This document shows positions 1 through 64,000 of a stretch of 64,000 nt of DNA, in pieces. The notes under the pieces were generated by a model, which made no database searches, had not been told where the DNA came from, and saw nothing but the letters and a program-made list of their open reading frames with translations. This stretch comes from Candidatus Gastranaerophilales bacterium. GTDB taxonomy: Bacteria > Cyanobacteriota > Vampirovibrionia > Gastranaerophilales > Gastranaerophilaceae. The position numbers and the translations under genes are program-made. The DNA lies in assembly GCA_944324305.1 (NCBI GenBank), contig CALUVV010000009.1:1-64000 (forward strand), in the 5' to 3' direction. How positions within the stretch are numbered: position 1 is the first letter of the stretch; every line of letters begins with the position of its first letter.

Positions 1-1
1 T

Positions 2-1342
2 GGCACCAATTCTTTATGGTACGGTAACGGTGACGGTAATGTAGCCATCGGAGCTAATTCGAATTATAGAGATAAGACCTTAACCAATTTTACGAACACA
101 ACCGCAATAGGTTTTTCCTCTTATGCCGGTGGTACCGGTTCTGTGGCTGTTGGGGCAAATTCTTCTACTTTAAATGCAAAAGCAATAGCCATAGGTAATT
201 CAACTGCCATCGCTGACAGTTCTATATCAATAGGCGAAAAAACAACATCTTCAGATGAGAATGCAATTGCCATGGGTTCCGGTTCAATATCCTCCGGAGA
301 CGCTTCTTTATCTTTGGGCAGTTGGTCGGAAGCAACAGGTTATCGTTCAGTTGCAGTTGGACCAAGCGCAGAATCTTCTTCTTATGCGTCTGTAGCCCTG
401 GGTAGTCAATCTGGTGCCAGTGCGAATTATGCAATATCTATAGGAGAATTTTCAAGAGCATCCGAGCATGCAGCTGTCGCAATCGGCGATCAGGCAAAAG
501 CAGAAGGCAGCCAAAGTGTTGCAATTGGACAAAACAGTAAAATAAATGGCGGAAATTTTTCAGCAGCCATAGGGTATTCTGCCGATGCAAGCGGTCACAG
601 TGCTGTAGCTATCGGTAATAATGCAAAGGCTGTTAATAATTATACTACTGCAATCGGAGCAAATGCTTGCCGGTATGTAACAGGGACTAATAAGACCTGT
701 ATAGGTGCTAATTCTGGACCTTCCGATCCCGCCCAGCGTTCAGATTCTTCAACTGAAAGCCTATATTTCGGTTCAGCAGGCACCTTCGTACGTAAAGACG
801 GCCGATACAATTCAGCAGTTAATTCTATATTGGAACTTCATAAACGCGGAGATTATGCTGTGGCCGTAGTTAATGCCGATTTTGTAATTCGAGGCGATTT
901 AATAACTATGCCTCGTAAGAAATCTGGCGGCCGCGATGCTCGTTATGGGGGTATGAGGACAAAGTACATTGATAACCAGATAGAATTTGATAATATAGGT
1001 GATCCAACTGAAAGCTTTTTCTCTGATCGTCGTTTAAAATATGTTGGAAAAGAGAACCTTTCAGGTTTGAAAAAAATACGCCAATTAAAGGTTTTTAATT
1101 ATACGTTTAAAAAAGACGAAACAAAAACACCTCATGTCGGTGTAATCGCTCAGGATTTGCAAAAAGTCTTTCCCGATGCAGTCAAAAAAGGTACAGACGG
1201 GTTTTTAACAATTCGTTTTGAAGATATGTTCTTTGCAATGATAAATGCAATCAAAGAACTCGATACCCGCATGAGCGCACTGGAAAAAGAAAACCGTGAA
1301 CTTAAAATCCGTATAGAAAAACTTGAAACAAAAATAAAATAA
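2..1342 (+). CDS. YadA-like head repeat surface protein with C-terminal S74 chaperone domain (5' partial)
   Basis: The reading frame is open from the window edge, so the N-terminus is missing. Most of the visible protein is short repeats of the AxAIGxxAxA type, the left-handed beta-roll of YadA/Hep_Hag heads. The C-terminal ~110 residues start with SDRRLK (nt 1022-1039), the Ser-Lys autocleavage site pattern of intramolecular chaperone (peptidase S74) domains, followed by GVIAQDLQKVFPDAV and a terminal coiled coil. In phage tail spikes this domain trimerises the fibre and then cuts itself off. There is no YadA beta-barrel anchor at the C-terminus, so attachment must use the missing N-terminus or another protein. 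Likely a trimeric surface fibre; the partner is unknown. Confidence 0.8.
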   Translation, partial: GTNSLWYGNGDGNVAIGANSNYRDKTLTNFTNTTAIGFSSYAGGTGSVAVGANSSTLNAKAIAIGNSTAIADSSISIGEKTTSSDENAIAMGSGSISSGDASLSLGSWSEATGYRSVAVGPSAESSSYASVALGSQSGASANYAISIGEFSRASEHAAVAIGDQAKAEGSQSVAIGQNSKINGGNFSAAIGYSADASGHSAVAIGNNAKAVNNYTTAIGANACRYVTGTNKTCIGANSGPSDPAQRSDSSTESLYFGSAGTFVRKDGRYNSAVNSILELHKRGDYAVAVVNADFVIRGDLITMPRKKSGGRDARYGGMRTKYIDNQIEFDNIGDPTESFFSDRRLKYVGKENLSGLKKIRQLKVFNYTFKKDETKTPHVGVIAQDLQKVFPDAVKKGTDGFLTIRFEDMFFAMINAIKELDTRMSALEKENRELKIRIEKLETKIK

Positions 1343-1430
1343 ATTTTATACTGTAAAAAGATAAGCTACCGTGAAATTCACGCAAATATTTATTGTGTCG
1401 GGTTAAGCGGCACGCTTACTTTCATTCCTT

Positions 1431-1460
1431 CTCCCGCTAATTAGCGGGAGTTTTCCTTTA
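1431..1460 (+). terminator. Rho-independent terminator after the surface fibre gene
   Basis: A perfect 20-bp palindrome (CTCCCGCTAA / TTAGCGGGAG) is followed by a T-rich tract. It lies about 90 nt after the stop codon and separates this gene from the export operon. Confidence 0.85.
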
Positions 1461-1587
1461 TTATGACTTTATTGATTTTTGCAAAATATCCATTAAATGA
1501 TTGATGTGAAGTTTGTGTAATTATTCTATTGTATTTATGGGGAAAGCTCATCATTACAGACTTGAATAAGGGATAGACAATTTAAGT

Positions 1588-2775
1588 ATGGGAAACGAAA
1601 AAATCAACTCAACAGACTATAATGAATTGTACACACAGTACAATTGGTTTGCCAATGCTTATCCGCCTGTTGTACAGGCTTCAAGTGATGAATTTTTTCT
1701 CCCAGGTTTAAAATTTATTTTAATCGGTATAAGCAAGAATATTAATACATTAATGGATAAAGATGCTTATTTTGTAACCAAAATACGTATAGATAAACTC
1801 CATGATATGTTTTTCAGAACATCCGAAAAAGCTATCGGAATTATACTTGACAGAGCTTTAGGTAAACCGAATTCAAGATTTAACCTGAACAAACTTACTG
1901 ATTTGGAAGCTAAAATTATTACCGCATTTAATGACTATATGTTCAATGCGACTTCCCGATTTCTAATCCCGCCCCCGCCTGCATTGAAACGTACAAATTT
2001 CGATGTGGTGCATTTAACTTTTTTATTGAAAGATGTTGATACAAATGCTGTGGCAAAGTTTATAATTACTTTGCCGGATGTGCTTTTAAACCCTGAAGCC
2101 GTAACATCAAAAGGTGATAAATTTGATTACGGCGATTTTGCGTCAAGCATAATTGATGTGGCTGTTAAAGTAGGCTCTACAAGATTTAAACTTATAGATA
2201 TTAAAAATATCGAAGTTGATGATATTGTAGTTTTTGATAACAGCGATACAAAACACATGGTTCTTAGATTTAAGGATTATGAAAAAGATATTAATTTAAA
2301 CCCTAATTTGGGACTGGTTATGCCGGTGGATAACGATGGAGGAAATAACGATATGGCAGGAGAAAATACTAATCTTTGGGACAGTATAGAAGTTGAAATG
2401 AATGCTCAATTTGATACTGTTAAAATTACTCTCGGCGAATTAAAAAAGATTGAGGAAGGGTTGGTTGTTGACCTGACATCCATATATGATAATAAAGTTA
2501 CATTAAGCGTAGAAGACAAGCCTATTGCGCGCGGAGAACTTGTTATTGTTAATGACAGATACGGAGTTAAAATAGATGAGGTTATTGCTAAGACGCCTAA
2601 AGCCGAAAATAATCCGAATGCTGTACCGCAGCAGCAGGCTGTCCCTGCAGGTTCGGATTTTGCGGATGAAGGAGCTGCTCCTCTCCCGCAGGAAAATAAT
2701 ACAGCCGCTCAGCCTGCAGATGAAGAAGATGAATTTGACTACAGTGACTTTGAGCTTGAGGATGAGGATATATAA
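1588..2775 (+). CDS. FliM/FliN or SctQ-like C-ring protein with two SpoA domains
   Basis: 395 residues. The N-terminal ~180 residues are helical and CheC/FliM-middle-like, followed by a degenerate SpoA domain (about 187-245), a clear SpoA domain (about 262-335, including LWDSIEVEMNAQFDTVKITLGEL) and an acidic, Pro/Gln-rich tail. SpoA domains build the cytoplasmic C-ring of flagella and type III secretion systems. Two SpoA domains in one chain is the SctQ layout, or a FliM-FliN fusion. It heads a run with fliO, fliP, fliQ and fliR, so it is almost surely part of that machine. No filament or needle gene is in the window, so flagellum versus injectisome is open. The acidic tail is unusual. Confidence 0.75.
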   Translation: MGNEKINSTDYNELYTQYNWFANAYPPVVQASSDEFFLPGLKFILIGISKNINTLMDKDAYFVTKIRIDKLHDMFFRTSEKAIGIILDRALGKPNSRFNLNKLTDLEAKIITAFNDYMFNATSRFLIPPPPALKRTNFDVVHLTFLLKDVDTNAVAKFIITLPDVLLNPEAVTSKGDKFDYGDFASSIIDVAVKVGSTRFKLIDIKNIEVDDIVVFDNSDTKHMVLRFKDYEKDINLNPNLGLVMPVDNDGGNNDMAGENTNLWDSIEVEMNAQFDTVKITLGELKKIEEGLVVDLTSIYDNKVTLSVEDKPIARGELVIVNDRYGVKIDEVIAKTPKAENNPNAVPQQQAVPAGSDFADEGAAPLPQENNTAAQPADEEDEFDYSDFELEDEDI

Positions 2776-2795
2776 GAAACTTTCTTGGAGGGATA

Positions 2796-3167
2796 ATGAG
2801 TACTTATTTACTAAATTTCATAGTTTATACGGCGGCAATGGTCGGAATTATTTTTCTGGCTGTTTTTGTGTATAAAAAGTTCTCTTGCTGCGCTTCTTCA
2901 AAATCAAAATTTTTAAATGTTGAAGAATGTATAAGCCTTGCACCGAGAAAAGAGCTTTATGTTGTCAGGGCGGGAAATGAAAGGTTTCTTGTCGCATCGG
3001 ATGTGGGAAGAACTTCTTTAATTTCAAAACTCGATGACAATTCTTCTTTACCTGTGAAAAAACAAAGTGAAAGCAGTGTGGATGAACTGCCGGTAATAGT
3101 TGATTTCCCGAGAACTTCTCATAATTCGCAGAAGAAAGTTTTCAAAAATATAATAAATAACATTTAG
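2796..3167 (+). CDS. fliO: FliO-like export gate assembly protein
   Basis: 123 residues: one N-terminal membrane helix (about 5-27), then a short cytoplasmic domain with EECISLAPRKELYVVRAGNERFLVASD, the small beta domain seen in FliO. FliO is a scaffold that helps FliP assemble in the inner membrane. The call leans on position between the SpoA gene and fliP and on the fold pattern, because FliO sequences are poorly conserved. A GGAGGG ribosome site precedes the ATG. Confidence 0.7.
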   Translation: MSTYLLNFIVYTAAMVGIIFLAVFVYKKFSCCASSKSKFLNVEECISLAPRKELYVVRAGNERFLVASDVGRTSLISKLDDNSSLPVKKQSESSVDELPVIVDFPRTSHNSQKKVFKNIINNI

Positions 3168-3177
3168 AGGAATAAAA

Positions 3178-3819
3178 ATGGATACGATAATAAAAGATAT
3201 GAACCCTGTATTGCAAATGCTGATATTAATGACTGTATTCTCGTTAATACCGTTGGTTTTTTGCTGTATGACAAGTTTTTTAAGATTTGTCATAGTATTT
3301 TCAATGCTTAAAACCGCAATGGGAACGCAGCAGGTGCCGCCTTCTATTGTAATCGTGGGTCTTGCAATGATTTTGACCTTTTACACTATGGGAGGAACTT
3401 TTCAAAAAATGTATGAAATGGGTTCAGTGCCGTATCACAAAAATCAGAATATTGTCGAGGCTATAAATGAAGGCTCGAAGCCGTTAAAAGAGTTTATGAT
3501 GAAGCAGACAAGAGAAAGCGATCTGGCATTCTTCATTGAGGCTTCAAAGGGACAGCCGCCGAAAAGCCCTGATGAAATTACGGTCTGGCAGGTCGCTCCG
3601 GCATTTATTATAAGCGAGTTAAAAACATCATTTGAAATCGGATTTATAATATTTGTTCCGTTTATCGTATTAGACCTTGTTGTTGCAAATATTCTTCTTG
3701 CATTAGGTATGTTTATGCTGTCACCTACGATTATTTCTCTGCCGTTTAAACTTCTTATATTTATTGCTGTAGACGGCTGGGCGTTAATCGTTCAGGGGCT
3801 GGTAACGAGTTACAATTAA
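3178..3819 (+). CDS. fliP: Type III export gate protein FliP/SctR
   Basis: 213 residues with the family signature: FLRFVIVFSMLKTAMGTQQ near the N-terminus, PLKEFMMKQTRESDLAFF in the middle, and ISELKTSFEIGFIIFVPF plus SLPFKLLIFIAVDGW at the end. FliP forms the pentameric core of the export gate in the inner membrane. It lacks the cleavable signal peptide and long first periplasmic segment of many flagellar FliP proteins, and its length is nearer SctR. The starts, spacing and neighbours show co-transcription with fliO and fliQ. Confidence 0.9.
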   Translation: MDTIIKDMNPVLQMLILMTVFSLIPLVFCCMTSFLRFVIVFSMLKTAMGTQQVPPSIVIVGLAMILTFYTMGGTFQKMYEMGSVPYHKNQNIVEAINEGSKPLKEFMMKQTRESDLAFFIEASKGQPPKSPDEITVWQVAPAFIISELKTSFEIGFIIFVPFIVLDLVVANILLALGMFMLSPTIISLPFKLLIFIAVDGWALIVQGLVTSYN

Positions 3820-3894
3820 AGAGGGTAAAAAAGGAGGCTTTAGCCTCTGGCGAGGGACAAAAAGTTTTACAAATATCAAAAAAGAGGATGAAAA

Positions 3895-4383
3895 ATGGAA
3901 GTTTTAGTTGAATACTTAGCAAAAGGATTTTTGATAATGCTGGCAATCTCGATGCCATGTGTACTTGTGGCTGCTGGCATTGGTCTTGTTGTAGGTATTC
4001 TGCAGGCTGTTACACAGGTTCAGGAGCAGACAATTGCGGCAGCTCCCAAAATCCTCGGGGTTTTCCTTGTTATCGTAATCGGCGGTATCGGGTTTATTAA
4101 TATGTTAAAAGGTTTTATGACTGACGGTATGGCAATGGCTTTTAATCTTGTTTCCAAAAATGATTCTTATGTTCTTCCGGCAGATTATTTTAAATACACA
4201 ACGCCTTTTGAACATGAAATGAACGACAAATTTAAAAATCAGCCAACAATAAATGAGATAATGAAAAATCCCGGTAAGGTTCCTTTTATAGACCAGCAGC
4301 AAAAAACAAAATACTATGCAAGTCCGCAGACACCTATGCCTAAACCTAATTTTGTAGAAACAAATCAAATTCTGGGAAGATAA
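3895..4383 (+). CDS. fliQ: Export gate protein FliQ/SctS with a long C-terminal extension
   Basis: The first ~85 residues are a normal FliQ: two membrane helices around GLVVGILQAVTQVQEQTIAAAPKIL. FliQ packs around FliP in the export gate. Normal FliQ proteins are about 90 residues, but this one has 162. The extra ~75 residues are hydrophilic, Lys/Pro/Gln-rich and without a known domain. The ATG is preceded by an AGAGGATG ribosome site. The 75-nt gap after fliP holds a short GAGGCT/AGCCTC hairpin that may tune translation; that is only a guess. Confidence 0.88.
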   Translation: MEVLVEYLAKGFLIMLAISMPCVLVAAGIGLVVGILQAVTQVQEQTIAAAPKILGVFLVIVIGGIGFINMLKGFMTDGMAMAFNLVSKNDSYVLPADYFKYTTPFEHEMNDKFKNQPTINEIMKNPGKVPFIDQQQKTKYYASPQTPMPKPNFVETNQILGR

Positions 4384-4386
4384 CGA

Positions 4387-4725
4387 ATGAAAAAACTTCT
4401 GGTAATACTTTCAATACTTTTAATTCCTCTACAAGCATGTGCGTTTGAGGATTATATCCTGACGTCTGACAAGCCCGTAATTTCTGTTTCTTCAAGTGAT
4501 GAGAGCATAGTTTCAGTTCTGCCGTTTTTTACAATTGATAATAACAAAGATACCATAATTGTCAAAGCCAAAAGAGAAGGTAATGCTGAAATTACAATAA
4601 AACGCTATGATAAAGATGTTGTTGTAAAAGTTAGTGTTACCCCTGAAAAAACTGTTTTTCAAAGCGGTAATGACGTTACATATTTCCCTCTTGATACTCC
4701 CGAAAAAAGCAAAGGGGGTGATTAA
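4387..4725 (+). CDS. Small exported Ig-like protein inside the export gate operon
   Basis: 112 residues with a clear signal peptide (MKKLLVILSILLIPLQACA) and a mature beta-rich domain: KPVISVSSSDESIVSVLPF ... DTIIVKAKREGNAEITIKRYDKDVVVKVSVTP. This pattern resembles the bacterial Ig-like/pilus-assembly N-terminal domains of secretins such as CpaC/RcpA, without a secretin channel. It sits 3 nt after fliQ and 2 nt before fliR, so it is translated with them, yet it is not a standard export gate component. A periplasmic accessory of the export machine is the plain reading; the function is unknown. Confidence 0.6.
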   Translation: MKKLLVILSILLIPLQACAFEDYILTSDKPVISVSSSDESIVSVLPFFTIDNNKDTIIVKAKREGNAEITIKRYDKDVVVKVSVTPEKTVFQSGNDVTYFPLDTPEKSKGGD

Positions 4726-4727
4726 GG

Positions 4728-5507
4728 TTGGAACAGATTATTGAAGAATTGATGAAGATGTTTCCGATGCTTAATGCTTATCTTGCGGCAGGAATATTTA
4801 TTTTTGCCCGCCTTCTGGGATTTTTCAGGCTTGCACCGGTTTTCAATAGAAAAGAAATCCCCGGAATGGTAAAGATTGCTTTATGTTTGCTTTTGACGGT
4901 TATATTAACCTGTGTTGCAAAGCCCGATGTAACAATAATTAAGGAATCGTTTGCTCTTTCAATATTGTTAAATATAGTTGTAGGAGCAATGATAGGCTAT
5001 ATTGCGCAATTAATTCTGCTTGCCGTGGATGCTGGCGGTGATATGATTAATATGCAGATGGGATTGTCTTCTGCAATGGTTTTAGATCCGACTACATCTT
5101 CTCAGGTTTCTATTGTGGGAAAGTGTTTTCAGCTTTTAGGGCTTTTGATTTTTATTCAACTGGGCGGTGTTTACTGGCTTTTGACAGCACTTACAAGAAG
5201 TTTTGAGATATTTCCTCTTGATGCAACAATAATCCCTTTGCAGCAGATTGTAAATATGGATTATATGGTTCAGCTGTCATCAAACGTATTATTTATGGGA
5301 CTGCAAATTGCATCTCCAATTTTGCTTGCGACACTGGGACAGGATATTATTCTCGGTGTAATCTCAAAGACCGCGCCTCAGGTAAACGTATTTCAATTAA
5401 GCTTTCTTTTTAAACCTGTTCTCGGGGCGGCAATAATGGTCTGGATTTTGCCGATGCTTGTTAATATAATATCTGATTACTTTTTGTCATTCTCTAAAAT
5501 TATTTAA
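4728..5507 (+). CDS. fliR: Export gate protein FliR/SctT
   Basis: 259 residues, the normal length, with about six membrane helices and FliR features: IFARLLGFFRLAPVF near the start, GDMINMQMGLSSAMVLDP in the middle and FKPVLGAAIMVWILPML near the end. FliR completes the FliP-FliQ-FliR core through which substrates enter the export channel. The start is TTG after an AAAGGGGG ribosome site inside the end of the preceding gene. It is the last gene of the operon; FlhB/FlhA homologues are not in the window. Confidence 0.88.
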   Translation: MEQIIEELMKMFPMLNAYLAAGIFIFARLLGFFRLAPVFNRKEIPGMVKIALCLLLTVILTCVAKPDVTIIKESFALSILLNIVVGAMIGYIAQLILLAVDAGGDMINMQMGLSSAMVLDPTTSSQVSIVGKCFQLLGLLIFIQLGGVYWLLTALTRSFEIFPLDATIIPLQQIVNMDYMVQLSSNVLFMGLQIASPILLATLGQDIILGVISKTAPQVNVFQLSFLFKPVLGAAIMVWILPMLVNIISDYFLSFSKII

Positions 5508-5886
5508 GATAGTCTTTAAAATAATTGATGTTAATTAGTTCGGCTTCTTTAATCAGATCATTTTCAATCGTAGTCTTCATGTCCTTTTTTATCGGGAATG
5601 AATACGGATCGAGGGCAAAATTAGAATAACATTTTTTATTAAATTTAGCTGTTTTATGAAATAAATTGGGTACTATTTCTTTAACTTTGTATGTAAGACC
5701 GTAATTAAGCGTTGTACCGTATTTGTTTAATGTTTTGTTATGATATTGCTTAATAAATACGTCATAGTTACGGCTCAATGATTGAATTGCTGGTGAATTT
5801 TCAAGAGCTTTTTGAACCTTAGGCGAGACATTTTTGAAATACAGTCCGTTAAAATTTTGGTTGTTATAAGAATTTTTTATTTCCAT
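5500..5886 (-). CDS. Unassigned 128-residue protein
   Basis: No recognised domain, signal peptide or membrane helix. It is Lys/Asn/Tyr-rich, and the N-terminus contains NNQNFNGLYFKN. Its end overlaps the end of fliR by 8 nt in convergent orientation. A small cytoplasmic protein, possibly lineage-specific. The ATG has no clear ribosome site. Confidence 0.5.
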   Translation of the reverse strand: MEIKNSYNNQNFNGLYFKNVSPKVQKALENSPAIQSLSRNYDVFIKQYHNKTLNKYGTTLNYGLTYKVKEIVPNLFHKTAKFNKKCYSNFALDPYSFPIKKDMKTTIENDLIKEAELININYFKDYLK

Positions 5887-5919
5887 ATTCGGAATAAAAA
5901 TTGAACAAAAAATTTATTG

Positions 5920-7032
5920 CTATTTATTCAAATTTTTTACAAAATCTCCGATTGCAAATGCATCTACTGTCCCGACAATTATTTCAAAGTCTTTAATTTC
6001 TTCCTGAAGTTCGTCTTTCATGTGAGCTAACAACCCGGGAATGATTATTTTTCTGTTCTTTACTTTATTTGCAAAATCAAATTTTTTTAATGTTTTTGCA
6101 ACCATTTTTGCAGTAAATTTTTCTGCGGACCATGCTGTTAAAACGCTCATTCCTTCAGCAGGGGTTACAATTAAGTATGACGGAACCGGAAGGCTTTCAA
6201 GTTCATTCGCTACGGCAAAAAATGTCAGTGCAAAATTCGTTGTCATAAATATTAATGAGTTTTCATCGGGATTGTTAAACTCATAGATTTTTGACTCAAC
6301 CTGTAAAGGTTTTTGAGGGTCAGTGAAAATATTTTGTCTTAATGTCATTAAAGCGGTCAGCAAATATTCGTCAAAATCTTCGAAAACAAGCATATTGGCA
6401 TATTTACAAATATAGTATGATGCCTTTGCACATAACAGATTTTTGTCTTCTGTATGTTTAAAATAAACATACACAGGATTTGAACAGTTTTCATCTTTTT
6501 CCAAAACAGCTTTTTTGCGTGTTTCAATAAGTTCATTTGCCGTTGATGAAAATTCTTTGTCAATAATTTCTTTAAGCGGAAGTTTTTTCAGTTCTTCATA
6601 AGTAATTGTATCAGGCAGAGTGCCGTTTTTGACAATAATCAAATCAACTTTTAAATGTTCGTTTACACGTGTAATCTCAAAGTTCTTAACGCGTTCATAT
6701 TTTTCTTTCCAATCGGGGGCTGCCATATCAATTACAACAGCGAGTGCGGTTTTATTGATAAAAGTTTTTTCGTGTCTGTACAAGACATTTTCACCGCCTA
6801 TTTTAACCCCGCTTATCTCAACTGTTTTTTGAGGCTGTTTGGCATTTTGTTCGCAAATCTCTTTTAAATTTTCAGGTGCATATTTACATTTTTCTATGTC
6901 AATATTGTGTTTGGCAAGTTTAAGTGCAAACGCCATGCATGTCGGACAGCCGCATTCTTTACAATTGGTGTGTTCAGCTTTTTTAGCGGCAGGAAGATAT
7001 TTAAAAATTTGTAACCCTGAAAGTTCCGTCAT
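5920..7032 (-). CDS. acsC: Corrinoid iron-sulfur protein large subunit (AcsC/CdhE-like), shortened
   Basis: 370 residues against about 445 in acetogens. The N-terminus has the [4Fe-4S] pattern C24-x2-C27-x4-C32-x16-C49 (NCKECGCPTC then EKC). The C-terminal third matches the cobalamin-binding region: RQNIFTDPQKPLQVE, MTTNFALTFFAVANELE, MSVLTAWSAEKF and KIIIPGLLAHMKDELQEEI. The middle TIM-barrel region appears reduced. CFeSP carries a methyl group on cobalt for acetyl-CoA synthase or another acceptor. It overlaps the small subunit by 4 nt and follows ftsH. No carbon monoxide dehydrogenase or acetyl-CoA synthase gene is in the window. Confidence 0.82.
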   Translation of the reverse strand: MTELSGLQIFKYLPAAKKAEHTNCKECGCPTCMAFALKLAKHNIDIEKCKYAPENLKEICEQNAKQPQKTVEISGVKIGGENVLYRHEKTFINKTALAVVIDMAAPDWKEKYERVKNFEITRVNEHLKVDLIIVKNGTLPDTITYEELKKLPLKEIIDKEFSSTANELIETRKKAVLEKDENCSNPVYVYFKHTEDKNLLCAKASYYICKYANMLVFEDFDEYLLTALMTLRQNIFTDPQKPLQVESKIYEFNNPDENSLIFMTTNFALTFFAVANELESLPVPSYLIVTPAEGMSVLTAWSAEKFTAKMVAKTLKKFDFANKVKNRKIIIPGLLAHMKDELQEEIKDFEIIVGTVDAFAIGDFVKNLNK

Positions 7033-7700
7033 TCAAGCCCCCTTAAAATTGAAACCGCTTCAGGTTTTGTCAAAACGATGTAATCTGCACCTGCTGCTTT
7101 AACCGCTGATGCTGATGCAATTTCAAGATATAAAGAAAGTTTTTCATCTTTTGCTTCTTTTGTTTTTGCCGTTTCTTCAGCCGCAAAAGATATCAGTGGT
7201 ACATTCAAAAATTTATCTCCGTTTTTCCCTTCAAGCTTAATTTTTTCCATAATACTGTAACCGTATTCAAATCCGTAACCCAAACCGCCTATGTCGGTGT
7301 CTGTTAATATTCTATCCAGACCAAGTCCCATATCGGATGTAAGGATATTCATTTCCTTTGCAAGGTTAATATCAATAGGAGTTCGGATTATAAGCCTGTT
7401 ACCGCTTTTTATGACCGAAGGAACAATACTTTTATAATTATTTTCAGTTGCGGTTCCTATTATGCATTCCCTGTCTGCTAATTGTGCAAGCACAGGCAAA
7501 AGCTCCGTATCTACAGTATCATTGCCGCAGCCCCTGAGCATCAAAGGTTTTTCAATACGAGGAAGAAGCTTTTTAAAAGCTTCAATCCCCTTTTCTATAT
7601 CTTCCGTAAATTTAAGACCCAGTATATCGCAGTCTTTTTTAAGTCCTTCTTCTGCCTTTTCAACAGGCAGTTCCAGAATATATTTAACCCTGTCTTTCAC
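7029..7700 (-). CDS. acsD: Corrinoid iron-sulfur protein small subunit (AcsD/CdhD-like), shortened
   Basis: 223 residues against about 310-320 normally. The typical TIM-barrel segments remain: [37 protein letters not shown] and the signature [21 protein letters not shown]. The N-terminal part is missing compared with acetogen AcsD. It should pair with the downstream large subunit to hold the corrinoid. The GTG start lies 17 nt inside the end of ftsH, so the three genes form one unit. Both subunits are shortened, which argues for a specialised form rather than decay, since both frames are intact. Confidence 0.78.
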
Positions 7701-9582
7701 TTTGTACTCTGTTCATTATTTCTTCAAATTCTTTATCATCAAGAGTTTCTTTATCAAGCAGTTCTCTTGAAATTGCCTCAAGCATATCTCTGTTTTCGCT
7801 TAAAAGTTTTTTAGCTTCTTCGTATTTATTATCGACAATGCTTTTCATTTCTTCGTCGATTTCAAAAGCAACCTGCTCGGAGTAATCTCTCTGGTGTCCG
7901 AAATCTCTGCCCATAAATACATTTTCCTGATTTTTACCGTAAGCCATGTTGCCGAGTCTTTCTGACATACCCCACGCAGTAACCATTTTCCTTGCGATAT
8001 TTGTTACGTTAATAAGGTCTTGTGAAGCTCCCGTGCTTACTCTGTCTTTGCCGTAAACGATTTCTTCTGCGGCGCGTCCGCCTAATGATACCGTAATTTG
8101 TGCAAGAAGTTTTGCTTTATTGGTGTGAACTTTTTCATCTTTCGGCTTTGTCCAGGTTACACCGAGAGCGTAACCCCTCGGAATAATTGAAACTTTATGA
8201 AGTTCATCAGCATCTTTTAAAAGCTTTGCCAGAAGCGCATGACCTACTTCATGATATGATGTTAATTCTTTATCTTCATCAGTCATTACTTTGCTTTTCT
8301 TTTCAATACCTGCGATTACTCTGTCAATAGAATTATCAATATCGCTCATTGAGATTTTATCTTTGTTATTTCTTGCAGCAAGCAGAGCAGCTTCGTTGAG
8401 TAAATTCTGCAAATCGGCACCCGTAAAGCCCGGTGTACGTTTTGCAAGAGTTTTTAAATCAACTTCCGCATCCAGCTGCTTATTTTTTGCGTGAACTTTT
8501 AAAATTTGTTCTCTGCCCCTTACATCCGGAGCATTAATATAAATTTGTCTGTCAAATCTTCCCGGTCTTAATAATGCATTATCTAAAATGTCAGGTCTGT
8601 TAGTTGCGGCAATTACGATAATATTTGTGTTTTCGTCAAAACCGTCCATCTCAACAAGAAGCTGGTTTAATGTCTGTTCGCGTTCATCGTGTCCGCCACC
8701 CATACCTGCGCCTCTCTGGCGGCCTACGGCATCTATTTCATCAATGAATATAATACAAGGCTGGTGTTTTTTAGCCTGTTCAAACAAATCTCTTACACGG
8801 CTTGCACCTACACCTACAAACATTTCAACAAAATCGGAACCGCTGATTGAGAAAAACGGAACGCCCGCTTCACCGGCTACAGCTTTTGCCATTAATGTTT
8901 TACCTGTCCCCGGAGGGCCTACGAGAAGAACACCTTTCGGAATTCTTGCTCCTAATTTAATATATTTGTCACCGTTTTTCAAAAAGTCGACGATTTCTTC
9001 CAGTTCTTTTTTCTCCTCGTCTATGCCCGCAACATCTTTGAACGTTGTTTTAACCTTGCTGTCAAGAAGCATTTTTGCTTTGCTTTTTCCGAAAGACATT
9101 GCCTGTGAGCCGCCTGCCTGAATGCTTTTTGCCATAACCGCGAGGAATACCAGAAACAATATGGGCAGCAGTAAATAACTTAATACATTGCCGAGAGTTT
9201 TTGAGGATTCCGTTGCTCTGGTAATTTGGATTTCCGCATCCGAAGCATCCAGTTTTTTCATCAAATCAGGGTCAAACGCAGGAGTTAATACTTTATATTT
9301 CAAAGCCGGAGCTTTAGTTTCTGTTATACCGAAAGGATTATCCATAGACGGAGCTGCAGTTTTTTTTGTTTCTGCCTGAGGCTGGACTTTCGGTATTGCA
9401 ATTAAGAAGTCATCAGCTTTTTCTACTTTCTTAAATTCTCCTTTATCAAGTCTTTCAAGAAAATTTGAATATGAAATTTCTGATACCTTGGTAGCGGGAC
9501 CTGACAAAAATACCGATGATACAAACAGGAGTACAACTATTGCCAGTACTATGTACATTCCTGCGGATTGACTTTTATTCAT
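7684..9582 (-). CDS. ftsH: ATP-dependent zinc metalloprotease FtsH
   Basis: 632 residues, full length. Two membrane helices (about 8-27 and 134-152) flank a periplasmic domain, followed by an AAA+ domain with Walker A GPPGTGKT (222-229), Walker B IIFIDEID and the second region of homology RPGRFDRQ, then the peptidase domain with the zinc motif HEVGH (444-448). It degrades damaged or short-lived membrane and regulatory proteins. A GAGAGGT ribosome site precedes the start. It leads the unit containing the two CFeSP genes. Confidence 0.97.
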
Positions 9583-9696
9583 TGGATGACCTCTCTCTTT
9601 CTATAAACGTATGCATATTATAACTTAAAAATTGAAAAATTTCTATACGTAAGAGGATTTAAAGATTTGTAAATAAAATTATTTGTTTTGAAATTA

Positions 9697-9730
9697 CTCT
9701 CTTAAATATTTTTTTATATAGGTAAGAGAG
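9697..9730 (+). promoter_or_regulatory. Inverted repeat covering the ribosome site of the next small gene
   Basis: CTCTCTTA (9697-9704) pairs with TAAGAGAG (9723-9730), leaving an 18-nt A/T-rich loop. The right arm contains the purine-rich ribosome site used by the ATG at 9738, so folding would hide it. Regulatory use is inference. Confidence 0.35.
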
Positions 9731-9737
9731 AGTGCAT

Positions 9738-9917
9738 ATGAAGATAATAAATTTTGAAGCTATTAAAGAAAAAGTCAACAAACTTGATGCTATGGCAAAT
9801 GTTGATATGACAAAACCTAACAGTATATTTCCTTATAAAGAGGATAAATCAGTCGCTGAAAAGATGCAGAAGTTTTTCGAAGTAGCGGATGGCGGAAATC
9901 CGTCATGGAATGTTTAG
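9738..9917 (+). CDS. Unassigned 59-residue protein
   Basis: The ATG at 9738 has a GAGAG ribosome site; an in-frame GTG six bases earlier is less likely. The small, charged protein (MKIINFEAIKEKVNKLDAMA...) has no signal peptide or membrane helix. It ends convergently against the exbD gene with a 4-nt overlap. No family recognised. Confidence 0.5.
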   Translation: MKIINFEAIKEKVNKLDAMANVDMTKPNSIFPYKEDKSVAEKMQKFFEVADGGNPSWNV

Positions 9918-10303
9918 ATTTCGTCAACTGAAATACTTGTAATTCCTGAATTTCTTGCGCTGTCCATTACTTTAACCATGGCACCGTGCGAAGATTCCGC
10001 GTCTGTTTTTATCATAAGTCCGTCAGGGTAATTTTGCGCCTGAGATTTTATTGCGCTTTCAAGTTTATCGGCAGAAATTTCTGTTCCCTCGAGATAAAAT
10101 CTGTCGCCCGCATCAACCGTTATTGTCATAATTTTTGTTTCTTTCTGCTGCTGCTCCTGCGCAACATTTTCGGGTACGGTAAGGTTTAATCCCTGCTGGT
10201 CAAGCATTGGAGCTATAACCATCATAATGATTAACAGTACCAGAAAAATATCTGTTAACGGAGTTATGTTGATTTCATTAAAAGTATCACGGTTTCTGCT
10301 CAT
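9914..10303 (-). CDS. exbD: ExbD/TolR family proton channel subunit (second copy)
   Basis: 129 residues: a short cytoplasmic start, one membrane helix in FNEINITPLTDIFLVLLIIMM with the conserved proton-carrying Asp, then a periplasmic domain. With ExbB it uses the proton motive force to energise TonB. It overlaps the other exbD by 4 nt (ATGA-type), so two ExbD proteins are made from the same operon, perhaps as a heteromer. Confidence 0.9.
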   Translation of the reverse strand: MSRNRDTFNEINITPLTDIFLVLLIIMMVIAPMLDQQGLNLTVPENVAQEQQQKETKIMTITVDAGDRFYLEGTEISADKLESAIKSQAQNYPDGLMIKTDAESSHGAMVKVMDSARNSGITSISVDEI

Positions 10304-10845
10304 TTTTGTTTTTTCTCCAGATCCTTTTGTTCTTTTTTGCTTAAAGGTTCTCCTGCAACGATTAATTTTTTATACTCGGCATCCTGCGCCGCATTCATAA
10401 TTTCCATTATTTTTGCGCTTTTAACTTTTTCGTCGGCCTTAACCACAAGTTCGGGTTTTTCAAGCTGTGCTTTTAAAGTTGCAAGCTCGTTTGTTAAATT
10501 TTCGTCAGTTACGGGAGTACCGTTAAGATACATTTTTCCTTCTTTGGTTACGGAGACGGTTGCGTTTTTCTGCTCAATGGAAATTCCGCTGTTAATCTCA
10601 GGTATCGTAATGGAACTGTCATTGGATTGGAAAGTCGGAGCCACAACCATCATAATGATTAACAGTACTAAGAAAATGTCCGTTAACGGTGTTATATTAA
10701 TTTCTGTAAAAAGAGCATCTTTGCCCTTATTGGTTTTCATTGCCATTTTTTTTACACAGCTTACGGGTCTGCATAAGCCGCCTTTCGTAGATTTTGTTTT
10801 TACTTTCTTATTTTTTGTATTAGAGGCTTTATCCGGTTTATGCAC
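10300..10845 (-). CDS. exbD: ExbD/TolR family proton channel subunit with long basic N-terminus
   Basis: The core FTEINITPLTDIFLVLLIIMMVVAP matches ExbD, including the membrane Asp. The GTG start at 10845 is supported by a GAGGA ribosome site 8 nt upstream and gives a 181-residue protein with about 45 Lys-rich cytoplasmic residues before the helix. An internal ATG about 34 residues in would give a normal length but lacks a ribosome site. It sits 26 nt after exbB. Confidence 0.87.
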   Translation of the reverse strand: MHKPDKASNTKNKKVKTKSTKGGLCRPVSCVKKMAMKTNKGKDALFTEINITPLTDIFLVLLIIMMVVAPTFQSNDSSITIPEINSGISIEQKNATVSVTKEGKMYLNGTPVTDENLTNELATLKAQLEKPELVVKADEKVKSAKIMEIMNAAQDAEYKKLIVAGEPLSKKEQKDLEKKQK

Positions 10846-10871
10846 TCGGATAATCCTCGCATCTGTTTTGC

Positions 10872-11519
10872 TTATAGCGATATATTTGCATTTGAAGGTG
10901 TTGTTGATTCATCGTTTGAATCTACAAAGCTTAAGAATAACAATTTGATTAACTGGAAGTCATCTTCGTAGCGTTTAACTATAGATTGGAAAGAGTTATA
11001 GAAAATAACCGCAACAATCGCAACGCCTAAACCGAAAGCGGTAGCAATCAATGCTGACGCAATACCTGATGCAACGGCCGCAGACTGATTGCCTTGTGCC
11101 GCCAAATCCTGGAATGTAAAAAGAATTCTTACAACTGTGCCGAACAAACCTAAGAACGGTGCAACACCGCCGATTGTACCAAGAATTGTTAAATGGCTTT
11201 CAAGTTTTCTTGCTGCTAATGATGCAGCGATGTCAAATGAACGTGAAAAACCGTTTTTTTGTTCAGAAAAAATTCTGACTGCTTCTTCCGTTACTTCTCC
11301 GATAACACCGCCGCATTGTACTGCAAGATTTTGAGCTCCGTCAAGATTATTCTTAACAAGTTCTTTTTGCAGTCTCGGAATAAACAGCACAACATCTCTC
11401 TTATTTTTCTTATAAAAAGAAAATCTGTTGATAACAACGCCTACAACAAGGATTGAGCATACCAAGATAGGTAATAATACCGGCCAATCCATTTGAATTG
11501 AATGTAATAATAGTTCCAT
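10872..11519 (-). CDS. exbB: ExbB/TolQ family proton channel protein
   Basis: 215 residues with three membrane helices. The family core is clear: LTILGTIGGVAPFLGLFGTVVRILFTF followed by GIASALIATAFGLGVAIVAVIFYN. It forms the pentameric proton channel that surrounds ExbD. The ATG is preceded by AGAGGA. It sits between tonB and the two exbD genes, forming one energy-transduction operon. TonB presence favours ExbB over TolQ. Confidence 0.9.
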   Translation of the reverse strand: MELLLHSIQMDWPVLLPILVCSILVVGVVINRFSFYKKNKRDVVLFIPRLQKELVKNNLDGAQNLAVQCGGVIGEVTEEAVRIFSEQKNGFSRSFDIAASLAARKLESHLTILGTIGGVAPFLGLFGTVVRILFTFQDLAAQGNQSAAVASGIASALIATAFGLGVAIVAVIFYNSFQSIVKRYEDDFQLIKLLFLSFVDSNDESTTPSNANISL

Positions 11520-11554
11520 AGTTTTTATCCTCTTTTATTAATGTGTTTTGCTTT

Positions 11555-12745
11555 TTAATATCCTGACGCTCCAAATACGTTGTAATCAAACGTAAATTGA
11601 ATATCAATACTTTGTCCTTTGAATTCTGCAGGCAGCGGTCTGAAAGGCGCGGTTGCCTGAACTGCATTTATTGCCGCTTTGTCGGCTCCGGGAAGTCCTG
11701 AAGATTTAAATACGCTGCAGGAAAGAAGTCTTCCGTCTTTCGCAATTTTGAAAAGCAGGACTACGCGTTTGCTTTCGTTTCCTTTTGGCGGATCCCAGTT
11801 CATTTTGATGCGTCTTTGAAGTTCTCTCATATAAGGTCCGAAATCAGGTTCTCTTATTGCATCAATACCAGGTCTGCCGTTCGGATTACCCGGTCCGGGA
11901 TTTCCGTATCCGCCTGTTCCGCCGCCGCCGCTTTTAGCAAGCTTGCTTCCTGCTCCTCCGGTTGGTGCAAGAGAGGGTGCGGGGGCGTATCTTCCGCTTC
12001 CGGCAGATGAACTTCCGCCTGCTCCGCCGCCTTTGGCCAATGCACCGGACCCGCTTATCGGTCCTGTTGTGTATCTTCCCGAACCTGTTCCGCCTTTCGG
12101 TACCGGTACCGTAAATGAAGATGACGGCTTTGCCGTTGGTCTCGGTGTTGTCGGCGGTTTTAACGACGGACGTGCTGTCGGAGGCGCGGGTTTAGCCTGT
12201 TGAGGTTTCTTAGGCCCCGGTGCGGCTTGCTGCGCCGGCTTTTTGGGTGCAGGTGTCTGCGCCTGCTGTGTAACCTGTTTAACTATTTTCTGCAAAGGAT
12301 TTTGCTGTTGTGCGGGCTGTTTCGGCGCTGCCTGTTTAGGAGCTGGTTTTGAAGCCTGTTTGGGTGCTCCGGGAGCCGGAGAAGGCATTGAAACCTTTCT
12401 TGTCGGGTCGTGGTGGCCGCCTGCACGTGAATTTATATCAGCACGATAAGGAGTTTTTTTGTTAATTGGAGTTTCCTCTTTATCAACAAGTACAAATTCA
12501 ATATCATTCATTTTGGGTTTCGGCTTTTCAAAGATTTTGAATGTAATGCCCATTAATGAAAGGATTAAGACGATTAAAGCCCAAACACCAACTGCTGTCG
12601 GGTGAAGAACAGCCGAAATCAAAATTGATTTTTTTAAGCTTATTTCTTCATCGTCTTTCAAGACAGCAGGTGTTACATAACTTGACTTTTCATCAAGATC
12701 ATCGTCTTCTATAAAATTATCTGTATATTTTCCCAATAATGACAT
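11555..12745 (-). CDS. tonB: TonB-like energy transducer with long Pro/Gly/Gln linker
   Basis: 396 residues: a cytoplasmic N-terminus of ~40 residues, one membrane helix (about 44-70), a very long Pro/Ala/Gln/Lys- and Gly/Ser-rich periplasmic linker, and a C-terminal TonB domain (about 310-396) with MRELQRRIKMNWDPPKGNESKRVVLLFKIAKDGRL pattern. TonB passes inner-membrane energy to outer-membrane transporters, for example for corrinoids or iron chelates. The linker explains the locally higher GC content. First gene of the tonB-exbB-exbD-exbD operon. Confidence 0.87.
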   Translation of the reverse strand: MSLLGKYTDNFIEDDDLDEKSSYVTPAVLKDDEEISLKKSILISAVLHPTAVGVWALIVLILSLMGITFKIFEKPKPKMNDIEFVLVDKEETPINKKTPYRADINSRAGGHHDPTRKVSMPSPAPGAPKQASKPAPKQAAPKQPAQQQNPLQKIVKQVTQQAQTPAPKKPAQQAAPGPKKPQQAKPAPPTARPSLKPPTTPRPTAKPSSSFTVPVPKGGTGSGRYTTGPISGSGALAKGGGAGGSSSAGSGRYAPAPSLAPTGGAGSKLAKSGGGGTGGYGNPGPGNPNGRPGIDAIREPDFGPYMRELQRRIKMNWDPPKGNESKRVVLLFKIAKDGRLLSCSVFKSSGLPGADKAAINAVQATAPFRPLPAEFKGQSIDIQFTFDYNVFGASGY

Positions 12746-12759
12746 TCTTTTTTCTTTTT

Positions 12760-12778
12760 ATACAGTTTTTGGCTGTAT
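12760..12778. promoter_or_regulatory. Inverted repeat upstream of tonB
   Basis: ATACAG-N7-CTGTAT lies 15-33 nt upstream of the tonB start. It could be a small operator or an mRNA hairpin; nothing else identifies its regulator. Confidence 0.3.
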
Positions 12779-12849
12779 TGCTCCCCTATCTTTATCTAAT
12801 CGCTTTATAATTCTATTTTAAAACAAAAATAAAATTATTACCCGATTTG

Positions 12850-13593
12850 CTAGTAATTGTTATTAAACATTGCGGGGTTAACGGTAATCGGTTGGGTAAG
12901 TACAAGTTCAATCGCTGAATTAGCAGGGATTTCAACATCATTACCTTTATCCCAAAGTGATTTTACAAGCCCGCCGCCGGCACCTACTGCAGTGGCAAGA
13001 GCTGTACCTTTACCTATATCGCCGCCCGCAAGCGGTGAGATTATAACTCCGGCAAGAGCACCTGCACCTGCGCCTACGGCAACATCTTTACCGTAATCTT
13101 TTGCAACATCAAGTTTTGTGCCGCCGACTAATACGCCTGTATTATCAGTTGTTTTTACAACTGCTGAAATCGGAATTTGAATACCGTAAGGAGTTACGAT
13201 TTGAGTAAATCTCAAAAGCAGTTTGCCGTTCATACTTCCATGTTTGGCTTTGGAAACTTCAAGCACTGTTCCTGTAACAGAGCTGCCTGCAGGGGCTACT
13301 AAATTCCCGTTATAATAAAAGTCAGAACCTAATGCAAGTGTTACATTTTGACCCAATGTCAGGTTAGCGGAACTCAAAGGGGTTGTTACTACGGCAGGAA
13401 TTTTTTGTCCCGCCGGAACTGTTACTACACTGCCTTTAAGGGTTTGGTTACCGCTTACCGTTTGAGTTGGATAATAATTTTGCTGATATAACGGTGCCGG
13501 ATTATGCTGGCTGTAACCAAAATTCGGTGCAGCAAATGCAATACCCGAAGTTAATACCATTGCGGTCAAAACTAATCCTAATTTTTTGTTCAT
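12850..13593 (-). CDS. Exported beta-rich protein with glycine-zipper segment
   Basis: 247 residues with signal peptide MNKKLGLVLTAMVLTSGIAFA. The mature part has VPAGQKIPAVVTTPLSS ... LVAPAGSSVTGTVLEV ... KLLLRFTQIVTPYGIQIP, a layout that recalls the C-terminal beta domain of VirB10/TrbI proteins, followed by a Gly/Ala-rich zipper (VAVGAGAGALAGVIISPLAG). It aligns with the neighbouring gene at 13645, so the two are paralogues. AAGGAGAAAGG ribosome site. Probably periplasmic or outer-membrane; the function is unknown and the VirB10 likeness is weak. Confidence 0.6.
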   Translation of the reverse strand: MNKKLGLVLTAMVLTSGIAFAAPNFGYSQHNPAPLYQQNYYPTQTVSGNQTLKGSVVTVPAGQKIPAVVTTPLSSANLTLGQNVTLALGSDFYYNGNLVAPAGSSVTGTVLEVSKAKHGSMNGKLLLRFTQIVTPYGIQIPISAVVKTTDNTGVLVGGTKLDVAKDYGKDVAVGAGAGALAGVIISPLAGGDIGKGTALATAVGAGGGLVKSLWDKGNDVEIPANSAIELVLTQPITVNPAMFNNNY

Positions 13594-13644
13594 AATCTGC
13601 CTTTCTCCTTATTTATATTATTGTATTTTACAATTTATATTAAG

Positions 13645-14229
13645 TCAATTTGTTACGGTATGAGTTATTTCGGCGGGTGCGGTAAGCATTATAATCTCAT
13701 TTGAACCTGACGGTATTATTGTATGTGTCCCCATTTTTCTTTCTCCCGAAGGACGCAGCTGAATAGTTGTTCTTTTTACTCTTTGCTGTCTTTGCGCCAT
13801 ACCTATATATTTTGAAGGCTCGGAAATTCCGCCTCCGAACACGTTGTTATTTGATGTGTAAAGATAACCTTGAACGGGAACTTCAAAACCGTCAGAATAA
13901 ATCATTTTGGTTATTTTTATTTTCATAGCCGCATTTGTACCGATAACGGGTGCGTTTATTTTTTCTATATAGCCGTAAAATTCCGTATCCTTCGGTACGA
14001 CGTCCGTTTCATGGATATATAAATCATTTGTGGCAATAAATTTTACTTTATAACCTTCGGAACAGGTTTGTGTTGAAATTTCCTGAGTATTCATTACGGG
14101 AATAAAGGTTCCCTGAGGGATTGTAATTACATGATAATCACGTAATTCAAGCTGAACATTCGGAAGCTGCTCCGCTTGAGCCTGCGGTATAAATAATAAC
14201 ATTCCAACTAACACGAGTAATTTTTTCAT
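13645..14229 (-). CDS. Exported beta-rich protein, paralogue of the 12850 gene
   Basis: 194 residues with signal peptide MKKLLVLVGMLLFIPQAQA. ITIPQGTFIPVMNTQEIST ... DVVPKDTEFYGYIEKI ... MKIKITKMIYSDGFEVPVQGYL lines up with the same segments of the 12850 protein, but the glycine zipper is absent. The start codon has no ribosome site and lies 7 nt after a TATAAT box, so its mRNA is probably leaderless. Function unknown. Confidence 0.6.
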   Translation of the reverse strand: MKKLLVLVGMLLFIPQAQAEQLPNVQLELRDYHVITIPQGTFIPVMNTQEISTQTCSEGYKVKFIATNDLYIHETDVVPKDTEFYGYIEKINAPVIGTNAAMKIKITKMIYSDGFEVPVQGYLYTSNNNVFGGGISEPSKYIGMAQRQQRVKRTTIQLRPSGERKMGTHTIIPSGSNEIIMLTAPAEITHTVTN

Positions 14230-14236
14230 AATTTAT

Positions 14237-14264
14237 ATTATAACAGTTTTTTCGCTATTATCAA
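14237..14264 (-). promoter_or_regulatory. Promoter placed for a leaderless mRNA
   Basis: On the minus strand: TTGATA (14264-14259), 16-nt spacer, TATAAT (14242-14237), then 7 nt to the ATG at 14229. No ribosome site lies in between. Confidence 0.7.
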
Positions 14265-14385
14265 TATAACGATATTCAAAAAGCTTTGTTCATTTTATTA
14301 CAAATGTAAACATTTTAAATATTCATGCAATTTTTACGGAAAAAATTACTTTATATAAATGTAGTGTAGTAAAAGGTGAATTATT

Positions 14386-15021
14386 GTGTTCAGTGCAGTA
14401 GCATCAGGAATATTTGCATATCGTAATGCCGACAAAACCAAAAACGGTGAAATCGGAAGAAGTGCCGTAACTTTAGGGCAGACCGCAGGTCTTGTTCAGG
14501 AAGTAGCTAAATATGACGGAGTTGCGGCTAATACTGCCCGCAGTGCACTGAGTGTATTTTCTGACCTTGCAAAACAAAATAAAGCTTTTGAGTATGCGGG
14601 TAAAGTTACGCAATTTGCAGTAAACAATGTAAACCCGCTGATTTGCGCATCAGGTGTTGTTAAAACCGCAATGGCGGATGATAAAGTTAAAACCGGTATA
14701 ACCGAGGCTGCCGCATTATCGGCAATGTTTGCGGGAGAAGGACTTATAAAGCTTCATTACGATAAAGCAGCAAACTCTAAGGCGGTAAAAGATGCTATAA
14801 CAAAAATGTCTAATACCGTAGTTGTAAAGCCTGTGTTTGAATACCTTGAAAAAAACAAACTTGGCGGGAAAGTCGGAGCCGTAATTAAAGGACTTGCTTT
14901 TGTGGGCGGTTCAATGGCATCTTATTCCGTAGGGCAAAAATTTGGCGGCGGTATTGCAAACCGCGTTGAGGCAAATTTGGGTTTAAAAAAGACCGGTCAA
15001 AAAATCAATCACATGACTTAA
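14386..15021 (+). CDS. Unassigned 211-residue Ala/Gly-rich protein
   Basis: GTG start with an AAAGGTGA ribosome site. It is rich in Ala, Gly, Lys and Val, with weak hydrophobic stretches (GKVGAVIKGLAFVGGSMASYSVGQKFGGG) but no signal peptide. No domain recognised. It resembles the 50590 protein in composition (a short Gly/Ala hydrophobic segment with Lys-rich flanks), but I could not align them. Confidence 0.5.
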   Translation: MFSAVASGIFAYRNADKTKNGEIGRSAVTLGQTAGLVQEVAKYDGVAANTARSALSVFSDLAKQNKAFEYAGKVTQFAVNNVNPLICASGVVKTAMADDKVKTGITEAAALSAMFAGEGLIKLHYDKAANSKAVKDAITKMSNTVVVKPVFEYLEKNKLGGKVGAVIKGLAFVGGSMASYSVGQKFGGGIANRVEANLGLKKTGQKINHMT

Positions 15022-15027
15022 GAACTT

Positions 15028-15049
15028 TTATAACATAATGTGTTATAAT
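15028..15049 (+). promoter_or_regulatory. Inverted repeat with embedded -10 box before the SpoIID gene
   Basis: TTATAACA (15028-15035) and TGTTATAA (15041-15048) are perfect 8-bp arms around TAATG. The right arm overlaps a TATAAT box (15044-15049) 7 nt before the GTG start at 15057, with no ribosome site. This is both a likely leaderless promoter and a possible operator. No clear -35 box. Confidence 0.5.
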
Positions 15050-15056
15050 AAATTGT

Positions 15057-15929
15057 GTGAAGAAGATTGTATTACTGTTTTCAATTTTTTTATTAAACGT
15101 TTTTTTTGCAAGTCCTTGTTTTGCAATCAAAATAGGACTGCAGACTGATACGGCTTCTTCTGCCATAGGTACATCCGTTAAGGGAACAATTATTGACGCA
15201 AATACAAATCATACTATTTGCGATTTGGAGGCGATGAAGGGATATGAAATAAAACCTTACCATAACCTTATGGCAATACTTTACAACGGCACCTATTACA
15301 AAATAAATTCCGATAATATAGTAATAAAAACACAGTCTCCCGGCTTTGTAAGTGCAAAAGGCAAATGGTACCGCGGAATTATAATGATACAGAATAAAAA
15401 CGGTAAATTGACGGTTATCAATAATGTTCCGCTTGAAGATTACATAAAAGGCGTCGTTCCGTCGGAAATGCCCTCAAGCTGGGCTGCGGAAGCTCATAAA
15501 GCTCAGGCTATTGCCGCCAGAAGCTATGCTCTTGCAAATCTCGGCAAACGGGCAAGATACGGCTATGATTTAAAGGATACGCCTGAGGACCAGGCTTACG
15601 GCGGAGCTTCCAAAGAAACTCCCGATACTAATTATGCTGTCGAGCAGACAAAAGGAATTGTGCTTACTTATAATATGAAAGTTATAAATGCCTATTACTC
15701 GGCGTCCGCAGGCGGGCAGACAAATGTTGACAGCTGGGGCGGAAGCCTTCCTTATTTACGTTCTGTTCCGTCCTTTGACGATAATGTGAAAAAAAACGGA
15801 CATGGCGTAGGGATGTCTCAGCATGGGGCAAATAATCTCGCAAAACAAGGCTACAATGCATATCAAATTTTGCAATATTTCTATAAAGACGTGAAATTTG
15901 CAAGAGTTAATCCCCAGTCTTATAATTAG
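15057..15929 (+). CDS. SpoIID/LytB domain exported protein
   Basis: 290 residues with signal peptide. The SpoIID core is clear: NNVPLEDYIKGVVPSEMPSSWAAEAHKAQAIAARSYAL, DQAYGG, NAYYSASAGGQT and GHGVGMSQHGA. SpoIID is a lytic transglycosylase acting on stem-peptide-free glycan in spore formers; homologues in non-sporulating bacteria, including cyanobacteria, are thought to remodel peptidoglycan. The middle region is shorter than in Bacillus. GTG start, probably leaderless. It has its own transcript. Confidence 0.85.
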   Translation: MKKIVLLFSIFLLNVFFASPCFAIKIGLQTDTASSAIGTSVKGTIIDANTNHTICDLEAMKGYEIKPYHNLMAILYNGTYYKINSDNIVIKTQSPGFVSAKGKWYRGIIMIQNKNGKLTVINNVPLEDYIKGVVPSEMPSSWAAEAHKAQAIAARSYALANLGKRARYGYDLKDTPEDQAYGGASKETPDTNYAVEQTKGIVLTYNMKVINAYYSASAGGQTNVDSWGGSLPYLRSVPSFDDNVKKNGHGVGMSQHGANNLAKQGYNAYQILQYFYKDVKFARVNPQSYN

Positions 15930-16021
15930 CAAAAACTCTTGCAATTCGGGTATTTTATCTGCTTTACCACCCCGAAACTCAATGTATATTTTAAATTTAT
16001 TATAATTTTTTTGAAAAATAC

Positions 16022-16049
16022 TTGCCAAATTTAAATAAAATGCTATAAT
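16022..16049 (+). promoter_or_regulatory. Promoter of the HU gene
   Basis: TTGCCA (16022-16027), 16-nt spacer, TATAAT (16044-16049). This implies a 5' leader of about 70 nt before the HU start. Confidence 0.65.
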
Positions 16050-16126
16050 AATCTTTGTCGAAACATAAGCATGCGGAGAGAGAATGGTTTCAATTACTGT
16101 ATGCGCAAGGTAAAAGGAGGTTCATA

Positions 16127-16399
16127 ATGAACAAAGAAGAATTAGTAAAAGAAGTATCAAAGAAAGCAAAAGTTTCTCAAAAAGCTACTGCTGACATCAT
16201 TGCAGCTACTTTAGAAACTATCGAAAAAACTGTTTCAAAAGGTAAAAAAGTTACATTAGTAGGTTTCGGAACATTCGAACCGCGCAAAAGAGCTGCAAGA
16301 ACAGGCAGAAACCCTCAAACTGGCGCTCCTTTGAAAATTGCTGCTAAAACAGTTCCTGCTTTCTCAGCCGGTAAAAAATTCAAAGAACTTGTTAAATAG
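16127..16399 (+). CDS. hup: DNA-binding protein HU
   Basis: 90 residues, the normal HU length when started at the ATG at 16127, which has a strong AAAGGAGG site; the frame is open further upstream but that part is the leader. It contains MNKEELVKEVSKKAKVSQKA, VTLVGFGTFEPRKRAARTGRNPQTGAPL and the DNA-binding arm. HU bends DNA and organises the nucleoid as a dimer. Monocistronic, with its own promoter and terminator. Confidence 0.96.
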   Translation: MNKEELVKEVSKKAKVSQKATADIIAATLETIEKTVSKGKKVTLVGFGTFEPRKRAARTGRNPQTGAPLKIAAKTVPAFSAGKKFKELVK

Positions 16400-16417
16400 G
16401 AGCGTAGCCGCTCCACC
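16399..16417 (+). repeat. Short palindromic intergenic element (copy 1)
   Basis: GGAGCGTAGCCGCTCCACC begins at the last base of the HU stop codon. A near copy (GGAGCGTGCCGCTCCACC) begins one base after a TAG stop at 26500. The inner part can form a GGAGCG/CGCTCC hairpin. It is GC-rich in an AT-rich background. Confidence 0.6.
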
Positions 16418-16460
16418 CGTCAAATAAGTCTTTAATGAATTTTACGGGTTATTTTCAAAA

Positions 16461-16490
16461 GCAGAGTTTGAAAACAACTCTGCTTTTTTA
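16461..16490 (+). terminator. Terminator between HU and rsmD (probably bidirectional)
   Basis: GCAGAGTT-N7-AACTCTGC followed by TTTTTTA on the plus strand. Read from the other side it is followed by TTTT, so it can also stop rsmD transcripts, whose stop codon lies within it. Confidence 0.85.
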
Positions 16491-17006
16491 ATGCTTTGTT
16501 AAAAATGTTATAAATTTATCTCCGTACTTTTTCTGTTTCAGAAGTTCAAAATTTGAAAAGTCTACATTAGTAACATGCTCAAGAATAATTATATTTGACG
16601 CAATATCTTTTACAGCGTTAAGACTGTGTTCATAAATTCCCGAAAAATACGGAGGGTCAATATAAATTACGTCAAAATTTTCATTCAGCGCAGGAACAAT
16701 TTTTAAACTGTCACCTACTTTTAATTTCGGCTGCGGATTAAATTTTTGAAAATTTGATTTAATAATCTTTGCGGCTTTAGGGTGTTTTTCTATTGCGCTG
16801 ACTTTTGAAAATCCTCTTGAAAGAGCTTCAAGCCCCATAATTCCCGAGCCTGCATACATATCAAGAAATGAGCTTCCTTCAAAGTTAATCATTGATTGCA
16901 AAGTGTTAAAAATGCTCATTCTAACCTTTGAAAGTGTCGGCCTTGTAATACTTTCATCGGGAACCGCAATTTTTTGACCTTTAAATCTGCCTGCTGTAAT
17001 AATCAT
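16488..17006 (-). CDS. rsmD: 16S rRNA (guanine966-N2)-methyltransferase RsmD
   Basis: 172 residues. N-terminal RFKGQKIAVPDESITRPTLSKVRMSIFN, SAM-binding FLDMYAGSGIMGLEALSRG and catalytic DPPY match RsmD. It methylates G966 of 16S rRNA in the assembled small subunit. The ATG follows TAAAAT by 7 nt with no ribosome site, so its mRNA is probably leaderless. It is divergent from fixC. Confidence 0.92.
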   Translation of the reverse strand: MIITAGRFKGQKIAVPDESITRPTLSKVRMSIFNTLQSMINFEGSSFLDMYAGSGIMGLEALSRGFSKVSAIEKHPKAAKIIKSNFQKFNPQPKLKVGDSLKIVPALNENFDVIYIDPPYFSGIYEHSLNAVKDIASNIIILEHVTNVDFSNFELLKQKKYGDKFITFLTKH

Positions 17007-17013
17007 ATTAACT

Positions 17014-17019
17014 ATTTTA
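17014..17019 (-). promoter_or_regulatory. -10 box placed for a leaderless rsmD mRNA
   Basis: TAAAAT on the minus strand ends 7 nt before the ATG. No convincing -35 box. Confidence 0.5.
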
Positions 17020-17075
17020 CAATGAATAAGATTTGATGTATAGTTTTGTTGTATACATTTTTAATCGGAGCTATC

Positions 17076-18380
17076 ATGGAGAAGCGGGAAAATAAAACAG
17101 AGGTTATAGTTGTAGGCGGGGGACCTGCGGGAATTTCCTGTGCAATTACAATTGCGCGTGCGGGAAAAGAGGTTGTTCTAATTGAGCGCGGAAGATTTTC
17201 GGGAAGTAAAAATGTTTTCGGCGGTGCGATTTATGCACAGCCGACAAGAGAAATCTTTCCGGATTTTGAAAAAACAGCTCCTCTTGAGAGAAAAAATATT
17301 GAACATAAATTTGCGCTTTTAGGTGAAGATGATGCAACAGTGATTTCATACAAAAAGAAACCTGAAAACCCTGTAAGTTATACGGTTGTGAGAGGAAAAT
17401 TTGACCGTTGGATGGCTGAGCAGGCGAAAAATGAGGGCGTAATTCTTGTTGAAGAAACCGTGGTCAGGGAATTAATCGTTCAAGACGGATTTGTAAAAGG
17501 TGTAAAGACCGAACTTGAAGATTATTATGCTGATATTGTGGTGCTTGCCGATGGAGTAAATTCTCTGCTTGCAAAACAAATAGGGCTTCGCGGGAATTTG
17601 GCTCCGGAAGATGTTGCGTTGAGCGTTAAAGAAGTTATAAAACTTCCTTCAGAAGTTATTAACGACAGATTTCATGTTAATGACGATGAAGGATGTATTT
17701 ATGAAATATTCGGCGGTCCTATGCTCGGAATGCTAGGCTTAGGCTTTATGTATACAAATAAAAATTCTGTCAACATCGGGCTGGGAGTTACATTGAGCGA
17801 ACTGGTTGACAGAGGCTTGAAACCTTATGAGCTTCTTGACAAATTAAAAAAGCATCCCGAAATAGCTCCGTTAATTAAAGACGGTGAACTTCTCGAGTAT
17901 TCGGCTCACTTAATCCCCGAAGGCGGTTATAAAAAAGTTCCGCTTCTTTTCGGTGCGGGTGTTATGGTTTGCGGAGATGCCGCAATGTTTGTAAATAACA
18001 TGCACTGGGAAGGCACTAATCTTGCTATGATTTCAGGAAAAATAGCCGGAGAAACCGCGGTAATAGCACTGGGAAAACAGGATTTTTCCGAAACTGCTTT
18101 ATCACATTATCAGGAAGAACTCGAAAATTCTTTTATTATAAAAGATTTGCGAACATATAAAGACCTTATGAGCGGAGTGCATGAAAGAGTTGGTGAGTTT
18201 TTGGGATATTACCCCAAAAAGATTAATTCTTTCTTTGAAATGTTCACTTCAGTTGACAGTGTACCTAAGCGGGAGAAATATCATAAATTTATAAAAAGTA
18301 TTTTTACGGACAGAAAAATTTCCGACTTATTTAAAGATGCATGGACTGCCGTTAAATTATTATGGAGTATTTTAAAATGA
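17076..18380 (+). CDS. fixC: FixC-like electron transfer flavoprotein:quinone oxidoreductase
   Basis: 434 residues from the ATG at 17076, chosen because CGGAG lies 7 nt upstream. An N-terminal FAD-binding Rossmann fold VIVVGGGPAGISCAITIARAG is followed by the substrate domain with CGDAAMFVNNMHWEGTNLAMISG. FixC, with FixX, passes electrons from an ETF (FixAB) to quinone or ferredoxin. The ferredoxin partner fixX overlaps its end by 4 nt, but fixA and fixB are not nearby, so its ETF partner must be elsewhere. Confidence 0.9.
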   Translation: MEKRENKTEVIVVGGGPAGISCAITIARAGKEVVLIERGRFSGSKNVFGGAIYAQPTREIFPDFEKTAPLERKNIEHKFALLGEDDATVISYKKKPENPVSYTVVRGKFDRWMAEQAKNEGVILVEETVVRELIVQDGFVKGVKTELEDYYADIVVLADGVNSLLAKQIGLRGNLAPEDVALSVKEVIKLPSEVINDRFHVNDDEGCIYEIFGGPMLGMLGLGFMYTNKNSVNIGLGVTLSELVDRGLKPYELLDKLKKHPEIAPLIKDGELLEYSAHLIPEGGYKKVPLLFGAGVMVCGDAAMFVNNMHWEGTNLAMISGKIAGETAVIALGKQDFSETALSHYQEELENSFIIKDLRTYKDLMSGVHERVGEFLGYYPKKINSFFEMFTSVDSVPKREKYHKFIKSIFTDRKISDLFKDAWTAVKLLWSILK

Positions 18381-18655
18381 GCGATTTGGAAGATAAATTA
18401 TATACAGTTAAGTATACACCTGATGCTGTTTCTCATTTGCTGCCGGTTCAGGAATGCTGCAGGATATGCAAATCAAAAATTTGTACTATTGTTTGCCCTG
18501 CAGGAGTTTATGAATGGGACGAAAATATGCGGAAACTTATCGTGAATTATGAAAACTGTCTTGAATGCGGTGCCTGCAGAATTGCCTGCGAAAGTTCATC
18601 ATTGGGATGGGAATATCCGAAAGGTACAAAAGGGGTAACTTTTAAGCAAGGTTGA
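18377..18655 (+). CDS. fixX: FixX-like ferredoxin
   Basis: 92 residues from the ATG at 18377, which overlaps the fixC stop and has GGAG 9 nt upstream. It carries CCRICKSKICTIVCPAGVYEW and CLECGACRIACE, the [4Fe-4S] ligand pattern, and ends with GWEYPKGTKGVTFKQG as in FixX. It should be the electron-transfer partner of the preceding flavoprotein. Confidence 0.92.
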   Translation: MSDLEDKLYTVKYTPDAVSHLLPVQECCRICKSKICTIVCPAGVYEWDENMRKLIVNYENCLECGACRIACESSSLGWEYPKGTKGVTFKQG

Positions 18656-18723
18656 GTACTTGACATATTATGCGAAATTCTTCATAATAGTCTTATTAAT
18701 TTATTGAAATAAGGAGAGGCATT

Positions 18724-19101
18724 ATGAAAGAAGAATACACAAATCAGCAAAGACGCTGGTATGATAAAGACCCTGTTTTGTCGCAGGCTGTTAAAACACT
18801 TGAAGAAACAGACGACGAAACTCAAATCAGAATTGCTTTAAATTTAATAAAAATTATTATCGAGCATAATATCGAAGATGAAAAATTCGAAGCTGTTGAA
18901 GATATTATAAACGCTGTCGGTTCAGGACTTGACGATAACAGAAAAGGCCGCTGGTATGATATTGACAGTACATTGAGGACGGCAATGAACATGCTTCAAA
19001 ACTGTCCTGCCGCAACACAGCGGATTATTGCCAAAGAAATGGCTAATATGGTATTGGAAAAAATTAAAAAAGACGAAGACAGCGAGGATGAAGAAGCCTA
19101 A
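18724..19101 (+). CDS. Unassigned protein with two RWYD repeats
   Basis: 125 residues with an AAGGAGAGG ribosome site. Two copies of a ~40-residue unit begin RRWYDKDPVLSQAVKTLEE (about residue 10) and GRWYDIDSTLRTAMNMLQN (about residue 77), each continuing into a helix. The C-terminus is acidic. No signal peptide. It ends convergently against the Xre gene with a 4-nt overlap. It looks like a small helical repeat protein; function unknown. Confidence 0.6.
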   Translation: MKEEYTNQQRRWYDKDPVLSQAVKTLEETDDETQIRIALNLIKIIIEHNIEDEKFEAVEDIINAVGSGLDDNRKGRWYDIDSTLRTAMNMLQNCPAATQRIIAKEMANMVLEKIKKDEDSEDEEA

Positions 19102-19415
19102 AAAGTTATGGCTTTTACAAGCTTGTATATTAATTCAATTTTATCATCAGATGCATTTTTAAAGATATCGTTCATTTCTTTAACAAGTGCATCTTTTGTT
19201 TTCTTATGTTCACAGTAGAATAAATCATAAATTCCAACATTAAAAATTTTAGAGATTTTTTGTAATGTTTCAAAAGTTGTAAAACACGCTCCGTTTTCAA
19301 TCCTGCAAATTTGTTTCGGATCAAGACCGATGAGTTCTGCCAATTGTTCCTGTGTTAATTTATTTAATTTTCTAAGCTCTTTCAGTCTTTTACCGAATAA
19401 TTTCAGTGAGTTCAT
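19098..19415 (-). CDS. Xre-family helix-turn-helix regulator
   Basis: 105 residues. The N-terminal HTH is clear: LKLFGKRLKELRKLNKLTQEQLAELIGLDPKQICRIENG, followed by a C-terminal helical region. It is paralogous to the regulator at 37688: the same length class and the same linker (F.TFETLQKI.KIF.V.I.D.F). It is divergent from the glycosyltransferase pair, and the shared intergenic region has an imperfect inverted repeat over the promoter. Likely an autoregulated repressor. Confidence 0.85.
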   Translation of the reverse strand: MNSLKLFGKRLKELRKLNKLTQEQLAELIGLDPKQICRIENGACFTTFETLQKISKIFNVGIYDLFYCEHKKTKDALVKEMNDIFKNASDDKIELIYKLVKAITF

Positions 19416-19466
19416 TTTTTCTCCGTGTTGTAATTTTAAAATATAGTGTTTAAAAACTTAATCCCT

Positions 19467-19511
19467 TTAAATATTAATTAAACTTGACAAATTGATATTT
19501 AATGTTAAATT
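19467..19511. promoter_or_regulatory. Divergent promoter with operator-like inverted repeat (Xre / glycosyltransferases)
   Basis: TTAAATATTAA (19467-19477) and TTGATATTTAA (19492-19502) are inverted with one mismatch and a 14-nt spacer. TTGACA (19484-19489) and TAAATT (19506-19511) make a plus-strand promoter with a 16-nt spacer. The core CTTGACAAATTGATAT is identical to the one at 38088-38103 before the pilin gene. Confidence 0.55.
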
Positions 19512-19582
19512 ATTCATGTTTAATGGTAAAAATTTGAGAAAATATACCTTTAAATGAGTATTTTATTAATCGGAGCCGCTTT

Positions 19583-20866
19583 ATGAAGAAGATAACCTTA
19601 ATGTATGATGCTACTGTTGTTTGTAATATTTTAACCAAGAATTCATCCCGCAGCGGTATCTTTTTTGTAGCATATAATGTTCTGTTGGAACTTCTCAAAC
19701 GCGAAGAATTTAATATATTTTTGTATGGCGATAATATAGTTAAGCTTCAAAATGTAATTGAGAATTATGATGAATTCGCGAAATGTAAAAGATACAGATT
19801 TTCATTTTTAGATGATACTATTATATTTTTGAGTGATTTAAAGAAAAAAGTCAAAAAGAAATCATTTAATATTTTTTCAAGAATGTTTTTATCACTGTTT
19901 ATATCTTTCCTTAAAAAAATAAACAAATTTTATATAAATAATTTTAAGAAATTGGAAGATATAGATGTTTACTTTTCCCCAATGAAAGCTGTTCCGAAAT
20001 TTATATTCAAGTGCAAATCAATAAAACGATTTACTATTTTGCACGATACAATTCCTCTGGTAAATGATTACAGAAATAATGCAGAAAAACATGATTGGTA
20101 TCATAAGTTAGTATCTTCAATTAATTCTACTGACAATTATTTTGCTAATTCTCTTTATACAAAACAAGACTTTATAGAGTATGTTCCTAAAATTACTCCC
20201 GGAAAAATTACCGTAATTCCTCTGTCTACCGGTAAATCATATTTTAAGATTGATGATATTTATTATATTAGTCAAATCAAACGAAAGTACGGAATTCCGA
20301 CAGATAAAAAATATATTTTCAGTCTGTGTAATTTAGACCCCAGAAAAAATTTGATATTTGCTATAAAAAATTTTCTGAATTTTACTGAAAAGCATAATCT
20401 GGATGATTTTATTTTTGTGCTGGGCGGCAGTCATTTTAAAGATTTTGAAAAAATATTGAACAATAATATAGAAAAACTCGGAGAGAGAAAAAATAAAATT
20501 TTACGTATAGGCTATGTAGATGATGAAGATATGTCAGCTTTATACAGCGGAGCGGAAATGTTTGTTTTTCCTTCGCTATATGAGGGGTTTGGCATTCCGG
20601 TTCTCGAGGCAATGAAATGCGGACTTCCCGTTATTTGTTCAAATACAACATCATTACCTGAAGTTATAGGTGATTGCGGTATTCAAATAAATCCTTATTC
20701 AGATAAAGAATTAATCGAAGCTATGGAAAAAATGTATTTTGACAAAGAATTTAGAGCGGAATGTATCAGAAAAGGCTTTGAACGGGCAAAATTATTTACC
20801 TGGAAAAAATGCGGAGATGTTATTACGAATAAAATAATAGAGGAATTTTCATATGACGCCCGATAA
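19583..20866 (+). CDS. GT4-type glycosyltransferase
   Basis: 427 residues. The C-terminal half has the GT-B/GT4 signature [43 protein letters not shown], including the E-x7-E nucleotide-sugar motif; [11 protein letters not shown] marks the start of that domain. The N-terminal half is Lys/Phe-rich and more divergent. It likely adds a sugar to a surface polysaccharide or lipid-linked glycan. Its end overlaps the next glycosyltransferase by 14 nt. The promoter is shared with the divergent Xre gene. Sugar specificity cannot be read from the sequence. Confidence 0.85.
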
Positions 20867-21839
20867 TAAAAAGTTACTTTCAATATGCATACCTACTTAT
20901 AACAGAGACTGGTGCCTAAAGGACTTAATAAAAGTATTAAAAGAACAGATTACAGATGAACTGGAAAACTGTGTCGAGGTAATTTTTTCGGATAACTGTT
21001 CCGTTGACAATACAAGGAAATTGCTTACGGAATATGCAAAAGAAAATTCCTATGTAAAATATTACAGGAATGAAGAAAATATCGGATTTGGCAGAAATTA
21101 TTTAAAATGCGCTTCTTATGCTTCGGGAATTTTTACATGGATTCTGGGAGATGATGACCTGCCTGCATCCGATGCGGTGAAAGAGCTTACGGACATAATC
21201 CGAAAAAGACGGGATGATGATATTATTCTGTTTAACTTTACTCAAAAAGATTCCGACATGATAAAATCAAAAAAAGATTTTATTGGCCTTAGCGGAGAAA
21301 GCCGTGAGTTTAAGCTTTCGGATGACTGCGAATTGCTAAACTATTTAAAGAATGCTCAATACTCCAGTGTATTATTTTCTTATATAAGCAGTTATATTTT
21401 CAGAAGCTCGGGATTTTCTCAAGACAATGTAAAAGAAAAATATAAAAATCATCCGTTTACCCACCTGTTTTATTTGTGGGCAGCAAGAAAGAACAGGCTT
21501 AATGTCTTTTATCTAAACAGGATTTTACTGTTTAACAGAAGCGGTAATGACCGTATAAGCGATAACTTATACGATATTGTGAATGTGTTTTTGTCAGGGA
21601 TTACTGATTTGTGTGATGAGTTCTTTCGCAACAACAGTATTTTATATAAGGCTGCAGCTGATGTAAGTAAAAATTTTGACGCTGCCTGCGGAAAAATTTT
21701 TATATTAAAATCAGTTAAATATATTAATAATACACAGTTTTTCGATTTGGCAAATAAAGTGAGAAAGTTAAATTACCCGAAAATGTTTATATTTAAAATG
21801 TATCTTAAAAGGTTTTATTATCATATATTCTCGCCGTAA
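20853..21839 (+). CDS. GT2-type glycosyltransferase
   Basis: 328 residues. The N-terminus is a GT-A fold: LSICIPTYNRDWCLKDLIKVL, VIFSDNCSVDNT and the metal-binding DDD region WILGDDDLP. The C-terminal part is helical and typical of surface-glycan enzymes. Translated with the preceding GT4 gene (14-nt overlap). The stop codon is inside the operon terminator. Confidence 0.87.
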   Translation: MTPDNKKLLSICIPTYNRDWCLKDLIKVLKEQITDELENCVEVIFSDNCSVDNTRKLLTEYAKENSYVKYYRNEENIGFGRNYLKCASYASGIFTWILGDDDLPASDAVKELTDIIRKRRDDDIILFNFTQKDSDMIKSKKDFIGLSGESREFKLSDDCELLNYLKNAQYSSVLFSYISSYIFRSSGFSQDNVKEKYKNHPFTHLFYLWAARKNRLNVFYLNRILLFNRSGNDRISDNLYDIVNVFLSGITDLCDEFFRNNSILYKAAADVSKNFDAACGKIFILKSVKYINNTQFFDLANKVRKLNYPKMFIFKMYLKRFYYHIFSP

Positions 21840-21859
21840 CTTTTGTTACGGCTTTTTTT
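21833..21859 (+). terminator. Terminator of the glycosyltransferase operon
   Basis: GCCGTAAC-TTTT-GTTACGGC followed by seven T. The left arm contains the stop codon of the GT2 gene. Confidence 0.9.
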
Positions 21860-22421
21860 ATAATTTAACTGTTCTGAGTATCATATAATATCTGTAATCG
21901 CCCCAATAAATTACTACTGAAATGAAATTGTCTGCCAGATCCGTAGTTTCTAAAAAAGTATTCGGTGCGGGCTTACGCTGGGAACTTCTTACATATTTCC
22001 CGACAAAATCAAAGAATTTTATCTGGAATTTTTGTGACGGGGTCAATTTAGGTTTAGGCAGATTTTCGTCATAAAATCCCATTGGGACTATTTCTCTGTT
22101 ATAAGCGGGAATTATATATTTTACCTGCCCCTGTTCTTTAAATAAAATATACCAGTTTCCTTTGTGCTGGCGCGGTGTTAAAAGATAATAACCCGGTTCT
22201 ATTGTTATATCTTTGAAATAAAGCGGTGATGTAAGCCTGAAAAGCGGATAAGGCGACCATGAAGTATGCTGAATATCATACATTTCTCCGGGGTCTATAT
22301 TATGAACATATGAAAAATCAGGTTTTTCCAGCTCCCTGTATATTTGTTCGTAATCCGTTTCGGCAGCACAAACACTTATACCGAGAAACATTATGCATAA
22401 AACTGCTAAGATTTTTTTCAT
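21858..22421 (-). CDS. Unassigned exported protein
   Basis: 187 residues with signal peptide MKKILAVLCIMFLGISVCAA. The mature part is Tyr/Pro/Lys-rich (SPLYFKDITIEPGYYLLTPRQHKGNWYILFKE) and looks like a beta-rich periplasmic protein; no domain recognised. The ATG lies 7 nt after TAAAAT and has no ribosome site, so its mRNA is probably leaderless. Confidence 0.6.
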   Translation of the reverse strand: MKKILAVLCIMFLGISVCAAETDYEQIYRELEKPDFSYVHNIDPGEMYDIQHTSWSPYPLFRLTSPLYFKDITIEPGYYLLTPRQHKGNWYILFKEQGQVKYIIPAYNREIVPMGFYDENLPKPKLTPSQKFQIKFFDFVGKYVRSSQRKPAPNTFLETTDLADNFISVVIYWGDYRYYMILRTVKL

Positions 22422-22428
22422 ACTTTCT

Positions 22429-22456
22429 ATTTTAATGATTTAGTTGAAAAATGCAA
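22429..22456 (-). promoter_or_regulatory. Promoter placed for a leaderless mRNA
   Basis: On the minus strand: TTGCAT (22456-22451), 16-nt spacer, TAAAAT (22434-22429), 7 nt to the ATG at 22421. Confidence 0.6.
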
Positions 22457-22513
22457 GCTTTTTTTGTGATAAAATACTTTATTATAATTATCAGACTATA
22501 TAGGAGAGAACAA

Positions 22514-23350
22514 ATGCTTAGCGGACCATTTTTAGACAGAAACTGGATAGGACAAAACGCGGATTATAACTCTGCCGATATAATTATGCTCGGACTTCCG
22601 TTTGACGGAACCGTTTCATATCGTTCCGGCTCAAGATTTGCACCTGAGCAGATAAGACTTGCAAGCTGGGGATTAGAGGATTACTCTCCGAGATTTGACA
22701 AACATCTTGAGGATGTGAATTTTCATGATGCGGGTGATTTGGAGTTTCCGCTCGGCAATACTTATAAGTCTTTGGAACTTATTGAAAAAAATGTTGAAGA
22801 AATTTACAAAGACGGAAAAAGAGTTTTCGGAATAGGCGGAGAACATCTGGTTACTTTGCCTGAAATCAAAGCTGTTTCAAAGTTTTATAAAGATTTGGCA
22901 ATAGTTCATTTCGACGCTCATACGGATTTAAGAGAGGAATATCTCGGGGAAGAGATGTCACATTCCGCAGTAATCCGCCACGCTTCAAAAATTGTCGGTC
23001 CCGAAAATATTAAGCAGATCGGTATACGCTCAGGCATGAAAGAGGAATGGGAATTTATGAAAGAGCATAAAACTCTTATATCAGAATATTCCGAACTCGA
23101 TGTTTTAAAGGGTAAGAAGATATTTGTAACAGTTGATTTGGATGTTCTTGACCCGTCCGTAATGCCCGGAACGGGTACTCCCGAAAGCGGCGGTATGCAG
23201 TTTAATGAGCTTATCGGGTGGTTTGAATATTTGAAAAACTTTGATATAATCGGAGCTGATGTTGTGGAACTCGCGCCAGATTATGATGCTTCGGGAGTTT
23301 CTACGGCTGTTGCGACAAAGGTTATACGTGAACTTTTAATGGTAATGTAA
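22514..23350 (+). CDS. speB: Agmatinase (ureohydrolase family)
   Basis: 278 residues from the ATG at 22514, preceded by AGGAGAG. The metal-binding motifs of the arginase/agmatinase family are present: GGEHLVTLPEI, HFDAHTDLREEY and VTVDLDVLDPSVMPGTGTPE. It hydrolyses agmatine to putrescine and urea in polyamine synthesis. Agmatinase fits best by length and the SGGM sequence, but other ureohydrolases cannot be ruled out. ligA follows with no gap. Confidence 0.85.
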   Translation: MLSGPFLDRNWIGQNADYNSADIIMLGLPFDGTVSYRSGSRFAPEQIRLASWGLEDYSPRFDKHLEDVNFHDAGDLEFPLGNTYKSLELIEKNVEEIYKDGKRVFGIGGEHLVTLPEIKAVSKFYKDLAIVHFDAHTDLREEYLGEEMSHSAVIRHASKIVGPENIKQIGIRSGMKEEWEFMKEHKTLISEYSELDVLKGKKIFVTVDLDVLDPSVMPGTGTPESGGMQFNELIGWFEYLKNFDIIGADVVELAPDYDASGVSTAVATKVIRELLMVM

Positions 23351-25324
<1,974 letters not shown>

Positions 25325-25336
25325 AAAGTAGGATTT

Positions 25337-25759
25337 ATGAAAAGAAAAACGAGGATTATACAAATATCAGGCCTGAGAGGACTTTTGATGGTTATTTTTG
25401 TTGTAACCTGTCTGGCTGCAGGCTTTATTGCATTTCCTGCTATTGTTGCAATGCACATATGGAATTTTGCGGCTGGATTAATCGCAATCCCCGCAATCAA
25501 TGTATGGCAGGGCTTAATGCTCTGGGCTATAGCTGCTATTTCAGGTTTTATTATTAATGACAGAAAAAAGTTTCTCATTGCTTTTAAAACTCCTGACAGA
25601 TTAAGCGATAAGGAGATGAAAACACTGCTTGAACGTATGAAAATTCAATCTCAGGCGCAGGCTATAAATTCTATGATTTTGAAATCCGGTGATATTAAAC
25701 CGGTTGATAAAGTTGATAAATCTGATGAAAAATCAGAAAAAGAAAAGGAGAATGTATGA
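25337..25759 (+). CDS. Small membrane protein with charged C-terminus
   Basis: 140 residues. Two membrane segments (about 16-38 and 42-78, the second possibly two short helices) are followed by a Lys/Asp/Glu-rich cytoplasmic tail ending in DKVDKSDEKSEKEKENV. No family recognised. It sits between ligA and the SIMPL lipoprotein and overlaps the latter by 4 nt. Confidence 0.55.
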   Translation: MKRKTRIIQISGLRGLLMVIFVVTCLAAGFIAFPAIVAMHIWNFAAGLIAIPAINVWQGLMLWAIAAISGFIINDRKKFLIAFKTPDRLSDKEMKTLLERMKIQSQAQAINSMILKSGDIKPVDKVDKSDEKSEKEKENV

Positions 25760-26499
25760 AAAAAGTTTTATTATCAATTACGGTATTAAGCTTGCTTTTA
25801 GGATGCGCATCGCTTTCTACGCAGGCAGTGACATCGGCCGTTGAAAGAGGATACGTTTCCGTAAGTTCGTCTGCAAATACCGAACTTACACCTGACATTG
25901 CAGATATTTCCATTGCTGTTCAAACCTTTGATTCAAAATCATTACAAAAGGCTACGACAGAAAACAAAGAAATTTCGGAAAAAGTAATCTCTGCCTTAAA
26001 AGGAATGATTAATCCCGCAAACGGCGACTATGTAAAAACTATGGATTACAGTGCATCTCCGCTTTACAGTTATTCGGGAAGCAAAAGAAACTTTGACAAA
26101 TATCAGGTATCAAATACCGTAGTTGTTCATACAAAATCAATTGACAAAGTAGGTGCGATGATTGATAAAGCTATTTCATCAGGAGCTACAAATGTTGATA
26201 ATCTTGCTTTATCCGTTTCAAAATACGATGACCAGTGTAATGAACTTTTAGTTACTGCAACTAAAAAAGCCCAGAGCAGAGCAAATATTCTTGCAAAAGC
26301 TGCTGCCACAACAGTAACCGGGGTTCGTTCTTTGAATGTAAGCTGCAGTGCAAATAATTCAGTAACACCTCAATATCGTATGTTATCTGCAAACATCGGC
26401 GGTGCTGATATGGCGGAAGCAAAAGCTGCTTCAACATCGATTGAAAAAGGAGTAGTTAAGATATACGCAAATGTTAACGCTACATTCTTTGTAAAATAG
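25756..26499 (+). CDS. SIMPL (DUF541) domain lipoprotein
   Basis: 247 residues. The N-terminus MKKVLLSITVLSLLLGCAS has a lipobox (LLGC). The rest is a SIMPL domain: GYVSVSSSANTELTPDIADISIAVQTFD and LLVTATKKAQSRANILAKAAATTVTGVRSL. SIMPL proteins are envelope proteins of poorly known function, with some linked to stress resistance. AAAGGAG ribosome site; it overlaps the previous gene. The intergenic palindromic element follows its stop directly. Confidence 0.85.
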   Translation: MKKVLLSITVLSLLLGCASLSTQAVTSAVERGYVSVSSSANTELTPDIADISIAVQTFDSKSLQKATTENKEISEKVISALKGMINPANGDYVKTMDYSASPLYSYSGSKRNFDKYQVSNTVVVHTKSIDKVGAMIDKAISSGATNVDNLALSVSKYDDQCNELLVTATKKAQSRANILAKAAATTVTGVRSLNVSCSANNSVTPQYRMLSANIGGADMAEAKAASTSIEKGVVKIYANVNATFFVK

Positions 26500-26517
26500 G
26501 GAGCGTGCCGCTCCACC
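26500..26517 (+). repeat. Short palindromic intergenic element (copy 2)
   Basis: GGAGCGTGCCGCTCCACC starts one base after the TAG stop of the SIMPL gene and matches copy 1 (16399) with a one-base difference in length. Confidence 0.6.
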
Positions 26518-26549
26518 TGCTACTAGGGTTATGCATAAGTATTTATATA

Positions 26550-26579
26550 ATCAAGCTCAGAAAAGAGCTTGATTTTTTT
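26550..26579 (+). terminator. Terminator of the speB-ligA-SIMPL run
   Basis: TCAAGCTC-AGAAAA-GAGCTTGA followed by a run of seven T. Confidence 0.9.
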
Positions 26580-26582
26580 ATC

Positions 26583-27383
26583 TTAATTTACGATAAGAAA
26601 TGATTTTAAGCTTCTTCCTGCTCCGTCGCCGACAGATGTAACATTATATTTATTCATATAGTTCATAGATGTTGAACTTCCGCCGTCAAAAGCCATTGCT
26701 CTGTCCCAGCCGAGACTTTTTACGTAATCATGAACTTCATACATATCCATCGGATGTTTGTCGGTAATTATTAAAATATGAGCATCATCGCCTTTTAAAC
26801 CTATAATTGTTCTTGCTGTTTTATGCAAAACAGAACAGCTTTCGCGGATAACTTCGCCGTCTTTTTTTACTATAAATGCTTCTTCTTCTAACCTTAACTG
26901 CGGATATACCAGAGGACCGCCCTGTGCCGAAGTTATTATATTACAGCCGAAATCAACGGAACTTTTATGAGGTACTATTTCATAATGGAATTTTCTGTTA
27001 TCGCATTCCACAACTCTGAATTCCGTTCTGTTTAATATTTTATCAAGGTTTTTCATTAAAAACGGATTTCGTAAAAGATTTTCGTTAACTAACGGGTCGT
27101 CAACAGTGTTTCTGTCGCTTACAACATAAGAAATTGATTTTTGATTTTCAGGGTCAAAGTAGCCCGCATTTACTGTTAATTTTGCCTTTGCGCGCTGATG
27201 GGCTTCCTTGTTTGTGATAAGACTGTCAGAACTTATAAATTTAACATGTCTCTTAATTTTTTCACCTTTTAAAACAATATGATAAATTCCGTCATTGTAT
27301 GTAATATCAATCGGCGGAACTCCTGCTTTAACTAAATTTGCAGAGATGAATAATGCAAAAACCAAAATTAATACTTTTTTCAT
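26583..27383 (-). CDS. Exported phosphodiester glycosidase (NAGPA) family protein
   Basis: 266 residues from the ATG at 27383, which has AAAGGA upstream and starts one base after the lptG stop; the frame is open further upstream but overlaps lptG. It has signal peptide MKKVLILVFALFISANLVKA and family motifs LTVNAGYFDPENQ, RTIIGLKGDDAHILIITD and AFDGGSSTSMNY. The family removes GlcNAc from phosphodiester-linked glycans or acts in exopolysaccharide metabolism. Linkage to lptBG suggests a role in the outer envelope; the substrate is unknown. Confidence 0.8.
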   Translation of the reverse strand: MKKVLILVFALFISANLVKAGVPPIDITYNDGIYHIVLKGEKIKRHVKFISSDSLITNKEAHQRAKAKLTVNAGYFDPENQKSISYVVSDRNTVDDPLVNENLLRNPFLMKNLDKILNRTEFRVVECDNRKFHYEIVPHKSSVDFGCNIITSAQGGPLVYPQLRLEEEAFIVKKDGEVIRESCSVLHKTARTIIGLKGDDAHILIITDKHPMDMYEVHDYVKSLGWDRAMAFDGGSSTSMNYMNKYNVTSVGDGAGRSLKSFLIVN

Positions 27384-27384
27384 A

Positions 27385-28500
27385 TTATAAATCCTTTGAC
27401 TTGTAAAATGCTGCAATTGCGCAGAGAAACGCAAACGGCGGGAATATTGCGGTTATAAACGGATGCAATACACCTTTTTCTGCTAATAAATCGAAGAACG
27501 GCAGAGTTATATAGTATAAAAATATACAGCCTATTGCAATTGTAAAACCGACCAGTCTTTGTTCTCTCGGTTTGCTGAAGCCTAATAATGCTCCCATAAT
27601 TGCAAGAAGCACGCATACAAACGGATGGAAAAATCTTTGCAGATACTTGTTAAGCATATATCTGTATTCTTCATCCAGCCCCTCTTTTTTCAGGAGTTTT
27701 ATGTAATTATGCAAATCTCTGTTATTGATTTCACGTTCTTTTTTTACGGAATATGTCATAAGAATAAATGCGTTTTTTGCTGATTCGCCCTGCAGAATGT
27801 CCATTTTAGGTAATTTGTTTATCTCTGTAAATATTCCGTCATTTGAGATATCATATTTTGTTATGTCGTATAATTCCCATCTGTCAGGGAAATTCTTGCC
27901 CGTTTTGGCATAAAATATATTTTGAAGCTGATGAACATCTGTGTAACGTTTTTTGGAGAAATCCAAAACAATTACATTATACATTGTGTCTTTTGAAAAC
28001 TTAGATACGACTACAGCCTGTGTCGGCACGTTATTTTTGTCTTTCTGGGTGTAAATGTATTGTGTTGATATGTAACCGCCTTTAAGCGCTCCGGCTTTAT
28101 TTACCGAATACGGTATAAGCTTGTCGCAGGTTACAAAGCACAGCCATGTTACAATCAGGCTTAATACCAGAACAGGAGCAATAATCCTTTGAAAAGACAA
28201 GCCCACCGCCCTGAATATTGTAAGTTCGGAATCTTTGCTTAATTTGTCGAAAGTAAAAAGTGTTCCCAGAAGCAGACCGACCGGAAATGCTTTCCCGAGG
28301 ATTTTCGGCAGTTCGTAAAAAATAACAAGTACAGCAGTTTTAACTCCGTAATCCCCTGCAAGAGTTTTCTTGATGGTATTTAAAAGCATTTCGGGAGCAA
28401 TCCAAACAACCGTAAAAAGTAATATTGCAACAAAAGTTGCCATCATTACCTGATTAAAAATATACCTGTCGTAAATGGTGATTTTCGGAAATAATTTCAT
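27385..28500 (-). CDS. lptG: LptF/LptG family lipopolysaccharide export permease
   Basis: 371 residues: about six membrane helices with a periplasmic beta domain between helices 3 and 4. Family features include YIFNQVMMATFVAILLFTVVWIAPEML and FYELPKILGKAFPVGLLLGTLFTFDKLSKDSELTIFRAVG. With LptB it extracts lipopolysaccharide from the inner membrane. Only one permease gene is next to lptB, so it may form a homodimer or pair with a distant copy. Start and lptB stop overlap (TAATG). Confidence 0.88.
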   Translation of the reverse strand: MKLFPKITIYDRYIFNQVMMATFVAILLFTVVWIAPEMLLNTIKKTLAGDYGVKTAVLVIFYELPKILGKAFPVGLLLGTLFTFDKLSKDSELTIFRAVGLSFQRIIAPVLVLSLIVTWLCFVTCDKLIPYSVNKAGALKGGYISTQYIYTQKDKNNVPTQAVVVSKFSKDTMYNVIVLDFSKKRYTDVHQLQNIFYAKTGKNFPDRWELYDITKYDISNDGIFTEINKLPKMDILQGESAKNAFILMTYSVKKEREINNRDLHNYIKLLKKEGLDEEYRYMLNKYLQRFFHPFVCVLLAIMGALLGFSKPREQRLVGFTIAIGCIFLYYITLPFFDLLAEKGVLHPFITAIFPPFAFLCAIAAFYKSKDL

Positions 28501-29225
28501 TACAGAGCAAAATCCTTTCCTAAATAAAATTCTTTAGCAACAGGGTCATTCGCAACATCAACACTTTTACCCTGAATTTTAATTTTTCCGTCAAATATTA
28601 CATAGGCTCTGTCGGTAATTGAAAGTGTTGCTTTCGGGTTGTGGTCGGTAATCAATACCCCTAACCCTTTTTCTTTTGAAATTTTTCTTATATTGTCTTT
28701 GATATCTCCGATTGCAATCGGGTCAATACCTGCAAAAGGTTCGTCAAGCAGCATAAAATCAGGGCTTGCCGCAAGAGCTCTTGCTATTTCTACCCTTCTT
28801 CTTTCACCGCCTGAAAGTGAAACAGCAGCGTATGAGCGTAATCTCAAAATCCCGAATTCTGTCAAAAGTTCTTCTAACTTTCTTTTTTTCTCATTGACAG
28901 TTAATTTGTCATTCATTTCAAGAACAAGTTTAATATTATCTTCAACCGATAATTTTCTGAAAATTGAAGCTTCCTGCGGAAGATACCCGATACCGGCTTT
29001 TGCACGTTCATTCATCGGCCAGCAGGAAATATCTTCTCCGTCAAGAAAAATATGTCCTTTATTCGGCTTTACAAGTCCCACTACCATATAAAACGTTGTA
29101 GTTTTCCCTGCACCGTTCGGCCCCAGCAGACAAACAACTTCGCCTTTGTTAATATCAAAAGTAACATCGTTTACGACGCTTCTGTCACCGTATATTTTAA
29201 TCAGGTTTTTAGCTTCAATCCTCAT
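28500..29225 (-). CDS. lptB: LPS export ATPase LptB
   Basis: 241 residues: Walker A GPNGAGKTT, Q-loop YLPQEASIFRKLSV, ABC signature LSGGERRRVEIARAL and Walker B FMLLDEPFAGIDP. The sequence after the Q-loop is typical of LptB. It powers lipopolysaccharide transport with the LptF/G permease. An AAGGGGT site precedes the start; first gene of the lptB-lptG-NAGPA operon. Confidence 0.95.
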   Translation of the reverse strand: MRIEAKNLIKIYGDRSVVNDVTFDINKGEVVCLLGPNGAGKTTTFYMVVGLVKPNKGHIFLDGEDISCWPMNERAKAGIGYLPQEASIFRKLSVEDNIKLVLEMNDKLTVNEKKRKLEELLTEFGILRLRSYAAVSLSGGERRRVEIARALAASPDFMLLDEPFAGIDPIAIGDIKDNIRKISKEKGLGVLITDHNPKATLSITDRAYVIFDGKIKIQGKSVDVANDPVAKEFYLGKDFAL

Positions 29226-29342
29226 TGCATACCCCTTCTATCTATAAGAACATTTTACTTGAAAAAAACTTATATTGCAATTATATTGAAACTTTTCATA
29301 ATATCTGCTAAAATAGTAATAAACAAAAGAAAGGAGCAAAAA

Positions 29343-30091
29343 ATGAAAATATTTCAAACAGTCGGGGGGGGGGCAATTCTGTAGCTCCCTTTGGAGGATT
29401 TACCCTTGCGGAAGTACTTGTAACATTAGGAATTATTGGAGTGGTTTCTGCAATGACAGTACCTTCTTTGATGCAAAATCACCAGAGAAAAACTTATGTT
29501 ACACAACTGCATAAGGTTTATAACGAAATGCAGCAGGCATTTTTACAATATATGACCGACAAAAATGCTATAGATTTGCGTGAAGCGGGTTTAACCAGCG
29601 CGCAAGAAGCACAAAATTTTATGAAAAAATATCTTAAAGTTGTGACTGATTGCGGAGGACTTACAAAAGAACCGTGTATTTCTGAGACGTACAAGAATAT
29701 GAACGGTACAGCTGCTGCGGGGATGAACGGTGCTTGGGACGGAGCGTGTACTGTACTATCATCAGGTGCAAGTGTATGCATTGACCATGCTTCCAAATAT
29801 TCGGGAACTGTTGAAGGTAAAACATATTATTACGGTGCTTTTATGGTTGATGTAAACGGGTTAAAAGGTCCTAATATTGTCGGCAGGGATTTATTCAGAA
29901 TGTATTATTTCATGGACGGTACAATAGATGAGTTTTCCGGTAACCCTTATTGCAGAAAAGAAGGACTATGCAACGGATCAGATTTAAAAACCCTAAGAGA
30001 AAACAACTTTAATGCTTCGTGTGCTGGAAGTACCGATGGTATCGGATGTTTCGGTAAAATCCTTAATGACAATTGGGAGATGACATATTAA
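29343..30091 (+). CDS. Type IV pilin-like protein, out of frame at a G10 tract (likely phase-variable)
   Basis: The ATG at 29343 has a strong AAAGGAG site. Translation reads MKIFQTV, enters ten G and hits a stop at 29382 after 13 residues. In another frame the sequence continues GGFTLAEVLVTLGIIGVVSAMTVPS, a class III/IV prepilin N-terminus with Glu5, then about 200 residues of a Cys-containing pilin head with DVNGLKGPNIVGRDLF. A tract of 8 or 11 G would join the two frames. No other start codon allows a full signal segment. It is either a phase-variable gene in its off state, a homopolymer sequencing error, or a recent frameshift. The tract itself is not in doubt. Confidence 0.75.
29364..29373 (+). 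repeat. Poly-G tract (10 G) in the pilin leader
   Basis: Ten consecutive G in an AT-rich genome, 21 nt after the ATG of the pilin gene. In-frame lengths are 8 and 11. The same length recurs at 57163-57172. Confidence 0.95.
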
Positions 30092-30297
30092 CAATTGTAA
30101 ATATATATTATATATATGTTTAGGATATCTGTGCTTGTGGAATACATAAAGTATAAACCATTTTCTTTTTCTTTATTTTCTCCTACACACACATTAACCT
30201 TTTACCAAATATGAGATTGGCCGTTAACAGCGGCTATTTTTATGAAACAGCTTAATAAAAACTTAAAACCCGCAGGCAAAGTCATAGTCGCGGATTG

Positions 30298-30338
30298 CAG
30301 GCAGACACAACTACTCCGTTTATCATTGTGTCTGCCTG
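30298..30338. repeat. Strong 13-bp hairpin next to the trpS stop codon
   Basis: CAGGCAGACACAA and TTGTGTCTGCCTG form a perfect 13-bp stem with a 15-nt loop. No T-run follows on either strand, so it is not a standard terminator. It may stop trpS transcripts or protect a 3' end. The 30092-30297 stretch otherwise shows nothing convincing. Confidence 0.55.
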
Positions 30339-30343
30339 ATGCT

Positions 30344-31345
30344 TTAGTACATTCCTATAATATTTCTTACTTCATTTAAAATTTTGCGTGCTTCAATTCG
30401 TGCTTTTTCGGAACCTTCCTGAATAATTTTTTGAACTTCTTCAGTATGAGCTTCATAGTAGCGTCGTTTTTCTCTTATCGGGGCGAATTTTTCGTTAATT
30501 AATGCCCCGAGCTGGCGTTTGCAGTCGGCACAGCCGCGCAGTCCTTTTTCACATTCGCATTTTACGGTTTCAACCTGTTCTTCGGTTCCGAATATTTTCC
30601 AGTATTTGAATGCAACTTCACATTCTTCGGGATGTCCCGGGTCATCTTTTCTCATTCTGCTTCTGTCGGTAATTGCGCTCATTATTTTTTTAGCTGTAAC
30701 TTCTTCCGTGTCGGAGATTTTAATATCATTTTGGAAAGATTTGCCCATTTTGTTACCGTCAAGTCCGCAAATTAGCGAACAATGGTTAAGAAGCGGTTTA
30801 GGCTCTTTGAAAAATTCCGTTTTGTATATGTTATTAAAACGTCTTGCAATATCTCTGGTAATTTCAATATGCGCAACCTGGTCAATTCCGACCGGAACTG
30901 CCGTTGCATTAAACATCATTATATCAGCGCTCATTAATACGGGATAACCCATAAGGCCGTAGCTTATTTGAGAATTTGCTCCTTCTTTTGTACGAAGAAT
31001 TTTTGCCATATCTTTTAAGGTCGGGTCGCGTTCCACCCAGTTTTGAGGGGTTACCATACTCAAATAAATATTTAATTCCGCAATTTCAGGAACTAAAGAC
31101 TGTACATAAATAGTGGAAATATTCGGATCAATTCCGCATGCAAGCCAGTCGATTACAACGTCTTTTACATCCTGCTTTAAATTTTCTGTTTTATCGTATT
31201 TGGTTGTAAGAGCGTGCCAGTCAGCTACAAAGAAATAACTTTCATATTCATGCTGCAGCTTAACCCAGTTTTGTATTACACCCAGATAATGTCCGAGATG
31301 TAATTTCCCTGTTGATCTCATTCCTGATACAATTCTTTCTTTCAT
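30344..31345 (-). CDS. trpS: Tryptophan-tRNA ligase
   Basis: 333 residues from the ATG at 31345 (AAAGGG upstream); an earlier in-frame start would add a tail absent from the family. It has class I motifs GKLHLGHYLG (HIGH) and NKMGKS (KMSKS), and family sequences FVADWHALTTKY, GYPVLMSADIMMFNA and PVGIDQVAHIE. It charges tRNA-Trp. Single-gene transcript. Confidence 0.96.
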   Translation of the reverse strand: MKERIVSGMRSTGKLHLGHYLGVIQNWVKLQHEYESYFFVADWHALTTKYDKTENLKQDVKDVVIDWLACGIDPNISTIYVQSLVPEIAELNIYLSMVTPQNWVERDPTLKDMAKILRTKEGANSQISYGLMGYPVLMSADIMMFNATAVPVGIDQVAHIEITRDIARRFNNIYKTEFFKEPKPLLNHCSLICGLDGNKMGKSFQNDIKISDTEEVTAKKIMSAITDRSRMRKDDPGHPEECEVAFKYWKIFGTEEQVETVKCECEKGLRGCADCKRQLGALINEKFAPIREKRRYYEAHTEEVQKIIQEGSEKARIEARKILNEVRNIIGMY

Positions 31346-31442
31346 AGCACACCCTTTCTTTTCCCTGACTATTATATCAAAAAAAAAGATGCTTTTAAAA
31401 AACATCTTTTTTGCTATTCCTTTTTTCCTAATTTCCTATTGA

Positions 31443-31727
31443 TTATCTAACGACTTGTGAAACAAAGTTTACTGCTTCAAAGAATGAATCTTTTACAAAT
31501 TCTTTTGCCAGAGTTGAGATTGGCCTGTTTTCAATAACATCAAATACGTAATAAATCGGGTCTTTTGAATTATTAAAACGCATTCTTCTGTCTTTTTGAG
31601 CAAGATAGTTGTAATCTTCTATATTAAATTCTTTTGCTTCAACTTTTCTTTTACGCTTTCTTGTTAAAGCTCCGAATTGGCCGTTGCCGCCTGTATTGTT
31701 ATTTGATTCTGCTGTTGTCGGTAACAT
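31443..31727 (-). CDS. Unassigned 94-residue protein with basic segment
   Basis: The N-terminus is Asn/Gly-rich and disordered (ESNNNTGGNGQFG), followed by TRKRKRKVEAKEF and a more ordered C-terminal half (DPIYYVFDVIENRPISTLAKEF). No signal peptide or membrane helix. No family recognised. AGAGAGAAAAAGAAA upstream of the ATG is a weak ribosome site. Confidence 0.5.
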   Translation of the reverse strand: MLPTTAESNNNTGGNGQFGALTRKRKRKVEAKEFNIEDYNYLAQKDRRMRFNNSKDPIYYVFDVIENRPISTLAKEFVKDSFFEAVNFVSQVVR

Positions 31728-31775
31728 TTTCTTTTTCTCTCTCTTTATTTATCTCTTACATATATATAAAGTATA

Positions 31776-31806
31776 GCCTTCAAAAAAAATTGCTTTTTTT
31801 GAAGGC
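31776..31806 (-). terminator. Terminator-like hairpin after the efflux operon
   Basis: GCCTTCAAAAAAA and TTTTTTTGAAGGC pair around a short loop, 30 nt after the stop of the TolC-like gene. The T-run is inside the stem rather than after it, so its strength is uncertain. Confidence 0.55.
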
Positions 31807-31836
31807 ATATTGTTAACATTTGTTAAAGAAATTGTT

Positions 31837-33252
31837 TTACTGGCCTAATTCAATTATATCGCTTGCATTAGCCGTTAAATTTTTTCCTATGGCTTTTTCA
31901 AGAGAAGCTTTTGCGGAATTATACTGATACAAAGCGTTGTAATAGCTTAGCTGCGCCTGCTGGTAGTTAATCTGTGCATCTTTAAGCTCTGTGGGATTGG
32001 CTTCGCCGACGCGGTATCTTCCGTATGAAAGCTCATAGTTTTCTTTTGCCTGCTTAACGCCGAGCATTGCAACGGGCATTTGATTTTTCTTTTCTTCCAA
32101 AAGCAGATAGGCGTTTTGAATTTCCAGATAAATCTGGTTTTGTGTATTTTTTGCATTGGCAATTTCTTTGTCATACAAGTATCTTGCTTCCTGAATTTCA
32201 TTTTTAATAAGCATTCCGTTTACAGTCGGAAAATTTAAGTATCCGCCGATATTATAACCGTGGTTGTTAGTCCAGCTTTTTCCGCCGACCTGAAACTGGC
32301 CTTCAACTGATAAAGTCGGGAAATACGATTTTTTTACGAGTTTTAAGGTCTGATTTGCACTTTCAACTTTAAGTTCGGCAAGCTTTAGTTCCGGTCTGGC
32401 ATCCCTTGCAATTTCTATAGACTTATTAAACGTTATATCAACGGGCTGGTATTTTAAACGTTCCTGAACATTGTATTTATCAATGAACGGAACACCCATA
32501 ACGTTATTTAATTTTGCAACTGCGAGATTTACAGCGTTATCTGCCTGAATAAGCTGTAATTTAGCATTGCTCAGGTTAACCTCGGCTATCGTAACATCAA
32601 CTTTGGGGTTCATTCCTATTTCATAGAAAGCTTTTGCCTGATTATAAAACATTTCAAATTTATTAACCGTATCTTCGGCAACACGTCTGTTTTCAAACGC
32701 ATACAGCAAGTTATAATATGCATCCTTTGTCTGGTAGATTACATCATTAATAGTTGCTCCCAAAGTTGTTTTATAGGCTTCGTAATCCAGACGTTTAATC
32801 GTTGCCTGATTTTGGGTTACACCGAAGTCATAAAGCATCTGCTGCAGGGTTACCTGCCCGAGTATATAGTAATTAAAAGTAAGGTTTCTTCCTAATGCGT
32901 CTGACAATTGCAATTGACGAATTCTTGTATAACCTGTCTGCCAGCTTAATTGCGGAAAGTAATTTGACCAGACCTGTTTAATTCTTGCGTCAGATGCCAG
33001 AATATCATGGAATGCCGCGTTTATCTGCGGATTGTTGCCGAGCGCAAGTTCAATGCATTTGTCGAGTGTCATATCTATATTTTTTTCAACCGAACCCTCA
33101 ATTATAAAATCTGCTTTATCTGTTTTTTTAGGCAAAACTGCTTCTGCAGCAGGGTATTCTTTTTCGTTTACTTCGTTGCCTATGTCCTGACAAAAAGCAT
33201 TCACAGAAGTAAGCCCTGTTATTAAACATAATAATATGATTTTCTTTAACAT
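31837..33252 (-). CDS. TolC-family outer membrane efflux protein
   Basis: 471 residues with a signal peptide and two internally repeated outer membrane efflux domains with long helices (KDAYYNLLYAFENRRVAEDTVNKFE; EIQNAYLLLEEKKNQMPVAMLGVKQAKENYELSYGRYRVGEANPTELKDAQ). Trimers form the exit channel of tripartite pumps. It is translated directly after the RND gene (1 nt), so it is the dedicated channel of this pump. Confidence 0.92.
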   Translation of the reverse strand: MLKKIILLCLITGLTSVNAFCQDIGNEVNEKEYPAAEAVLPKKTDKADFIIEGSVEKNIDMTLDKCIELALGNNPQINAAFHDILASDARIKQVWSNYFPQLSWQTGYTRIRQLQLSDALGRNLTFNYYILGQVTLQQMLYDFGVTQNQATIKRLDYEAYKTTLGATINDVIYQTKDAYYNLLYAFENRRVAEDTVNKFEMFYNQAKAFYEIGMNPKVDVTIAEVNLSNAKLQLIQADNAVNLAVAKLNNVMGVPFIDKYNVQERLKYQPVDITFNKSIEIARDARPELKLAELKVESANQTLKLVKKSYFPTLSVEGQFQVGGKSWTNNHGYNIGGYLNFPTVNGMLIKNEIQEARYLYDKEIANAKNTQNQIYLEIQNAYLLLEEKKNQMPVAMLGVKQAKENYELSYGRYRVGEANPTELKDAQINYQQAQLSYYNALYQYNSAKASLEKAIGKNLTANASDIIELGQ

Positions 33253-36200
33253 TTAGTTATCCTTTTTTTTGAAGTTTTTTGCTCTTTGAGCGATATAGAC
33301 TTTTAAGTCTTCAACAAGAACGAAAAATGCGGGAACAAGAAATGTTCCGATAAACGCAACAGCCATCATTCCGCCGAATACCGTCATACCTACGGAATTT
33401 CGGCTTGCGGCACCTGCGCCTTTTGCAAATACAAGCGGTAAAAGCCCGAGAATAAAAGCGATGTTTGTCATCATTACGGCTCTGAACCTTAACTTGGCAG
33501 CCTGTAATGCGGATTCTTTAATCCCCATTCCCGACTGGTGTGCATCTTTAGCAAATTCAATAATCAGAATTGCCTGTTTTGTTGATAAGCCGATTAACAT
33601 TACAAGACCGATTTGCGAGTAAAGGTCAAGAGAATATCCCGAAACATACTGGAAGAACAATGCTCCGACCAATGCAACGGGAGATATTAAAAGTACGGCA
33701 ATCGGAAGCATCCAGCTTTCATAAAGCCCTACAAGGAACAGGTAGATGAAAACAAGCGACATTGCAAGGATAGGACCGATTTGCCCGCTTGATTCTTTTT
33801 CCTGCAGCGAACTTCCTGACCAGGCGTAACCCATATCTTTCGGAAGAACTTCTGCGGAAAGGTTTTCCATAGTACTCATTGCCTGACCCGAGCTTACGCC
33901 GTTACGCGCCTGACCGTTAATTAATATTGAAGGATACATGTTAAACCTTGTTAAACTGTAAGGCCCTACAATATTGGTTATATTAACGAGGGCAGACAGC
34001 GGAACCATGGTTCCTGCCTTATTTTTAACGTATATTTTGTCAATATCGGCAGGTTTTTCTCTGAATTCTGAATCCGCCTGTAAATATACACGATATACAC
34101 GACCGTATTTATTAAAGTCATTGACGTAAGATTTGCCGAAATAACCTGAAAGCGCGCTGTAAATCTCAGAGATATCAACGCCCTGAGCAAGTGCTTTATC
34201 TTCATCAACTTTTATAAGCAATTGCGGTAAGTCAGCGGTAAATGATGTATAAACCATCTGGAAATCGGGACTTTTGTTAGCTTCTCCGATAATCTTCTGC
34301 GCTTCCTGATAAAGCTCCTGAGGAGTTCTGTCACCTTTGTCGAGAAGCTGGTATTCAAAACCGCCGAACATACCCAAACCTGAAATTGAAGGCGGAGAGA
34401 ACGAAGCAACAGTCGCTGACGGGTAATTCGCAAATTCCTTTTTAATCTTGCTTAAAATACTTTGCATTGACTGGTCTTTGCTTTTACGTTCAGACCAATT
34501 TTTCAGCTGCGCTACGATTAAGGCTGTGTTTTCTCCCGAATAGCCTACAAGGTTAATCGTCGTATCAACGCCGTCTATATTTAAAATTCTGTTTTCAACT
34601 TCTGTCGCGACCATTTCAGTTCTTGAAGCCGAAGAACCGTCGGGAAGCTGTATTTGCGTAAATACTGCACCTTTATCTTCAGTAGGCAGAAAGCCTTTAG
34701 GTATAAGATAAAACATTCCGGCAGTAAACAATATAATTCCCGCAAAAAGAGTTATAGTAATTTTCGGGGAATTAATAAATATTTTTACGCCTTCAAGATA
34801 CTTATCTCTTATGCTGTTAAACCAGTCGTCAAATTTTTGTATAAACTCAAAGTCTGCTTTTTCCTCGCCTGATTTTAAAATCATAGCGCACAATGCAGGG
34901 GCCAGAGTTAAAGCAACAAGAGTTGACAGCCCGATTGAAGATGCAATACACAGCGCAAACTGTCTGAACATCTGCCCGGTAATCCCTGACATAAACGATA
35001 CGGGAACAAATACGGCCATTAATACAAGAGATGTGGCAAGTACTGCGCCGAATACTTCTTTCATTGTCACTTCGGTTGCATCAACGGGATTTTTGCCTTC
35101 CTGAATGTGCCTTTGCGTATTTTCAAGTACAACGATGGCGTCATCTACTACCAGACCTACGGCAAGAACCAGTCCGAAAAGGATTAGCAGGTTTATTGAA
35201 AAACCGAGAATATTCATAAATATAAATACACCGATTAGCGAAACAGGGATTGCGCAGAAAGGTATAAGCGCGGCTCTGCCGCTGCCGAGAAACATATAAG
35301 TTACGATACCTACAAGAACAATTGCAAGTCCTATGGCATTTATAACTTCTTTAATGGATTCTCTTACGAATTCCGTTTCGTCACGCTGAATTTTATATTC
35401 AATGCCTTGCGGGAAACTTTTGCTTAATTCTTCCATTTTTGCTCTGATTTTATTTGAAAGATCAATCGCATTTGCTTCGGGGAGCTGGCTTATTGAAATA
35501 ATAGCGGAATCCTTGCCGCCGATACGTGAGAAATAAGAATAACTTTCCGCACCGAGTTCAACTCTTGCGATATCTTTAAGCTTGATTTGAGAGCCGTCTG
35601 CTTTAGAACGAATAATTATATCTTCAAACTCGGACACATCTTTTAAACGTCCTTTAGTTCTCATTGTAAGCTTAATCATTTGTTTGTTCTTCATCGGTTC
35701 GACACCGAGGTCGCCTGCGGGAACCTGCGTGTTCTGGGATTGAATTGCGGCATTAACTTCTGAAACGGAAACTCCGAGGTTTGCCATTTTCGTAGCATCG
35801 AGCCAAATTCTCATTGAGTAATCGGAAGAACCGAATACTGCAACTTTACCTACCCCTTTGATACGTGCAAGTTCGTCTTTAATATATATTGATGCGTAGT
35901 TTGCAATATATAAAGAGTCATAAGTATGTGTGGGTGAGTTTACCGAAATCATCATTAAACCCGGGCCGCCCGTAGATTTTTTTACGGATAAACCGTATCT
36001 TCTTACTTCTTCAGGCAGACGCGGAGTAACAAGCTGGAGCTGGTTTTGAACGTTTACAACCGCCATATCGGGGTCTGACCCGATTTCAAAATACAGAGTA
36101 AGCTGATATTGACCGTTTTGTGATGTCGATGACATATAAATCATATCTTCAACACCGTTCAATTGCGCTTCAACAGGTGCGGCAATCGTGTCTTCAACAA

Positions 36201-36381
36201 CGTCCGAACTTGCACCCGCATAAGTTGCGGTTACAACAACCTGCGGCGGAGTGATTGACGGGTATTCTTCCAGAGGAAGCGCCGTAATCATAAGCATACC
36301 TGCAAGCATTATCGCAAGTGATATTACTATCGCCAGTTTAGGGCGTTTTATAAATAAATTACCTTGTTTTTCGTTTTCCAT
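33253..36381 (-). CDS. RND multidrug efflux transporter (AcrB/HAE1 family)
   Basis: 1042 residues, full length. It has the usual start FIKRPKLAIVISLAIMLAGM, 12 membrane helices, two large periplasmic loops, and the proton relay Asp pair in helix 4 (GLVLAVGLVVDDAIVVLEN). GLSTKQAILIIEFAKDAHQSG in helix 10-11 is also typical. It exports hydrophobic compounds by proton antiport with the adaptor and TolC-like partners on both sides. Substrates cannot be told from sequence. Confidence 0.95.
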   Translation of the reverse strand: MENEKQGNLFIKRPKLAIVISLAIMLAGMLMITALPLEEYPSITPPQVVVTATYAGASSDVVEDTIAAPVEAQLNGVEDMIYMSSTSQNGQYQLTLYFEIGSDPDMAVVNVQNQLQLVTPRLPEEVRRYGLSVKKSTGGPGLMMISVNSPTHTYDSLYIANYASIYIKDELARIKGVGKVAVFGSSDYSMRIWLDATKMANLGVSVSEVNAAIQSQNTQVPAGDLGVEPMKNKQMIKLTMRTKGRLKDVSEFEDIIIRSKADGSQIKLKDIARVELGAESYSYFSRIGGKDSAIISISQLPEANAIDLSNKIRAKMEELSKSFPQGIEYKIQRDETEFVRESIKEVINAIGLAIVLVGIVTYMFLGSGRAALIPFCAIPVSLIGVFIFMNILGFSINLLILFGLVLAVGLVVDDAIVVLENTQRHIQEGKNPVDATEVTMKEVFGAVLATSLVLMAVFVPVSFMSGITGQMFRQFALCIASSIGLSTLVALTLAPALCAMILKSGEEKADFEFIQKFDDWFNSIRDKYLEGVKIFINSPKITITLFAGIILFTAGMFYLIPKGFLPTEDKGAVFTQIQLPDGSSASRTEMVATEVENRILNIDGVDTTINLVGYSGENTALIVAQLKNWSERKSKDQSMQSILSKIKKEFANYPSATVASFSPPSISGLGMFGGFEYQLLDKGDRTPQELYQEAQKIIGEANKSPDFQMVYTSFTADLPQLLIKVDEDKALAQGVDISEIYSALSGYFGKSYVNDFNKYGRVYRVYLQADSEFREKPADIDKIYVKNKAGTMVPLSALVNITNIVGPYSLTRFNMYPSILINGQARNGVSSGQAMSTMENLSAEVLPKDMGYAWSGSSLQEKESSGQIGPILAMSLVFIYLFLVGLYESWMLPIAVLLISPVALVGALFFQYVSGYSLDLYSQIGLVMLIGLSTKQAILIIEFAKDAHQSGMGIKESALQAAKLRFRAVMMTNIAFILGLLPLVFAKGAGAASRNSVGMTVFGGMMAVAFIGTFLVPAFFVLVEDLKVYIAQRAKNFKKKDN

Positions 36382-36396
36382 TATATCCCTTTAAAA

Positions 36397-37569
36397 TTAT
36401 TTCTTTTTGTTTTCTGTAACCTGTTCCTTTTTAATTTTTTGCATATCTTCTTCGGAGACAATTTTGACGGGTTTACCCGGAGTAACTTTTTGCAAGCCTT
36501 CGGTAACAATTCTGTCGCCTTTTTTAAGACCTTCATTAATAATCCAGTTGTGGCCGTTTTGTTCGCCTGTTTTTACGTAAGTAAGCTGCGGAATGTCATT
36601 TTCATCAAGTTTATAAACATATTTGCCCGCCTGGTTTTCAAGTACTGCCGTGACAGGTGCAACAGGCACATCTACAGGGTTGTTGGAATATAGCTTAACC
36701 GTAACGAATTCTCCGTGGATAAGCTGATTATTCGGATTTTGGAAAGTTGCCCTCATTGTAACCGTACCTGTAGACTGGTCTACTTTATTGTCTTGAAAGT
36801 CCTGAACACCTGTAAGAGAATATTTGGAACCGCCTGTAAGCAATAATTCTACTTTTCTGTTTTTGTTATTAGCTTTATCGGCATTTGACAGTGCCTGAAA
36901 ATCATTTGAATCAAGCGGGAACGTTACGTATATCGGGTTTGTGCTGTTAATTGTCGTCAAAGCTCCGGATGTCGGCGAAACATAGTTTCCGACAGTAACA
37001 TTAATTATCCCGACTTTCCCGTCTACTGGAGATTTAACATTAGTATAACCGAGGTTTCTGTTAGCATCGTTGTAAGATGCCTGCGCTGACGCAAGCTGTG
37101 CTTTCAGTGCATCTCTTTGGGATAAAAGCTGATCATACTGAGCTTTTGCAATATAATCTTTTTTTACAAGCTCAGCAGCACGCGCAAGCTGCTTTTCCGC
37201 ATAAGTAAGCTGTGCCGTCAGATTTTTAACGTTTGCTCCGGCAACATTTGCCGCATTTGAGTATTCTGCAGGTTCTATTAAAAATAAAACCTGGCCCTCT
37301 TTTACATAATCGCCTTCTTTGAAGTAGCTTTTCTGCAAATAGCCTGAAATACGTGCTAAAACATCAACTCTGTATTTGGAAACAACCCTTCCCGGTGCTT
37401 CAAAACTTCTTATAACGCTTTGATTTTCAATCTCTTGAACCGTAACCGAAGGTGCAGGTCTGTTTTTCATTGCCTTGCCCTGCATGAAATTTGAAAACAT
37501 TGAAAATCCGAACCTTAGTAATATTGCCGCAATAATTACGGACAAAAATATTATAATATTTTTTTTCAT
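36397..37569 (-). CDS. RND efflux periplasmic adaptor (AcrA family)
   Basis: 390 residues: an N-terminal membrane anchor, lipoyl/barrel-sandwich halves (RVDVLARISGYLQKSYFKEGDYVKEGQVLFLIEP and GYTNVKSPVDGKVG), an alpha hairpin with Ala/Gln-rich coiled coil, a beta barrel and a membrane-proximal domain. It bridges the RND pump and the TolC channel. First gene of the three-gene operon; a Xre gene lies 118 nt upstream on the same strand and there is no TetR-type regulator. Confidence 0.93.
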   Translation of the reverse strand: MKKNIIIFLSVIIAAILLRFGFSMFSNFMQGKAMKNRPAPSVTVQEIENQSVIRSFEAPGRVVSKYRVDVLARISGYLQKSYFKEGDYVKEGQVLFLIEPAEYSNAANVAGANVKNLTAQLTYAEKQLARAAELVKKDYIAKAQYDQLLSQRDALKAQLASAQASYNDANRNLGYTNVKSPVDGKVGIINVTVGNYVSPTSGALTTINSTNPIYVTFPLDSNDFQALSNADKANNKNRKVELLLTGGSKYSLTGVQDFQDNKVDQSTGTVTMRATFQNPNNQLIHGEFVTVKLYSNNPVDVPVAPVTAVLENQAGKYVYKLDENDIPQLTYVKTGEQNGHNWIINEGLKKGDRIVTEGLQKVTPGKPVKIVSEEDMQKIKKEQVTENKKK

Positions 37570-37605
37570 TGTCTCTCCCTGTCTGATTTACTGAGTAAAT
37601 GTTGC

Positions 37606-37627
37606 TTGTGTTGTTTTTGCAACACAA
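37606..37627. promoter_or_regulatory. Inverted repeat upstream of the efflux operon
   Basis: TTGTGTTG-N6-CAACACAA is a perfect 8-bp inverted repeat, 37-58 nt upstream of the adaptor start. It could be an operator for the pump, or a hairpin ending the upstream Xre transcript. A second, shorter one (ACATG-N4-CATGT) lies just beyond. Confidence 0.4.
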
Positions 37628-37687
37628 TTATTTTACTATTAAACATGACCCCATGTCAACAAGAATATTATAAAATCCCCCGAATGT

Positions 37688-38023
37688 TTATACCCGTTGT
37701 TTTCTGTTATTCTGGATAGCTGAAATTATATCTTTAATCAGGTGTAACTCCTGAATAGTAGAGGTTTGAATAAGATTATATATATCTTTACGCAGTTTGT
37801 CATTTGTTTCGGGTGTTATATTAAAAAATTCATTGATATTTATTTCAAGTATTTCGGCAATTTTGATAAAAGTTTCTATGGATGGGAACGAATTTCCGTT
37901 TTCGATAGTACACATATGCCGTGGTGAAATATCAATTTTTTCTGAGAGCTCTTCCTGAGAAAGCCCTTTTTCCACACGAATTTGCCGTATTTTTTTACCA
38001 ATGATTTCTTTATCCAGTTTCAT
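37688..38023 (-). CDS. Xre-family helix-turn-helix regulator divergent from a pilin gene
   Basis: 111 residues. The HTH is IIGKKIRQIRVEKGLSQEELSEKIDISPRHMCTIENG, followed by FPSIETFIKIAEILEININEFF and a C-terminal helix, the same layout as the 19098 regulator. The intergenic space to the divergent pilin gene holds a perfect inverted repeat over the pilin promoter, so this protein is the prime candidate to bind it. The same-strand efflux operon downstream might also be in its range; this is inference. Confidence 0.86.
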   Translation of the reverse strand: MKLDKEIIGKKIRQIRVEKGLSQEELSEKIDISPRHMCTIENGNSFPSIETFIKIAEILEININEFFNITPETNDKLRKDIYNLIQTSTIQELHLIKDIISAIQNNRKQRV

Positions 38024-38069
38024 TATAAACCTCTACTAAAATATATAGATAAGTTTAAAATGATATAAT

Positions 38070-38117
38070 GATATTTATATCAATAATCTTGACAAATTGA
38101 TATAAATATCGTATAAT
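38070..38117. promoter_or_regulatory. Pilin promoter overlapped by a perfect 14-bp inverted repeat
   Basis: GATATTTATATCAA (38070-38083) and TTGATATAAATATC (38097-38110) are exact inverted arms with a 13-nt spacer. A consensus promoter runs through it: TTGACA (38089-38094), 17-nt spacer, TATAAT (38112-38117). The right arm lies inside the promoter spacer, so a bound protein would block RNA polymerase. Confidence 0.75.
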
Positions 38118-38153
38118 ACCCATGTATACAAATTACGAAAGGTGGAAATGATT

Positions 38154-38828
38154 ATGAGATTATCAAACATGAGAGGTGCTTTCACATTAGCGGAAGTTTT
38201 AATTACACTGGGTATTATCGGGGTAGTGGCTGCAATGACTATGCCTACATTGATGAATTCAACACAAGGGGCGCAATACAAAGCGGCTTATAAAAAAGCT
38301 TTATCCGCAATATCACAGGCTGTGACACTTAATGTGGCATTGGATGACTGGAATTTGGCAGATTCTACTGCTGCAAGTACTTGTGCTTATCCTTCAAATT
38401 CTATAGCTGCTCTGTTTAATTCAAGAATGAATATTGTCAGATGTGAATCCGGAGCATTTAAAGGTTCGGACGGAACAAGTAATTATGCAGTATCAGGAGC
38501 TTCAGGCGGTGTTGGCGGAACTGCAACGACTACAACAGGAACTGCAGATAATATTACACTGTTTTTTAATGACGGTATTATGTTTACATTTCCTGCAAGC
38601 GATACAGCGTGCACCCAAGATGAAACAAAGTCTGGTGGACCTTGTTATGGTTTCATTGATGTGAACGGGGTTAAGGCTCCTAACAAATTTGTAAAATGTG
38701 ATAATTCAGGTGCTGCAGGTGATAATTGTCAATCAAAAAGTCCTACTGATGTTTATCCTGTAGTCTTTTATGATCAGACAATTCTGCCAAGTTCTGTTGC
38801 GGCAAGAGCTGTATTGTATGCTAAATAA
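38154..38828 (+). CDS. Type IV pilin-like protein (intact)
   Basis: 224 residues from the ATG at 38154, chosen because AGGTGG lies 8 nt upstream; ATG 38148 is too close to it. The leader MRLSNMRGA precedes FTLAEVLITLGIIGVVAAMTMPT, a prepilin/pseudopilin helix with Glu5. The head has low-complexity Ala/Thr/Gly segments, four or more Cys, and CYGFIDVNGVKAPNKF near the end, a motif shared with the two frameshifted pilins. Unlike them it has no homopolymer tract and depends on the Xre-linked promoter. It could be a major or minor pilin or a type II secretion pseudopilin. Confidence 0.85.
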   Translation: MRLSNMRGAFTLAEVLITLGIIGVVAAMTMPTLMNSTQGAQYKAAYKKALSAISQAVTLNVALDDWNLADSTAASTCAYPSNSIAALFNSRMNIVRCESGAFKGSDGTSNYAVSGASGGVGGTATTTTGTADNITLFFNDGIMFTFPASDTACTQDETKSGGPCYGFIDVNGVKAPNKFVKCDNSGAAGDNCQSKSPTDVYPVVFYDQTILPSSVAARAVLYAK

Positions 38829-38859
38829 TTAACAGTTTTATAAATCGAATCTTTTTGTA

Positions 38860-38893
38860 GACCGGAAAATCTTTTCACGCCGGTCTTTTTTTT
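38860..38893 (+). terminator. Terminator after the intact pilin
   Basis: GACCGG-N14-CCGGTC followed by eight T. Confidence 0.8.
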
Positions 38894-38927
38894 GTGCTGC
38901 GCACGTAGCCACAACCAAAGTTACCGC

Positions 38928-39572
38928 TTAATATGAAGGACTATTCAAGTCGTTCAAAAACTCAAGCACTTTTCTCAATGCTCTGCCGCGATGCGAAATA
39001 TTATTTTTTTCATCTTCTGACATCTCAGCCATAGTTTTTATACCCTCTGTGCCAATATTCATTTGACTTATAATATCCCTGTCAGTCGCTGCGCTCCCGT
39101 TTTTAGTATCTTTTGGTAGAAAAACAGGGTCATAACCGAAACCATTTGTACCGAATTGTTTATAAGCAATTTTTCCATGGCATTCGCCGCGTGTTTGAAA
39201 CAGAATATCTCCATTGGCATCAACTAAGGTCATAGCACATACAAACTTAGCCTTGCGGTTATCAAAACCTTCAAGTGCTGCAAGAAGCTTATCAATCCTT
39301 GCCTGCGGTGTTGGGGCGTATCTTGCCGAATGAATACCGGGTGCTCCGCCAAGAGCTTCAACACATAAGCCCGAATCATCCGCAAGCGATATCATTTTAC
39401 TGACGCGTGCTGCTTCTTTAGCTTTAATATATGAGTTTTCTTCAAAAGTTTCACCGTTTTCAACAGGGTTAAAACCGTCAGACGGTAAAACAAATTCAAT
39501 CCCTGTATTGCCTGCAATTTCCTGTATTTCTTTTAATTTATGCGCATTACCCGTTGCGAAAACTATTTTCAT
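38928..39572 (-). CDS. rdgB: XTP/dITP pyrophosphatase (RdgB/HAM1)
   Basis: 214 residues: MKIVFATGNAHKLKEIQEIA, the SLADDSGLCVEALGGAPGIHSARYA active-site region and GFGYDPVFLP are diagnostic. It removes ITP, dITP and XTP from the nucleotide pool. It lies 5 nt after uppS and is probably co-transcribed with it. Confidence 0.95.
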   Translation of the reverse strand: MKIVFATGNAHKLKEIQEIAGNTGIEFVLPSDGFNPVENGETFEENSYIKAKEAARVSKMISLADDSGLCVEALGGAPGIHSARYAPTPQARIDKLLAALEGFDNRKAKFVCAMTLVDANGDILFQTRGECHGKIAYKQFGTNGFGYDPVFLPKDTKNGSAATDRDIISQMNIGTEGIKTMAEMSEDEKNNISHRGRALRKVLEFLNDLNSPSY

Positions 39573-39577
39573 TTTTA

Positions 39578-40306
39578 CTATTTCCCAAATCTTCTTTGCC
39601 TGTTTTTGAATTCCTCAACCGCCTGTGCAAGCGAATTTCTATCAAATTCAGGCCAGTACTCTTTTGTTACAAGAATTTCCGAATATGCAATCTGCCACAA
39701 AAGATAATTTGAAATTCTCTTTTCACCGCCTGTTCTTATCAGTAAATCAGGATCGGGAATTCCTTTTGTATAAAGATTATCGGAAATTGTACGCTCCGTA
39801 ATCTCATCAGGATTTATACCCTTTGAAACTATAGATTTAACAGCGTGAACAATTTCATCTCTTGAACCGTAATTAAACGCAATTTGTAGATGAACGCCTG
39901 TGTTATTTTTTGTTGTTTCAACGGAATTTTTAAGGATTTTTTGTAATTTTTCGCTTAATTTTGAAGTATCGCCTATGAACGAAATTACAACACCTTCCGA
40001 ATGCATTTCGGCAAGCTCGTTTTGTAAAGTTATTGCAAGAAGCTCCATTAAAAAATCAACTTCTTCTTTTTTTCTGTTCCAGTTTTCGGTTGAAAATGCA
40101 TATACCGTAAGATATTTTATCCCGAAATCTTTGCAGGCTCTGAGAGTTGATTTTAAAGCATCTACTCCTTTTTTATGACCCACTGCCGACGGTAAATTTC
40201 TCTCCTTTGCCCAGCGTCGGTTTCCGTCCATTATTACGGCAATATGTTTTAAATCGGTTTCTTTTACAATTTCAGCCGCGGTTAAATCTTTTTCTTGAGT
40301 TTTCAT
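39578..40306 (-). CDS. uppS: Isoprenyl transferase (undecaprenyl diphosphate synthase)
   Basis: 242 residues from the ATG at 40306. Motifs: HIAVIMDGNRRWAKE, YLTVYAFSTENWNR, LQIAFNYGSRDEIV and DPDLLIRTGGEKRISNYLLWQ. It makes the C55 carrier lipid for peptidoglycan and surface glycans. The frame is open further upstream, but the ATG at 40306 sits 7 nt after a near-consensus promoter, so it is the likely start of a leaderless mRNA. Confidence 0.94.
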   Translation of the reverse strand: MKTQEKDLTAAEIVKETDLKHIAVIMDGNRRWAKERNLPSAVGHKKGVDALKSTLRACKDFGIKYLTVYAFSTENWNRKKEEVDFLMELLAITLQNELAEMHSEGVVISFIGDTSKLSEKLQKILKNSVETTKNNTGVHLQIAFNYGSRDEIVHAVKSIVSKGINPDEITERTISDNLYTKGIPDPDLLIRTGGEKRISNYLLWQIAYSEILVTKEYWPEFDRNSLAQAVEEFKNRQRRFGK

Positions 40307-40313
40307 AACTCTA

Positions 40314-40341
40314 ATTATATTGCAAATATGTAAAATATCAA
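40314..40341 (-). promoter_or_regulatory. Promoter placed for a leaderless uppS mRNA
   Basis: Minus strand: TTGATA (40341-40336), 16-nt spacer, TATAAT (40319-40314), 7 nt to the ATG. The same arrangement and spacer as at 14237-14264. Confidence 0.75.
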
Positions 40342-40436
40342 CAAATCCATTTGTAAAAATATTTGTTTGTGTGATAATTTTCATGAGGCTAAAATTATAA
40401 TAGCGATGTACACAATATAAAAAGGAAAACAAAAAA

Positions 40437-42530
40437 ATGGCAAGAAAAACTCCATTAGAAAAAATCAGAAACATTGGTATTGCCGCTCACATCGATGCCG
40501 GTAAAACCACTACTACTGAACGTATCTTGTTTTACACTGGAAAAACTCATAAAATCGGTGAAGTTCACGATGGTGCTGCAGTTACCGACTTTATGGAACA
40601 GGAACGTGAAAGAGGTATTACAATCCAGTCTGCTGCTGTTACAGCTTCCTGGAAAGGACACCAGATTAACGTTATCGATACTCCGGGACACGTTGACTTT
40701 ACTATCGAAGTTGAACGTTCTTTACGTGTATTAGACGGCGTTGTTGCGGTATTCTGTGCTGTAGGCGGTGTTCAATCTCAATCTGAAACTGTTTGGAGAC
40801 AGGCTAACAGATATGAAGTTCCCCGTATGGTATTTGTTAACAAAATGGACAGAACAGGTGCTAACTTCTATCGTGTAGTTGACCAAATCAGAAACAGATT
40901 AGGCGGAAACGCTCATCCTATCAGATTGCCTATCGGTGCTGAAGACCAATTCAAAGGTCTTATCGACTTGTTTGAAATGAAAGCATATATCTATACTAAC
41001 GATTTAGGTACTGATATTCAGGTTGAAGATATTCCTGCCGATATGGCTGATCAGGCTAAAGAATACAGAGAAGCTCTTGTTGAAGCAATCTGCGAAAATG
41101 ATGATGCTTTAATGGAAAAATATTTTGAAGATCCTGAATCTTTAACAGTTGAAGAATTAAAAGCAGGTTTAAGAAAAGCGGTTTGTGATAACAAAATTGT
41201 TCCCGTAACCTGCGGTACTGCTTTCAAAAACAAGGGTGTTCAATTACTTTTAGACTCAATCGTTGAATTAATGCCTTCTCCGGTTGATGTAAAAGCTATT
41301 GAAGGTGAATTGGAAGACGGAACTAAAGTTGAAAGACATTCTTCAGACGACGAACCGTTCTCGGCTCTTGCTTTCAAAGTTATGACTGACCCTTATGTAG
41401 GACGTTTAACATTCTTGAGAATATATTCAGGAAAATTAACTTCGGGTTCTTATGTTCTTAACGCTACAAACGGCAAAAAAGAACGTATTTCAAGATTGGT
41501 TCAAATGTATGCTGACCAGAGAATTGAAGAAAATGAAGTTTATGCAGGCGACATCTGCGCGGCTGTAGGTTTGAAAGACACTACTACAGGTGATACATTG
41601 TGTGACGAAAAATCTCCGATTATCTTGGAAAGAATGACTTTCCCCGAACCTGTAATTTCAGTTGCTATCGAACCGAAAACAAAAGCTGACCAGGATAAAA
41701 TGGGTATCGCTCTTCAAAAACTTGCTGAAGAAGATCCGTCATTCCGTGTTAAATCTGATACTGAAACAGGTCAGACAATTATTTCCGGTATGGGTGAACT
41801 TCACTTAGACATCATCGTTGACCGTCTTTTAAGAGAATTCAAAGTTGATGCTAACGTTGGTAAACCTCAGGTTGCATACAGAGAAACTATCAGAGGAAAT
41901 GCTGATCAGGATTCTAAATTCATCCGTCAATCAGGCGGTAAAGGTCAATACGGCCACGTTAAAATCAGAATTGCTCCAGCAGAAGAAAATGCCGGATTTG
42001 TATTCGAAAACAAAATTGTCGGCGGTGCTATTCCTAAAGAATACATCGAACCTGCAAGAAAAGGTATGGAAGAAGCTCTTGAAGGCGGTATCTTAGCAGG
42101 CTTCCCGATGATTGACGTTAAAGTTGAACTTTATGACGGTTCTTACCACGAAGTTGACTCTTCCGAAATGGCATTCAAAATCGCAGGTTCTATGGCTATT
42201 AAAGAAGGCTGCCGCAAAGCTAAACCTTGTATCCTTGAACCTATGATGAAAGTTGAAATCGAAGTTCCGGAAGAAAATACCGGTGATATTATCGGTGATA
42301 TTTCTTCACGCCGCGGCCGCGTTGAAGGTATGGAACCTATTGAAGGAACAGGAATTCAAAAGATTAATGCTATCGTTCCTCTTGCAGAAATGTTCGGTTA
42401 TGCAACTGATATCCGTTCAAAAACTCAAGGACGCGGTACATTCTCTATGGAATTTAAATGTTACGAACAAGTTCCTTCTAACATAGAAAAAGAAATTATT
42501 GAAAAATCAGGCGTTGTTGCTAAAGATTAA
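40437..42530 (+). CDS. fusA: Elongation factor G
   Basis: 697 residues, full length. G1 [14 protein letters not shown]3 DTPGHVDF and G4 NKMDRTGA are intact, followed by domains II-V with [11 protein letters not shown] and the C-terminal [18 protein letters not shown]. It catalyses ribosome translocation. It is alone here rather than in the usual str operon with rpsL, rpsG and tuf. The AAAAGGAAAAC site precedes the start. Confidence 0.97.
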
Positions 42531-42553
42531 TTTCTTTAAGATAAATTTAAAAA

Positions 42554-42584
42554 AGAACCGTCAATTGACGGTTCTTTTTTTTTA
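42554..42584. terminator. Bidirectional terminator between fusA and the 42585 gene
   Basis: AGAACCGTCAATTGACGGTTCT is a perfect 22-bp palindrome with T-runs on both strands (eight or more T on the plus side, six on the minus side). Confidence 0.9.
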
Positions 42585-43988
42585 TTATGAGAAAATTTTG
42601 AAAGTTGATTCCACGTTCTTATCTACTATATTTTTTACTGAATCATATTCTGTTTGTAATGCGCTGTGTTCTGTATCTAACTTTTTCAATTCAAGATCGA
42701 GTTTTTTGTCTTTGTTTTCAAGATCCTGCATATCCTGGTTATATTTGGATTCTGCCTTGGCTATCGCTCTTTCGTCGGCTACTTCCTGAATGCAGTTGTC
42801 TTCTGATATTGTTGTTGTTTTAAATCCTTTATCTGTTGTTGAATAATATTCTAATCTTAACGAACCGTCTCTTAAAGCAGCTTCAAAAGTACTGTTATCT
42901 TCCAGCGGAGATTTTTTTACTGTTCCTTTTGTGCCGGTTCCTTCATTAATATAAATATGATTGTCGTCAGCTTCTGCAGGGGTATTGGTGTATGTAAAGT
43001 ACCCTGATGACTGAATTTTATTAAAAATATTTTTGTAGTAATTTAATGTTGTTGTATTATCACTGTTTGCTGCTGTGTTGTAATCATCAGCATTAAATTC
43101 CGTACTGAAGTTATTTTCACCGGGTCTGTTAACTCTGAGATATGCTTCTGTAATTGCCATTGCATAATCGTATAATTTACGGGATTCGTCGGTTGTTCCC
43201 TCGTAGTTAATCGGACCGCTGATATTGTTGCCGTCTGCGTCAACACCTGTATAGCCTGCATAGCCGCATCCTACTGCTGTTACGCCCTGACCGGCTTTAG
43301 CCTGCTCAGCTGTAATAACATTTCCGTTTTTGTCTATGTATTCACCGTTTTCATTTGTAACATAAAGTTCGTTCCAGCTGAAACCGAAGTCATGTTCTTC
43401 ATCGCCCAGATTAATTCCGACTGTCGCAAAATATGCATCCCAGGCTTCATGAATTTTTTGTTTTGCTTCTAAAGTTTTGCTGTTTGTATCGTAAGCATCC
43501 GGATCATTCGGATCGGCATCAATTTCGTTACCGTCTTTATCAAGTTTTTTCCATGTTTCATCGTTTCTGTTAACGCTTAAATCTGACTGTGAATATGCTT
43601 TACCGTTTTGAGCAACGGTTGCACCTGTAAGATTTGCGAGAAACTGGTTATAATTTCCGTTAGATTTTTCATATGCTTCTGCAATGTCTGGTGTAACAAG
43701 AATTCTTCCTTTTGTATCTGTTACAACATACTGCTTTGTATTTTCCGCCATTTGCAATCCTGTCATAAGGCTGTATGAAATATCGGAATAAGTTGCTTCT
43801 GCTCCGTTAAAACCTGTTAATACCGTTAATTTTGTAGCTTCAAGTGCTTCATTGTATTCATTGGTAATTTGCTGCGTCTGATCTGATAAACGCTGCTTTG
43901 AATAGGAAATACTTTGACCTGAATTTTCATTGTTGGTCAATCTGGCTGTTATGCTTAATAGTCTAGCTTGTGATGCTGCCATTCCCAT
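42585..43988 (-). CDS. Large unassigned protein with rod-like N-terminus and coiled-coil C-terminus
   Basis: 467 residues. The N-terminus MGMAASQARLLSITARLTNNENSGQSISYSKQRLSDQT is amphipathic and helical, then a long Asn/Asp/Tyr-rich middle, and a C-terminal coiled coil ending KNIVDKNVESTFKIFS. No signal peptide. The helical ends around a variable middle recall flagellar/type III axial proteins, and the C-terminal motif recurs in the 60587 protein. A substrate of the type III-type export gate is possible but unproven. Confidence 0.55.
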   Translation of the reverse strand: MGMAASQARLLSITARLTNNENSGQSISYSKQRLSDQTQQITNEYNEALEATKLTVLTGFNGAEATYSDISYSLMTGLQMAENTKQYVVTDTKGRILVTPDIAEAYEKSNGNYNQFLANLTGATVAQNGKAYSQSDLSVNRNDETWKKLDKDGNEIDADPNDPDAYDTNSKTLEAKQKIHEAWDAYFATVGINLGDEEHDFGFSWNELYVTNENGEYIDKNGNVITAEQAKAGQGVTAVGCGYAGYTGVDADGNNISGPINYEGTTDESRKLYDYAMAITEAYLRVNRPGENNFSTEFNADDYNTAANSDNTTTLNYYKNIFNKIQSSGYFTYTNTPAEADDNHIYINEGTGTKGTVKKSPLEDNSTFEAALRDGSLRLEYYSTTDKGFKTTTISEDNCIQEVADERAIAKAESKYNQDMQDLENKDKKLDLELKKLDTEHSALQTEYDSVKNIVDKNVESTFKIFS

Positions 43989-44115
43989 AATTTTTACCCT
44001 TTCTGTAGGTTTTGGTATCGGAACCTTAATTTCCTTTCAAATAGTACTTGTAATCATGGTTACGGCAAGATTTATTTATTTCTTTAGAAATTAAATATAA
44101 ATGTTAACAATTTGT

Positions 44116-44147
44116 AATAAAAAATGAGCCTTATATTAAGGCTCATT
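44116..44147 (-). terminator. Terminator after ileS
   Basis: AATGAGCCTTA and TAAGGCTCATT pair around three bases, followed on the minus strand by a T-run. Confidence 0.85.
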
Positions 44148-44151
44148 TAAC

Positions 44152-46968
44152 TTATTTTACTGCTTCTCCGCATTCACAGCAGATGCCGTCTGCGTCAAGT
44201 TTTCTGTATTTCCAGCAGCGTTCGCATTTTTCGCCTTCTGCCTGTGTTACCCAAACTGTGTATCCTTCTTCCGTATATTCATTGAGCACATTTTCGGGTT
44301 TTTCACTTGATACATAAGCCTGTGAAGTAATAAATATGTTGCATAATTCAGCTTCATTAGCTTTTAAGACAGTATCATCATCTGCTTTTATGTAAACAGC
44401 AGCTTCCAATGAGCTTCCGACTTTTTTATCGGCACGCAAAGGTTCAATTGCTCTTGTTACAACTTCTCTTGCTTTTAATATTTTAGAAAAATCTTCTTCA
44501 AGCTTTTGATTATGCCATTCTGGTTTTACTTTAACCCAGTCAGAAAGAAGAATACTTTCAAGTCCGTTTTTCTGACATTCGGGCACGCTCATCCAGATAT
44601 CTTCCGCCTGATGAGGCATTACGGGAACAAGCATTCTTACAAGAGTTTGTAATGTTTCATACAGTACTGTCTGACAGGCGCGGCGTGATAATGATTTTTT
44701 ACCTGCCGTATAAAGTCTGTCTTTTACAATATCAAGATAGAATGAACTTAAATCAACAGCGGCAAAGTTTTGCAATTGTTGAAAATATTTATAGAATTCG
44801 TAATTGTCGAATGCCTCTGTTACACTTTCGATTAAGTGATTTAATTTATGAAGCGCAAATTTATCAATTTCTTTTAAGTCGTTATATTCAACATAATCGG
44901 TTTTAGGGGCAAAATCAAACAGGTTGCCGACCAAAAATCTTGAAGTATTTCTTGTTTTCTTAAAGATTTCCGCAAGCTGTTTAATAATATTGTTTCCGAT
45001 TTTTGTATCGTTTCTGTAATCAACGGAAGCTGCCCATAATCTTAGAATATCAGCCCCGTAAGTTTTGATAATTTCATCGGGTCTTATGTAGTTTCCTAAT
45101 GACTTTGACATTTTTCTTCCGTCCTCGCCAAACACAAATCCGTGAGTAAGAACAGATTTATAAGGAGCAATTCCCTGAGTAGCGATTGACGTTAAAAGTG
45201 ATGACTGGAACCATCCTCTGTGCTGGTCGGAACCTTCAAGGTACATTTCAACAGGAGTTGTGCCTAGTTCATCAGAACGTTTGTTTACAACAGCACGCCA
45301 GGTTATGCCTGAGTCAAACCAAACGTCCATGATATCATTTTCTTTTTTAAAGTGTGTTTTGCCGCATTTCGGGCATTTAAATCCTTGAGGAAGCAGTTCT
45401 TCGGCTGAATATTTAACCCATGCATCCGAACTTTCTTTCTCGAAAATTTTGGCAACATTTTCGATTGTTTCGTCTGTAACGATAACTTCTCCGCAGTCCT
45501 CACAGTAGAATACGGGAATTGGCACACCCCATGCACGCTGGCGTGAAATACACCAGTCAGTACGTCCCGCAACCATGTTTGATATTCTTGCTTCTCCGCC
45601 TGAAGGTATCCATTTTACTTTTTTTATTTCTTCCAAAGCTTTATCTCTAAATCTGTCTACCTTAACAAACCACTGAGGAGTTGCTCTGTAGATTACCGGA
45701 TTTTTGCATCTCCAGCAGTGCGGGTAACTGTGGTTTATATCCTGTTGAGCCAGTAATGCTCCGCAGTTTTGAAGTTTTTCAATTACAATAGAATTTCCTT
45801 TGTAATACGGAACACCTTCTAAATCTTTATCTTTAACTGCATCAGTCCAAACGCCTTTACTGTCTAACGGTGAAAATACTTCAATACCGTATCTGCATCC
45901 GACTTCATAGTCTTCAAGACCATGTCCCGGGGCTGTATGAACAGAACCGGTACCGGCATCAAGCGTTACGTGTTCTCCTAGAATAATCGGAGATTTTCTG
46001 TCAACAAGCGGATGCTTTGTATTTAAAAGTTCTAAATCCTGTCCTTTGCAAGAGCCGAGAACTTTAATATCTGTTTCATCCCATTCCACATCTTTTAAGA
46101 AACTTGCTAAAAGTTCTTGAGCGGCTACATATATATCGCCTTTATACTCAAAGAAAGTATATTCAAATTTCGGGTGAACACTTATTGCCATATTTGACGG
46201 AATTGTCCAGGGAGTTGTTGTCCAGATTACTGCATAAACATCTTTTCCTTCTGAACCGTCAATCATATTGTTTATTTTGTTTGTACTTTCGTCGTCAAAC
46301 TTAAATCTTACATAAATAGAGGTTGATGTATGATCAGCGTATTCAACTTCCGCTTCAGCAAGAGCGGTTTCGCATGATGCGCACCAGTATACGGGTTTCA
46401 ACCCTTTTTCAACATACCCTTTCTTGTACATTTCACCGAAAACTCTTACCTGTTCGGCTTCGAAATCAGGATTAATTGTCAAATAAGGATGATCCCAATC
46501 TCCGAGAACGCCCAAACGTTTGAATTCGCTTTCCTGTCCTTTTAAGTTTTTATGGGCAAATTCGCGGCATTTTTGTCTTAATTCAACGGGTGTTAAAGCG
46601 TTTCTTCCGCCTTTAATATTTTTTACCACCGCATTTTCAATCGGAAGCCCGTGGCCGTCATATCCGGGAACATACGGAGTATAATATCCTGCCTGTGCTT
46701 TGTATTTTAATAAAATATCTTTAAGGATTTTGTTAAGAGCAGTACCCACGTGAATTTTTTCGGAGCTTAAATAAGGCGGTCCGTCATGCAAAATGAATTT
46801 ATTTGCTTTATCACGCTGATTTATAATCTTATTATAAATGTCATTTTCATTCCAGAACTTTTGAATTTCAAGTTCTCTTACGGTAGCATTCGCTCTCATT
46901 GCCAGAGTAGTTTGAGGCAAGTTTAAAGTATCTTTATACTCTTTTTTTGTACTTGTTTCGTTACCCAT
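44152..46968 (-). CDS. ileS: Isoleucine-tRNA ligase
   Basis: 938 residues, full length. It has DGPPYLSSEKIHVGTALNKILKD (HIGH region), an editing domain, MSKSLGNYIRPDEIIKTYGADILR (KMSKS) and a C-terminal zinc finger CERCWKYRKLDADGICCECG. It charges tRNA-Ile and edits valine. It lies 5 nt after the glutamate/aspartate transporter gene, so the two may share a transcript. Confidence 0.97.
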   Translation of the reverse strand: MGNETSTKKEYKDTLNLPQTTLAMRANATVRELEIQKFWNENDIYNKIINQRDKANKFILHDGPPYLSSEKIHVGTALNKILKDILLKYKAQAGYYTPYVPGYDGHGLPIENAVVKNIKGGRNALTPVELRQKCREFAHKNLKGQESEFKRLGVLGDWDHPYLTINPDFEAEQVRVFGEMYKKGYVEKGLKPVYWCASCETALAEAEVEYADHTSTSIYVRFKFDDESTNKINNMIDGSEGKDVYAVIWTTTPWTIPSNMAISVHPKFEYTFFEYKGDIYVAAQELLASFLKDVEWDETDIKVLGSCKGQDLELLNTKHPLVDRKSPIILGEHVTLDAGTGSVHTAPGHGLEDYEVGCRYGIEVFSPLDSKGVWTDAVKDKDLEGVPYYKGNSIVIEKLQNCGALLAQQDINHSYPHCWRCKNPVIYRATPQWFVKVDRFRDKALEEIKKVKWIPSGGEARISNMVAGRTDWCISRQRAWGVPIPVFYCEDCGEVIVTDETIENVAKIFEKESSDAWVKYSAEELLPQGFKCPKCGKTHFKKENDIMDVWFDSGITWRAVVNKRSDELGTTPVEMYLEGSDQHRGWFQSSLLTSIATQGIAPYKSVLTHGFVFGEDGRKMSKSLGNYIRPDEIIKTYGADILRLWAASVDYRNDTKIGNNIIKQLAEIFKKTRNTSRFLVGNLFDFAPKTDYVEYNDLKEIDKFALHKLNHLIESVTEAFDNYEFYKYFQQLQNFAAVDLSSFYLDIVKDRLYTAGKKSLSRRACQTVLYETLQTLVRMLVPVMPHQAEDIWMSVPECQKNGLESILLSDWVKVKPEWHNQKLEEDFSKILKAREVVTRAIEPLRADKKVGSSLEAAVYIKADDDTVLKANEAELCNIFITSQAYVSSEKPENVLNEYTEEGYTVWVTQAEGEKCERCWKYRKLDADGICCECGEAVK

Positions 46969-46973
46969 ATTAC

Positions 46974-48278
46974 TTATCCTTCTTTTATTTTTTCAATTGT
47001 ATGCTGAATGTCGTTTCCAATGCTTTCCCGCTTGGACTGTTCAACAAATTCGTTCATTTTATCGTAATCAAATTCTTTTTCCCAGCGTGCAATAACAACC
47101 GTTGCAACACAATTACCTACAAGGTTAATCGCGGTTCTTCCCATATCGAGAATTTGGTCAATCCCTAAAAGGATTGCAACGCCGAGTATCGGAATGTTAA
47201 AGCTTGCAAGAGTTCCCGCAAGAACGATTAAGGCAACGCGCGGAGCACCTGCAATCCCTTTACTCGTAAGCATTAATGCAAGCATTATAATTACCTGCTG
47301 GTTTAAATCAAGATTTATTCCTACAATTTGAGATGAAAATAAAACACCCATCGCAAGATAAATCGTACTTCCGTCAAGGTTAAACGTATAACCTGTCGGC
47401 ATTACAAAGCCCACAATATTTTTCGGAACTCCGAAACGTTCCATAATTTCCATTGCTTTAGGAAATGCAGCTTCCGAGCTTGCAGTGGTGAACGCTAATA
47501 GTGCGGGTTCCTGTACCGCTCTTAATAAATTTCTGAATGAAATTTTTACAATCTTGCATGCAATAAAAAGTACCAGAAGCACAAATACCGCAAGCGCAAA
47601 ATACATTGCTCCGATTACTTTAAAGTAGCTTTTTAATACCGATAAACCGTTAGCACCGATAGTTGATGCAATTGCCCCGAAAATACCTAAAGGAGCAAAA
47701 TACATAACATATTCGGTAAATTTAAACATTATTTGAGAAACAGAGTTTAGAACATCAATAACAGGTTTTGCCGCTTTTCCGACGGCAACCATTGCAAGAG
47801 CAAAGAATATTGAAAATACTACAATCTGCAATAAGTTACCCTGTGCCATTGCATCAATTATGCTGGTCGGGAAAATGCTCGTAACCATTTCACTTATTGA
47901 CGTATGCGCCTGTGTGGCTGCCATAAGCCCCGCTTCCTGCATATGGATTGCGTGCGGAGTGTTTCTGGTTACAAATCCTACACCCGGCTTAAATATATTT
48001 GCCATTGTAAGACCTATTATCAGAGCCAGTGTCGTAACTATTTCAAAATAAATTATTGTTTTTAATCCGATTTTTCCTAAGCTTTTAGCATCGCCGTGTC
48101 CTGCCACCCCTACAACAAGTGTGGCAAAAAGCAAAGGTGCTATAATCATTTTAACCATTCTTAAAAATATAACTGCGAACGGTCTCATCTTAACTGCAAA
48201 GTCAGGGGCAAAATGACCTACAATGACACCTAAAATTAATGCTAAAAATATCAGGGCTGTAAGTTTTGAATGTTTCAA
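46974..48278 (-). CDS. gltP: Dicarboxylate/amino acid:cation symporter (GltP/DctA family)
   Basis: 434 residues with about eight membrane helices and two re-entrant loops. Family signatures: FTTASSEAAFPKAMEIMERFGVPKNIVGFVMPTGYTFNLDGSTIYLAMG and RTAINLVGNCVATVVIARWE. It imports glutamate, aspartate or C4-dicarboxylates with sodium or protons. A GAGGT site precedes the start. The exact substrate is uncertain. Confidence 0.9.
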   Translation of the reverse strand: MKHSKLTALIFLALILGVIVGHFAPDFAVKMRPFAVIFLRMVKMIIAPLLFATLVVGVAGHGDAKSLGKIGLKTIIYFEIVTTLALIIGLTMANIFKPGVGFVTRNTPHAIHMQEAGLMAATQAHTSISEMVTSIFPTSIIDAMAQGNLLQIVVFSIFFALAMVAVGKAAKPVIDVLNSVSQIMFKFTEYVMYFAPLGIFGAIASTIGANGLSVLKSYFKVIGAMYFALAVFVLLVLFIACKIVKISFRNLLRAVQEPALLAFTTASSEAAFPKAMEIMERFGVPKNIVGFVMPTGYTFNLDGSTIYLAMGVLFSSQIVGINLDLNQQVIIMLALMLTSKGIAGAPRVALIVLAGTLASFNIPILGVAILLGIDQILDMGRTAINLVGNCVATVVIARWEKEFDYDKMNEFVEQSKRESIGNDIQHTIEKIKEG

Positions 48279-48372
48279 TGTAATACCTCGTTTAACATTA
48301 TATTATAAACATAGACATGTGTATAATTTCCTGTAACGTTTCGTAAAAGTTTTGTAACAAGTTTACCCATGC

Positions 48373-48396
48373 CAATATTAAATTGATGTAATATTG
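48373..48396. promoter_or_regulatory. Inverted repeat upstream of the ribonucleotide reductase gene
   Basis: CAATATTA-N8-TAATATTG, 58-81 nt before the start codon. It could be an operator; it does not fit the paired NrdR boxes well. Confidence 0.35.
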
Positions 48397-48453
48397 TTGA
48401 ATAGACATGTTGAAAGGAATATAATAATAAATATAAAGTAAGGGGAGGTTAAT

Positions 48454-50430
48454 GTGACAGATACCACATGTATGGAAAAGTTGAATTTATCGGACAATGC
48501 AATTAAGGTTCTTGAAAAAAGATACTTAAAGAGAGATAAAGAGGGAAACTGTGTAGAAACTCCTGCGGATATGTTCAGACGTGTTGCTGATACTATTGCG
48601 TCAGGTGATTTAAAATTCGGAAAATCGCAGTCGGATGTTGATAAATTATCCGACAGATTTTATAAAGCTATTACAAACAGATATTTTATGCCTAATTCTC
48701 CTACATTAATGAATGCGGGCAGAGAATTGGGACAATTGGCAGCCTGCTTTGTTCTTCCCGTGGAAGACAGCCTTGAAGGTATTTTTGAAACAGTTAAAAA
48801 TACTGCGTTAATTCATAAATCAGGCGGCGGTACAGGTTTTTCTTTCTCAAAATTAAGACCTAAAAACAGTGTTGTTCGCTCAACTATGGGTGTATCATCA
48901 GGTCCTGTTTCATTTATGGAAGTGTTTAACGCTGCAACCGAAGCCGTTAAACAAGGCGGTACAAGACGCGGTGCAAATATGGGTATTTTAAGAGTTGACC
49001 ACCCTGATATTTTAGACTTTATCGAATGCAAAAGCGATAATAATAAATTAAATAACTTTAATATTTCCGTTGCTATTACAGATAAATTTATGGAAGCTTT
49101 AAAAGCAGGAACGGATTATGAATTGATTAATCCTCAAAACAATACCGTTGCAGGTAAATTAAGTGCTAAAAAAGTGTTTGACATGATTGTTGACGGCGCA
49201 TGGAGAAACGGTGAGCCAGGTATTATCTTTATTGATAAAATGAACGGTGACAACCCGACACCGCTTGTAGGACAAATTGAATCTACAAACCCTTGCGGAG
49301 AAGTTCCTTTGCTTGCGTATGAAGCTTGTAACTTAGGGTCTATAAACCTCGGCAGAATGGTGGATAACGGCGAAATCAACTGGGATTTACTCGCTGAAAC
49401 AACAAGAACTGCTATCAGATTTTTGGACAATGTAATCGCAGTTAATAATTACCCGCTTCCGCAGATTTCCGAGATGGTTCAAAATAACAGAAAAATTGGT
49501 CTCGGTGTAATGGGCTGGGCTGATATGCTTATGAAACTCGGACTTTCCTATGCTTCTGAAGAAGGAACACACCTTGCAGGGCAGATTATGGAATTTATTG
49601 ATTACGAATCCAAATGCGAATCAATTGAACTTTCAAAAGAAAGAGGTAAATTTAATAACTTTAAAGGCAGTGTTTATGACGCTCCTAACTATCTGTATAA
49701 CAAATACAAAGGTAAATCAGCAGGAAAAATTTCCGATGAGCAATGGAAAGAACTTGATGAGCAGATTGCAAAATTCGGTATCAGAAATGCGACAACAACT
49801 TGTATTGCGCCGACAGGTACAATTTCAATGATTGCATCGGCATCAGGCGGTGTTGAACCTCTGTTCGGTCTTGTATTTTCAAGATTAATTATGGACGGAA
49901 CAGAAATGCTTGAGGTTAACCCGATATTCAAAGATTATGCTGTTGAGCATGGCTTCTATTCCGAAGCATTGATGAAAGAAATTGCAAAAACAGGTTCAGT
50001 TGCACATGTTGACGGAGTTCCTTCTGGTGCAAAACATATCTTTGTAACGGCTCACGATGTATCTCCCTACTGGCATGTTAAAATGCAGGCGGCATTCCAG
50101 CTTCACACAGATAACGCGGTTTCTAAAACAGTTAACTTTGAAGAACACGCTACACGCAAAGATATTGAAGAAGCTTATATCTTAGCTTATGAAAATAACT
50201 TAAAAGGTATAACTGTTTACAGAAACAATTCACGCCAGTTCCAGCCGATGAACCTCGATGACAAAAAGAAATCGGAAGAGGCAAAAGCTGAAGAAGCTGT
50301 TGTTGAAGAAGTATCGGAAGAACCGACAGGAGAAATTAAAACGGTAAAATGTCCCGAATGCGGCAACGAAATTCAAATGGCAGAAGGATGTTTTATCTGC
50401 CTGAAATGCGGATATTCGGGATGCTCATAA
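48454..50430 (+). CDS. nrdJ: Adenosylcobalamin-dependent (class II) ribonucleotide reductase
   Basis: 658 residues, GTG start with AGGGGAGG. It contains NSPTLMNAGRELGQLAACFVLPVEDS, SGGGTGFSFSKLRP, TNPCGEVPLLAYEACNLGSINL and ATTTCIAPTGTISMIASASGGVEP. The C-terminus ends in a zinc ribbon, CPECGNEIQMAEGCFICLKCGYSGCS, as in many B12-dependent enzymes. It makes deoxynucleotides without oxygen, so the cell needs a corrinoid. It stands alone with its own terminator. Confidence 0.94.
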   Translation: MTDTTCMEKLNLSDNAIKVLEKRYLKRDKEGNCVETPADMFRRVADTIASGDLKFGKSQSDVDKLSDRFYKAITNRYFMPNSPTLMNAGRELGQLAACFVLPVEDSLEGIFETVKNTALIHKSGGGTGFSFSKLRPKNSVVRSTMGVSSGPVSFMEVFNAATEAVKQGGTRRGANMGILRVDHPDILDFIECKSDNNKLNNFNISVAITDKFMEALKAGTDYELINPQNNTVAGKLSAKKVFDMIVDGAWRNGEPGIIFIDKMNGDNPTPLVGQIESTNPCGEVPLLAYEACNLGSINLGRMVDNGEINWDLLAETTRTAIRFLDNVIAVNNYPLPQISEMVQNNRKIGLGVMGWADMLMKLGLSYASEEGTHLAGQIMEFIDYESKCESIELSKERGKFNNFKGSVYDAPNYLYNKYKGKSAGKISDEQWKELDEQIAKFGIRNATTTCIAPTGTISMIASASGGVEPLFGLVFSRLIMDGTEMLEVNPIFKDYAVEHGFYSEALMKEIAKTGSVAHVDGVPSGAKHIFVTAHDVSPYWHVKMQAAFQLHTDNAVSKTVNFEEHATRKDIEEAYILAYENNLKGITVYRNNSRQFQPMNLDDKKKSEEAKAEEAVVEEVSEEPTGEIKTVKCPECGNEIQMAEGCFICLKCGYSGCS

Positions 50431-50455
50431 TTTAATATTAATAAGAGAGAGCTTA

Positions 50456-50489
50456 AATACTACCCCGAAAATAAGGGGTAGTATTTTTT
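50456..50489 (+). terminator. Terminator after the ribonucleotide reductase gene
   Basis: AATACTACCCC-N8-GGGGTAGTATT followed by TTTT. Confidence 0.9.
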
Positions 50490-50589
50490 GTAAATATTTG
50501 TTAATATTTGATTAAAAATTGGCATTTTTTTTCTTGACGTGTTTTCATGAAGGCATAACAAGTGTGTAAATTTTGAAAGGTAAAAGTTT

Positions 50590-51417
50590 ATGGCAGACAA
50601 CATGACAATCGGACCCGCATTAGCAATAGGCGGTAACAAAGTCGAAATGACCCAGCAGGGTAAAATTCAGGTTACTAATCCTCAAGGTAAAATTAAAACT
50701 TTATCTCAGGATGAATTCAAAAAACAACTGGTTAAAAATGCAGACAAAATTGAAGCAGGACAGGATTTTGAATTCAAAAAAGACAATAAAAATGTAAAAG
50801 CCGCAGCAGGTATTGGCGGACTTCTTACAGCTGCTTATGTTGGTTTAAGCCTTGCCGTCGGTAAAGGTAAATTAACAAAAGCCGTTGCTGAACAAGGTAA
50901 AAAACTCGGCTTTATGAGTCAGGTAAAAAATGTATTCGTTGCAATCGGTGAAAGCGGTGTTAAACTTTGGAACAGTATTACCGGAAAAGCAGTTAAGTTA
51001 AAAGACAAATTAACTGGTAAAACTGAAAAAGCAGCTGAAGAATTGCAGAATAAACGTTATGCAACTTACTCAAAAGAACAGGCAGCAAATGATGCTCACA
51101 GACATCATGCAGCTACTTTTGATAAATCTCATTTAACTTCTCTTCAGCGTGATGAAATGATTTCAGATGCTCAAGCTGCTTTTGCGAATTATGATCCTGC
51201 TCAATTTAAAAAATCAAAAGTTTTAGAAAATGCAGGCTTAAATAATAAACAATATGATGTGGTTAAAGAATATGCAAACTCTGCAGAAAATGTAAAATTA
51301 ACAAAAGAACAAAAAGAAATTCTTCCGCATTGGATACAGGATAAAGAATCTTGCCAGAGATATGTAAATTCTATAGAAGCAAGTTTCGCTAAAATTGATA
51401 AACAGTTTGCTCAATAG
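50590..51417 (+). CDS. Unassigned 275-residue protein with short hydrophobic segment
   Basis: It starts MADNMTIGPALAIGGNKVEM; a Lys-rich region is followed by a Gly/Ala hydrophobic segment (about 73-92, AAGIGGLLTAAYVGLSLAVG), then Lys-rich helices and a His-rich patch (DAHRHHAATF). No signal peptide and no known domain. GAAAGG ribosome site. It has its own terminator. Possibly lineage-specific. Confidence 0.55.
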   Translation: MADNMTIGPALAIGGNKVEMTQQGKIQVTNPQGKIKTLSQDEFKKQLVKNADKIEAGQDFEFKKDNKNVKAAAGIGGLLTAAYVGLSLAVGKGKLTKAVAEQGKKLGFMSQVKNVFVAIGESGVKLWNSITGKAVKLKDKLTGKTEKAAEELQNKRYATYSKEQAANDAHRHHAATFDKSHLTSLQRDEMISDAQAAFANYDPAQFKKSKVLENAGLNNKQYDVVKEYANSAENVKLTKEQKEILPHWIQDKESCQRYVNSIEASFAKIDKQFAQ

Positions 51418-51456
51418 AATAATCACTAAAAATTTTAAAATTTACACATAAATATA

Positions 51457-51491
51457 AATCACTCCTTTAATTCAATAGGAGTGATTTTTTT
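51457..51491 (+). terminator. Terminator after the 50590 gene
   Basis: AATCACTCCT-N10-AGGAGTGATT followed by a T-run. Confidence 0.9.
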
Positions 51492-51495
51492 GTTG

Positions 51496-51501
51496 TATGA
51501 T
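51496..51501 (+). promoter_or_regulatory. -10 box placed for a leaderless glycosyltransferase mRNA
   Basis: TATGAT ends 6 nt before the ATG at 51508. There is no ribosome site between them and no strong -35 box. Confidence 0.45.
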
Positions 51502-51507
51502 AGACTT

Positions 51508-52332
51508 ATGAAAGTATCCGTTGTTACAGCAAGTTATAATTATCAGGATTACATCAAAGAGGCGATACAATCGGTATTGAACCAGACGTATAAAGATTGG
51601 GAGCTTATTATTGTTGATGACTGTTCAACGGATAATTCCATTGAAGCTATAAAATCTTTTAATGATGAAAGGATTAAATTATTTGTTAATGAAAAAAATC
51701 TCGGTTTGCAGAAAACGGTTAAGCGCGGGATTGAAAACGCTTCGGGTGAATGGATTGTTTTTTTGGAAAGTGACGATATTTTAAAACCTGATAATGTTGA
51801 AAAAAAGGTCAGGATTGCTCAAAAATATAAAGATGTAAATTTAATTTTTAATGACTGCGAGTTTTTCGGCGATGAAGAAAAGGTTAGAGATTTTACAATT
51901 GCTTTGCAGAAAACCCGCTCTTTGCTCAGAAAAAAAACTTATCCTCAAAATATGTTTTATAACTTTTATCTCAGCAATAAGATTTTTACATTTTCATCGG
52001 TAATGGCCAGGCGTGAAGATTTACTGAAAATAAGTTTTAATCCTCCGATGGATTGTCTTCTGGATTGGTGGCTGTGGGTTCAGCTGGCTTACGGCGGGAA
52101 ATTTTATTATTTGCCTGAAATATTGACTGAATGGCGTTTGCATACAGACAGTTATATTTATAAATCAAAGCATAATTCACCTAAACAACTGCAGATGAAA
52201 ATATATTTTGAAATGTTTAAAAAATACAAAAATCCTCTGATACTTTTGTTTATTCCGTTTGCTCAAATTATCTGGCACTTGCAGCAGATTAAAAAGAACA
52301 CTAAAAAGCTAATCTTTAACAAAGGGAAATAA
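51508..52332 (+). CDS. GT2-type glycosyltransferase
   Basis: 274 residues from the ATG at 51508. The GT-A fold is clear: KVSVVTASYNYQDYIKEAIQSVLNQTYKDWELIIVDDCSTDNS and FLESDDI (metal-binding Asp). The C-terminal part has FDWWLWVQLAYGG-like and EWRLHTDS sequences typical of surface glycan enzymes. It overlaps the end of the rhamnan-type gene (convergent, 24 nt). The start lacks a ribosome site. Confidence 0.88.
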   Translation: MKVSVVTASYNYQDYIKEAIQSVLNQTYKDWELIIVDDCSTDNSIEAIKSFNDERIKLFVNEKNLGLQKTVKRGIENASGEWIVFLESDDILKPDNVEKKVRIAQKYKDVNLIFNDCEFFGDEEKVRDFTIALQKTRSLLRKKTYPQNMFYNFYLSNKIFTFSSVMARREDLLKISFNPPMDCLLDWWLWVQLAYGGKFYYLPEILTEWRLHTDSYIYKSKHNSPKQLQMKIYFEMFKKYKNPLILLFIPFAQIIWHLQQIKKNTKKLIFNKGK

Positions 52333-53190
52333 TTTGTTTATTAATATGGCAAAGGGTTTTCGTATTGCAAAAGGAAAGTTTGCAAGAGCAGAAAATATCA
52401 GTTTTTTTATTCCGAACGGAATTTTTTTGTTAATATTTCTCGGCAGATTTATTAAGTTTTTCGGGTAATCTTCGAGTAATGTTTCATAATTTTCAATCGT
52501 TGCTGCATCAGTATTTTTAAGGTCAAAAAGAGATTTTTTTATAAAAGGCATTTTATATTTTTCTATAATCTCACGCCATTTTAAAATCGTTACGTTATTA
52601 ATATTTTCGTAAGCATTAATAAAGGTTTTATATTTGAAACCTTTTTGAACAAGAAGTTCTGTCAGACCTATTTCATAATTTGATATAACAAGTTTTTTAC
52701 TTTCTTCATGTTTTATTGAGTTTACAAAATCTGCAAAAAAGTCTTTTGTAAAAACATTTTTTCCAAACACAATAAAATAACTTTGAATGTGCGGACGTTT
52801 GACAAAGAAATGCCCTATATTTTTTTTGTATCCGTAATTATTTTTTGTAATTCCCCAGAAATCACAATCATTCATATTATTAAAAATATTTTGAAGCGGA
52901 TACAAAGGCCCGTAACAGCTGTCGTTTGCAAATATAAGCTCATCAAACTCATTTAACCTTTCTTGAAGATGCAGAAAGCCTCTTTTATACGAACCGAAAT
53001 CGTACTCATTATGTTCTTCCGCAATAATTTTATCTGCAAGTCCGTTTAAACATTCCGCATTTTTCAAATTACAGCAGGAAACAAATACTATTGTACCGGC
53101 AATCTTTTTAAGTTCCTTTAAATAATAAAGAACATAATCCTTTACAAAACCGTCTTTGTCATAATGTGCAAATACCGCAGCTCTTTTCAT
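52309..53190 (-). CDS. Rhamnan synthesis protein F (RgpF) family protein
   Basis: 293 residues from the ATG at 53190. RAAVFAHYDKDGFVKDYVLYYLKELKKIAG, EEHNEYDFGSYKRGFLHL and ELIFANDSCYGPLYPLQNIF are typical of the RgpF family, which takes part in rhamnose-containing polysaccharide assembly. The C-terminal ~60 residues are basic and hydrophobic. The start codon lies 6 nt after TATAAT with no ribosome site, so its mRNA is probably leaderless. Together with the neighbouring GT2 it hints at a surface polysaccharide. Confidence 0.83.
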   Translation of the reverse strand: MKRAAVFAHYDKDGFVKDYVLYYLKELKKIAGTIVFVSCCNLKNAECLNGLADKIIAEEHNEYDFGSYKRGFLHLQERLNEFDELIFANDSCYGPLYPLQNIFNNMNDCDFWGITKNNYGYKKNIGHFFVKRPHIQSYFIVFGKNVFTKDFFADFVNSIKHEESKKLVISNYEIGLTELLVQKGFKYKTFINAYENINNVTILKWREIIEKYKMPFIKKSLFDLKNTDAATIENYETLLEDYPKNLINLPRNINKKIPFGIKKLIFSALANFPFAIRKPFAILINKLFPFVKD

Positions 53191-53196
53191 AGCCAA

Positions 53197-53202
53197 ATTA
53201 TA
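53197..53202 (-). promoter_or_regulatory. -10 box placed for a leaderless RgpF-type mRNA
   Basis: TATAAT on the minus strand ends 6 nt before the ATG at 53190; a TTGAAA lies 19 nt further upstream. Confidence 0.55.
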
Positions 53203-53284
53203 ACATAAAATATGATTTGTATTTCAAGGCGGTTTATTGTATTATTCAGTTATAGAATTATTAAATGAGAGGGAATTATAGAAA

Positions 53285-55750
53285 ATGCAAGTATCATTAA
53301 ACTGGTTAAACGAATTTGTTGATTTATCTGATATAGAAGTTGAAAGAATTGCTCACGAACTTACTATGAGCGGTTTGGAAGTTGAAGCTGTAGAAGAATT
53401 AAAGCCGAAATTTACCAATATAAAAACCGTTAAAATAGAAAAAATTGATAATCATCCGAATTCGGACAGACTTCATCTTGTAACCGTAAATACAGGAGAA
53501 GGATTAAAAACAGTTGTTTGCGGCGCTCAAAATATTGCGGAAGGTCAGATTGTTCCTTACGCATCAGTAGGTTCGCAGGTATTGGACAGAAAAACCGGTG
53601 AAATGTTTACTTTAACCCCCGCAGTTATCAGAGGAGTGGAATCTCAAGGGATGCTTTGTTCCGCAGATGAACTCGGTGTTTCAGAACGCGGTTATCAGGA
53701 AGAAGACGGAATTTTAATCCTTAACAGGATTTTTCCTGATGTAAAAATAGGTGAAAATGCTGAAGATGTTTTAGGATTTGACAAAGATTATATCTTGAAT
53801 GTTGCGCCTACTGCAAACAGAGGCGACCAGATGTCTGTTATCGGTGTTGCAAGAGAATTAAGCGCAATTTTCGATAAACCTCTTAAATTTTCTCCGCTCG
53901 AATGCACAAGAGATTTGTCAACTGACAGCTTTAAAGTCGAAATTATTGATAATGACGTATGTAAATATTATTCGCTCGGCATTTTGAAAAATATTAAAAT
54001 TAAGCCGTCGCCTGACTGGATGCAAAAAAGACTTATTGCATCAGGTGTTCGCGCTATTAATAACGTAGTTGATATTACAAATTATGTAATGCTTGAGTAT
54101 GGAACTCCTTTTCACGCGTTTGATGCAGATAAATTGGACGGATACTTGTGCGTAAGACGTGCAAAAGAAGGTGAAAAAATTGTTACTCTCGACAGTGTGG
54201 AAAGAGAATTGACAACCGACAGCGTACTTATTGCCGATAAAGATAAAGGTGTTTGCCTTGCCGGTGTTTTCGGCGGTGAAAATTCCGAAATTGACGATAA
54301 CACAAAAAACATAGCATTGGAAGCTGCATATTTTACTCCCGCAAGCAACAGAAAATCCGCAAGAAGCGTCGGTTACCGCTCTGAAGCCTGCGCAAGGTTC
54401 GAACGCGGAATAGATATTGAAGCAATAAAACCTGCTTTAATGCGTGCAATGCAATTGATGACCGAACTTGCGGATGCGGAAATCGAAGGAGTTGTGGAAG
54501 CAGGTAAAAATGAACTTGAACCGATAGAAATTACTCTGAGATACGCTCAAATTAAAAGAATGCTGGGATGTGAAATTGCTCCTCAAAAATGTGTTTCTAT
54601 ACTTGAAAAACTCGGGTTCAAAAAATTGGGCGGAAATGATGCTGCTGCAAAATTTTTGGTTCCTTCGTTCAGAGCAGGTGACGTTACAAGAGAAATTGAC
54701 TTAATTGAAGAAATTGCCCGTATTAACGGCTATGACAAAATTACACCGACTTTGCCGCGCAAAAATGAAACCGCTGAAATTTTATTGGAAGAAAAAGTTA
54801 TTAAAAAAGTTAATGAACTTATGCTTTCATCAGGGCTGAACGAAATTATCACAACTTCATTAATCGGCAAGCCGCTGCTTGATAAATATATGCAGACTTA
54901 TGATGACGCTAAGGCTGTTAAAGTTTTAAATTCGGCAAGCGAAGAGTCTGCAATGCTCAGGCAGGGTATGGCGGCAAGTGTTTTAAACTGTTTGAAATAT
55001 AATTACGATAACGGTCAAAAGACTTTCTGGGCGTATGAAACCGGTAAAACTTATACAATTGTCAGCCCTGCGGATGAAAAATCATCAGGAGTAAAAGAAA
55101 CAAGAGTTCTTGCAGGTGTTTTGACAGGTGAAACCGAAAATTCCAAATGGCAGGTTAAAACTCAAACCGATTTTTATACTGTTAAAGGTATTATTGAACA
55201 ACTCTTTGATGAACTCGGGGTTGCTAAAAGGATTAAGTTAACACCTTGTGAAGATGTTGATTATATGCATCCTTACAGAAGCGCAAAAGTAAATGTGCTA
55301 GGCAAAAATCTTACACCTATCGGTTATTTCGGACAAATTCATCCGCTTTTAAAAGATAAGATGAAAATTAAAGGACAGGATGTTTTCATGTTTGAAATTA
55401 ATCTGGATGAAATAATTTCTATTGTTAAAGAACACACTGCAAGATATAAAAAACTTCCGCAATTCCCTGAAGTCCGCCGTGACCTGGCATTTGTAATCAA
55501 CGAAGAAGTTAGCTTTGATGATATTCAAAAAGTTATTAAAGGAGCTGTTCAGCAAAATATATTTAAAGGAAGCGAAGTTTTTGACGTTTATCAGGGCGAA
55601 AATATTGAAAAAGGCTGTAAAAGTCTTGCTTTTCGTATAAAAATGCAGGATGAAAATGCTACATTGACTGATGAAATTATCGAACGGCAGATGAATAATG
55701 TTCGTGCAAAACTTCAGAAGGCTTATGCTGAAATTTCATTCAGAGAATGA
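53285..55750 (+). CDS. pheT: Phenylalanine-tRNA ligase beta subunit
   Basis: 821 residues, full length: an N-terminal tRNA-binding (EMAP-like) domain, B3/B4 editing domain, B5 domain, catalytic-like core and C-terminal anticodon-binding FDX-ACB domain (FPEVRRDLAFVINEEVSF). The phrase INNVVDITNYVMLEYGTPFHAFD is diagnostic. It pairs with PheS, whose gene is not in the window, so pheS and pheT are separated here. Confidence 0.96.
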   Translation: MQVSLNWLNEFVDLSDIEVERIAHELTMSGLEVEAVEELKPKFTNIKTVKIEKIDNHPNSDRLHLVTVNTGEGLKTVVCGAQNIAEGQIVPYASVGSQVLDRKTGEMFTLTPAVIRGVESQGMLCSADELGVSERGYQEEDGILILNRIFPDVKIGENAEDVLGFDKDYILNVAPTANRGDQMSVIGVARELSAIFDKPLKFSPLECTRDLSTDSFKVEIIDNDVCKYYSLGILKNIKIKPSPDWMQKRLIASGVRAINNVVDITNYVMLEYGTPFHAFDADKLDGYLCVRRAKEGEKIVTLDSVERELTTDSVLIADKDKGVCLAGVFGGENSEIDDNTKNIALEAAYFTPASNRKSARSVGYRSEACARFERGIDIEAIKPALMRAMQLMTELADAEIEGVVEAGKNELEPIEITLRYAQIKRMLGCEIAPQKCVSILEKLGFKKLGGNDAAAKFLVPSFRAGDVTREIDLIEEIARINGYDKITPTLPRKNETAEILLEEKVIKKVNELMLSSGLNEIITTSLIGKPLLDKYMQTYDDAKAVKVLNSASEESAMLRQGMAASVLNCLKYNYDNGQKTFWAYETGKTYTIVSPADEKSSGVKETRVLAGVLTGETENSKWQVKTQTDFYTVKGIIEQLFDELGVAKRIKLTPCEDVDYMHPYRSAKVNVLGKNLTPIGYFGQIHPLLKDKMKIKGQDVFMFEINLDEIISIVKEHTARYKKLPQFPEVRRDLAFVINEEVSFDDIQKVIKGAVQQNIFKGSEVFDVYQGENIEKGCKSLAFRIKMQDENATLTDEIIERQMNNVRAKLQKAYAEISFRE

Positions 55751-55777
55751 TTTTTTCTTCAAAAGGGGAAATAATTT

Positions 55778-56422
55778 ATGAAAAAACTTTTCTTAATATT
55801 AGCTGTAATGTTACTTATGCCTGTGCAGGGCTTCTGTGATAATGTTGTTCCGCAGTATGTCAGCATTGAACAGACAAATACATTAGGGCTTTATCAGGCA
55901 CCGAGTGAGATTGTTCTGTACAAGGAGCCGACGCAAACTGCTAATATTGTTCACAGTATAAGCTGGATAGGTGAAAAGATTTTTCCCGAAAGCGTTAAAG
56001 CTAAAGATTTATTTGTAGTCTTTGTCCCGTCAAAAAATTTGGGCTTGCTGGCCGTAACCGATGAAACAGAAGATTGGGTTCAGGTGATTTATAACAATTC
56101 AACAGGAGCTAAAGGCTGGATAAAAAAAGATGACCCGTACAGATTTATGAGCTGGATAATGTTTTATAATATGTACGGAAAAAAATACGGTTTGACGCTT
56201 TTGAAAGAAGCTCCTGCAGAAGCGAAAGATTTGCATACCTCTACTGATGACAAATCACAAATTGTCGGTACTATTAATATGCCTCAAAAGATTAATTTAA
56301 ACGTTATGCGCGGGAATTGGGCACTTGTCAGCGTGATGGATATAGACAGAGTGCCTAAGACCGGTTATGTAAGATGGCGTTCTGATAACGGGGTGAAATA
56401 CTATTTCCCTGCAATAAAATAG
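55778..56422 (+). CDS. Exported protein with SH3-like segments
   Basis: 214 residues with signal peptide MKKLFLILAVMLLMPVQGFC. Two SH3b-like stretches: LYKEPTQTANIV...DWVQVIYNNSTGAKGWIKKDD and DLHTSTDDKSQIVGTIN...NWALVSVMDIDRVPKTGYVRWR. Bacterial SH3 domains often bind cell-wall peptides. It lies 27 nt after pheT, with AAAAGGGGA as ribosome site, and converges on the second frameshifted pilin with no gap. Confidence 0.65.
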   Translation: MKKLFLILAVMLLMPVQGFCDNVVPQYVSIEQTNTLGLYQAPSEIVLYKEPTQTANIVHSISWIGEKIFPESVKAKDLFVVFVPSKNLGLLAVTDETEDWVQVIYNNSTGAKGWIKKDDPYRFMSWIMFYNMYGKKYGLTLLKEAPAEAKDLHTSTDDKSQIVGTINMPQKINLNVMRGNWALVSVMDIDRVPKTGYVRWRSDNGVKYYFPAIK

Positions 56423-57198
56423 TTAATATTTACCGGCTGAATATCTTTCGTAATTCAGTTTTCCTGTTCTCATAGTGTCATATAAACCTCCGTATCCCGA
56501 GTGCTGATCTAATTTCCCCGGAGTAACGGCAAAACTGTAGCAGTCATACCCGTATTGATTTCTGCCTTTCTTCGGACCGTTTATATCAAAAAATATTTCG
56601 GCACAATGCTGTGCAGTATAGTACTCGGGGACAGGTTTCCCATCTACTAAATTAGTGTAATTCCCGTTTTCATCTTTTTCATAGCGTGCATATGTAGTTT
56701 CGCAATTTCCTTTCCAGCTTCTTTTTCCAAACCATATTAATGTCCCGTCATTTAATATGACCCTGTCCGAATTTACAGTTGTTATTTTAACATTTCCGTA
56801 ACCATCATTTGTACGAGTTTTCGGCATTACTTTATATGTACCTCCGCAGCCTTTTGAAGCGGAAGAACATTTTTCTATTACATTCAAATACTTAGTAAAG
56901 CCCTCTAATTGTTCCATAGCTGATAAATCCGGATTAAATTGTTCGGCATAATCTGACGTACCAAGCTCTGCTTTTCTTAAATCAATGGCGTTAGCAAGCT
57001 CCGAGTATGTGCGCTTTAGTTTGTTTACCATAACCATTTCATCATATTTGGCAATTAATCCCGGTATGGTTAAAGCTGCTGTTACCCCGATTACACCCAG
57101 TGTTATTAAAACTTCCGCAAGAGTAAATGCATTTGAAAATGTTGTTACATCGCTGTTTTTTCGGGGGGGGGGCAGTTCAATGCTTTAATATAATTCAT
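56423..57198 (-). CDS. Type IV pilin-like protein, out of frame at a C10 tract (likely phase-variable)
   Basis: The ATG at 57198 has a GAGGAG site. Translation reads MNYIKALNC, passes ten C and stops 17 codons in. In another frame the sequence continues SNAFTLAEVLITLGVIGVTAALTIPG, a prepilin helix with Glu5, then a ~200-residue head with several Cys and FFDINGPKKGRNQYGYDCYSF near the end. A tract of 8 or 11 C would restore one frame of about 258-259 residues. The Gly-coding tract at 29364 and this Pro-coding tract are at the same place in the protein. Phase variation in the off state is the leading reading; sequencing error and decay are the alternatives. Confidence 0.75.
57163..57172. repeat. 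Poly-G/C tract (10 bp) in the second pilin leader
   Basis: Ten G on the plus strand, which is ten C in the coding strand, starting 26 nt after the A of the ATG. In-frame lengths are 8 and 11, as for the first tract. Confidence 0.95.
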
Positions 57199-57289
57199 TT
57201 TTAGCTCCTCTTACTTAAATAATATAAAATTATTATTTACTATTTTCCCTTTTTTGTCAACGTCTATCTTTACAATCTGAAAAAAATAC

Positions 57290-57318
57290 TCGACAATAAT
57301 TTGTGTTTATTGTAGTAT
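57290..57318 (+). promoter_or_regulatory. Promoter of the rplI-methyltransferase-cooC-folD operon
   Basis: TCGACA (57290-57295), 17-nt spacer, TAGTAT (57313-57318), about 40 nt before rplI. Each hexamer has one or two mismatches to consensus. Confidence 0.45.
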
Positions 57319-57358
57319 AGGCTTACTTGCGAGATATAAATAGAAAAGGAGATATAAA

Positions 57359-57859
57359 ATGCAGGTTATATTAAAAAAAGATGTTCAAAACCTCGGCGAA
57401 GCAGGCGATATCGTTAATGTTAAAGACGGTTACGCAAGAAACTTTTTGCTTCCCCAATCAGTAGCGGAAGTGGCTACTAAAGGTGCTTTGGAAAACAGAG
57501 AAAAGAATTTGGCAAGAATTAAAGCTAAACAGGAAAAATTACACGCTGAAGCTTTAGAAACAGCTAAGAAAATCGAAGAGTTCGGCAAACTTGAACTTTC
57601 TGCAAAAGCAGGCGAATCAGGTAAATTGTTCGGTACTATCACTACTAAAAAATTAACAGAAGAATTACAAAATAAATCAGGTATCGAAGTTGACAGAAAA
57701 AATGTTTCTTTGAACGCTCCGATTAACAAAGTCGGTGAATACACAATGTTAATTAAATTAACTTCTAAAGTTAAATGTGAATTGGCAGTTGTTGTAACAG
57801 CTTCCGAAGTTCTTAAAGAATCTGTTGAAGAAGAAGCGGTTGAAGAAACTGAAGAATAG
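57359..57859 (+). CDS. rplI: Ribosomal protein L9
   Basis: 166 residues: MQVILKKDVQNLGEAGDIVNVKDGYARNFLLPQ is the L9 N-terminal domain, followed by a long helix and the C-terminal rRNA-binding domain, with an extra acidic tail (ESVEEEAVEETEE). It binds 23S rRNA. The GGAGATATAA site precedes the ATG. It is followed after 6 nt by the MetE-core gene, so the latter is expressed with ribosomal protein mRNA. Confidence 0.96.
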   Translation: MQVILKKDVQNLGEAGDIVNVKDGYARNFLLPQSVAEVATKGALENREKNLARIKAKQEKLHAEALETAKKIEEFGKLELSAKAGESGKLFGTITTKKLTEELQNKSGIEVDRKNVSLNAPINKVGEYTMLIKLTSKVKCELAVVVTASEVLKESVEEEAVEETEE

Positions 57860-57865
57860 GTGCAA

Positions 57866-58945
57866 ATGGCTGAAAATTCTAAATTGACACTTGAATGCTT
57901 AGCAATAGGTTCTTTACCTCATATCAATTTAGAAAATGCAATGGAACTCGTTAAAAAAGATTTTAACAAAATTCCGTTTTGGCCTCAGCTTACTAAGATT
58001 AATAAAAACGAAGACATGATTTTTCAATTTTTGGAAAATATGCCTTCGTTTTTTATTGACAAAGATACAGGCAAAACTTATCTTGAGACGGAAAGCGATA
58101 AGTTTTTCGAAGATATAGAGCAGTTTTTTGCGGATTATGAGGAAATCACGTCCGATATTACTTGTGAAGCCCTGGATAAATATGCAATAAATTATTCCTG
58201 TGCATTTCCGGAATTCATAAAAATCGTTAAAAATACAAAACCTGTTTATGCAAAAGGACAAATTGTCGGACCTTTTACTCTTTCAACAACTCTTGTTGAT
58301 AAATCAGGCAAATGTGCTTTTTATGATGAAACCTTGAAAGAAATTATTATAAAAACGCTTACATTAAAGGCCTTATGGCAGATTAGAGAGATTAAGAAAG
58401 CCTGCCCTGATACAGTCCCGATAATTTTTATTGATGAACCGTCGATTTCACAGCTGGGAACTTCCGCTTATATTACGATTTCATCTGACGAAGTTACGGA
58501 GATGATAAAAGAAATCTCGGATTTTATAAAGGCAAACGGAGCTTTAAGTGCAATTCACTGCTGCGGCAAATGCGACTGGAATATGCCTGTAAATGCGGGT
58601 GTTGATATTATTAATCTTGATGCATATACATTTGCACAAAATTTAAGTCTTTTTAGCAAAGAATTGGAAGAATTTCTTAAAGCAGGCGGTAAAATTGCGT
58701 GGGGAGTTGTTCCGACACTTCATCCGGAAGTTTTGGAGAAGGCAGATTTAAGTTCTATGATTTCTGTTTTTGATAAAGCTGTTAAGTATTTGACGGAAAA
58801 AGGTATTGATGAGAAAATTATTATTGAAAATTCTCTTGTTACACCTTCTTGCGGTGCAGGGGGCTTGAGTGAAGAACTGGCTCAAAAGGCGATGGATTTG
58901 ACGAGAAAGCTATCAGAGAGTTTGAGAGAAAGGTATAAAGTTTGA
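57866..58945 (+). CDS. mesB: MetE-core/UroD-fold methyltransferase, likely folate-independent methionine synthase (MesB-like)
   Basis: 359 residues from ATG 57866 (AGGTG just upstream). It has the fold of the C-terminal half of cobalamin-independent methionine synthase and lacks the folate-binding N-terminal half. GSLPH near residue 15, IPFWPQL (about 36-42), IFIDEPSISQLG, the zinc-site pattern H231-x-C233 with D252 as possible ligand, and TPSCGAGGL with C329 match the MetE core. MesB proteins take methyl groups from CFeSP, and both CFeSP subunits are encoded at 5.9-7.7 kb. Co-transcription with cooC and folD fits one-carbon metabolism. Other methylcorrinoid-using methyltransferases cannot be excluded, so the symbol is provisional. 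Confidence 0.7.
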   Translation: MAENSKLTLECLAIGSLPHINLENAMELVKKDFNKIPFWPQLTKINKNEDMIFQFLENMPSFFIDKDTGKTYLETESDKFFEDIEQFFADYEEITSDITCEALDKYAINYSCAFPEFIKIVKNTKPVYAKGQIVGPFTLSTTLVDKSGKCAFYDETLKEIIIKTLTLKALWQIREIKKACPDTVPIIFIDEPSISQLGTSAYITISSDEVTEMIKEISDFIKANGALSAIHCCGKCDWNMPVNAGVDIINLDAYTFAQNLSLFSKELEEFLKAGGKIAWGVVPTLHPEVLEKADLSSMISVFDKAVKYLTEKGIDEKIIIENSLVTPSCGAGGLSEELAQKAMDLTRKLSESLRERYKV

Positions 58946-59694
58946 CTTTTAAATTAGCAATAACAGGAAAAAGCGGAAGCGGAAAAACTACTGTTACAAA
59001 GGCATTTTTAAGAATTTTTCAGGAATACTTCCCTGAAAAATCAATTCTCTTGTTCGATAATGATTTGACAAGCGAGTTAGCTCATAGTTTCGGGCTTGAT
59101 ATTCGAAATACGATTTACGGTATCAGAAGCGGAAAGCATGAATATAAAACAGGTATTCCCGAAGGCATGTCAAAACAGGAATTTGTCGAATGGGCAATGG
59201 AAGATATTGTTGTTTCACTTGATGAAAACGTAGATATTATTGTTTCATGGTTTGTGGGCTCCAAAGACTGCCGCTGCCCTATTACGGGACAGATTAATGA
59301 TGCTGTTCTTAAGCTTATAGAAAGATACGATATTGTAATTTTCGACTGTGAATTTGATTTGAAATACTTAAATCAGCTTGTGGATACGGATATTGATACA
59401 ACGATTATTGTCGCAAACCCGACTGATGAAAGTGCTCATCTTGCAAAACGTATAGAAGAATTCAGTGCGAAATATGCTGCGGGAAATCAACTCGGTGTTG
59501 TAATAAATAAGGTTGATAATACAAATTTGCCTTCGGTTTATGAGCTTTTAAAACGTTTTGACCTTGACGTGCTCGGCGTAATTCCCGTTGATAATGAACT
59601 TAAATTTCATCCGATGGAAAGAGATTCTAAAATCATTCAGGATGCAATTAAACAGTTTTATTTCAGATTAAATCTTCCGCAGGTCAGAGAGTAG
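58942..59694 (+). CDS. cooC: CooC-like nickel/metal-binding P-loop ATPase
   Basis: 250 residues. A deviant Walker A GKSGSGKTT (residues 9-17) with the signature Lys replaces the usual GKGGVGKTT. The metal-binding CxC motif of CooC is present (C110-R-C112). The SIMIBI-class fold continues with IVIFDCEFDLKYLNQLVDTDIDTTIIVANPTDES and GVVINKVDN. CooC loads nickel into carbon monoxide dehydrogenase. No CODH gene is in the window, so it may serve a distant CODH/ACS or a different metal site. TTG start overlapping the previous stop. Confidence 0.8.
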   Translation: MTFKLAITGKSGSGKTTVTKAFLRIFQEYFPEKSILLFDNDLTSELAHSFGLDIRNTIYGIRSGKHEYKTGIPEGMSKQEFVEWAMEDIVVSLDENVDIIVSWFVGSKDCRCPITGQINDAVLKLIERYDIVIFDCEFDLKYLNQLVDTDIDTTIIVANPTDESAHLAKRIEEFSAKYAAGNQLGVVINKVDNTNLPSVYELLKRFDLDVLGVIPVDNELKFHPMERDSKIIQDAIKQFYFRLNLPQVRE

Positions 59695-59699
59695 GTAAA

Positions 59700-60530
59700 A
59701 TGGCAATAATTTTAGACGGTAAAAAATTAAGAGATAAAATATTCTGTGATTTGAAGGCTAAGCTTGATAAAATGCCTGAGAAACCGACACTTGCTGTTAT
59801 TCTCGCAGGAGATGATCCTGCAAGCCAGATTTACGTGCGAAATAAGAAAAAAACTGCTGAAAATCTCGGAATAAATTCTGTTGTCATAAATTATCCGTCT
59901 GACATTTCACAAAACGAACTTCTGTCAAAGATAGAAGAACTTAATAACGATAACTCAGTAACAGCAATTCTTGTTCAGCTTCCTTTACCGGAACATATTG
60001 ATAAATTTAAAATTATTGATGCAATAAAGCCTGAAAAAGATGTTGACGGATTAACGCCGTATAATATGGGGAAACTCTTTGCAGGTGAAGAGCCTTATGT
60101 CTATCCCTGTACACCAAAAGGAATATTGCTTTTATTAGATGAATATAACATTGAACTTTCCGGTAAACATGCGGTTGTAGTCGGCCGTTCAAATCTTGTG
60201 GGCAAACCTGTAGCTCAAATGCTTCTGCAAAGAAATGCAACAGTCACTATGTGCCACAGCCATACAAAAAATCTCTCCGATATAACAAAAACTGCTGATA
60301 TCATTGTGTCAGCAGTAGGGAAAAATGTTATAGGGGAAAAAATGTTAAAATCTGATTGTGTTGTTATTGATGTCGGTATTTATAGAGACGAGAACGGGAA
60401 AGTTCGCGGCGACGTTAATTTTGAAGAAGTTTCAAAAATCGCCGCATACATTTCACCTGTACCGGGCGGTGTAGGCCCGATGACGATTGCATCATTAATG
60501 CTTAATACCGTTGAATTATTTAATAGTTGA
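59700..60530 (+). CDS. folD: Methylenetetrahydrofolate dehydrogenase/cyclohydrolase FolD
   Basis: 276 residues: YVRNKKKTAENLGI (catalytic Tyr-Lys), QLPLPEHI, DVDGLTPYNMGKL, VVGRSNLVGKP (NADP binding) and SPVPGGVGPMTIASLMLNT. It interconverts methylene- and formyl-tetrahydrofolate and is a Wood-Ljungdahl methyl-branch enzyme as well as a general folate enzyme. It lies 5 nt after cooC in the one-carbon operon. Confidence 0.96.
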   Translation: MAIILDGKKLRDKIFCDLKAKLDKMPEKPTLAVILAGDDPASQIYVRNKKKTAENLGINSVVINYPSDISQNELLSKIEELNNDNSVTAILVQLPLPEHIDKFKIIDAIKPEKDVDGLTPYNMGKLFAGEEPYVYPCTPKGILLLLDEYNIELSGKHAVVVGRSNLVGKPVAQMLLQRNATVTMCHSHTKNLSDITKTADIIVSAVGKNVIGEKMLKSDCVVIDVGIYRDENGKVRGDVNFEEVSKIAAYISPVPGGVGPMTIASLMLNTVELFNS

Positions 60531-60586
60531 ACTTTAAGCGGGACGGGGCGTGTGAAAGTTTTGCGGCCCCGATTATGCTTTAGCCG

Positions 60587-60913
60587 TTAACTGCCGATTA
60601 AGTTCAAGCTGCAAGATGTTTTGATGTTATTGTTAACAAGGTTCTTCAAGCTGGAAATTTCGTTTTCCATTAAGCTTATCTGAGAATCTAAGGAATCCTG
60701 CCTTGTTTCCAGATACGACTCTTCCTGCTGTAACGCAATGTAGGTCGGATCATCATCCGGATCAGTGTCATAGTCCTCAAGCTCCTGTGCTCTGTAACCC
60801 ATTTGTTTAGTAATATAGTTTGCTCTGCTCATTACTAATGTTTGTTCGAATTGCAGCTGGCTTTTCTGCAACGTAAATAAATTTTTCTGTGCATCAATTG
60901 CTAAAAAAGTCAT
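60587..60913 (-). CDS. Unassigned coiled-coil protein
   Basis: 108 residues. N-terminal MTFLAIDAQKNLFTLQKSQLQFEQTLVMSRANYI is a long helix, an Asp-rich middle (DYDTDPDDDPTY) follows, then a coiled coil ending KNLVNNNIKTSCSLNL. That end aligns with the end of the 42585 protein (KNIVDKNVESTFKIFS). No signal peptide. It may belong to the same structure or be an export substrate. AGGAGAG site. Confidence 0.55.
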   Translation of the reverse strand: MTFLAIDAQKNLFTLQKSQLQFEQTLVMSRANYITKQMGYRAQELEDYDTDPDDDPTYIALQQEESYLETRQDSLDSQISLMENEISSLKNLVNNNIKTSCSLNLIGS

Positions 60914-61017
60914 CTCGTCTCTCCTTATTTTTTGTTTTTATTCTCTCTTATACATATAAAGTATTTTAAAAAGTTTCGATTTCATAAGTTAGATTTTTCG
61001 TTACAATTGTTAACATT

Positions 61018-61047
61018 AAAAAAGACGGTTTGCTGCAAACCGTCTTT
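61018..61047 (-). terminator. Terminator of the rpoA-rpsI cluster
   Basis: AAAGACGGTTTG-CTG-CAAACCGTCTTT followed on the minus strand by a T-run, about 30 nt after rpsI. Confidence 0.9.
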
Positions 61048-61076
61048 CTGTATATATTTTGATACTTTGTTGAATA

Positions 61077-61472
61077 TTAACGTTTTGAGAATTGGAAACG
61101 TTTTCTTGCACGTTTACGTCCGTATTTTTTACGTTCTTTAACGCGCGGGTCACGTGTTAACAATCCTTCTAAACGTAATACATTTTTGTATTCTTCGTTA
61201 GCTTTTACAAGAGCTCTTGAAATACCATGTCTGATAGCTCCGCATTGTGCAACAACACCGCCGCCGACTGCTTTAACTCTTACATCGTATTTTTCCTGAT
61301 TATCTGTTAATACAAGAGGTCTGTATACTAACATTTCAATTGCAGGTCTGTTACCGATATAGTTTTTTAATGTTTTACCGTTAACAAAAATTCTGCCTTT
61401 ACCTTTAACAAGTTTTACAACCGCAATAGAGGTTTTTCTTCTTCCTGTAGCCATGATTTCCTTATCAGCCAT
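61077..61472 (-). CDS. rpsI: Ribosomal protein S9
   Basis: 131 residues: ATGRRKTSIAVVKLVKGKGRIFVNGK at the start and RDPRVKERKKYGRKRARKRFQFSKR at the end. The long basic tail contacts P-site tRNA. Its ATG overlaps the rplM stop (TAATG). Last gene of the cluster. Confidence 0.97.
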   Translation of the reverse strand: MADKEIMATGRRKTSIAVVKLVKGKGRIFVNGKTLKNYIGNRPAIEMLVYRPLVLTDNQEKYDVRVKAVGGGVVAQCGAIRHGISRALVKANEEYKNVLRLEGLLTRDPRVKERKKYGRKRARKRFQFSKR

Positions 61473-61915
61473 TAGTTGTTACCTCCTTCTTTTTCAAGTA
61501 CGATTGGTTTTTGAGCAGCGTGCGGATGTTCTGATCCGTTATACACTTTTAATTTAGTGAATTGAGTATCTCCTAAAGTATTGTGTTGAAGCATGCCTTT
61601 AACTGCTTTTTCAATTAAACGTCTTGCATCTTTTTCACGTACTTCTTTTACGCTTGCTGATTTTAAACCACCCGGATATCCTGTGTGGTGATAATAAATT
61701 TTATCAGTTTCTTTTTTACCTGAAACCAAAACTTTGTCAGCATTGATTACGATTACGAAATCACCTGTATCAACGTTTGGTGTATATTCAGGTTTATTTT
61801 TTCCTCTTAAAATATTTGCAATTCTGGTAGCCAATCTGCCGAGAATTTCTCCTTCAGCATCAATCAGATACCATTTTCTTTCAACTTCAAGAGGTTTTGC
61901 TGAATATGTTTTCAT
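61472..61915 (-). CDS. rplM: Ribosomal protein L13
   Basis: 147 residues: [59 protein letters not shown] and [31 protein letters not shown]. An early assembly protein of the large subunit. Co-transcribed with rpsI. Confidence 0.97.
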
Positions 61916-61944
61916 ATTTTTATTTTCCTTCTTTTAGTATTTTA

Positions 61945-62712
61945 TTAGTACTCTACTTTCATTAATGTCAGCCCGTAAGGACTGATTGTTTGCCCCGCTT
62001 TTTTTCTGTCGCAAGCCTCAAGAACCTGTTTCATATATTCTGCGGAACGGTTATGACCTTCTATTTCTAAAAGGGTTCCGACGATAGTTCTTACCATATT
62101 ATAAAGAAACCTGTTTCCTACAATATCAATAATCACAAAATCGTCTTCTTTTTTACATTCGGCTTTTTCTATAAAACAGACCTTGCTCGGGTTCAGCGTT
62201 CCGGAACTCTTGAAACTTGAAAAATCATGCTCGCCGAGAAGATAATTCAAAGCTTGCTGCATTCTTTCAATATTGATGTCATATTTTATTCTCATTAAAT
62301 CTCCGTCAAACGCGTTTTTGCATTTACGATTAATAAAAACGTATCTGTAATGTCTGCGTTTAGCCGATTTTTGAGCATGAAACCTGTCATCAACCTGTTT
62401 CAAATCACTGACTGAGATATCTTTAGGCAAAATTTCATTGAGTTGGTAGACAAACTTTGAAGCAACAATAGGTTTATCTGTGTCAAAATGAATTACCTGT
62501 CCTTGTGAGTTAACACCTCTGTCAGTTCTTCCGGAAAAGACTGTTTTAAATTGCCGGTTATTATTTTCGGTATCACCGAATATCAATGTACTGATTGCTT
62601 TTTCAAGTTCTCCCTGTATAGTCGGGGTATTTATTTCTATACCGTTTTCAAATTGAATTTGGCTTCCGGCATAGTTTTTACCGATATACTGAACCTGAAG
62701 CGTATAACGCAT
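61945..62712 (-). CDS. truA: tRNA pseudouridine(38-40) synthase TruA
   Basis: 255 residues. Catalytic Asp in FSGRTDRGVNSQGQVIHF, plus FNYYV-type, RHYRYVF, LLGEHDFSSFK and NMVRTIVGTLLEI segments typical of TruA. It modifies tRNA anticodon stems. Its position between rplQ and rplM is the usual gene order in cyanobacteria and Firmicutes. Confidence 0.95.
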   Translation of the reverse strand: MRYTLQVQYIGKNYAGSQIQFENGIEINTPTIQGELEKAISTLIFGDTENNNRQFKTVFSGRTDRGVNSQGQVIHFDTDKPIVASKFVYQLNEILPKDISVSDLKQVDDRFHAQKSAKRRHYRYVFINRKCKNAFDGDLMRIKYDINIERMQQALNYLLGEHDFSSFKSSGTLNPSKVCFIEKAECKKEDDFVIIDIVGNRFLYNMVRTIVGTLLEIEGHNRSAEYMKQVLEACDRKKAGQTISPYGLTLMKVEY

Positions 62713-62716
62713 AGGC

Positions 62717-63145
62717 TTATACCAGTTGGATTAAAGCCATTTCAGAAGCGTCGCCGCGTCTTGGCGGTAATCTGAATATTCTTGTATAACCGCCTTGACG
62801 GTCAGAATATTTTTTGCCGATGATTACGAAAAGTTTTCTTAAAACTGTTTCTTCAGCTAATTTTTTATCAGCAGAAGGTGTTTCAAAAACTTCGCCTGTT
62901 GCTAAATCCATATATTTTCCTGTTTCTTTGTCAAAAATGAATTTAGCTGCTTGACGGCGTGCATGTAAGTCGCCTCTTTTTGCAAGGGTGATAATTTCTT
63001 CCGCATATGGTCTTAAAGCTTTTGCTCTGGCCATAGTTGTTTTGATTTCACCATGTACAAAAAGTTCGGTTGCTAAGGAGCGTAACAAAGCATCTCTTTG
63101 ATCCTTTGCCTTTCCCAGCGTATGTTTTTTAGTTTGGTGTCTCAT
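62717..63145 (-). CDS. rplQ: Ribosomal protein L17
   Basis: 142 residues: MRHQTKKHTLGKAKDQRDALLRSLATELFVHGEIKTTMARAKALRPYAEEIITLAKRGDLHARR matches L17. It carries an insert of about 20 residues (FIFDKETGKYMDLATGEVFE) compared with the shortest bacterial forms. It follows rpoA after a 197-nt gap that shows no other feature. Confidence 0.96.
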   Translation of the reverse strand: MRHQTKKHTLGKAKDQRDALLRSLATELFVHGEIKTTMARAKALRPYAEEIITLAKRGDLHARRQAAKFIFDKETGKYMDLATGEVFETPSADKKLAEETVLRKLFVIIGKKYSDRQGGYTRIFRLPPRRGDASEMALIQLV

Positions 63146-63342
63146 TTCTTTATTCCTTTATTTTTTAACATAGCTTACGATTTTGAATTCTGCGCTTCTA
63201 ACAATTATGTATATATTCAACTAAATTGGTATTAACGCTTTTTTCAATTAACGCACTCAAAGTATATTCTTATATATAATCTTGTGCATTTAGAAACTTG
63301 TCTTCTCGCATCTGTTTTGCTTTGAAGATTTTTCTATTTTTT

Positions 63343-64000
63343 TTATACTTCTTCTTCAACTTCAGGGTTTGGAGCTAAGTCTAAACCGAAATGGTGAAGT
63401 CTTTCGATAACTTCGTCAGAAGATTTCTTTCCGAAGTTTTTAATATTTAACAAATCATGTTCCGATTTTTTCAAAAGTTCAGCCATTGAGTTAATGCTTG
63501 CGCGTTTCAGACAGTTATATGCTCTTACTGAAAGTTCCAATTCTTCAATTGTCATTGTAGGAGCGTTTGTATCGTCTTCAACTTTTTCTTCAATAGTCAT
63601 TGAAGGTGCGATTACAGGCTGACCTGTGATTGATGCGATTTGCATGAAGTGGTCAATCAAAAGATTTGAAGCCTGGCTTAATGCATTAGTTACATCAATT
63701 GAACCGTTAGACCAGATTTCCAGAGTTAATTTGTCAAAGTCGATAGAATCACCGACACGTGTGCTTTCTACAGTGTAGCTAACGCGTTTGATAGGCATGA
63801 ATGTTGCATCAATAGGAAGAACATCAATTGAAACGCCTTTAGAATCTCTGGGAACGTCGTGAGCCACATAGCCTTTACCGGTTTCAACAACGACGTCGGC
63901 GTGGAAGCTTCCGCCATCAGCAACCGTACAAATCAACCAGTCAGGGTTAACAACTTTAACACCTGCAGGAAGCTGGATATCACTTGCGAGTACTGCACCC
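63343..64000 (-). CDS. rpoA: RNA polymerase alpha subunit (5' partial)
   Basis: The frame is open to the window edge, so the start is missing. Visible: the end of the N-terminal assembly domain (GYVAHDVPRDSKGVSIDVLPIDATFMPIKRVSYTVESTRVG, LTLEIWSNGSIDVTNALSQASNLLIDHF) and the C-terminal domain LELSVRAYNCLKRASINSMAELLKKSEHDLLNIKNFGKKSSDEVIERL. The C-terminal domain binds UP elements and regulators. Confidence 0.96.
   Translation of the reverse strand, partial: GAVLASDIQLPAGVKVVNPDWLICTVADGGSFHADVVVETGKGYVAHDVPRDSKGVSIDVLPIDATFMPIKRVSYTVESTRVGDSIDFDKLTLEIWSNGSIDVTNALSQASNLLIDHFMQIASITGQPVIAPSMTIEEKVEDDTNAPTMTIEELELSVRAYNCLKRASINSMAELLKKSEHDLLNIKNFGKKSSDEVIERLHHFGLDLAPNPEVEEEV

What the first reader, a model, noticed from the sequence alone, without database searches (positions are those of the whole stretch)
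4387..4725. Exported Ig-like protein encoded between fliQ and fliR
The export gate genes are normally adjacent. Here a signal-peptide protein resembling the N-terminal domain of secretin-type pilus proteins is embedded with gaps of 2-3 nt. It could be a new periplasmic partner of the FliPQR gate or a link between export machine and outer membrane.
Basis: partly seen in the sequence, partly recalled or inferred. Interest (0 to 1): 0.5.

Follow-up and report, generated by a model that had tools for sequence, protein, structure and literature searches.

The report
Exported protein of flagellum-like secretion machine
In a group of gut bacteria, a small exported protein is encoded inside the export-channel genes of a flagellum-like machine that seems to have no filament; the gene is old in the group, has been lost many times, and points to a little-noticed secretion system.

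Summary
The gene is real: 112 aa at 4387-4725, 3 nt after fliQ and 2 nt before fliR. It has a signal peptide, one predicted Ig-like domain and an acid-x-Pro tail. Named relatives are Candidatus Gastranaerophilales.

It is not a chance insertion. Of 122 sampled genomes with this fliQ-fliR pair, 67 carry a homologue in exactly this gap, including five other families of the order. 55 do not, a pattern of repeated loss. It was not found elsewhere in 54 genomes with an empty gap, and it is under purifying selection.

The order has two sets. 'Type A' (window) is in 281 of 286 genomes. In a 30-genome panel 'type B' always comes with flagellin and P-ring genes. The window genome has type A alone: MS ring, rod genes and export gate, but no flagellin or P ring; its only secretin sits in a T2SS/pilus-like cluster. 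Type A FliQ has a conserved tail of about 73 residues.

Best reading: an optional Sec-exported accessory on the periplasmic side of a flagellum-derived, flagellin-less type III secretion system. Export and genetic linkage are well supported; docking on the gate is inference.

The parts
4387..4725 (+). gap ORF, 112 aa: signal peptide (~1-19), Ig-like / pil_N-like domain (~20-87), tail with LDxP motif
   Evidence: AF2 model pLDDT 85.7; fold comparison; family HMM
3895..4383 (+). type A FliQ, 162 aa, about 73 residues longer than E. coli FliQ (89 aa), with a conserved C-terminal tail
   Evidence: Pfam match covers residues 5-75 only; tail conserved in alignments of 33 and 53 sequences; predicted with low confidence, pLDDT mostly under 50
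4728..5507 (+). type A FliR, 259 aa
   Evidence: Pfam 1.5e-54; type-A-grade match (E 1e-60 or better) in 281 of 286 order genomes; A and B FliR are separate clades, 100/99
3178..3819 (+). type A FliP, 213 aa, without signal peptide and about 30 residues shorter at the N terminus than E. coli FliP
   Evidence: Pfam 1.9e-69; 30 residues before MTSF against 60 in E. coli; alignment to solved FliP and SpaP chains
2796..3167 (+). FliO-like
   Evidence: Pfam 4.1e-7
1588..2775 (+). C-ring protein with FliMN_C domain, 395 aa, single gene
   Evidence: Pfam 1.4e-20; NCBIfam fliN and SctQ matches below cut-off

Best explanation
The gene encodes a Sec-exported, soluble periplasmic accessory subunit of a flagellum-derived type III secretion system ('type A') that is nearly universal in Gastranaerophilales and separate from the true flagellum. 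SHOWN: gene position and its conservation; signal-peptide-like N terminus with no second hydrophobic segment; a predicted Ig-like domain related by profile to the N-terminal domain of a CpaC-like secretin; a hydrophobic-D-x-P tail in most members; purifying selection; and a window genome that has MS ring, rod and export-gate genes but no flagellin or P ring. INFERRED: the protein is made with FliQ and FliR by translational coupling and meets the gate on its periplasmic face, where FliQ's conserved tail should also lie (topology recalled). There it acts as a scaffold or cap at the rod base or envelope passage of a machine without P ring and without a clear secretin. It is optional, because many lineages lost it cleanly.
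For: Position: all 18 relatives with a strong hit have it in the fliQ-fliR gap; 67 of 122 sampled type A loci and 51 of the 80 closest named loci. No relocated copy: in 54 genomes with an empty gap the best profile hit is 5.2e-5, against 1.1e-20 or better in 4 carriers. One family: leave-one-out HMM recognises 67 of 67 at E < 0.01; of 366 control ORFs the best reaches 0.46. Export: 67 of 67 have an N-terminal hydrophobic segment, 0 of 67 a second one, 1 of 67 a lipobox. Tail motif in 58 of 67; 500 shuffles give mean 7.8, maximum 16. Type A is its own system: in a 30-genome panel flagellin is in 9 of 9 genomes with two FliR and 1 of 20 with one, FlgI in 9 of 9 and 0 of 20, while FliF, FlhA and rod-type genes are in all 29. 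The two FliR types form separate clades, 100/99. In 14 of 14 type B loci the hit positions leave no room for an ORF between fliQ and fliR.
Against: The gene looks dispensable: 55 of 122 loci lack it, with 15 changes on the best tree and 10 forced by supported branches. FliQ (tail included) and the FliP N terminus look the same with or without it, so nothing shows coevolution with the gate. It evolves faster than its neighbour (44-82% identity to the window protein against 74-100% for FliQ in the same 18 relatives). Type A is not strictly universal: 3 of 286 order genomes (G036, G037, G212) have only a FliR match of type B grade and 2 have none. No complex was modelled, no expression data exist, and Ig-like folds are common (best Z 7.8).
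Confidence: 0.5

Rival explanations
1. Bystander: a Sec-exported envelope or surface Ig-domain protein that is held in the operon for co-expression only and does not touch the export gate.
For: Frequent clean loss without visible change in FliP/FliQ; faster evolution; a divergent patch at 4501-4950 against the closest relative; generic Ig fold.
Against: Not found outside the gap in 54 genomes with an empty gap; overlap or few-nt spacing with fliQ/fliR in most carriers; conserved tail motif.
Confidence: 0.25
2. Envelope link: the domain forms a ring like a secretin N domain or VirB9 and ties the type A rod to an outer-membrane partner, replacing the missing P ring or secretin.
For: Family profile matches the N-terminal region of a CpaC-like secretin and Pfam CagX in 4 of 61 members, best 4.6e-5; TrwF/VirB9 chains among fold neighbours, Z 5.9 and 6.8; type-A-only genomes of the panel lack FlgI; the own genome's only secretin is in a T2SS/pilus-like cluster; G187 carries type A with the gene but has no secretin match.
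Against: A single domain with no membrane-spanning or outer-membrane part. Absent from 55 of 122 loci that keep the gate genes. Fold matches are weak and generic.
Confidence: 0.15
3. The whole type A set is a decaying flagellum and the ORF is debris of it.
For: Earlier papers speak of partial flagella gene sets in this order (PMC4040986, PMC5877343, passages seen). One decayed copy of the ORF exists (L078).
Against: Type A coexists with a second set plus flagellin and FlgI in 9 of 9 two-FliR panel genomes and is a separate clade. Type-A-grade FliR is in 281 of 286 order genomes. FliQ dN/dS is 0-0.046 in 16 pairs.
Confidence: 0.05

Closest known systems
T2SS-T3SS_pil_N domain (Pfam PF13629), N-terminal domain of CpaC/RcpA-type secretins (the names CpaC/RcpA are recalled)
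   Same: Exported small domain; family-level sequence similarity
   Different: Stand-alone protein with no secretin domain; window member is below Pfam's cut-off; encoded inside an export-gate operon
Flagellar type III secretion system (FliPQR, FlhA, FliF, rod)
   Same: FliP above the NCBIfam fliP cut-off; FliE, FlgB-, FlgC- and FlgF/G-like genes in the same genome
   Different: No flagellin and no P ring in the window genome; FliQ tail; short FliP N terminus; extra exported protein
Non-flagellar T3SS, especially the early-branching Myxococcales type of Abby and Rocha 2012 (PMC3459982, abstract and passages seen)
   Same: Export gate without parts needed for motility; vertical inheritance; no clear secretin of its own; FliP starts close to where injectisome SpaP chains start
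   Different: Keeps FliE, FlgB and FlgC, which that paper uses as flagellum-specific; FliP scores closer to flagellar FliP; carries the gap ORF
Beta-cap of Salmonella FliPQR (PMC12403130, abstract and passages seen)
   Same: A beta structure at the periplasmic end of the gate is the kind of place this protein could sit
   Different: There it is formed by N-terminal strands of FliP and FliR, not by a separate protein; type A FliP lacks the signal peptide and about the first 9 of those 21 FliP residues

Membership tests
T2SS-T3SS_pil_N (PF13629) | score over Pfam gathering cut-off (23 bits) | tested here: not met
   window protein 12.9 bits; 26 of 61 homologues match at E <= 0.1, best 1.1e-5, bit scores not printed
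T2SS-T3SS_pil_N (PF13629) | profile relationship to a real secretin N-terminal domain | tested here: met
   hhalign A1 against L164 secretin residues 76-141: probability 80%, E 1.4e-5
CpaC-type secretin | secretin domain in the same chain | tested here: not met
   112 aa, no secretin match
Bacterial Ig-like (Big) domains | Ig-like beta sandwich | tested here: inconclusive
   AF2 pLDDT 85.7; best VIA Z 7.8 to Ig-like tail and S-layer domains; Pfam Big below cut-off
Flagellum (type A set) | flagellin | tested here: not met
   0 PF00669 matches in G000; 1 of 20 single-FliR panel genomes has one (G112)
Flagellum (type A set) | P ring FlgI | tested here: not met
   0 of 20 single-FliR, 9 of 9 two-FliR panel genomes
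Flagellum (type A set) | rod proteins FliE, FlgB, FlgC | tested here: met
Non-flagellar T3SS | dedicated secretin | tested here: inconclusive
   the only secretin of G000 lies beside T2SSE, T2SSF and an N_methyl protein; G187 has no match
Non-flagellar T3SS | absence of FliE/FlgB/FlgC | tested here: not met
   present
Non-flagellar T3SS | SctR-like FliP without signal peptide | tested here: met
   query residue 13 aligns to residue 6 of SpaP chains, but residue 12 to residue 42 of the 245-aa FliP chains
T3SS | FlhB and FliI ATPase present | not tested

The most novel reading that the evidence does not exclude
The protein is a detachable, separately encoded cap or plug for the periplasmic gate of a filament-less type III secretion system. 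Type A FliP lacks the signal peptide and the first part of the N-terminal beta hairpin that seals the Salmonella gate, and the order instead exports a small beta protein, encoded between fliQ and fliR, that seals the gate and guides the first rod subunits, held by FliQ's long tail. Type A itself would be an order-wide secretion system hidden under the label 'partial flagella'. (Odds lowered from 0.1 on rechecking: FliP lacks only part of the cap stretch.)
Probability: 0.08. Interest if true: 0.8.

Novelty: new variant of a known kind. Interest (0 to 1): 0.58.

Why it matters
If right, gut Gastranaerophilales described as having partial flagella carry a conserved, flagellin-less, rod-bearing type III secretion machine in addition to, or instead of, a flagellum. 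That would be a living form between flagellum and injectisome, and it comes with an accessory protein that, as far as I know, flagella and injectisomes lack. The machine's substrates and its way through the outer membrane become direct questions.

Tried and rejected
Chance ORF or recent insertion: rejected by order-wide synteny, dN/dS and family HMM. Lipoprotein: the LQAC in the window is not a conserved lipobox (1 of 67). Second gene in larger gaps: none seen in six frames of L103-L105 or three forward frames of L246 and L253. Phage origin: only a weak PHROG tail-fibre match, E 0.004, in the window protein and none in 3 other members. Solved homologue by sequence: best E 0.41. Foldseek: no match under E 0.001. 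Link between keeping the ORF and keeping a second FliR: 29 of 32 two-FliR against 38 of 90 one-FliR genomes (Fisher p 1e-6), but independent pairs on the tree do not support it (median p 1), so I do not claim it (the two-FliR labels come). Trade of cap in cis for cap in trans: among 55 ORF-less loci with the FliP start visible, 54 have 29-31 residues before the MTSF position and 1 has 47; among 28 ORF-bearing ones 27 have 29-31 and 1 has 38. So ORF-less genomes do not regain a long FliP N terminus, which speaks against a strict trade. FliQ tail model: pLDDT 60, uninformative.

Rows dropped before counts: of 126 loci L022-L147, L141 (no FliQ found) and L145-L147 (distant FliR) were left out. 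The 122 were chosen by me from capped listings, not drawn at random. L078 and L251 are the same decayed copy, counted as absent. A1 holds the window and 60 of 68 gap ORFs: left out were L022 (the window itself), L034, L105, L115 (near copies), L078 (remnant) and L125, L129, L134 (very divergent; hhalign probability 87, 0.5 and 38%). A3 holds the window and 51 of 52 named-locus ORFs; A4 the window and 52 of 80 FliQ.

Full report
1. Observation. The window carries, on the + strand, a C-ring protein (1588-2775), FliO (2796-3167), FliP (3178-3819), FliQ (3895-4383), a 112-aa ORF (4387-4725) and FliR (4728-5507). The spacing is 3 nt before and 2 nt after the ORF. The protein has a hydrophobic N terminus ending in an AxA-like site, then about 70 residues of predicted beta sandwich, then a short tail. 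Named relatives found with FliQ are mostly Candidatus Gastranaerophilales; a few records of the same set carry other labels, including the closest one (the best 80 of 463 are listed).

2. Conservation. All 33 genomes of the genus have FliR. 19 of 33 have an ORF homologue, and in every one it lies in the fliQ-fliR gap (18 relatives, plus the window). 14 of 33 have fliQ and fliR 0-57 nt apart and no ORF. Across the order I read 126 loci (L022-L147); 122 have type A FliQ and FliR. Of these, 68 have an ORF over 60 aa in the gap; one (L078) is a decayed remnant, leaving 67. Carriers include families f2-f6 as well as f1; the single f7 genome read has none. The gene is therefore old in the order and was lost repeatedly: 15 changes on the best tree, 10 forced by supported branches (counts of changes cannot by themselves tell gain from loss). 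Among the 80 named loci 51 carry it, 1 is the remnant and 28 have none.

3. One family. A leave-one-out HMM, with the test row and all rows at 40% identity or more over 60 residues left out, recognises 67 of 67 at E < 0.01 (Z 2000), 65 of them below 0.001. Among 368 ORFs of the window and ten stretches only two gap ORFs score (the window's and G187's); the next reaches 0.46. Three rows (L125, L129, L134) are very divergent. In 54 genomes with an empty gap there is no comparable match elsewhere; the best is 5.2e-5, in a 457-aa frame. dN/dS of the ORF is 0.09-0.37 in 16 pairs, against 0-0.046 for FliQ; ORF dS is above 1 in 8 pairs, so these ratios are rough.

4. What the protein is. AlphaFold2 gives pLDDT 85.7 with strands at 22-27, 31-36, 42-48, 54-61, 65-73, 77-84, 89-92 and 97-101. 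VIA-align ranks Ig-like domains of a phage tail, S-layer proteins, Big_2 domains and TrwF/VirB9, best Z 7.8; Foldseek has nothing under E 0.001. By profile the family is related to the N-terminal region of a CpaC-like secretin (hhalign 80%, E 1.4e-5), and 26 of 61 members touch Pfam T2SS-T3SS_pil_N. 67 of 67 have a signal-like N terminus, none a second hydrophobic stretch, and 58 of 67 a hydrophobic-D-x-P motif in the last 50 residues (500 shuffles: mean 7.8, maximum 16).

5. What the operon is. The order holds two FliR types. 284 of 286 order genomes have a FliR match at E <= 1e-5; 281 reach 1e-60 or better (type A grade), 3 (G036, G037, G212) have only a match of about 1e-24 to 1e-27, and 2 have none. 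Type B, 27-32% identical to the window FliR, occurs in part of the genomes. The two are separate clades with support 100/99 (38 A, 14 B; E. coli falls on the B side, on a long branch). In a 30-genome panel, 9 genomes have both, 20 only A, and one, from another family of the class, neither. Flagellin: 9 of 9, 1 of 20, 0 of 1. FlgI: 9 of 9, 0 of 20, 0 of 1. FliF: two copies in the 9, one in the 20. Full-length FlhA: two in the 9, one in the 20. Rod-type genes occur in all 29. In the window genome, type A pieces also lie at C1 (FliE, FliF, a 339-aa protein in the place of FliG, FliH, FlhA) and C6 (two FlgF/G-like, one FlgB-like and one FlgC-like). Its only secretin is beside T2SSE, T2SSF and an N_methyl protein. 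G187 has type A with the ORF but no secretin match. FlhB, FliI, FlgH and the Mot proteins were not searched.

6. Features of the type A gate. FliQ is about 73 residues longer than the 89-aa E. coli FliQ, with a tail conserved across the order and predicted with low confidence. In 14 of 14 type B loci the FliP, FliQ and FliR hits leave no room for an ORF between fliQ and fliR. Type A FliP starts 29-31 residues before the MTSF position in 81 of 83 loci whose start is visible, of 122 (the others 38 and 47), and in 73 of 77 named loci (the others 39 or 47). Type B FliP has 68-93 in 14 of 14 and E. coli 60. In Salmonella, residues 22-42 of FliP, after a cleaved signal peptide, form with FliR a beta-cap that seals the periplasmic gate (PMC12403130, abstract and passages). 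By ungapped count type A FliP lacks the signal peptide and about the first 9 of these 21 residues; the window FliP has no tryptophan there. Injectisome SpaP chains start even closer to the core, although type A FliP scores higher with flagellar FliP (190 against 135 bits). That FliQ's termini face the periplasm is my recall of the hairpin topology; the passages I saw of PMC7064499 place the FliQ-contacting FlhB loop on the cytoplasmic side.

7. Mechanism. The best-supported reading is a Sec-exported, soluble, optional accessory on the periplasmic side of type A. Translation coupled to FliQ and FliR would deliver it where the gate is being built, and the FliQ tail and the LDxP tail are candidate contact pieces. 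This is inference. Against a core role: 55 of 122 loci lack it with no visible change in FliP or FliQ. The bold version, a trans-acting cap, is not excluded, but injectisomes run without such a protein (recalled) and ORF-less genomes do not regain the FliP extension.

8. Literature. Soo 2014 (PMC4040986, passages) found complete flagella sets in 3 of 9 Gastranaerophilales genomes and a subset in the rest, and infers loss. The termite-gut paper PMC5877343 (2018, passages) repeats 'partial gene sets' and reports a fuller set in one genome. Searches showed, by their listings, no paper describing a second, flagellin-less T3SS or this gene in the group; the library holds open-access papers only. 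Abby and Rocha 2012 (PMC3459982, abstract and passages) describe a Myxococcales NF-T3SS as a stage before secretin recruitment, the nearest conceptual precedent.

9. Verdict. Observation confirmed; interpretation partly supported. A new variant of a known kind, with a real but unproven functional link.

Noticed in passing
L171:9096-10574 (+): A 492-aa protein matching only the C-terminal half of FlhA (FHIPEP positions 313-654); such a partial FlhA occurs in 28 of the 29 panel genomes with FlhA (not G034), and in the own genome it sits near Omp85 and OmpH-like genes.
   Followed up: partly
L176:5590-7323 (-): In G187 a flagellin-domain protein of 577 aa with a repeat-rich middle lies directly downstream of type A fliR on the same strand.
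   Followed up: no
window 143-1342 (+): YadA-head repeats with a C-terminal Peptidase_S74 (endosialidase chaperone) domain just upstream of the type A operon; the stretch aligns poorly in two of three relatives compared.
   Followed up: no
window 4501-4950: Against the closest relative (L189) this patch is 80-86% identical while 3901-4500 is 97-100% (some other patches of the operon are 84-89%); ORF dS 0.42 against 0.057 for FliQ, suggesting local recombination.
   Followed up: partly
L078 (same record as L251), fliQ-fliR gap of 246 nt: A decayed copy of the gap ORF, caught between presence and loss.
   Followed up: yes
window 5500-5886 (-): A 128-aa ORF convergent with fliR, overlapping its end by 8 nt, present in many genus members, no Pfam match over cut-off.
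   Followed up: no
L170:12070-13089 (-): A 339-aa protein between FliF and FliH, in the usual place of FliG, with no Pfam match over cut-off but a weak MgtE_N hit (E 0.16); possibly a divergent FliG.
   Followed up: partly
G036, G037, G212 (order genomes): Three genomes whose only FliR match is of type B grade; whether type A is lost there or missing from the assemblies was not checked.
   Followed up: no

Follow-up and report, generated by a model that had tools for sequence, protein, structure and literature searches.

Positions 56,423 to 57,198 of the window, by which we mean the whole 64,000-nucleotide stretch of DNA analyzed here, hold a prepilin-like gene (gene 2 in the following) whose start is followed by a run of ten identical bases, and the locus raises the question of what such a run does in this place. 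The minus-strand sequence begins with ATG AAT TAT ATT AAA GCA TTG AAC TG[C10] GAA AAA ACA GCG ATG TAA. The leader peptide, MNYIKALN and then TG[C10]G, is thus 17 codons long as assembled, codon 18 being the stop, and the prepilin lies in another frame, as the sequence-only reading of this DNA had stated. A second gene of the window, gene 1, agrees with it, as had also been noticed, in a tract length of ten and in being in frame at 8 or 11. The features of both genes are as follows.

57163-57172, minus strand (G10 on the plus strand): C10 tract of gene 2, with the polar motif TC-G10-CA on the G strand
57145..57198, minus strand: leader ORF of gene 2 as assembled, OFF; ATG at 57198; MNYIKALNCPPPEKTAM and stop
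57205-57210, minus strand: RBS GAGGAG of gene 2, preceding the leader ORF
56423..57127, minus strand: body of the gene 2 prepilin, FTLAEVLITLGVIGVTAALTIPG... to stop, which only tracts of 8, 11 or 14 bases bring into the frame of the ATG
29364-29373, plus strand: G10 tract of gene 1
29343..29384, plus strand: leader ORF of gene 1 as assembled, OFF; ATG at 29343; MKIFQTVGGGAIL and stop
29399..30091, plus strand: body of the gene 1 prepilin, FTLAEVLVTLGIIGVV... to stop, likewise brought into frame only by 8, 11 or 14 bases

With 11 C, gene 2 reads MNYIKALNCPPPRKNSDVTTFSNA-FTLAEVLITLGVIGVTAALTIPG and is open as far as 56423, and 8 C also reads through. Gene 1 with 11 G gives ...GGGGNSVAPFGG-FTLAEVLVTLGIIGVV, which has the same build. 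Both read-through proteins score above the cut-off of TIGR02532, the prepilin N-terminal model (16.7 bits against 16.3 for gene 2), and that of gene 1 also exceeds the cut-off of PF07963; a Pfam search with the gene 2 read-through protein gave no match. Judged by sequence, the products of both genes are predicted to be type IV prepilin-like, with a class III signal sequence carrying the N-terminal methylation motif.

The two tracts are the only G/C runs of at least eight bases in the window. Six overlapping 8-mer G/C matches were counted against 0.25 expected, and none of 100 shuffles reached six. A third prepilin gene of the window (38148-38181, plus strand, FTLAEVLITLGIIGVVAAMTMPTLMNST) has a short in-frame leader without a tract and therefore reads as constitutively ON.

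Number and reading frame of the tracts in the genome

The two genes had been proposed to form a two-member contingency system with four states. A contingency switch remains the best reading, but the membership of two does not stand. The whole genome (2,196,861 bases in 16 contigs) contains 169 G/C runs of exactly ten bases, six of exactly 11 and none of exactly nine, which rules out a two-gene system. About 96% of the tracts are exactly ten long, an unusually uniform length, and most of the roughly 170 are located at the starts of genes for prepilin-like (surface-fibre) proteins. In the 864 kb of this genome that were read, runs of 7, 8, 9, 10 and 11 bases number 0, 1, 0, 87 and 4, a spectrum that is not the tail of a random distribution; these stretches were picked where tracts or pilin motifs were listed, so that genome averages are given by the whole-genome counts and not by the densities found here. 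The window's genome has 161 copies of the FTLAEV DNA motif, as against 4 to 139 in the other 32 genomes of the genus and no more than 24 outside the family.

It had been argued that the DNA repeat is kept rather than the peptide, and this is borne out. Neither the 864 kb nor 1.19 Mb from six congeners contains a C-N10-C copy in which one base of the tract is mismatched, whereas exact copies number 86 in the window's genome and 53 in the congeners. Selection for Gly or Pro residues was rejected on the same ground, no copy having even one other base inside the tract, and on codon usage, as GGG represents 11% of the Gly codons and CCC 17% of the Pro codons in this genome. A phage-borne origin of the tract was also considered and rejected; the viral contigs searched gave no match.

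In the 864 kb, 76 prepilin genes carry a tract behind an RBS and an ATG, at least 19 nt after the ATG, and their frames were scored from start codons anchored by the RBS. The tract is ten bases long in 71/76, all 71 being out of frame and needing one more base, while the five genes with other lengths (four of 11, one of 8) are all in frame. The phases from ATG to tract and from tract to FTLAEV are 1,0 in 46 genes, 0,1 in 25 and 2,2 in five. These pairs always combine to an ON length of 2 mod 3 (11 or 8) and are OFF at ten, in 76/76 genes compared with a permuted mean of 38/76. Permuting the right against the left phase in 5000 runs gave a mean of 26/58 matches with a maximum of 39 for G-type tracts, and a mean of 11/18 with a maximum of 16 for C-type tracts, the permutation treating paralogues as independent although they are related. 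As all three phases occur on each side and yet lead to a single ON outcome, the frame was not merely inherited from one ancestor. The tract lies inside the ORF, 3' of the start codon, and its length sets the ON or OFF frame, as in a contingency locus.

The OFF genes are not pseudogenes, because their bodies are long (all tract-bearing bodies in the sample have at least 191 codons, n = 66) and show low dN/dS and pN/pS. The gene 2 orthologue in the MAG 'Fusobacterium sp. CAG:439', a tract-rich congener, has the same C10 tract, is also OFF, and its body gives a dN/dS of 0.08 over 234 codons when compared with that of gene 2; for the tract-bearing orthologue pairs, the pooled pN/pS is 0.137. These ratios show strong purifying selection on the OFF pilin genes, whose silent alleles keep a functional, selected downstream ORF. 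The leaders in front of orthologous gene 2 bodies differ. Tract leaders are found in the window's genome (G000) and CAG:439 (G004), C10 leaders in G003 and G018, and tractless in-frame leaders of different 5' sequence in G007, G016, G017 and G023, which indicates that one body can be combined with exchangeable leader modules.

We consider it probable that the tracts constitute a very large set of contingency loci in prepilin leaders, with OFF as the default. The tract of gene 2, one of about 170, would act as a slippage switch from within the translated leader of its prepilin-like surface protein. At the common length of the species (ten here), most copies in pilin leaders would leave the frame OFF. 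Replication slippage from 10 to 11, with one G/C gained, would bring the ATG and the prepilin into one frame, and a few pilins would be ON at a time in any population. This reading starts from what is directly observed: the tract and its length spectrum, the frames, the selection acting on the silent bodies, the conservation among species, and a common length that shifts while OFF is retained. From these we infer that the length changes within populations, that the protein is made at 11 and that the benefit is a diversification of surface pilins.

Flanks of the tract and tracts outside pilin genes

On the G strand, the left neighbor of the tract is C in 91/92 copies and the right neighbors are C and then A/G in 92/92, with G never found at +4 and +5. 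The C and CR flanks hold separately for G-type pilins, for C-type pilins and for 15/15 non-pilin tracts. An AGCT box is located 7-14 bases to the right in 38/58 G-type pilins, 10/18 C-type pilins and 5/15 non-pilin tracts (background 1.9%), and is rare to the left (1/58, 3/18 and 0/15, respectively). Gene 2 keeps the core C-G10-CA, with TGCT instead of AGCT. Since these polar flanks are shared, the leaders of genes 1 and 2 represent the same module, C-G10-CR, in opposite orientations. The description of the two leaders as unrelated is correct for the peptides but fails for the DNA, where the flanks form one polar motif on opposite strands, and an independent origin of the leaders finds no support.

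Some pilin leaders contain insertions or tandem repeats that keep the frame and have the form FTLAEGATHV... (L387 in G020, L125 and L129 in G029, and L296). These insertions are built on the palindrome CTACGCACGTAG. In the sample of the window's genome, 4/4 exact copies of this palindrome are near pilins, directly beside G10 tracts.

About ten non-pilin genes, named by eye from their sequence (glycogen-synthase-like, membrane glycosyltransferase-like, GT2-like, matrixin-like and others), are intact at exactly ten, so the tract also occurs in genes that are ON by default. The idea that such genes had received a whole inserted element was rejected, as orthologue alignments of two of them show an in-place codon replacement with no net indel. 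In the glycogen-synthase-like gene (L063:7056, L191, L197, L198), a C10 near codon 35, in frame at ten, keeps its position in orthologues whose proteins are 62-69% identical, all Pro codons being CCC; this tract is common to at least two other species. In the matrixin-like protease gene (L085:1185, orthologues L222-L250), C10 replaces codons in place (RIAPPPEDMC versus, for example, KIAEPPKNDC), and among the orthologues read it is present only in the window's genome and CAG:439. In the non-pilin genes L062:6436, L083:7251 and L092:18008, the tract is accompanied by an AGCT box. As in the pilins, one base more is needed to restore the frame in at least L083 and L092, whereas the non-pilin tracts lacking the box are in frame at ten.

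Tracts in related genomes

As the sequence-only reading had anticipated, G/C tracts are in large excess in the pilin leaders of related genomes, and the outcome it had named as refuting, no such excess in relatives, did not occur. Exact-10 tracts are present in 29 of the 33 genomes of the genus, at 3-169 per genome, and absent from the other four; genomes from other families of the order contain 0-3. Tract count follows pilin count across the 33 genomes with a Spearman coefficient of 0.65, or 0.91 without three outliers. Besides CAG:439, the named carriers are Gastranaerophilales gut MAGs, including SIG30, Candidatus Scatousia and Zag_111. The congeners G022 and G029 have the same expanded FTLAEV prepilin family as the window's genome (125 and 93 copies) but, unlike it, few or no tracts, and those leaders that were read are short, plain, tractless and in frame; G013, G024 and G027 are likewise tract-poor. 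The switch would thus be an added layer on this family.

The common length itself is not fixed. Tracts in SIG30, Candidatus Scatousia and Zag_111 are mainly 11 long, with pilins OFF at 11 and ON at 10, and a group with 12-base tracts is mixed (three OFF, two ON). Over all genomes except that of the window, 19/140 loci are ON, where chance would give one third; the named loci were retrieved by a pattern of at least nine G, which makes them uninformative on short tracts, and the numbers for each lineage are low. Common lengths of 11 and 12, with mixed alleles of 9-13, are seen in G058 (SIG30) and G060 (CASFTJ). The length preference therefore differs by species within the Gastranaerophilales.

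Alternative explanations and known systems

A loss of mismatch repair of the Campylobacter jejuni (C. jejuni) type, in which MutS is absent, does not apply here, as a full-length MutS is present in the window's genome (TIGR01070 match above cut-off). Slippage should consequently be lower, which counts against a contingency switch. So do the uniform length, the approximately ten non-pilin genes in frame at ten, for which plain contingency gives no reason, and the C and CR flanks kept in unrelated genes. A dedicated, sequence-specific process recognizing C-G10-CR, often together with AGCT, might make, reset and toggle the tracts between two adjacent lengths throughout the genome. Such active length setting would explain the uniform ten, the lack of interrupted copies, the constancy of the flanks across unrelated genes and the single ON direction of all pilins, and is regarded as unlikely.

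Programmed slippage with no change of the DNA, in which an extra base is added by RNA polymerase, or a -1 shift is made by ribosomes, at G10/C10, is considered quite unlikely. A tract fixed at ten bases would then give low-level production of every 'OFF' pilin, in agreement with the uniform length, the same net offset in all 76 pilins of the window's genome, the purifying selection on the bodies and the presence of MutS. However, in-frame 11- and 8-base alleles coexist, G10 and C10 transcripts must both work, and efficient shifting would damage about ten other genes that are in frame at ten. The sign of the offset is moreover opposite in the lineages with 11-long tracts, where ten is needed. 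As a fixed programmed frameshift needs one sign everywhere, DNA slippage between adjacent lengths fits these lineages better.

It is very unlikely that C-G10-CR is kept for another role at the DNA level, as a binding, uptake or recombination site, with the effect on the pilin frame being secondary. The flanks of the non-pilin tracts, the polar AGCT box and the in-place codon replacement in the matrixin-like and glycogen-synthase-like genes would suit such a role, but it predicts neither that 71/76 genes are OFF at the modal length nor that the phases match, and the common length moves to 11 or 12 in relatives. The swapping of leader modules between orthologous bodies might suggest that silent pilins are a donor library recombining into a few expressed loci, OFF being a sign of decay; given the own RBS, ATG and intact ORF of each copy, the dN/dS of 0.08 and the lack of interrupted tracts, this is highly improbable. 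That a true 11 was written as 10 is hardly credible, for although homopolymers are error-prone in short-read assemblies (PMC4235727), the genes of the same genome that are intact only at ten rule out a systematic error, and tracts are found in many species, samples and assemblies, other genomes having 9, 11 or 12.

A slippage switch in the prepilin leaders would resemble the poly-G/poly-C phase variation of C. jejuni, with G/C mononucleotide tracts in reading frames, ON or OFF set by frame, mainly surface-structure genes and an AT-rich genome. In C. jejuni, 12-29 tracts of G8-G12 are found per genome, mismatch repair is absent (PMC4965091, PMC4235727) and the tract flanks have no effect on slippage (PMC4965091); G runs longer than 7 count as hypermutable (PMC4235727). 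In comparison, about 175 tracts are present here, about 96% of them exactly ten long, MutS is encoded and the flanks are constrained. The system is most unusual in this contrast of MutS, uniform tract length and constrained flanks. The targets differ as well, being mostly sugar-modifying enzymes in C. jejuni and prepilin-like proteins here. The phasome of Neisseria meningitidis (PMC5084427) is similarly large, repeat-based and directed at pilus-related targets, but it has mixed repeat types, with 115 genes of observed variation (PMC5084427), in contrast to the one tract type found here. Neisserial pilin varies by RecA recombination (PMC11868660), whereas the tracts here are in the leaders of a prepilin family.

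A literature search for phase variation in the order Gastranaerophilales found no report. If the switch reading is true, this would be one of the largest homopolymer phasomes described, in uncultured gut relatives of cyanobacteria, and its target would be one expanded prepilin family, with OFF as default and MutS present. Surface diversity of these common gut bacteria would then arise within a strain and be missed by gene annotation, in which most such pilins would be called truncated. The uniform length, together with the fixed flanks, raises the testable question of how homopolymer length is controlled.

Among assemblies, some orthologous or near-identical leaders have tracts of unequal length (9 versus 10, 11 versus 10), and paralogous pilin tracts have 11 bases at L091:4566 and 10 at L092:7417. 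Two neighboring non-pilin paralogues, L370:9972 and L370:10948 (CALVBD), carry G11 and G10, respectively, close to their 3' ends. The copy with G10 continues in frame and that with G11 is cut short, possibly as a length polymorphism between near-identical genes.
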